From the IMG/VR virus record IMGVR_UViG_3300043395_000094, positions 1-23,835 of that record: DNA of 23,835 nucleotides. The stretch is one strand, 5' to 3'. The DNA is from a virus. Of this stretch, positions 1-23,835 are shown piece by piece. Within the stretch, counting starts at the first letter, position 1. Each line of letters opens with the position of its first letter. Below the pieces are notes generated by a model, which was not told the DNA's origin, searched no databases, and was given only the letters and a program-made list of their open reading frames with translations. The translations under genes and the position numbers were made by a program.

Positions 1-2097
1 TTACCAGCATTTACTGGTGATGCAACATCATCTGCAGGATCTTCTGCTTTAACATTGTCTTCTTCTGGTGTTACAGCTGGGTCTTATGGTTCTTCTACTG
101 CAGTTCCTGTTTTAACCGTAGACGCTAAAGGTAGAATTACTGCTGCTTCTACCGCATCAATTTCTGGAGCATTAACATTTACTGGTGATGTAACTGGCAC
201 TGGAACTACAGGATCATCAACTACATTAACTTTAGCGAATAGCGGAGTTACTCCAGGAACTTATACAAAAATTACTGTTGACGCAAAGGGTAGAGCAACA
301 GTAGGCGCACAAGCAACTACTTCTGATATTGCAGAAGGAACAAATCTTTATTATACAACTGCTAGAGCTAACTCTGACTTCGATACAAGATTAGCAACTA
401 AATCTACAACTAATCTAGCAGAAGGAACAAATCTTTATTATACAGATGCTCGTGCTAGAGCAGCGTTAAGTGTAAGTGGAAGTTTATCTTATGATAATAC
501 AACAGGAGTAATTAGTTATACAACTCCTTCTACTTCTGGAATTACAGAAGGATCTAATCTTTATTATACACAAGCACGTTTCGATAGTGCTTTTGCTGCT
601 AAATCTACAACTAATCTAGCAGAAGGATCTAATCTTTATTTTACTGATGCAAGAGCAAGAGTTGCTCTTTCTGCTGGCACTGGTATTTCTTATAACAATA
701 ATACTGGTGTAATTAGTACTACTCAAGATTTAACAACTGCTGGAACTCCAACCTTTACTACTGTAAATACAACAGGAAACGCAACTGTTGGAGCAAATTT
801 AACTGTTACAGGCGACTTAACTGTTAATGGAACAACTACTACAGTTAATTCAACTACAGTTAGCGTTGACGACAAAAACATAGAACTTGGTTCTGTTTCC
901 AGTCCAACTGATGTAACTGCCAATGGTGGCGGTATTACTCTTAAGGGTTCTACAGATAAAACCATCAACTGGGTTTCTTCTACTGCTGCTTGGACATCAA
1001 GTGAACATTTAGCACTTGCTGCTGGAAAAACTATAATTTTAAATGGTTCTACTTCTGGAACTGTTACTGTTCAAGTTCCTGCAGCAGCTGGAACTACTAC
1101 AATCACTTTACCAGCAACTACTGGTACTGTTGTGACAACTGGTGATTCTGGAACTGTCACCAATACAATGTTGGCTGGTTCTATTAATACCAATAAAATT
1201 TCTGGATTAGCAGCATCAGCAACAACCGATACAACTGATGCTTCTAATATTACTTCTGGAACATTATCTGCTTCTAGATTACCAGCATTTAGTGGAGATG
1301 CGACAACAACAGCTGGTTCATCTTCTTTAACACTTGCTAATAGTGGTGTAACTGCTGGTACTTATACTAAAGTTACAGTTGATGCTAAAGGTCGTGCGAC
1401 AGCTGGTGCGCAAGCAACTACTTCTGATATTGCAGAAGGAACAAATCTTTACTACACCGATACACGTGCAAGAGCTGCTCTTAGTGCAGGAACTGGCGTA
1501 ACTTACAATAGCACTACTGGAGCTATTAGTATTGGTCAAGCGATTGGAACTACAAGCAGTCCAACATTCGCAAATATTACAACTACTGGAAACATTCTTC
1601 CTGATGTAGATAATACTCAATATCTTGGTTCTGCAACTAAACGCTGGCATACACTTTATGTTGGTCCAGGAAGTATTAATATTGATGGTGTATCAATATC
1701 AAAAGAAACCAATAAAATAAAATTAAGTCACGCATTAAAATTCTCTGATGGAACTTCTCAATCTACAGCTCCATCTATCTCAACTCTTGCTGGAATTAAC
1801 ATCGTTGATCCTACTGCCAATCAAATATTGGCATACGACGGAACTGGATGGACTAACGTAACTCCAGCTGGTGGAACTGCATCTCAGGTTTTTGCTCCGC
1901 AAGCATTAAGTGATTTGGGAGCAGTATACGCAGAAACTAACCTAAATACTATCGAAGATTTGGGGTTAGTAACTGATACAATACAGTTTGTATATGATCT
2001 CGGACAATTGAGATTAGATGGTATCGTTTCGTTGAATAACTTAGACCAATCGGTTAAATCAGATTATACGTCTTTTGCGTTAATCTTTGGATTCTAA
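1..2097 (+). CDS. Fibre-like virion structural protein with NLYYT repeats (5' truncated)
   Basis: The frame is open from the first base of the window, so the true start lies upstream; the first in-window start-like codon (TTG at 55) is not the gene start. The visible 698 residues are very rich in Ser, Thr, Gly and Ala and almost free of Cys. They contain five copies of a motif around EGTNLYYT (about nt 325, 412, 541, 613 and 1426) and three copies of a GSSxLTLxNSGVTxGTY-TVDAKGR block. A module with LTVNGTTTTVNST followed by SVDDKNIELG (from about nt 793) is also seen in the fibre gene at 4997. Such repeats are typical of tail fibre or baseplate-attached proteins of marine myoviruses. The C-terminal 90 residues are less repetitive and may be the folded tip or the attachment end. 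Fibre role is inferred from composition, repeats and position just upstream of the neck genes; receptor or exact tail position cannot be told. Confidence 0.75.
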   Translation, partial: LPAFTGDATSSAGSSALTLSSSGVTAGSYGSSTAVPVLTVDAKGRITAASTASISGALTFTGDVTGTGTTGSSTTLTLANSGVTPGTYTKITVDAKGRATVGAQATTSDIAEGTNLYYTTARANSDFDTRLATKSTTNLAEGTNLYYTDARARAALSVSGSLSYDNTTGVISYTTPSTSGITEGSNLYYTQARFDSAFAAKSTTNLAEGSNLYFTDARARVALSAGTGISYNNNTGVISTTQDLTTAGTPTFTTVNTTGNATVGANLTVTGDLTVNGTTTTVNSTTVSVDDKNIELGSVSSPTDVTANGGGITLKGSTDKTINWVSSTAAWTSSEHLALAAGKTIILNGSTSGTVTVQVPAAAGTTTITLPATTGTVVTTGDSGTVTNTMLAGSINTNKISGLAASATTDTTDASNITSGTLSASRLPAFSGDATTTAGSSSLTLANSGVTAGTYTKVTVDAKGRATAGAQATTSDIAEGTNLYYTDTRARAALSAGTGVTYNSTTGAISIGQAIGTTSSPTFANITTTGNILPDVDNTQYLGSATKRWHTLYVGPGSINIDGVSISKETNKIKLSHALKFSDGTSQSTAPSISTLAGINIVDPTANQILAYDGTGWTNVTPAGGTASQVFAPQALSDLGAVYAETNLNTIEDLGLVTDTIQFVYDLGQLRLDGIVSLNNLDQSVKSDYTSFALIFGF
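310..350 (+). repeat. Exact 41-bp direct repeat, copy 1
   Basis: This 41-base stretch inside the fibre-like gene recurs exactly at 1411-1451. It encodes the QATTSDIAEGTNLY segment. Surrounding sequence is similar in protein but diverged in DNA, so the exact core is either recently homogenised or under strong constraint. Confidence 0.85.
1411..1451 (+). repeat. Exact 41-bp direct repeat, copy 2
   Basis: Second copy of the 41-base repeat at 310-350, in the same reading frame of the same gene. Recombination between the copies would delete 1101 bp (367 codons) in frame and shorten the fibre. Confidence 0.85.
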
Positions 2098-2111
2098 AAT
2101 AGGGATAAAAC

Positions 2112-4973
2112 ATGGCACGTCAATTAGTTGAAAAATATATTTTTACACCTGGATTTGCAGGGCAAGGAACTCTTAAATTTCCAGGGAAATGTGATTTAAC
2201 GCAATTATTAATTATTGCTAATAAAACACAACAAGTTAATATTTACGCACTTGGAGATTCTACCAGAAATGGCACAATAACATATGATCCTAGCGATAAC
2301 ACTACATTTTATTCAGAGCAAGCTGGCGTATCAACTGTAACATTCTCTGCAGATACATCAGGAATGTTAGCAACAGATAAGATTGCTATCTATACTGACG
2401 CACCAAAACAAGTTGGTAATATTATTCGTCCATATGCTTTTGGTGTTGATGCTATTGAGCGCATGCGTGTTGCAAACCCTCAGTCATTAATTGATGCTGA
2501 CTTTGAATATGGACTACAGCCAACTAAATGGCAGAACTATACAGACATTCGTAACATTCCTGGTATCTATGAAAAACCTGGATTGGACTTGTTTGTAACT
2601 AATATTGTTTCTGATGGTGGTAACCCATCTATTATTACTGTTACTTGTTCTCAAGCACATGGATTATCTGTCGGTAATCCAGTTATTGTATTCGGTTTGG
2701 GTAATGCTTCTAACTATGCACGTGCACAAGGATCGTTTGTTATTGCTACAGTTCCTACTTCAACAACATTTACATATTTCGCTAAAGGTATTGTTGGAAC
2801 AGCTGGAACATCAATTTTTGCTGGTTCTACTTATGCTCGTCGTGGTGGTTTCTATGCAGGTTCAGCATTACCAGTAACTTCAATAACAAGTAATAACGTA
2901 TCGCCATCTACTATTACAGTTACAACATCTGCAAATCATGGTTTGGTTCCAGGATCTCCATTAGTTGTAACAGTAACATCAAACGGAACAAATCATGATT
3001 TATTGGCAGGAAACTTCTCTGCTGAAACTGTTCCTTCCCCAACAACATTTACCTTTACTGCACGTGTTGGTGGAGCGGTAGCACCAGCTGGAATTAATGC
3101 TACAATTTATACAAGATCTGATGCGTTTATTCAACATAGACCATTTGATGGTGGTGTAAACCTTGGAACATTCTTACCATCTCATGGAGCATCAGTAGCA
3201 AGACAGACTAAAAAATATCTGCGTTATCAATCAGGTAAGGGTGTTCTTTGGACTTCTGGTGTTTTGTTTAATCCAGTTATTAATCTTGATCAAATTTCTG
3301 CCAACGGAACTGCTCTTGGATCATCCATTACAGTTGTAACTGAAGTTGATCATGGATTGCAAGCAGGAGCAACTATTGAAATTTCTGGAGTTGTTACTAG
3401 CGGATATAATGGAATTTATGGTGTTGGCGCAATTGTTAATGAAAATACATTTACACTATCAGCAATTAATGTTCTTGGTAGCGCAACAGCAGTTTTAACA
3501 AGTTTACCTCGTGTTACAGTTAAAAACTGGATCGGTGCTTCTACACGTGTCGGAGCATTCGATGATCAAAATGGATTGTTCTGGGAATTTGACGGACAAG
3601 AACTTGCGGTAGTTAAGCGTTCTGCTACTTATCAATTGTCTGGTTATATTTCAGTAACTCCAGGTTCTCAAACAATTAGTGGAACTAATTGCAGATTTAC
3701 TCAACAAATTAAACAAGGAGATCGTGTAGTTATACGTGGTATGACTTATATGGTTGGATCTATTACTGATGATAATACAATGACAATTAATCCAGAATAT
3801 CGTGGAGTTAATGCATCATCACTAATTAAAATGACCTTAGTTATAGATAATCGTATTCCACAATCTCAGTTCAACATCGATAAACTAGATGGCACTGGTA
3901 TTTCAGGTTACAACATTAACCTAAACAAGATGCAGATGATGGGAATTTCGTTCTCTTGGTATGGTGCTGGATTTATTGATTTTATGTGTCGTGGAGCAGA
4001 TGGTAATATGATTCTTGCTCATCGCATGAAACAAAATAACTTAAATGATGAAGCATATATGAGAACTGGTAACGCATCAGTTCGTTATCAAGCTATCAAT
4101 GAATCTGCAAGAGATAGATTGTCAGCTTCAATGACTGCTATTCAAACAACAATACCTCTAGTTGATGCTTCACGTTTCCCAGCTACTGGTGGAACAGTTT
4201 TAATTGAAAATGAATGTATTAACTATACAGGTAAATCGGGTAATACATTAACTGGTTGTACTCGTGGCGCAACATTCAGTATGTTTATTAGTGGTTCTAA
4301 TAGAAACTTTACTGGTGGTGCTGCAGCTGCTCATGCAGTTGGAAATGGTTATACAGCTGTAACATTAATTACTGTAACAGCAGCACCTATTGTTAACCAC
4401 TGGGGATCTTCTTACATTATGGATGGTGGATTTGATACAGATCGTGGATATTACTTTAACTACGCATCACTATCAAATTCTGTTAATGCTAACTCGTCAG
4501 AAACAGTGTTTTTCTTGCGTTTAGCTCCATCTGTTTCAAACTCAATTGCTGGAAATTTCGGCGATAGAGATCTTATTAATAGAGCACAGTTGCTGCTACA
4601 GAAACTGCAAGTACAGTCTGACCAATCTGTGCAGGTTTATGGTATTTTAAATCCAGGTAACATTGATGCTTCTACTTTAACTTGGCAAGCTGTTAATACT
4701 GTTGGGCTTGGTTCTCAGCCATCTTTTGCTCAGGTATCAACTAGCGTTTCTACTGCAGCGACTCCAGGAGAGCAGAATTTTGCAACACTTGGACAACCAA
4801 ATGGATTCTCTGAGATTGACTTATCAAATCTTAAAGAATTAACTAATTCAGCGATTGGTGGTTATAGTAATTACCCAGACGGACCAGACGTTCTTGCGGT
4901 TGTTGTTAAAAACCTAGCTAATACTGCTGCCAATGTAAACATTAACTTATTCTGGTCAGAAGCACAAGCCTAA
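2112..4973 (+). CDS. Large virion structural protein with HGL beta repeats
   Basis: A 953-residue protein starting at an ATG preceded by AGGGAT. I recognise it as the type of large conserved structural protein of T4-like marine phages found between baseplate and neck genes, but I cannot give it a T4 number. Visible parts: an N-terminal region (1-160) with a conserved-looking RPYAFGVDAIERMRV and FEYGLQPTKW stretch; three beta-rich repeats each carrying xHGL and ending in an F-T/TF-T strand (about residues 170-235, 260-333 and 400-463); a QTKKYLRYQSGKGVLW stretch near 365-380; and a LIENECINYTG...GCTRG stretch in the C-terminal third, a motif seen in several phage structural proteins. There is no signal peptide or membrane segment. 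Position between two fibre-like genes suggests a baseplate periphery or fibre-attachment role, which is inference. Confidence 0.8.
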   Translation: MARQLVEKYIFTPGFAGQGTLKFPGKCDLTQLLIIANKTQQVNIYALGDSTRNGTITYDPSDNTTFYSEQAGVSTVTFSADTSGMLATDKIAIYTDAPKQVGNIIRPYAFGVDAIERMRVANPQSLIDADFEYGLQPTKWQNYTDIRNIPGIYEKPGLDLFVTNIVSDGGNPSIITVTCSQAHGLSVGNPVIVFGLGNASNYARAQGSFVIATVPTSTTFTYFAKGIVGTAGTSIFAGSTYARRGGFYAGSALPVTSITSNNVSPSTITVTTSANHGLVPGSPLVVTVTSNGTNHDLLAGNFSAETVPSPTTFTFTARVGGAVAPAGINATIYTRSDAFIQHRPFDGGVNLGTFLPSHGASVARQTKKYLRYQSGKGVLWTSGVLFNPVINLDQISANGTALGSSITVVTEVDHGLQAGATIEISGVVTSGYNGIYGVGAIVNENTFTLSAINVLGSATAVLTSLPRVTVKNWIGASTRVGAFDDQNGLFWEFDGQELAVVKRSATYQLSGYISVTPGSQTISGTNCRFTQQIKQGDRVVIRGMTYMVGSITDDNTMTINPEYRGVNASSLIKMTLVIDNRIPQSQFNIDKLDGTGISGYNINLNKMQMMGISFSWYGAGFIDFMCRGADGNMILAHRMKQNNLNDEAYMRTGNASVRYQAINESARDRLSASMTAIQTTIPLVDASRFPATGGTVLIENECINYTGKSGNTLTGCTRGATFSMFISGSNRNFTGGAAAAHAVGNGYTAVTLITVTAAPIVNHWGSSYIMDGGFDTDRGYYFNYASLSNSVNANSSETVFFLRLAPSVSNSIAGNFGDRDLINRAQLLLQKLQVQSDQSVQVYGILNPGNIDASTLTWQAVNTVGLGSQPSFAQVSTSVSTAATPGEQNFATLGQPNGFSEIDLSNLKELTNSAIGGYSNYPDGPDVLAVVVKNLANTAANVNINLFWSEAQA
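2619..3500 (+). repeat. Three diverged HGL-type protein repeats
   Basis: Within the 953-residue protein, residues about 170-235, 260-333 and 400-463 share the pattern: beta strand with ITV, then HGL, a hydrophobic V-V/I-x-I/V strand, a loop with N-Y/H, and a closing TTFT- or NTFT-like strand. The copies are diverged at DNA level, so they are old tandem-domain duplications interrupted by other sequence. Confidence 0.6.
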
Positions 4974-4996
4974 ATATATAAAAATAGAGGAAAACT

Positions 4997-6901
4997 ATGG
5001 CAACACAAGTACAATTTAGACGTGGTACTACTACTCAAAATAATGCGTTTACTGGCGCAGTTGGAGAACTCACAGTAGATACTGACGTAAAAACACTTCG
5101 TCTACATGACGGAACTACTCCAGGTGGTATAGGAATAATTAATACCCAGTCTACCCAAACATTACTTCAGAAAACTTTATCTACTGGTTCTGTTTGGCAA
5201 GGTAATGCTGTTGCTCTAGCGTATGGTGGTACTGGTTCTGCCTTAACTGCTTCAGCTGGTGCTGTTGCTTACTCTGGTGCTAGTGGTCTTGGATTAACTG
5301 CTGTAGGAACTTCTGGTCAAGTTCTTATTTCTGGTGGTACTGGTTCTCCTGTTTGGGTTAATACTTCTACTTTAACTGTTGGTACTGCAACCACTGCTAC
5401 AACAGCAACTAATATTGCAGGTGGTTCTGCTGGTCAGTTAATTATTCAAGCTGATACTGGTTTATCTACTTTCATTACTGCTGGTGCTTCTGGCACGTTC
5501 TTGCGTTCTGCTGGTGCTGGTTATGCTCCTACTTGGGCAACTGCTGACGTTACAATCGGTTCTACTGTTATTGACCTTGGTAGTAGTACTACTTCTCTTG
5601 CTGGTTTAAACATTATAGCTGCAACTGGAACTAGTCATTGGACTCTTCCAGTAGGTACTACTGCGCAACGTCCAGCATCTCCAGCCATTGGTATGGTTCG
5701 TTATAACTCTACTCAATCTACATTTGAGGGTTATTCTTCTGGATCATGGTCATCACTTGGTGGTGTTAAGTCTGTTGATGGATTCACTTATATTATTGCA
5801 GAAACATCAGCTGGAGCATCAAATGGAGAACTGGAGTTTTACGTAGAAAATTCTGCAGGTAATGGAACTACTAAGGCTGGTGGATGGACACAAGCTGCAT
5901 TAACTGTTAATAATAACTTGGTTGTTTCTGGAAACTTAACAGTAAACGGAACAACTACCACTATCAATTCTACAACATTATCTGTAGATGATTTAAACAT
6001 TGTTCTTGCTGATGGTGCTGCTTCTGCAGCAGCTGCTAATGGTGCTGGTTTAACAGTTGCAGGTGCTAATGCCACTTTATTATATGGTTCAGCTAGCGAT
6101 AATTGGACATTTAATAAATCATTATCAGTAACTGGAACTATTACATCATCATCTAATGCTTCAGTTGGTGGAACTTTAGGTGTAACTGGTGCTTCTACTT
6201 TAGCAGCTCTATCTGCTACAACTGGTAGCTTCTCTAGCACTTTAGGTGTAACTGGTGCAACTACTTTAAGTTCTACTTTAGGTGTAACTGGTGCAACTAC
6301 TCTCGCTGGTCTATCAGCAACAACTGGTTCTTTCTCTAGTACTTTAGCAGTAACAGGAACTTCTACATTTACTGGTGCAATTACTGCCAATGGTGGCGTT
6401 ACAGGTAATTTAACTGGTAACGTAACTGGTAATGTATCTGGAACTGCAAAAAATTTAACTGGCGCAGATGCCTATACTAATGGCACTGACGGATGGTGGA
6501 GAAGTAACGGACAAGCTGGTTGGTATAGCGCAACATATTCCGTAGGTATTTACGCTACACAAGCTGGTTGGGTTCAGACTTATAATTCAGCAGGTATTTT
6601 AGCTAATGCTTTCCAACAAGTATCTGATGCAAGATTAAAGAATAATATTATTGATTCGAAATATGGACTAGCAGAAGTTTTACAACTTCGTTCTGTAGAG
6701 TATGATAAGCAATCTGATGGTAAACATGATGTTGGTTTAATTGCTCAAGAAGTTGAGTCAATTATTCCAGAATTTGTATTTACTTCTGAAACTGATGGAA
6801 TGAAATCTATTAATTATGCGCAAATGGTTTCTGTTTTAGTTAAAGCAGTTCAAGAACTTTCTGCAGAGGTTAATGTATTAAAAGCCAAATTAGGAGAGTA
6901 A
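4997..6901 (+). CDS. Tail fibre protein with C-terminal S74 intramolecular chaperone
   Basis: A 634-residue fibre protein. Residues 1-50 (VQFRRGTT ... GELTVDTDVKTLRLHDG) match the small N-terminal domain common to phage fibre and tropism-determinant proteins. The middle is a Gly/Thr/Ser-rich array with many TLGVTGATTL-type repeats (about residues 390-460) and a LTVNGTTTTINST module shared with the gene at 1-2097. From about residue 543 comes SDARLKNNI, then YGLAEVLQLRSVEYD, DVGLIAQEVE and a C-terminal coiled coil: the peptidase S74 chaperone of endosialidase-type fibres. In that family the domain drives trimerisation of a beta-helical shaft and then cleaves itself off just before the Ser of the SDxRxK motif, here S543. 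The ATG at 4997 follows AGAGG. It is the last gene before the neck cluster. Host-receptor recognition is inferred. Confidence 0.9.
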   Translation: MATQVQFRRGTTTQNNAFTGAVGELTVDTDVKTLRLHDGTTPGGIGIINTQSTQTLLQKTLSTGSVWQGNAVALAYGGTGSALTASAGAVAYSGASGLGLTAVGTSGQVLISGGTGSPVWVNTSTLTVGTATTATTATNIAGGSAGQLIIQADTGLSTFITAGASGTFLRSAGAGYAPTWATADVTIGSTVIDLGSSTTSLAGLNIIAATGTSHWTLPVGTTAQRPASPAIGMVRYNSTQSTFEGYSSGSWSSLGGVKSVDGFTYIIAETSAGASNGELEFYVENSAGNGTTKAGGWTQAALTVNNNLVVSGNLTVNGTTTTINSTTLSVDDLNIVLADGAASAAAANGAGLTVAGANATLLYGSASDNWTFNKSLSVTGTITSSSNASVGGTLGVTGASTLAALSATTGSFSSTLGVTGATTLSSTLGVTGATTLAGLSATTGSFSSTLAVTGTSTFTGAITANGGVTGNLTGNVTGNVSGTAKNLTGADAYTNGTDGWWRSNGQAGWYSATYSVGIYATQAGWVQTYNSAGILANAFQQVSDARLKNNIIDSKYGLAEVLQLRSVEYDKQSDGKHDVGLIAQEVESIIPEFVFTSETDGMKSINYAQMVSVLVKAVQELSAEVNVLKAKLGE

Positions 6902-6902
6902 A

Positions 6903-7643
6903 ATGGCTGTCGTAACTTCTAGACAGGGGTTAAGAGATTATTGTCTACGAGCACTAGGTGCACCTGTTTTAGAAATTAACGTAGACGATGATCAATTAGA
7001 AGATCGTATTGATGAGGCATTGGAATACTGGAAACAATATCATTACGATGGCATTGAAAGAGTATATTTAAAACATACGGTAACTTCTGATGATATTACA
7101 AATCAATATATTCCTATTGCTGACGCAGTATACGGAATAACACGTGTAATTCCAATTTCACAAACATCATCTTCAAAGAGTCTCTTTGATATTCAATATC
7201 AACTTCGTTTACACGACTTATATGATTTAACTTCAACATCAATAATCTATTACAAAACTGTAATGGCGCATATTGCTTTGTTGGACATGGAATTAAATGG
7301 TCCACAGATGTTTAGATTTAATCGTCTTCAGAATAGATTAAACATAGATTTAAAGTGGGGTACTGATGTAAAGGAAGGAAACATTATTGTTTGTGAAGCA
7401 TATCGTGCTTTAGATCCAAATGAATTTTCAAAAGCATGGAATGAAACTTGGTTAAAGAAATATGTAACTGCATTGTTTAAAAAACAATGGGCAACAAACA
7501 TTAAAAAGTTTTCAGGAATTCAGCTTCCAGGTGGAGTCACTTTGGATGGCGATAAATTGTATGACGAAGCTGTAGGAGAAATTAAAGAGCTAGAGGACGA
7601 ATTACAAAATAAATCTGCTCCACTCGAATTTTTCCTAGGATAA
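6903..7643 (+). CDS. 13: Neck protein gp13
   Basis: A 246-residue protein starting one base after the preceding stop codon. The N-terminus (SRQGLRDYCLRALGAPVLEINV then DDQLEDRIDEALEYW) is the characteristic start of the T4 gp13 family. In T4, gp13 with gp14 forms the neck that closes the DNA-filled head below the portal and makes the platform onto which the finished tail docks. This copy is shorter than T4 gp13 (309 residues), as usual in marine relatives. It is directly followed by gp14, the expected partner, with a 1-base gap, so the two are surely co-translated from one message. No promoter is seen immediately upstream; expression would come from read-through of upstream late transcription. 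Confidence 0.92.
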   Translation: MAVVTSRQGLRDYCLRALGAPVLEINVDDDQLEDRIDEALEYWKQYHYDGIERVYLKHTVTSDDITNQYIPIADAVYGITRVIPISQTSSSKSLFDIQYQLRLHDLYDLTSTSIIYYKTVMAHIALLDMELNGPQMFRFNRLQNRLNIDLKWGTDVKEGNIIVCEAYRALDPNEFSKAWNETWLKKYVTALFKKQWATNIKKFSGIQLPGGVTLDGDKLYDEAVGEIKELEDELQNKSAPLEFFLG

Positions 7644-7644
7644 C

Positions 7645-8546
7645 ATGACTACAACAAATGTTTATTTTTCTCATGGAACCAGAAATGAGCAGCATCTAGT
7701 AGAAGATCTGATCATAGAATCACTGCGCATTTATGGTCAAGAAGTTTATTATATTCCAAGAACATTAGTTTCTAAAGATGACATTCTCGGAGAAGATCGT
7801 TTATCTGAATTTAAAACTGCCTTCCCAATTGAAATGTATTTTGAGAATGTAGATAATTTTGCAGGGCAGGGACACTTTATACAAAAGTTTGGTTTAATGG
7901 TTGAGCAGTCAGCTACATTAGTTGTAGCTCGTAGAAGATGGGATCAGTTTGTTGGAAGATATGGAGTAACAACATTACCATATAGACCAAATGAGGGTGA
8001 TTTAATTTATTTCCCATTATCAAAGGGATTGTTTGAAATAAAATTTGTTCAACACCAAGATCCATTTTATCAACTTGGTAAATTATATGTTTACAAACTT
8101 CAAGTTGAATTGTTCCAATATAGTTCTGAACGAATTGATACTGGCATTAAACAAATAGATAATTTTGAAACTCTTAAAACCTTTACAACAAATACCACAA
8201 GAACAGAATATGGTAGAATAGTCGATGTGAATATAACTAACCAAGGAACAGGTTATATCGGGCAACCAACAATTAATGTTACTGGTGGTGGAGGAATTGA
8301 TGCTGTATTGGAAGCAGTTATTAATGCTGGAAAAATTGTATCTATTAATATTGTAAATCCAGGTAAAGGTTATAACAGTACACCAACAATAACCGTAACA
8401 GGTGGTGGTGGAATTGGTGCTACTTTAGAAGCAGTTATTGAAACAGATATTGATAAAGTTGATTCTTACGGAGATAATAATAAGTTCAAAGAAGAAGCAG
8501 CTGATATTATGTTTAATGAGAATAATCCGTTTGGGGATGTAGTATA

Positions 8547-8547
<1 letters not shown>
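7645..8547 (+). CDS. 14: Neck protein gp14 with an inserted GGGG/GxGY repeat pair
   Basis: A 300-residue protein. Residues 1-185 read as the T4 gp14 family: YFSHGTRNEQHLVEDLIIES at the N-terminus, VYYIPRTLV, and LPYRPNEGDLIYFPLSKGLFEI in the middle. gp14 joins gp13 in the neck between head and tail. What is odd is residues 188-266: two roughly 40-residue repeats with the pattern I-V-x-I-N-I/V-x-N-x-G-x-GY-x-x-x-PTI-x-VTGGGGI-x-A-x-LEAVI. The same module occurs four times in the sheath protein gp18 of this window. T4 gp14 is 256 residues, so the extra length roughly fits the repeat pair. The last 33 residues (KFKEEAADIMFNENNPFGDV) look like the normal family C-terminus, so the repeats are an insertion, not an extension. 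The stop codon overlaps the gene 15 start. Confidence 0.92.
8206..8442 (+). repeat. Two GxGY-PTI-VTGGGG protein repeats in gp14
   Basis: Residues about 190-227 and 228-266 of gp14 are two copies of a Gly-rich beta module (GTGYIGQPTINVTGGGG and GKGYNSTPTITVTGGGG). The copies differ in many codons. They are the same module type as 11250-11735 in gp18. Confidence 0.85.
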
Positions 8548-10876
<2,329 letters not shown>

Positions 10877-10888
10877 AATTGTGGTTTC

Positions 10889-10896
10889 AATAAATA
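10889..10896 (+). promoter_or_regulatory. T4-type late promoter box before gene 18
   Basis: AATAAATA, one mismatch from the T4 late consensus TATAAATA, in the 82-bp gap between genes 17 and 18, the longest gap in the tail block. With T4 spacing the transcript would begin near 10902, leaving a leader of about 57 bases before the gene 18 ATG, which has a good AAGGAG site at 10946-10951. High expression of the sheath protein fits. Confidence 0.6.
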
Positions 10897-10902
10897 ATTT
10901 AG

Positions 10903-10926
10903 TGCTTTCAAGTGCTCCTCGAAGCA
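10903..10926 (+). other. Predicted 5'-end stem-loop in the gene 18 leader
   Basis: TGCTT (10903-10907) can pair with AAGCA (10922-10926), extended by a T-G wobble, around a 12-base loop. It would sit at the very 5' end of a transcript started from the late box at 10889-10896. AGTGCT also occurs twice here (10901-10906 and 10911-10916), so an alternative fold is possible. Confidence 0.35.
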
Positions 10927-10958
10927 AAACAGAATAACATGTAATAAGGAGAATTACA

Positions 10959-13121
10959 ATGCCTTTTCAACTTAGTCCTGGCGTTGCAGTCGTAGAAAAA
11001 GACTTTACCTCTATCGTTCCAGCAGTTTCAACTGCTGCTGGTGCTTTTGCTGGAGTGTTCCAGTGGGGTCCAGTTCTTCAACCTGTAACCATTTCTTCTG
11101 AAAACGAGCTGGTTCGTCGTTTCGGAAAACCTGTTGCTGATAATGCAAACTCATTTTTCACAGCAGCAAACTTTTTATCTTATACAAACAACCTTTTAGT
11201 TGTTCGTGCAGATACTCAAAATCACCGTAATGCTGTAGCTAGCCCATCTGGTACAGTTACTGCAATAACATTAGGTTCTGGTGGATCTGGATATACTTCT
11301 GCTCCAACAGCAACTTTAAGTTCTCCACAAATTTCTGGTGGTGTTCAAGCTACTGCAGTTGTAAATATGGCAGGTAGTACTGTTACATCAGCAGCTGTTG
11401 CTACTGGTGGTTCTGGATATACTGGTACGCCAACTGTAACATTTACTGCTCCAGTTGGTGGAACTGCTGCTACTGGAACTGTTCAAGTTACTGATGGTGC
11501 TGTTACTGGCATTACTATCACTAGCGGTGGATCTGGATACACTACAGCACCAACTGCTGTTATTACTGGTACTGGTACTGGCGCAACTGTCGGTGCTATC
11601 ACTCTTTCTGCTACTACTGTTGCAAGTATCACTGTAACTAATGGTGGTACTGGTTATACTTCTGCTCCAACTGTTACATTAACAGGTGGTGGTGGATCAG
11701 GTGCTGCAGCTACTGCAGTTGTTACAACTGGTGGCGTAAAAATTAATAACGAAAATGATTATCTAGTAACTTATGCTGCTGGTGCTGGTGTTGTTGGTGA
11801 ATTTGCTGCAAAATATCCAGGAACATTGGGTAACTCATTAAAAGTTTCTTTAGCAGACTCTTCAAGTTTCGCTACATGGACATACAAAGATGAGTTTGAT
11901 ACTGCTCCAGGAACATCTGACGCTGCTGCTTCTGTTGGTGGCGCAAATGACGAATTACACGTAATCATTGTTGATGAAGACGGATTATGGACTGGTACTC
12001 CAGGAACTATCCTAGAAAAATTTGCTTATGTATCCAAAGCAGGTGATGCTAAGAAATTTGACGGAACAAACAACTATTACAAAGATGTAATCAATTCACG
12101 TTCTCAGTATATCTGGTGGATGGATCACCCAACAGGTGGAACCAACTGGGGTAATAATATTGCAGGAACTTCATTTGCAAACTCTGCAGCTGTATCTCGT
12201 TCATTGGCAGGTGGTTTAGATGACCTAACTGCAACTGATGGCGAGCGTATTACAGCATGGAACATTTTCAGTGATGATGCAAGTTATGACATCTCATTAA
12301 TTCCAATTGGAAAAGCATCTCCAACTGTTGCTAATGCTGTTATCGCTATCGCAGAAAGTAGAAGAGATTGCGTAGTCTTCATTTCCCCACAAGATATTTC
12401 TACTACTGATATCATTAGCACTTCTAATAGTGGTGATGATGCAGTAAACAAAATTATTGCTTATCGCAATGCGTTAACAAGCACTTCTTATGCTGTGCTT
12501 GATTCTGGTTACAAATATCAATATGATCGTTATAATGACAAATATCGTTATGTTCCATTAAATGGTGACATTGCTGGTCTATGTGCTCGTACTGATTACA
12601 CTAACGATGCTTGGTGGTCTCCAGGTGGTTTAAATCGTGGTCAAATCAAGAACGTAGTTAAATTAGCTGTTGCTCTTGATAAAACTGATCGTGATAATCT
12701 ATACAAGAATGGTATTAACCCAGTTGTTACTTTCCCAGGAGATGGCACTGTTCTATTCGGTGACAAAACTCTATTGGCTAAACCAAGTGCATTTGATCGC
12801 ATTAACGTGCGTCGTCTGTTTATTGTTCTTGAGAAAGCAATTGCAACTGCTGCTAAGTATCAGTTATTTGAGTTTAACGATGCGTTTACTCGTGCTCAAT
12901 TCAAGAACTTAGTGGAGCCATTCCTACGTGACGTACAAGGTCGTCGTGGTATCACTGACTTCGTAGTTAAGTGTGATGATTCTAACAACACTGGTGAAGT
13001 TATTGATCGCAATGAATTCGTTGCTGATATCTTTATTAAGCCAGCACGTTCTATCAACTTTATTACTCTTAACTTCGTTGCTGCTCGTTCTGGAATTAAC
13101 TTCAGCGAGATTGGTGGCTAA
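10959..13121 (+). CDS. 18: Contractile tail sheath protein gp18 with four inserted GGSGY repeats
   Basis: A 720-residue sheath protein; T4 gp18 has 659. The N-terminus (LSPGVAVVEKDFTSIVPAVS, then TAAGAFAGVFQWGP) and C-terminal half (GDIAGLCARTDYTNDAWWSP, then GGLNRGQIKNVVKLA; FNDAFTRAQFKNLVEPFLRD; FVADIFIKPARSINFITLNF) are clear T4-sheath family signatures. The sheath wraps the tube and contracts at infection. Residues 98-259 are a Gly/Thr-rich array of four modules with GGSGY or GGTGY at 108, 150, 190 and 229, each followed by T-x-x-PT. In T4 gp18, residues about 98-188 form domain I, the part that sticks out from the sheath, so the array appears to occupy or enlarge that surface domain. The gene has its own late box and a good ribosome site, and gp19 follows. 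Confidence 0.96.
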   Translation: MPFQLSPGVAVVEKDFTSIVPAVSTAAGAFAGVFQWGPVLQPVTISSENELVRRFGKPVADNANSFFTAANFLSYTNNLLVVRADTQNHRNAVASPSGTVTAITLGSGGSGYTSAPTATLSSPQISGGVQATAVVNMAGSTVTSAAVATGGSGYTGTPTVTFTAPVGGTAATGTVQVTDGAVTGITITSGGSGYTTAPTAVITGTGTGATVGAITLSATTVASITVTNGGTGYTSAPTVTLTGGGGSGAAATAVVTTGGVKINNENDYLVTYAAGAGVVGEFAAKYPGTLGNSLKVSLADSSSFATWTYKDEFDTAPGTSDAAASVGGANDELHVIIVDEDGLWTGTPGTILEKFAYVSKAGDAKKFDGTNNYYKDVINSRSQYIWWMDHPTGGTNWGNNIAGTSFANSAAVSRSLAGGLDDLTATDGERITAWNIFSDDASYDISLIPIGKASPTVANAVIAIAESRRDCVVFISPQDISTTDIISTSNSGDDAVNKIIAYRNALTSTSYAVLDSGYKYQYDRYNDKYRYVPLNGDIAGLCARTDYTNDAWWSPGGLNRGQIKNVVKLAVALDKTDRDNLYKNGINPVVTFPGDGTVLFGDKTLLAKPSAFDRINVRRLFIVLEKAIATAAKYQLFEFNDAFTRAQFKNLVEPFLRDVQGRRGITDFVVKCDDSNNTGEVIDRNEFVADIFIKPARSINFITLNFVAARSGINFSEIGG
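11250..11735 (+). repeat. Four roughly 40-residue GG(S/T)GY-PT repeats in gp18
   Basis: Residues about 98-259 of gp18. Each copy carries V-x-x-I/A strand, GG(S/T)GYT-x-x-PT, a short beta strand and a Gly/Ala-rich turn (for example GGTGYTSAPTVTLTGGGG in copy 4). Spacing of the GY pairs is 42, 40 and 39 residues. The module matches the pair in gp14. Confidence 0.88.
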
Positions 13122-13155
13122 GAGACTAAATAAAGAAAGAACAAAGGAGAATTAA

Positions 13156-13749
13156 ATGGCAAATATCGCTGATTTTAAAGCACAAATGATTGGTGGCGGT
13201 GCACGCCCAAATCAGTTCCGTGTTGAATTAGTGTTTCCTTCTTACGTACCATTAGGTATCGTTGCTGGTCAACGTGCTCAGTTCTTATGTAAGTCTGCTC
13301 AGTTACCAGCGTCTACTATTGAGAATATTCAAGTTCTCTATAAAGGACGTCCAGTAAATTTTGCAGGCGAGCGTAATTTTGCACCTTGGACTGTTTCAAT
13401 TTACAACGATACTACTTTCAATATTCGCAATGCTATGGAACAATGGCAAGCTGGTATTCAAAGTTATAGTAACACTGACGGAAGAACTAACCCACGTGAT
13501 TACCAAGTAGATTTACAAGTTCATCAATTAGATCGTGGTGGTGCAATTATCAAGAGCTATAAGTTCGTTGATGCGTTCCCAACACTAATTGGTCCAATCG
13601 CATTAGACTACGATCAGCAAAATCAGATCGAACAGTTTGATGTAGAGTTTCAATTTAACTACTTTACTTCTAATGCAACTGAGGGTGGTGGTATCAATCT
13701 TAATGTTTCTGTTGATACACCAATCGGTAGTTTCCCACTACCAATTTAA
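13156..13749 (+). CDS. 19: Tail tube protein gp19
   Basis: A 197-residue tube protein (T4 gp19 has 163). Family features: an N-terminal GGGARPNQFRVELVFPS stretch, QFLCKSAQLPASTI (43-56), YNDTTFNIRNAMEQW (83-97) and FVDAFPTLIGPIALDYD near the C-terminus, ending in a beta strand EFQFNYF. Hexameric rings stack to form the inner tube through which DNA passes. It follows gene 18, its sheath partner, after a 34-bp gap with a strong AAGGAG at 13144-13149. Molar demand for gp18 and gp19 is about equal, which fits co-transcription from the late box before gene 18. Confidence 0.95.
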   Translation: MANIADFKAQMIGGGARPNQFRVELVFPSYVPLGIVAGQRAQFLCKSAQLPASTIENIQVLYKGRPVNFAGERNFAPWTVSIYNDTTFNIRNAMEQWQAGIQSYSNTDGRTNPRDYQVDLQVHQLDRGGAIIKSYKFVDAFPTLIGPIALDYDQQNQIEQFDVEFQFNYFTSNATEGGGINLNVSVDTPIGSFPLPI

Positions 13750-13772
13750 TTATATAATTAGGGTTTTTAATT

Positions 13773-15341
13773 ATGCAAATTTTTGGATTTGAGATAAAAC
13801 GCAAGCAGCCAGAAAAAGAGATCGGAACAGTAGTAACTCCGATCTCTGACGATGGCTCTACAGTCGTATCTACTTCTGCGACAGGCTATTATGGCATGGT
13901 CATGGATATGGATACGATCGTTAAGAATGAGAACGATCTTATTCGTCGTTATAGAGAAACTTCTCTTTATGCTGATTGTGATGCTGCGATTGAAGACATT
14001 GTAAACGAAGCAATTATTGCTGAACCAGATGATCAAGCTGTAAAGATTAACTTGGATAAAGTTAAATTATCTGAGTCAATTAAGGGTAAAATTAGAACAG
14101 AGTTTGATGAAGTTCTTCGTTTATTAAATTTTGATGATAAAGGTCATGATATATTTCGTCAGTGGTATATTGATGGAAGAGTTTATTATAATATTTTAAT
14201 AGATCCTAATCAACCAAAATTAGGTATTCAAGAATTGCGTTATGTGGATCCTCGCAAGATTCGCAAAATTAAAAAAGTTGAAAAGAAAAGAACACCACAG
14301 GGTGTTGATGTTGTAGTTAAAAATGAAGAGTTTTACCTGTATAATGATAAAGGTATTCAAGAGAATACTACACAGGGAATCAAACTCTCGCTAGATTCAA
14401 TTATCTATACTCCTTCTGGAGTAGTAGATCAAAATACTGGTATGATGATGTCTTATTTGCATAAAGCAATTAAGCCAACAAACCAGTTAAAGATGATTGA
14501 AGATGCGGTAGTTATTTACCGCATTTCACGTGCTCCAGAAAGACGTGTGTTTTATGTTGACGTTGGTAACCTGCCAAAATTAAAAGCAGAACAATACGTC
14601 AATGACATTATGAACAAGTTTAGAAATAAAATTGTTTATGATGCAACAACTGGAGAGACTCGTGACGATCGTCGTCATTTGAGTATGATGGAAGACTTCT
14701 GGATGCCACGTCGTGAGGGTGGTAAAGGAACTGAAATTACAACTCTTCCAGGTGGACAGAATTTGGGAGATATTGCTGATATTCAATATTTCCAAACTAA
14801 ATTATATCAGGCATTAAACGTGCCATTATCAAGATTGCAACCAGCTACTGGTTTCTCTCTTGGTAGAACTACTGAGATTACACGTGATGAGATTAAATTT
14901 AATAAGTTTATTGCTCGTCTACGTAAAAAGTTTTCTGGATTGTTTAGTGGTGCATTACGTGTTCAATTGGTTGCTAAGGGTGTTATTCGTGAGGAAGAAT
15001 GGGCTACTATTGAACAAGCAATACAATATGATTATCAACAAGATAATCATTTCACTGAATTAAAAGATAATGAGTTATTGTTGCAAAGATTAGCTGCTTT
15101 ACAACAAGTAGAACCTTATATTGGTCGTTTCTATTCTAGCACATGGATTCGTAAAAATGTCTTAGGACAGACTGATGAAGAAATTGAAATTATGCAGAAA
15201 GAAATGACTGAGGACAAGATTGAACAAATGCAGTTGGCTGACGAACAAGGTAGATTAGCTGCAGTAACGCAAGTTGCACAGCAACAGCATTTAGCTGATA
15301 ATGGTATGGGTGGTAATGAAGTATCACCTGACCAACAATAA
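13773..15341 (+). CDS. 20: Portal protein gp20
   Basis: A 522-residue portal vertex protein, near the 524 residues of T4 gp20. Signatures: YYGMVMDMDTIVKNENDLIR and RRYRETSLYADCDAAIEDIV in the first 80 residues; LRYVDPRKIRKIKKVE; FYVDVGNLPKLKAEQYVNDI; MEDFWMPRREGGKGTEITTL then PGGQNLG; and PLSRLQPATGFSLGRTTEIT. The dodecameric ring sits at one capsid vertex, nucleates head assembly, and is the gate for DNA packaging by gp17 and the seat of the gp13/gp14 neck. The C-terminal 60 residues are Gln-rich and acidic, with heptad-like spacing. Gene 20 sequences of this type are the usual diversity marker for marine T4-like phages. A 10-bp inverted repeat lies inside its 5' coding region. Confidence 0.97.
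   Translation: MQIFGFEIKRKQPEKEIGTVVTPISDDGSTVVSTSATGYYGMVMDMDTIVKNENDLIRRYRETSLYADCDAAIEDIVNEAIIAEPDDQAVKINLDKVKLSESIKGKIRTEFDEVLRLLNFDDKGHDIFRQWYIDGRVYYNILIDPNQPKLGIQELRYVDPRKIRKIKKVEKKRTPQGVDVVVKNEEFYLYNDKGIQENTTQGIKLSLDSIIYTPSGVVDQNTGMMMSYLHKAIKPTNQLKMIEDAVVIYRISRAPERRVFYVDVGNLPKLKAEQYVNDIMNKFRNKIVYDATTGETRDDRRHLSMMEDFWMPRREGGKGTEITTLPGGQNLGDIADIQYFQTKLYQALNVPLSRLQPATGFSLGRTTEITRDEIKFNKFIARLRKKFSGLFSGALRVQLVAKGVIREEEWATIEQAIQYDYQQDNHFTELKDNELLLQRLAALQQVEPYIGRFYSSTWIRKNVLGQTDEEIEIMQKEMTEDKIEQMQLADEQGRLAAVTQVAQQQHLADNGMGGNEVSPDQQ
13817..13847 (+). other. 10-bp perfect inverted repeat inside the start of gene 20
   Basis: AGAGATCGGA (13817-13826) and TCCGATCTCT (13838-13847) form a perfect 10-bp stem around an 11-base loop, 44 bases after the gene 20 start. 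No poly-U tract follows, so it is not an ordinary terminator. It could be an mRNA hairpin that slows translation or RNase action, or be chance. Confidence 0.5.
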
Positions 15342-15354
15342 AGAAGGAGATATA
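15341..15354 (+). promoter_or_regulatory. Very strong ribosome-binding site before the gp67-like gene
   Basis: AAGAAGGAGATATA directly after the gene 20 stop, ATG at 15357. This is the best ribosome site in the window and the same 14 bases as in the phage T7 gene 10 leader. It suggests that the core protein is made in much greater amount than the portal from the same message. Confidence 0.75.
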
Positions 15355-15356
15355 GT

Positions 15357-15782
15357 ATGAGTGATAATGTAAAAAATTTAATTTCTGCAATCGCTGCTGG
15401 TGATGCAGTAGAAACAGAGAATGCATTTAATGCAACTATGGCAGAAAAAATTTCAGCCAAATTGGATGATATGCGCATTACTGTTGCACAAGGTATGTTT
15501 AAAACTGCAGTTGAAACTGAAGAAACACCTGCAGCTGAAATTACCGATGAAACTCCTGCGCCTGTTGTTGAAGAAGAATTTGATCTAACTGAAGAACAAA
15601 TTGACGCAATGACTGAAAAGCAGTTAGATGAGATTCTTACAAAGAAAACACCAGCAAGTAAAGTAATTAGTGACTTCGTTCATAGCGATGATCCTAAATT
15701 TGCTGGAGATACAAAGAAACAAAGAATTAAAAGAGCACTCGGTGCATATTATGGTATGCACCCAGAGAAGTCTAGAAAATAA
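15357..15782 (+). CDS. Probable prohead core protein, gp67-like
   Basis: A 141-residue acidic protein between portal and protease genes, where T4 has genes 67 and 68. Residues 1-45 (NLISAIAAGDAVETENAFNA then TMAEKISAKLDDMRI) are amphipathic helix and resemble the start of T4 gp67, an internal core protein of the prohead that gp21 cuts into small peptides. The middle (50-95) is Glu/Thr/Pro-rich with several gp21-type sites of the form L/I-x-E, for example LTE at about 76-78. The C-terminus is basic (FVHSDDPKFAGDTKKQRIKR then ALGAYYG), a tail I have seen in core proteins of other T4-like phages. T4 gp67 is only 80 residues. Assignment rests on position, composition and weak N-terminal likeness. 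Confidence 0.65.
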   Translation: MSDNVKNLISAIAAGDAVETENAFNATMAEKISAKLDDMRITVAQGMFKTAVETEETPAAEITDETPAPVVEEEFDLTEEQIDAMTEKQLDEILTKKTPASKVISDFVHSDDPKFAGDTKKQRIKRALGAYYGMHPEKSRK

Positions 15783-16318
15783 TGTTTTATAAAGAATTTA
15801 CAAAAACTATTTCTGGTGCGGATGAAACCATTCGCTCTTATGGCCATTTAATACAAAATATTAATGGGACTATTTTTGTAGATAAAGAAGAAACTAATTT
15901 TAAGAGTTTGGAAGAAGCAAGAAAATACATTAAAAATAAACACTGCTCAGAAGCGATAGAAGACGAGATTATAGAAAAACAATACGAAGAGATTTCAGAA
16001 AATCGTATCGCTAATATTATTAAAGAACATCACGATATTAAAGTTACAGATACTCTAATAGAATCATACCTCGAACTTGCTTCTTCTAAAATTTTTACTG
16101 TAGATCCAGTTGTTCAAGAAATTAGAAAACTTAATAAACTAGACTCCCTGATTGAGAGTAAGTTACACTACGAATTAAAAGATGGCAGTATAGTTGCGAT
16201 TGATGAACAAACGCAAGAACAACTAAATAATTTATTGGCAAATCATAAAGACGTTGTTGAATATATGCGTGAAACGAAAGACAACTTCTTTAACGTAGTT
16301 AATAAGATTAAGGAATAA
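15782..16318 (+). CDS. Unrecognised helical protein in the head operon (position of T4 gene 68)
   Basis: A 178-residue protein whose ATG overlaps the last base of the previous stop (TAATG), so translation is coupled. I do not recognise its family. It is mostly helical and rich in Glu, Lys, Ile and Asn (SLEEARKYIKNKH, EAIEDEIIEKQYEEISENRI, EYMRETKDNFFNVVNKIKE), with one Cys, no membrane segment and no signal peptide. Position between a gp67-like gene and gene 21 is that of T4 gp68, another prohead core protein; that role is a guess from context. Candidate gp21 cut sites of the L/I-x-E type are present (for example ISE, IKE). Confidence 0.6.
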   Translation: MFYKEFTKTISGADETIRSYGHLIQNINGTIFVDKEETNFKSLEEARKYIKNKHCSEAIEDEIIEKQYEEISENRIANIIKEHHDIKVTDTLIESYLELASSKIFTVDPVVQEIRKLNKLDSLIESKLHYELKDGSIVAIDEQTQEQLNNLLANHKDVVEYMRETKDNFFNVVNKIKE

Positions 16319-16320
16319 AA

Positions 16321-16746
16321 ATGGCTGTCACAAAGACAATTATAAAAAATACCAATCAAGAGACAATCGTAAAGATTGCTGGAACAGCTGGTAATGCTAC
16401 CATCGATTTACAAACTGATTGTTTAGCATCTACTCAAGCATTAGATGGCGCAACTCAAAGAGTTGATATTTGCACTGCTATGGTAACTGGTCTTTTAGGT
16501 TCTGCTGTAACTGTAGTTCGTAACTCAGTTCCAGTATTAGCATTTGCAGGAGAGAATGCATCCTTGTTTGATTTTGAAGGGCAGGGATTTAGAGATAATA
16601 CAGAAAATAGTAGCGATATCGTTGTTGCTATCTCTGGTGCTGAAGCCCATATCTATTTGACATTACGTAAAGTTAGTGGATATGCAACTAAAGTAGAAAC
16701 TGCTCAGTTTGGTTCTTATGACAACCCAGCAGTAGTAGGGAGCTAA
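16321..16746 (+). CDS. Unrecognised beta-rich protein of the head operon, possible virion component
   Basis: A 141-residue protein two bases after the previous stop codon. Unlike its helical neighbours it is beta-rich and composed like a surface or shell protein: TIDLQTDCLASTQALDGATQ, then VTGLLGSAVTVVRNSVPVLA, and IVVAISGAEAHIYLTLRKVS. Lys/Glu content is low, and there is no membrane segment. No T4 gene at this position matches. A structural protein added to the capsid or neck is a reasonable idea, given that it sits in the head-assembly operon, but nothing in the sequence proves it. Confidence 0.65.
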   Translation: MAVTKTIIKNTNQETIVKIAGTAGNATIDLQTDCLASTQALDGATQRVDICTAMVTGLLGSAVTVVRNSVPVLAFAGENASLFDFEGQGFRDNTENSSDIVVAISGAEAHIYLTLRKVSGYATKVETAQFGSYDNPAVVGS

Positions 16747-16748
16747 CA

Positions 16749-17402
16749 ATGAAACTAATTAGAGAAGTTACAGAATCTGTAAATCTTATTACCGAAGATA
16801 AATTAGGTAAAGGTAAACAGTATTATATTGAAGGTGTTTTCCTTCAATCAGAAATTACCAATCGTAATGGTCGCTCTTATCCAGAAGCAGTTATGGATAA
16901 AGAAGTTGGTCGTTACATGGAACAATGCGTTAAGCAAAATCGTGCATATGGCGAATTAGGTCATCCAGATACACCATCTATTAATCTAGATCGTGTATCC
17001 CATTTAATAGTTGATCTACACAAAGAAGGCACAAATTATATTGGTAAAGCAAAGATTTTAGATACGCCAATGGGTCAAATCGCCAAAGGTCTTTTAGATG
17101 GTGGTGCAAACTTAGGAGTATCTTCAAGAGCACTTGGTTCTCTACAAATGAACAAAGAGGGTGTTCAAGTGGTTCAGGATGACTTTATGCTGTCTACTGC
17201 AGCAGACATCGTTGCTGACCCATCCGCTCCAGATGCTTTCGTCCGTGGTATTATGGAAAGTAAAGAGTGGGTATTTGTTGATGGAAAGTTTGTGGAAAAG
17301 CAGATTGAGGAAGTTAAATCTTTTATTAGAAAAACTTCTTCTCGCAATTTAGAGGAAGCCAAACTACGTGCTTTCCAAGATTTTCTGACTAAAATCAGAT
17401 AA
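16749..17402 (+). CDS. 21: Prohead core protease gp21
   Basis: A 217-residue serine protease of the herpes-assemblin-like fold used by T4 phages (T4 gp21 has 212). Catalytic His is H72 in GELGHPDTPS; catalytic Ser lies in LGVSSRALGS (S125 or S126). The N-terminus (YYIEGVFLQSEITNRNGRSY) and LSTAADIVADPSAPDAFVRG are family signatures. The protease is built into the scaffold core, activates itself, digests gp22 and the core proteins and trims gp23 after L/I-x-E, making room for DNA. It is co-transcribed with the core genes upstream; the stop codon overlaps a late promoter box for gene 22. Confidence 0.95.
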   Translation: MKLIREVTESVNLITEDKLGKGKQYYIEGVFLQSEITNRNGRSYPEAVMDKEVGRYMEQCVKQNRAYGELGHPDTPSINLDRVSHLIVDLHKEGTNYIGKAKILDTPMGQIAKGLLDGGANLGVSSRALGSLQMNKEGVQVVQDDFMLSTAADIVADPSAPDAFVRGIMESKEWVFVDGKFVEKQIEEVKSFIRKTSSRNLEEAKLRAFQDFLTKIR

Positions 17403-17412
17403 ATAATAAATA
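17398..17412 (+). promoter_or_regulatory. Two overlapping late promoter boxes before genes 22-23
   Basis: GATAAATA (17398-17405) and AATAAATA (17405-17412) share one base and lie 7 bases apart; both have the ATAAATA core of the T4 late consensus. The first overlaps the gene 21 stop codon. T4 spacing puts starts near 17411 and 17418, with a good TTAGGAGAA site before the gene 22 ATG at 17445. A dedicated late promoter for scaffold and major capsid protein fits the large amounts needed. Confidence 0.6.
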
Positions 17413-17444
17413 ATTACATAGAACTATCCAGTTAGGAGAAAACG

Positions 17445-18437
17445 ATGTCAATCGAACAAAAAATCGCTGAAATTCTTGCTGAGTCAAAAGCTGCTGCTCT
17501 CGAGCAACAAGTCGCTGACACTCAGGAAGAAACTATTGTAGAAGAGGACGAGACTGTTGCTGAAGAAGCAGTTAAGCCAACCACTCCTCCTGCTAATCCA
17601 GACAATGCTAAAAACAATGTCGATCAAGAGAAAGCAGCTGAAGGTGGAACTTCTAAAACTAAGAATAAAGCCAATGAAGACGAAGAAGCAGCTGAAGCCA
17701 GCCATCTTCCAATCAAAGGTGTAAAAGAAGATATTGATGCTCTTATGAATGGTGAAGAACTCTCTGAAGAGTTCCGTGCTAAAGCAACTACCATTTATGA
17801 AGCAGCTGTTACTACTCGTGTAAAAGCAGAAGTAGCACGTATCGAAGAAGAATACGCAGCACGTCTTGAAGAAGAAGCTGCAAAGATTGCAGAGGGTCTT
17901 GTTGAAAAGGTTGATGGATATCTCGACTACGTAGTTGAGCAGTGGATTGCACAGAATGAAATAGCCCTTGAGCATGGTATGAAGTCCGAAATCCTTGAAG
18001 GATTTGTTGCTGGACTTAAAGGTCTTTTCGAAGAACACTATATCGATATTCCAGAAGAGAAGTTCGATGTATTAGGTTCAATGGAAAGTAAAGTTGAAGA
18101 ACTCGAAGCAAAGTTAAACGAGCAAGTTGCTGCTAATGTCGAATTGAATAAAACAATCGGCGAACTAAAACGTAACGAAATCGTTGAAACTGCATGCGAG
18201 GGTTTAACTGATACTGAAGTAGAAAAACTAAAAGGTTTAGCAGAAGAACTTTCTTATGAAGACGCTGACACTTTTAAATCAAAAGTTCAGACAATTCGTG
18301 AGAATTACTTTACTACCAAGCAACAAGCGGAAGTAACATCCGTGGTAACTGACGAGCCAGTAGAAACTTTAACTGAGGAAAAGAAAATTGACCCAGTAAT
18401 GGCAAAGTATCTATCTGCTCTCAACCGTAAGTCTTAA
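17445..18437 (+). CDS. 22: Prohead scaffolding core protein gp22
   Basis: A 330-residue, very acidic, Ala/Glu/Lys-rich, almost wholly helical protein between protease gp21 and capsid gp23, as in all T4-like phages (T4 gp22 has 269). Residues 20-85 are a low-complexity acidic region; 105-290 are coiled-coil-like (VAANVELNKTIGELKRNEIV); the C-terminus ends in IDPVMAKYLSALNRKS. gp22 forms the inner core on which gp23 assembles and is then digested by gp21. Many cut-type triplets L/I-x-E are visible (LAE, LSE, IAE, LVE, ILE, LFE, IPE, LNE, IVE, LTE), as expected of a protein that must be destroyed. Extra length compared with T4 comes mainly from the N-terminal acidic region. Confidence 0.92.
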   Translation: MSIEQKIAEILAESKAAALEQQVADTQEETIVEEDETVAEEAVKPTTPPANPDNAKNNVDQEKAAEGGTSKTKNKANEDEEAAEASHLPIKGVKEDIDALMNGEELSEEFRAKATTIYEAAVTTRVKAEVARIEEEYAARLEEEAAKIAEGLVEKVDGYLDYVVEQWIAQNEIALEHGMKSEILEGFVAGLKGLFEEHYIDIPEEKFDVLGSMESKVEELEAKLNEQVAANVELNKTIGELKRNEIVETACEGLTDTEVEKLKGLAEELSYEDADTFKSKVQTIRENYFTTKQQAEVTSVVTDEPVETLTEEKKIDPVMAKYLSALNRKS

Positions 18438-18459
18438 TTTTTTCAAAAGGAAAACTTAA

Positions 18460-19725
18460 ATGAATCGTCAAGAATTATTAAAAAAATGGGCACCAGTTTT
18501 AGAAGCTGAGAATGCTCCAAAGATTGCAGACAGCTATCGTAAAGAAGTTACTGCAGTTCTATTAGAAAACCAAGAGCGTGAGATGGCTAAAGAGCAACAA
18601 GCTCTTTTCGAAGCTGTTCCAGCAAACGCAGGTGGTACTGGTGTTGCTTTAGGTGGCGCAGGTACTAATGCACAAATGGCTGGTTACGATCCAGTATTGA
18701 TCGCTCTAGTTCGTCGTGCTGCTCCACAGCTTATCGCTTATGATATCGCTGGTGTTCAGCCAATGACTCAACCAACTGGCTTGATCTTCGCAATGAAGTC
18801 ACGCTATACTTCTCAGAGTGGTACTGAGGCTCTATTCAACGAAGCAGATACTGACTTCGCTGGTACTGGCACTCATGCTGGTTCTAACCCAGTTTCTGGT
18901 GCTTATACCACTGGTACTGGTATCACTACTGCTAACGCAGAAGATCTAGGTGGCGCAACTACTTTCAATCAGATGGCATTCTCTATCGAGAAGACAACTG
19001 TAACTGCACAAACTCGTGCTTTGAAAGCAGAATACACTGTTGAACTTGCACAAGACTTGAAAGCAGTTCATGGTCTTGATGCTGAAGGCGAATTGAGCAA
19101 CATTCTTTCTTCAGAAATCCAAGCTGAAATTAACCGTGAAGTTGTACGTACTGTTTATGCTGCTGCTAAAACTGGCGCAGAAGTTAACACTGCAACTGCT
19201 GGTACTTTCGACATGGACGTTGACTCAAATGGTCGTTGGTCTGTTGAGAAATTCAAGGGACTATTGTTCCAGATCGAGCGTGAAGCAAACGCTATTGCAC
19301 AGACTACTCGTCGTGGTCGTGGTAATTTCATCATCTGCTCAAGCGATGTTGCATCTGCTTTAGCAATGGCTGGTGTTCTTGACTATGCTCCAGCATTGTC
19401 AACTGGTCTAAATGTTGATGAAGCATCTACTACTTTCGCAGGTGTTCTAAACGGTAAGTATAAAGTTTATGTTGATCCATATTCTGCTAACCAATCAGCT
19501 AGCCAGTTCTTCGTTGTTGGTTACAAAGGTACTTCAGCATTTGACGCTGGTTTATTCTACTGCCCATACGTTCCTCTACAAATGGTTCGTGCAGTTGATC
19601 CAAATACTTTCCAGCCAAAGATTGGTTTCAAGACACGTTATGGCATGGTTGCAAACCCATTCACTAGCTTGTCCTCTGGCACTAACATCTACTACCGCAA
19701 GGTAGCTGTTACTAACTTAATGTAA
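18460..19725 (+). CDS. 23: Major capsid protein gp23
   Basis: A 421-residue major head protein of the T4/HK97 fold (T4 gp23 precursor has 521; marine forms are shorter). Signatures: MNRQELLKKWAPVLEAENAP at the start, MAGYDPVLIALVRRAAPQLI, YDIAGVQPMTQPTGLIFAMK, FNEADTDFAG, and FQPKIGFKTRYGMVANPF near the end. A likely gp21 cut site is LFE|A at residues 49-52, just before the GGTG-rich start of the mature chain, equivalent to the T4 cut at E65/A66. Codon choice is richer in C-ending codons (TTC, ATC, AAC) than in the fibre genes, as often seen for the most expressed phage gene. It follows gene 22 by 22 bases and is closed by a strong terminator. Confidence 0.98.
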   Translation: MNRQELLKKWAPVLEAENAPKIADSYRKEVTAVLLENQEREMAKEQQALFEAVPANAGGTGVALGGAGTNAQMAGYDPVLIALVRRAAPQLIAYDIAGVQPMTQPTGLIFAMKSRYTSQSGTEALFNEADTDFAGTGTHAGSNPVSGAYTTGTGITTANAEDLGGATTFNQMAFSIEKTTVTAQTRALKAEYTVELAQDLKAVHGLDAEGELSNILSSEIQAEINREVVRTVYAAAKTGAEVNTATAGTFDMDVDSNGRWSVEKFKGLLFQIEREANAIAQTTRRGRGNFIICSSDVASALAMAGVLDYAPALSTGLNVDEASTTFAGVLNGKYKVYVDPYSANQSASQFFVVGYKGTSAFDAGLFYCPYVPLQMVRAVDPNTFQPKIGFKTRYGMVANPFTSLSSGTNIYYRKVAVTNLM

Positions 19726-19729
19726 TTTG

Positions 19730-19763
19730 TTAAGTTATTAAACCGACAGAGATCGGTACTTAA
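19730..19763 (+). other. Interrupted stem-loop between the gp23 stop and the terminator
   Basis: TTAAGT (19730-19735) pairs with ACTTAA (19758-19763), and inside it ACCGA (19742-19746) pairs with TCGGT (19753-19757) around a 6-base loop, leaving a 6-base one-sided bulge. It lies directly before the terminator hairpin, so the gp23 message would end in two stacked stems. Its role could be protection from 3' exonucleases. Confidence 0.45.
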
Positions 19764-19765
19764 GA

Positions 19766-19790
19766 GGGGAGCTTCGGCTCCCCTTTTTTT
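19766..19790 (+). terminator. Intrinsic terminator after gene 23
   Basis: GGGGAGC (19766-19772), TTCG loop, GCTCCCC (19777-19783), then seven Ts (19784-19790). A perfect 7-bp G/C-rich stem closed by C-G on an extra-stable UUCG tetraloop, with a U tract: a textbook rho-independent terminator, reading on the + strand. It separates the capsid transcript from the following genes. Confidence 0.97.
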
Positions 19791-19792
19791 AT

Positions 19793-19800
19793 TATAAATA
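19793..19800 (+). promoter_or_regulatory. Perfect T4-type late promoter TATAAATA
   Basis: An exact match to the T4 late consensus, 2 bases after the T tract of the gp23 terminator. With the usual T4 spacing (box at -13 to -6) transcription would begin at about 19806, which is the A of the next gene's ATG. It restarts late transcription for the tail-tube-like gene after the terminator. Confidence 0.8.
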
Positions 19801-19805
19801 ATAGT

Positions 19806-20027
19806 ATGGAAGAACATAAAGTAAAAATTATAGTTTTATCCGATCTCCTTGATACTCGTGCGAGGAAGGAGAAAGAATTACGTTACTATGAAGAGCAATT
19901 AGAAATTCTTAATGAAAAAATGTATTGGATTAGAAGAGAAATAGATTTAACCAATAACATTATAAACATGATTGAGCACGAAAAACTTCTTGACCTACGA
20001 GAGCATTTAAAACAAAAAGATGAATAA
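19806..20027 (+). CDS. Small coiled-coil protein, unrecognised
   Basis: A 73-residue protein, Glu/Lys/Leu/Arg-rich and predicted to be one long helix or helical hairpin (RKEKELRYYEEQLEILNEKM, then YWIRREIDLTNNIINMIEHE). I do not recognise the family. It has no Cys and no membrane segment. The gene sits between a perfect late promoter and a tail-tube-like gene with which it overlaps by 8 bases, so it is probably a late gene, perhaps a small assembly factor. No Shine-Dalgarno sequence can be seen before the ATG, and the predicted transcript start falls on it; the message may be leaderless, or this start may be read only from longer transcripts. The overlap with the next gene argues that the reading frame is real. 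Confidence 0.6.
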   Translation: MEEHKVKIIVLSDLLDTRARKEKELRYYEEQLEILNEKMYWIRREIDLTNNIINMIEHEKLLDLREHLKQKDE

Positions 20028-20556
20028 TAATACTATTTCTTGTCCTATTCCTAGTAACATATCTCCATTATCGCCTAATGGTTTTATGTTTACTATAAAC
20101 AAATTACCAGAAATAAATTTTTTCTGTCAGCAAGTTAATCTTCCAGGAATAACACTTGGTGCACCTGAATTCGGTAACCCATTTAATGTGGCACCAATTC
20201 CTGGTGAAACATTAACATATGACACATTAGATGTTCAGTTTTTAGTAGACGAGAATATGCAAAATTATAGATCCATCTATAATTGGATAGTCGCTTTAGG
20301 TTTCCCAGAAAATTATTCGCAATATTTAACTTTCGTAAATGCTGCAGATTTGCAAAGAACATCAGAACTTGCAAAAAATTATTCTGACGCAAGTCTTGTT
20401 GTTTTAGGTTCCAACAACAATCCAATCCAAACAATACAATTTCACGACGCATTTCCTATATCAATAACCTCATTAACATTCCAATCAACGAATCAAGATG
20501 TAAACTACCTAGTGGGTAGTGCAACATTCCGCTACGGATATTACAAGTTTATTTGA
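20020..20556 (+). CDS. Second tail-tube-like protein (gp19 family; candidate tube terminator gp3)
   Basis: A 178-residue protein that shares the order of motifs seen in gp19: FFCQQVNLPGITL (34-46) against gp19 FLCKSAQLPASTI; VDENMQNYRSIYNWI (76-90) against YNDTTFNIRNAMEQW; FHDAFPISITSLTF (141-154) against FVDAFPTLIGPIAL; and a closing beta strand ATFRYGYYKF. It therefore most likely has the tube fold. T4-like tails use tube-fold proteins at the tube ends as well as along it. Candidates are the tail terminator gp3 (176 residues in T4, a close length match; I recall marine T4-likes carrying gene 3 between 23 and uvsY) or a tube initiator of the gp54/gp48 kind (longer in T4). The gene overlaps the previous one by 8 bases and lacks a clear ribosome site, so coupled translation is likely. 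Confidence 0.75.
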   Translation: MNNNTISCPIPSNISPLSPNGFMFTINKLPEINFFCQQVNLPGITLGAPEFGNPFNVAPIPGETLTYDTLDVQFLVDENMQNYRSIYNWIVALGFPENYSQYLTFVNAADLQRTSELAKNYSDASLVVLGSNNNPIQTIQFHDAFPISITSLTFQSTNQDVNYLVGSATFRYGYYKFI

Positions 20557-20581
20557 CAAAAATTGGCAATTGTAGTATAAT
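20553..20581 (+). promoter_or_regulatory. Consensus sigma70 promoter before uvsY
   Basis: TTGACA (20553-20558), 17 bases, TATAAT (20576-20581): a perfect match to the bacterial housekeeping consensus with ideal spacing. The -35 box overlaps the end of the previous gene. Transcription would begin near 20588. The spacer holds an 11-base palindrome AATTG-G-CAATT (20561-20571), and the bases TTGTAG just before the -10 box recur in the gene 55 promoter. This is a host-polymerase (early or middle) promoter for the uvsY-uvsW block. Confidence 0.9.
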
Positions 20582-20606
20582 CTTATTATGACTAAGTGGA
20601 GATATT

Positions 20607-21044
20607 ATGACTCTAGATGAATTACAACAAATGTGGGAAAAAGATTGCGAGATAGATGATAACTATCTCGGCGAAAATTCCACAGCCACACCAAAGTTGC
20701 ACGCTAAGTATGTTAAACTTCTGGTAAACACCAAACTCAAACACACCAAACTCCAAGCAGATTATGCATTGCTGCGCAAGAATAAATTTCGTTACTATCG
20801 TGGCGAGTTATCTCGTGATGAATTAACAGATCTTGGCTGGCAACAATGGCAAGGTGTTAAACCTCTTAAGAATGAAATGGATGAATTTTTACAGGGTGAT
20901 AGTGAGTTGGTTACGTTGAAGATTAAAATTGATTATCTTGAAACGATGATCTATTTTCTTGAATCTGTTCTCGGACAAATTAAAGCACGTGACTGGCAAA
21001 TTAAAACCGCAGTTGAGTGGAAGAAGTTTTTAGCAGGGTTTTAA
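20607..21044 (+). CDS. uvsY: Recombination mediator UvsY
   Basis: A 145-residue protein of the T4 UvsY family (T4: 137). Family features: the N-terminal MTLDELQQMWEKDCEIDDN, a Lys-rich helix (KLLVNTKLKHTKLQADYALL then RKNKFRYYRGE), and the C-terminal helices LETMIYFLESVLGQIKARDW then QIKTAVEWKKFLAGF. UvsY displaces the single-strand-binding protein gp32 and loads the recombinase UvsX on single-stranded DNA during recombination-dependent replication. The gene starts 19 bases after the predicted transcript start, with GGAG at 20598-20601, under a consensus sigma70 promoter. Its stop overlaps the uvsW start by one base (TAATG). Confidence 0.9.
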   Translation: MTLDELQQMWEKDCEIDDNYLGENSTATPKLHAKYVKLLVNTKLKHTKLQADYALLRKNKFRYYRGELSRDELTDLGWQQWQGVKPLKNEMDEFLQGDSELVTLKIKIDYLETMIYFLESVLGQIKARDWQIKTAVEWKKFLAGF

Positions 21045-22528
21045 TGAAAGTATCAATAGAGAAACTTGATGAAGTTTATGTTCGTGTATTTTCAGAACCA
21101 AGTATCGAACAAGAATTATCAGACTTCTTCACATATGAATATCCAGGCGCAAGATTTACGCCACAGTATCGAGCAAGATTGTGGGATGGTAAAGTTCGCT
21201 TATATGATCAAGTAAGAAAAACTCTTTATGTGGGTTTATACAAATATGTTGAAGAATTTTGTATTCGCAATAACTACGAAGTAGAATATAAAACTCCTGT
21301 AATCAACACTAACAATATTACTAGCGAAGATATCAAATCTTACGCAAAATCTCTTAATCCGTATGGTCGTGGTAAACCTATTGAGATAAGGGACTATCAA
21401 GTTGATGCAGTAGCCAATGCTTTAGATAAAGAGAGAACTTTACTTCTTTCCCCGACAGCATCTGGTAAGTCATTCATTATTTACACAACGATGCGCTGGC
21501 ATCTTGATAATAATCGCAAATGTATTATTATCGTTCCAACAACTTCTCTTGTAGAACAATTATACGCTGACTTTGAAGATTATTCAACTGCTAATGGTTG
21601 GAAAGTTTCTGCGCATTGTCAGAAACTGTATTCTGGTTTCACTAAAGATTTCACTAAAGATGTTTTAATTACAACTTGGCAATCAGTTTATTTACAGCCA
21701 CGAGCTTGGTTTAAACAGTTTGACGTTATTTTTGGTGATGAAGCCCATCAGTTCAAAGCCAAGTCTTTAACATTAGTTATGGAAAAAATGGATAACATTC
21801 GTTATCGCATCGGTACTACTGGGACACTTGATAATAAAAAAGTTCATAGATTAGTTCTAGAGGGAATGTTTGGTCCAGTCCACAAAGTTACCACAACTAA
21901 ACAATTAATGGAGTCCCAAAGACTCGCCAACCTAAATATTACATGTCTAGTTCTTAAATATTCTGAAGAGATTAGAAAAGAAAGAAAGAACAATACTTAC
22001 CAAGAAGAAATGGATTGGTTAGTTTCCAACGAAAAGCGTAACAAATTTATACGTAACCTTTCAGTAGCATCAAAAGGTAATACTCTTGTTCTTTTCCAGT
22101 ATGTCGAAAAACACGGACAAGTTCTCTTCGATATGATTAAACAAAAAGTTAATGTAGACAGAAAGGTATTTTTTGTCCATGGTGGAGTTGATACGGAAGA
22201 TCGTGAATCAATTCGACATATAACTGAGGGTGAGAATGACGCTATAATTATTGCTTCGTTCGGAACATTTTCTACAGGTATTAATATACCTTCAATTGAA
22301 AACATTATTTTTGCTTCTCCATCTAAATCTAAGATACGAAATTTACAAAGTATTGGTAGAGGATTAAGATTAAAAGAAGGAAAAGATGTCTGCAATCTTT
22401 ATGATCTGGCTGATGATTTACATTGGAAGTCTTGGAAAAATCATACACTCAATCATGCTGCTGAGAGATACAAAACCTACGCAGAAGAACAATTTGAAGT
22501 AAAATTAGTGGAGGTCAATATATGTTAA
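21044..22528 (+). CDS. uvsW: UvsW superfamily 2 DNA/RNA helicase
   Basis: A 494-residue helicase (T4 UvsW about 503). I chose the ATG at 21044, not one 27 bases upstream, because it overlaps the uvsY stop and gives the family N-terminus (a small DNA-binding domain with FFTYEYPGARFTPQYRARLW then DGKVRLYD). Motifs: Q-like RDYQVDAV, Walker A SPTASGKS (136-143), DEAH (232-235), motif III GTTGT (257-261), motif V FGTFSTGINIP, motif VI QSIGRGLR (435-442). UvsW unwinds branched DNA, R-loops and recombination intermediates, and in T4 helps switch from origin-dependent to recombination-dependent replication. Pairing with UvsY in one operon fits. The end overlaps the next gene by 7 bases. Confidence 0.95.
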   Translation: MKVSIEKLDEVYVRVFSEPSIEQELSDFFTYEYPGARFTPQYRARLWDGKVRLYDQVRKTLYVGLYKYVEEFCIRNNYEVEYKTPVINTNNITSEDIKSYAKSLNPYGRGKPIEIRDYQVDAVANALDKERTLLLSPTASGKSFIIYTTMRWHLDNNRKCIIIVPTTSLVEQLYADFEDYSTANGWKVSAHCQKLYSGFTKDFTKDVLITTWQSVYLQPRAWFKQFDVIFGDEAHQFKAKSLTLVMEKMDNIRYRIGTTGTLDNKKVHRLVLEGMFGPVHKVTTTKQLMESQRLANLNITCLVLKYSEEIRKERKNNTYQEEMDWLVSNEKRNKFIRNLSVASKGNTLVLFQYVEKHGQVLFDMIKQKVNVDRKVFFVHGGVDTEDRESIRHITEGENDAIIIASFGTFSTGINIPSIENIIFASPSKSKIRNLQSIGRGLRLKEGKDVCNLYDLADDLHWKSWKNHTLNHAAERYKTYAEEQFEVKLVEVNIC

Positions 22529-22995
22529 GGGGTACAGAGCATTTCGTCATAATTAAACTTGTTTCTGGTGAACAAGTTATGGCTGTGCTTGAAAATGAAA
22601 CTGATGATAATGTTCAGATATCAACTCCTTTGCTTTTGCGTTTGTTTCCAATTTTAGGAGCAGAGCAAGGACAAGAACATGTAACTGCTACACCATATTG
22701 TAAATTCGCTGAAGATACTTCTCTAACTCTCAATAAAAGAAATATCCTTTTTATCAAAAATTTACATCATCAACTAATCCCCCATTATATTCGTTTGGCA
22801 AATGAATCAGAAGAGCATGTGCCAATTAAACAGAGAGAAGATGGTTCTGTTAGAAAATTAGATTGGGAAGAGGAAGAAGTTGAATCTCTATCAGACGAAG
22901 AGATTAAAAAAAGAATTAGAATGCTAGAAGCTATTGCTAAGAAAGAAGAGGAAGAAGTTAGAAACTTTGTTGATGGTAATGATACAATACATTGA
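22522..22995 (+). CDS. Probable Sm-like (LSm) protein with a charged C-terminal helix
   Basis: A 157-residue protein starting at an ATG inside the end of uvsW, with GTGGAGG at 22508-22514. Residues 7-45 (HFVIIKLVSGEQVMAVLENE then VQISTPLLLRLFP) have the look of the Sm1 motif: a strand with a hydrophobic-Lys-Leu-x-x-Gly turn, a second strand, a polar turn and a third strand. I recall a crystal structure of an Sm-like protein of putative cyanophage origin, and this ORF reads like that family. Residues 58-100 (KFAEDTSLTLNKRNILFIKN) could complete the five-strand barrel (SLTLNKRNILFI as strands 4-5), and residues 110-150 form a very acidic helix. Sm folds form rings that bind RNA; whether this one does is unknown. 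It lies between uvsW and gene 55. Confidence 0.65.
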   Translation: MLRGTEHFVIIKLVSGEQVMAVLENETDDNVQISTPLLLRLFPILGAEQGQEHVTATPYCKFAEDTSLTLNKRNILFIKNLHHQLIPHYIRLANESEEHVPIKQREDGSVRKLDWEEEEVESLSDEEIKKRIRMLEAIAKKEEEEVRNFVDGNDTIH

Positions 22996-23039
22996 ATTTT
23001 TCTTTCAAACCCCACACCGTAAGTTTACTGGTTTTCAAA

Positions 23040-23100
23040 ATAAATGTAAAACAAATCATATACTTGCAATATTTGCAATGAAATAAAACTTTACATTTAT
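23040..23100 (+). promoter_or_regulatory. Inverted repeat and TTGCAAT repeats at the gene 55 promoter
   Basis: ATAAATGTAAA (23040-23050) and its exact reverse complement TTTACATTTAT (23090-23100) flank 39 bases; the right arm contains the -35 box of the gene 55 promoter. Between the arms TTGCAAT occurs twice, 9 bases apart (23064-23070 and 23073-23079). This looks like a binding site for a regulator, but AT-rich DNA gives such repeats by chance more easily. Confidence 0.45.
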
Positions 23101-23118
23101 AACAATTTGTAGTATACT
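23090..23118 (+). promoter_or_regulatory. Sigma70-type promoter before gene 55
   Basis: TTTACA (23090-23095), 17 bases, TATACT (23113-23118): one mismatch in each box, ideal spacing. Transcription would begin near 23125. The ten bases TTGTAGTATA across the -10 region (23107-23116) are identical to those of the uvsY promoter at 20570-20579. Placed in the longest gap of the window (22996-23152, 157 bp, otherwise empty), it lets host polymerase make the late sigma factor. Confidence 0.85.
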
Positions 23119-23152
23119 TTATATTATTACGTGTTATTAGGAGATTTGATTT

Positions 23153-23695
23153 GTGGCAAACTACATAAACAACGCTGACTTCTTAGCAGCAATCAAAGAA
23201 TATAAGAAAAGTGTAAAAGAAGCAGAGGAACAGGGTTTACCCAAACCAATTATCCCAAATTATCTTGGTGAGTGCATTCTAAAAATTGCAACGCACCTTT
23301 CTTATAAACCAAACTTCATCAATTATACTTACAAAGATGATATGATTCTCGATGGTATCGAGAACTGTATTAATTACTTTGATAATTTTGACCCAGATAA
23401 GTCGAGCAATCCGTTCGCATATTTCACTCAAATTATTTACTTCGCATTCTTACGTCGCATAGGTAAGGAAAAGAAACATTCGTATATTAAAAACAAATTG
23501 ATTCAAGATATGTCTTTCGATGCATTTGAATTACAAGAGCAAGATGAAGATGGACATTTTCAAAATGCATATCTTGAATTTATGCAACAGCATGGAACTT
23601 TTGATGATTCTTTCATTGAAAAGAAAAAAGCAAAAAGTAAAAAGAAAAAACAAACCCTTGATGATTTTATAGGCGATGGAGATGAGCAGCAGTAG
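23153..23695 (+). CDS. 55: Late-transcription sigma factor gp55
   Basis: A 180-residue protein of the T4 gp55 family (T4: 185). The start is GTG, chosen because AGGAG (23139-23143) lies 9 bases upstream and it gives the family N-terminus. Residues 70-115 (DGIENCINYFDNFDPDKSSN, PFAYFTQIIYFAFLRRIGKE) correspond to sigma region 2, which binds the polymerase clamp and reads the late box. gp55 replaces sigma70 and directs host polymerase to TATAAATA-type boxes such as those at 10889, 17398 and 19793. The Lys-rich linker and the C-terminal TLDDFIGDGD resemble the short acidic/hydrophobic tail with which T4 gp55 touches the sliding clamp gp45. It has its own early-type promoter. Confidence 0.95.
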   Translation: MANYINNADFLAAIKEYKKSVKEAEEQGLPKPIIPNYLGECILKIATHLSYKPNFINYTYKDDMILDGIENCINYFDNFDPDKSSNPFAYFTQIIYFAFLRRIGKEKKHSYIKNKLIQDMSFDAFELQEQDEDGHFQNAYLEFMQQHGTFDDSFIEKKKAKSKKKKQTLDDFIGDGDEQQ

Positions 23696-23835
23696 TCTGA
23701 GTAGGTACATTAGAAGTTTAGCATCTTCACATTCAGTTGAAGATGTAATTAGAAGAATTCGTTCTAAAAGATATTCTAGAACATATAATGCAAGAAAGAA
23801 AGAAAAATTTTTAAGAGGGCATGTTTGGGATGCCT
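23682..23835 (+). CDS. Very basic protein, 3' truncated by the window, unrecognised
   Basis: An ATG at 23682, overlapping the end of gene 55 by 14 bases, opens a frame that runs to the window end (51 codons). The visible residues are rich in Arg, Ser and Lys (SLSRYIRSLASSHSVEDVIR then RIRSKRYSRTYNARKKEKFL), with about one third basic, suggesting nucleic-acid or nucleoprotein contact. GGAG immediately before the ATG is too close to be an ideal ribosome site; coupling to gene 55 is possible. In marine T4-like phages a small gene often stands between 55 and 47; I cannot name it. Confidence 0.5.
   Translation, partial: MSSSSLSRYIRSLASSHSVEDVIRRIRSKRYSRTYNARKKEKFLRGHVWDA

Follow-up and report, generated by a model that had tools for sequence, protein, structure and literature searches.

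Mobile β-domains on virion proteins are already known (PMC10684548; PMC6669499; PMC9230969). In the lactococcal 936 phages, both the neck and the major tail proteins contain CBMs, and host binding has been found for one example of each (PMC6669499). Sheath proteins may also have extra domains, commonly Ig-like, for which a contribution to adsorption or to stability has been suggested (PMC9230969).

The stretch of DNA analysed here (the window) is an IMG/VR viral record of 23,835 bases that holds a structural gene cluster of the T4 type, in the order gp13, gp14, gp15, gp17, gp18, gp19, followed by further genes (Table 1). The order gp13-gp14-gp15 is found here, with gp15 (PF16724, E = 2.4e-71) directly after gp14. 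Within gp14, the Pfam model T4_neck-protein (PF11649, E = 1.3e-34) covers residues 6-185 only, and the best Foldseek match of the predicted structure is T4 gp14 (9mkb, E = 3.6e-11), the match being to the core. Elsewhere in the window, the C-terminal segment SDARLKNNI of a 634-residue structural protein (4997-6901) resembles, by eye only, an S74-type intramolecular chaperone.

Table 1. Coordinates of the genes and repeat units discussed in the text, as positions in the window.
Feature	Position	Strand	Evidence
gp13	6903-7643		assigned by HMM from annotated gp13s
gp14, T4-type neck / head-closure Hc2 protein, 300 aa	7645-8547	+	Pfam T4_neck-protein, PHROG 460, Foldseek
gp14 conserved core, residues 1-175	7645-8169	+	identity and pN/pS among 42 close relatives
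gp14 linker from core to inserted domain, residues 176-187	8170-8205	+	AlphaFold2 pLDDT <50 at 178-184
gp14 module unit 1, residues 190-229	8212-8331	+	HMM iE 3.2e-12
gp14 module unit 2, residues 228-269	8326-8451	+	HMM iE 6.1e-16
gp14 C-terminal arm, residues 270-300, conserved NPFG end	8452-8544	+	alignment of 26 gp14s
gp18 tail sheath protein, 720 aa	10959-13121	+	Pfam sheath domains; Foldseek T4 gp18, E 3.5e-41
gp18 module unit 1, residues 97-141	11247-11381	+	HMM iE 1.6e-13
gp18 module unit 2, residues 139-181	11373-11501	+	HMM iE 5.2e-09
gp18 module unit 3, residues 179-220	11493-11618	+	HMM iE 1.9e-09
gp18 module unit 4, residues 218-259	11610-11735	+	HMM iE 2.7e-15

A repeat shared by gp14 and gp18

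Residues 190-269 of gp14 (8212-8451) form two repeats of about 40 residues that are homologous to four repeats in gp18 (residues 97-259; 11247-11735). A sequence-only reading had proposed that gp14 carries two copies of the gp18 module, and profile comparison bore this out. An HMM built only from gp18 units (133 units) found both gp14 copies (51.9 bits, E = 3.5e-15), compared with a maximum of 8.2 bits among 1000 proteins in which the gp14 repeat region had been shuffled. When gp14 pairs were aligned with gp18 pairs in hhalign, the probability was 99.0-99.6% (E = 3.5e-18 to 2.4e-23), and a family model refined on 349 non-redundant units gave 986 matches in real ORFs vs. 0 in reversed ORFs. By these results, gp14 and gp18 match at the level of profiles, contrary to the outcome that would have refuted the proposal.

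The framework of the unit consists of an invariant G12 and near-invariant G14, Y15 and P19, and the 40-residue units are consecutive, two in gp14 and four in gp18. The motif originally read from the letters, GxGYxxxPTIxVTGGGG, is exact in gp14, but the gp18 copies vary and the TGGGG end is found in copy 4 only. Similarly, the span first assigned to the insert (8206-8442) does hold two copies, but the HMM boundary extends to 8451.

The module sequence had no match in Pfam, NCBIfam or the PDB, and gp18 was absent among the 50 PDB matches listed for the gp14 model. A tblastn search of phages with the gp18 repeat region returned no match, probably through an effect of the low-complexity filter. 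The repeat is matched by the profiles of PHROGs 701, 5342, 2885, 708, 19630 and 460; these contain the same repeat, but they name whole proteins and give the repeat no function. A literature search, in which subscription journals were mostly outside coverage, found no paper naming the GxGY repeat, and the domain family appears to be unnamed in the libraries searched.

In an AlphaFold2 model of gp14 made from 58 gp14 sequences, the insert domain has a mean pLDDT of 86-92 and six predicted strands, three in unit 1 (190-199, 209-213 and 221-227) and three in unit 2 (230-238, 248-252 and 260-267), and it is flanked by segments with pLDDT <50 (178-184 and 274-290). The GxGY pair is thus, by prediction, an independent folding unit with flexible or loop boundaries. 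Among predicted viral proteins, the gp14 model aligned with a segment of M4SQ89 (1428 residues) over 78 columns at 0.6 Å and 46% identity, and, at 1.0-3.3 Å over 74-95 columns, with segments of several other large viral proteins, one of them a putative tail fibre protein. The gp18 model (pLDDT 79.9) matches T4 gp18, and its repeat region scores about 78-92, mostly near 90.

Because the overall gp14 model is mediocre (pLDDT 71.4, pTM 0.50), we infer the placement of the insert on the neck from T4. The C-terminal region of T4 gp14 (178-256), which is disordered in necks studied in isolation, makes contact with gp15 in the virion (PMC12270204). By this comparison, the insert would lie on the arm between the neck and the tail terminator. 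In the sheath, T4 gp18 domain I protrudes outward and makes no sheath-sheath contacts (PMC3004832). Since the gp18 modules of this phage occupy the same position, the modules most likely face outward on the virion.

An insertion slot in gp14 and the inheritance of its contents

The pair of units is present in all 80 nearest gp14 relatives (core 85-100% identical), save one cut by a contig end, and is therefore a fixed part of gp14 within the clade. Across the wider family, in an alignment of 26 gp14s, the contents of the slot that separates the core from the C-terminal tail differ greatly. The slot is all but missing in the Ackermannviridae SJ2 and 3M and in BUCT608, empty in Menderavirus, and short and nearly empty in the T4-like RB51. 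An unrelated repeat (FxxGE then SGAxAxV) occupies it in S-PM2, P-SSM4, S-SSM5 and C48C1, and up to 10 GxGY units plus this other repeat are found in S-SCSM1, P-TIM68, S-SKS1, S-CAM9 and their relatives. In S-CAM4 gp14, two GxGY units are nested within the other repeat, at a site that is uninterrupted in S-PM2. Since the slot may be empty, filled with another repeat or filled with up to 10 units, this part of gp14 is a bounded site of insertion, as had been supposed, and the alignment of relatives with and without the insert argues against an inherent part of the gp14 fold. What follows the insert is, as also claimed, a normal gp14 C-terminus, homologous to those of other gp14s down to the NPFG end.

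The other repeat (in more detail FxxGExVxGxxSGAxAxV, then LxV, then GxF) occupies the gp14 slot in many cyanophages, among them S-PM2, P-SSM4, S-SSM5 and C48C1 (loci L088, L092, L091 and L087), and it also lies C-terminal to the GxGY units in S-CAM9, S-SCSM1, P-TIM68 and S-SKS1. A gp14 of 390 aa (L031:7536-8705) has an extra segment of about 90 residues that interrupts the module region; this protein has no Pfam match beyond the neck core.

The two parts of gp14 evolve at very different rates. Among 42 close relatives, the core has a mean amino acid identity of 89% and a pN/pS of 0.117. For close gp14 pairs, pN/pS was 0.43 in the modules vs. 0.043 in the core, a difference of about tenfold, and with all pairs included, among which synonymous sites approach saturation, it was 0.64 vs. 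0.12. The module values fit exposed, changing surfaces as well as relaxed constraint. The glycine, tyrosine and proline framework of the modules is nearly invariant.

These observations bear on two alternatives to a role in outside binding. The module could be structural, reinforcing the neck-tail joint (the gp14-gp15 clamp) or the sheath rings and binding nothing outside the virion. The gp15-contacting arm of T4 gp14 adjoins the insert site (PMC12270204), extra sheath domains have been proposed as tail stabilisers (PMC9230969), and all 80 close relatives retain the domain. We nevertheless consider this role unlikely, given that relatives sharing the core have an empty slot or an unrelated repeat in it, that the modules evolve far faster than the core, and that the domain also occurs in unrelated proteins without gp15. 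Alternatively, the domain could be tolerated decoration, self-folding and harmless in loops, with no specific function in gp14. Its very wide spread over unrelated proteins, its pN/pS of 0.43-0.64, and the losses and replacements in the slot would be expected of such a passenger; however, none of the 80 close relatives has lost the reading frame or the pairing of the repeats, even though synonymous sites are nearly saturated, and this, with the near-invariant G, Y and P framework, makes it quite unlikely.

The occurrence of one module in two proteins of the same virion had been taken to suggest module shuffling within the phage. We compared 33 phages that have two gp14 units and four gp18 units (21 after removal of near-identical phages). 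In every class, the nearest neighbour of a unit was the same slot in another phage (32-33 of 33). Identity between gp14 and gp18 units of the same phage was 0.364, vs. 0.358 when permuted (21 phages; p = 0.063 for the mean, p = 0.21 for the best pair). In a tree of two-unit domains, whose deep branches are not reliable given the short sequences, the gp14 domains of the clade group together, and the first and second gp18 pairs form separate groups. Within this clade, each module copy is inherited vertically in its host protein.

The two gp14 copies of this phage are 60% identical to each other, vs. 28-49% in the other 20 phages, and therefore a local duplication or conversion inside gp14 is suggested. 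This unusual likeness, together with the presence of homologous units in two proteins of one virion, is what could be said for recent shuffling, in which either gp14 or gp18 would have received its copies from the other within one lineage. Against the clustering by protein and position, the permutation result and the splitting of gp14, first gp18 pair and second gp18 pair in the tree, such shuffling is exceedingly improbable, and we reject recent gp14-gp18 exchange for this clade. Over evolutionary time, however, the module is mobile; it is shared by gp14 and gp18, and it has clear insertion boundaries in the gp14 family.

Other insertion sites and carrier proteins

In gp18 of this phage, the modules follow residue 96 and separate the first conserved segment from the remainder of the sheath protein. 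The gp18s of DLP6, HTVC008M, Mosig, Melnitz and BUCT-ZZ01 have no modules at this site. Xanthomonas phage X1, Acidovorax phage ACP17 and Stenotrophomonas phage BUCT608 also lack units there, but have two at about residues 238-323, in a sheath loop that is empty in this phage, DLP6, BUCT-ZZ01 and HTVC008M. Because these two units lie in a different loop, they suggest that the domain entered gp18 independently in these phages.

Other proteins of the virion carry the module as well. Among the sampled loci, a two-unit pair is found in gp13 (L322, L323 and L328) and in gp15 (L294, L308 and L315). In gp13 the pair lies in an internal loop (L322:2689-3696, L323:8990-9727 and L328:5999-7006); the L323 frame is cut short after about 246 codons. 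In six long relatives of this phage (110-175 kb), each record has 10-18 module matches. One of them (the record of L020) has modules in gp14, in gp18, in gp53 and in a gp8-type baseplate wedge protein of 858 residues, and another relative (L455) has one unit in a further structural-type protein.

The unit was also present in 62 of 67 loci from bacterial and archaeal genomes, frequencies that are not estimates because the scan was pattern-limited, and the commonest count per frame was again two (28 of 64). Carriers that we checked in bacteria include two prophage sheath proteins, lambda-type tail-tube proteins, SusD/RagB lipoproteins, a multicopper oxidase and a DUF2589 protein. One two-unit insert each is present in three lambda-type tail-tube proteins (L486, L504 and L501) and in two phage sheath proteins from bacterial genomes (L498 and L520). 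The two-unit pair is thus the recurrent insert, being found in gp13, gp15 and gp18 of other phages, in the lambda-type tail tube and in SusD. In SusD/RagB-like proteins of Bacteroidetes, the GxGY pair follows a conserved RRRAYG-type motif (L483, L484, L488, L489, L506, L531, L542 and L543); the SusD/RagB assignment comes from Pfam for L488 and L543 and from sequence resemblance for the other six.

This distribution also bears on the idea of a common partner coating neck and tail, which the sequence-only reading had raised. The modules would then be docking sites for a phage component, for instance whiskers or the long tail fibres in their retracted state. Retracted fibres are bound by gp18 domain I in T4 (PMC3004832) and are also held by the T4 neck fibres (PMC12270204), and the gp18 modules of this phage lie at the domain I position. 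Carriage, however, differs between groups: both proteins have modules in this clade, only gp14 has them in the S-CAM9 and S-CAM4 groups, and only gp18 in X1, ACP17 and BUCT608, and phages with units in only one of the two proteins are common in the sampled sets. Moreover, the domain occurs in at least four virion proteins of the long relatives, in tail tubes of the lambda type, and in SusD proteins and multicopper oxidases of bacteria, and gp14 and gp18 units do not co-vary by phage. A docking function is therefore very unlikely, and the proposal of a common partner is not supported.

Possible surface function and relation to known systems

By analogy with other virion β-domains, and from the association of modules with CBM-like segments in relatives, we lean, at slightly better than an even chance, towards an uncharacterised, widely shared insert domain that would give weak, multivalent surface attachment. 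In this reading, the gp14 segment is one autonomous insert domain of about 78 residues, built from two 40-residue GxGY repeats of three strands each and placed in a flexible arm between the core and the C-terminal tail, the part that in T4 contacts gp15. The sheath protein carries two such domains in tandem at the position of T4 gp18 domain I. Both belong to a large uncharacterised family whose members entered virion proteins, and some proteins of bacteria, in repeated independent insertions, with vertical inheritance of each copy within its host protein after insertion. On the virion, the domains would be exposed along the sheath and around the neck, where six gp14 subunits would be expected if the neck is built as in T4, and they would attach weakly and multivalently to cell-surface glycans or other envelope polymers, as Ig-like domains and CBMs are proposed or known to do on other phages. 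A general surface function common to the gp14 and gp18 modules is plausible.

In searches of Pfam, neither gp14 nor gp18 of this phage matched a CBM family, and neither matched an Ig-like or Big family (E ≤ 1). A gp8-type protein of a relative (L454:13321-15894) has a CBM_5_12-like segment of about 55 residues among its GxGY units (E = 7e-5, below the Pfam gathering score). In another relative, the tail sheath module (L045:13329-15668) has an inserted segment that is 55% identical to this gp8 piece, and a search of that insert for a Pfam CBM match found none.

A shared GSNY motif and the strand count had led us to suspect that T4 gp18 domain I (98-188) is homologous to the modules. The hhalign probability was 1-3%, which is not significant, and in control tests 9% of background windows and 5-21% of shuffles scored as high; the homology is kept as a lead only. 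A broader reading, in which the 78-residue GxGY domain serves unrelated phages as a general plug-in for adhesion on contractile sheaths, tail tubes, necks and baseplates, does the same on proteins for glycan uptake in bacteria, and includes T4 domain I as a diverged member, is unlikely.

Rigid phage machinery, including the neck protein that seals the genome, thus repeatedly accepts the same small domain, as do sheath, tube and baseplate proteins. Defining the GxGY domain would annotate together the repeat regions of many virion proteins and some bacterial proteins, and would make testable the presence of weak host-binding patches over the whole tail, beyond the fibres.

T4 gp18 domain I (3FOA, 98-188) has the same position in the sheath protein as the modules of this phage and is likewise described as six-stranded; it faces outward, as the modules most likely do, but it contains a helix (PMC3004832), and the predicted GxGY repeat has none. 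Phage Ig-like domains are also small mobile β-domains, for which weak carbohydrate contact has been proposed (Fraser et al., 2006, as cited in PMC10684548; for sheaths, PMC9230969). Unlike these, the GxGY domain has no Ig-like Pfam match, consists of two 40-residue repeats, and is inserted in loops and arms. The lactococcal 936 phages likewise have interchangeable β-domains in the neck and tail proteins of one virion, with modules swapped between phages (PMC6669499). They differ in being siphophages of Gram-positive hosts, with recognised CBM folds and demonstrated host binding, and their NPS is a separate collar protein, whereas the carrier here is the head-closure protein. What is new is a GxGY domain in a T4-type head-closure protein as well as in the sheath, with independent insertions.
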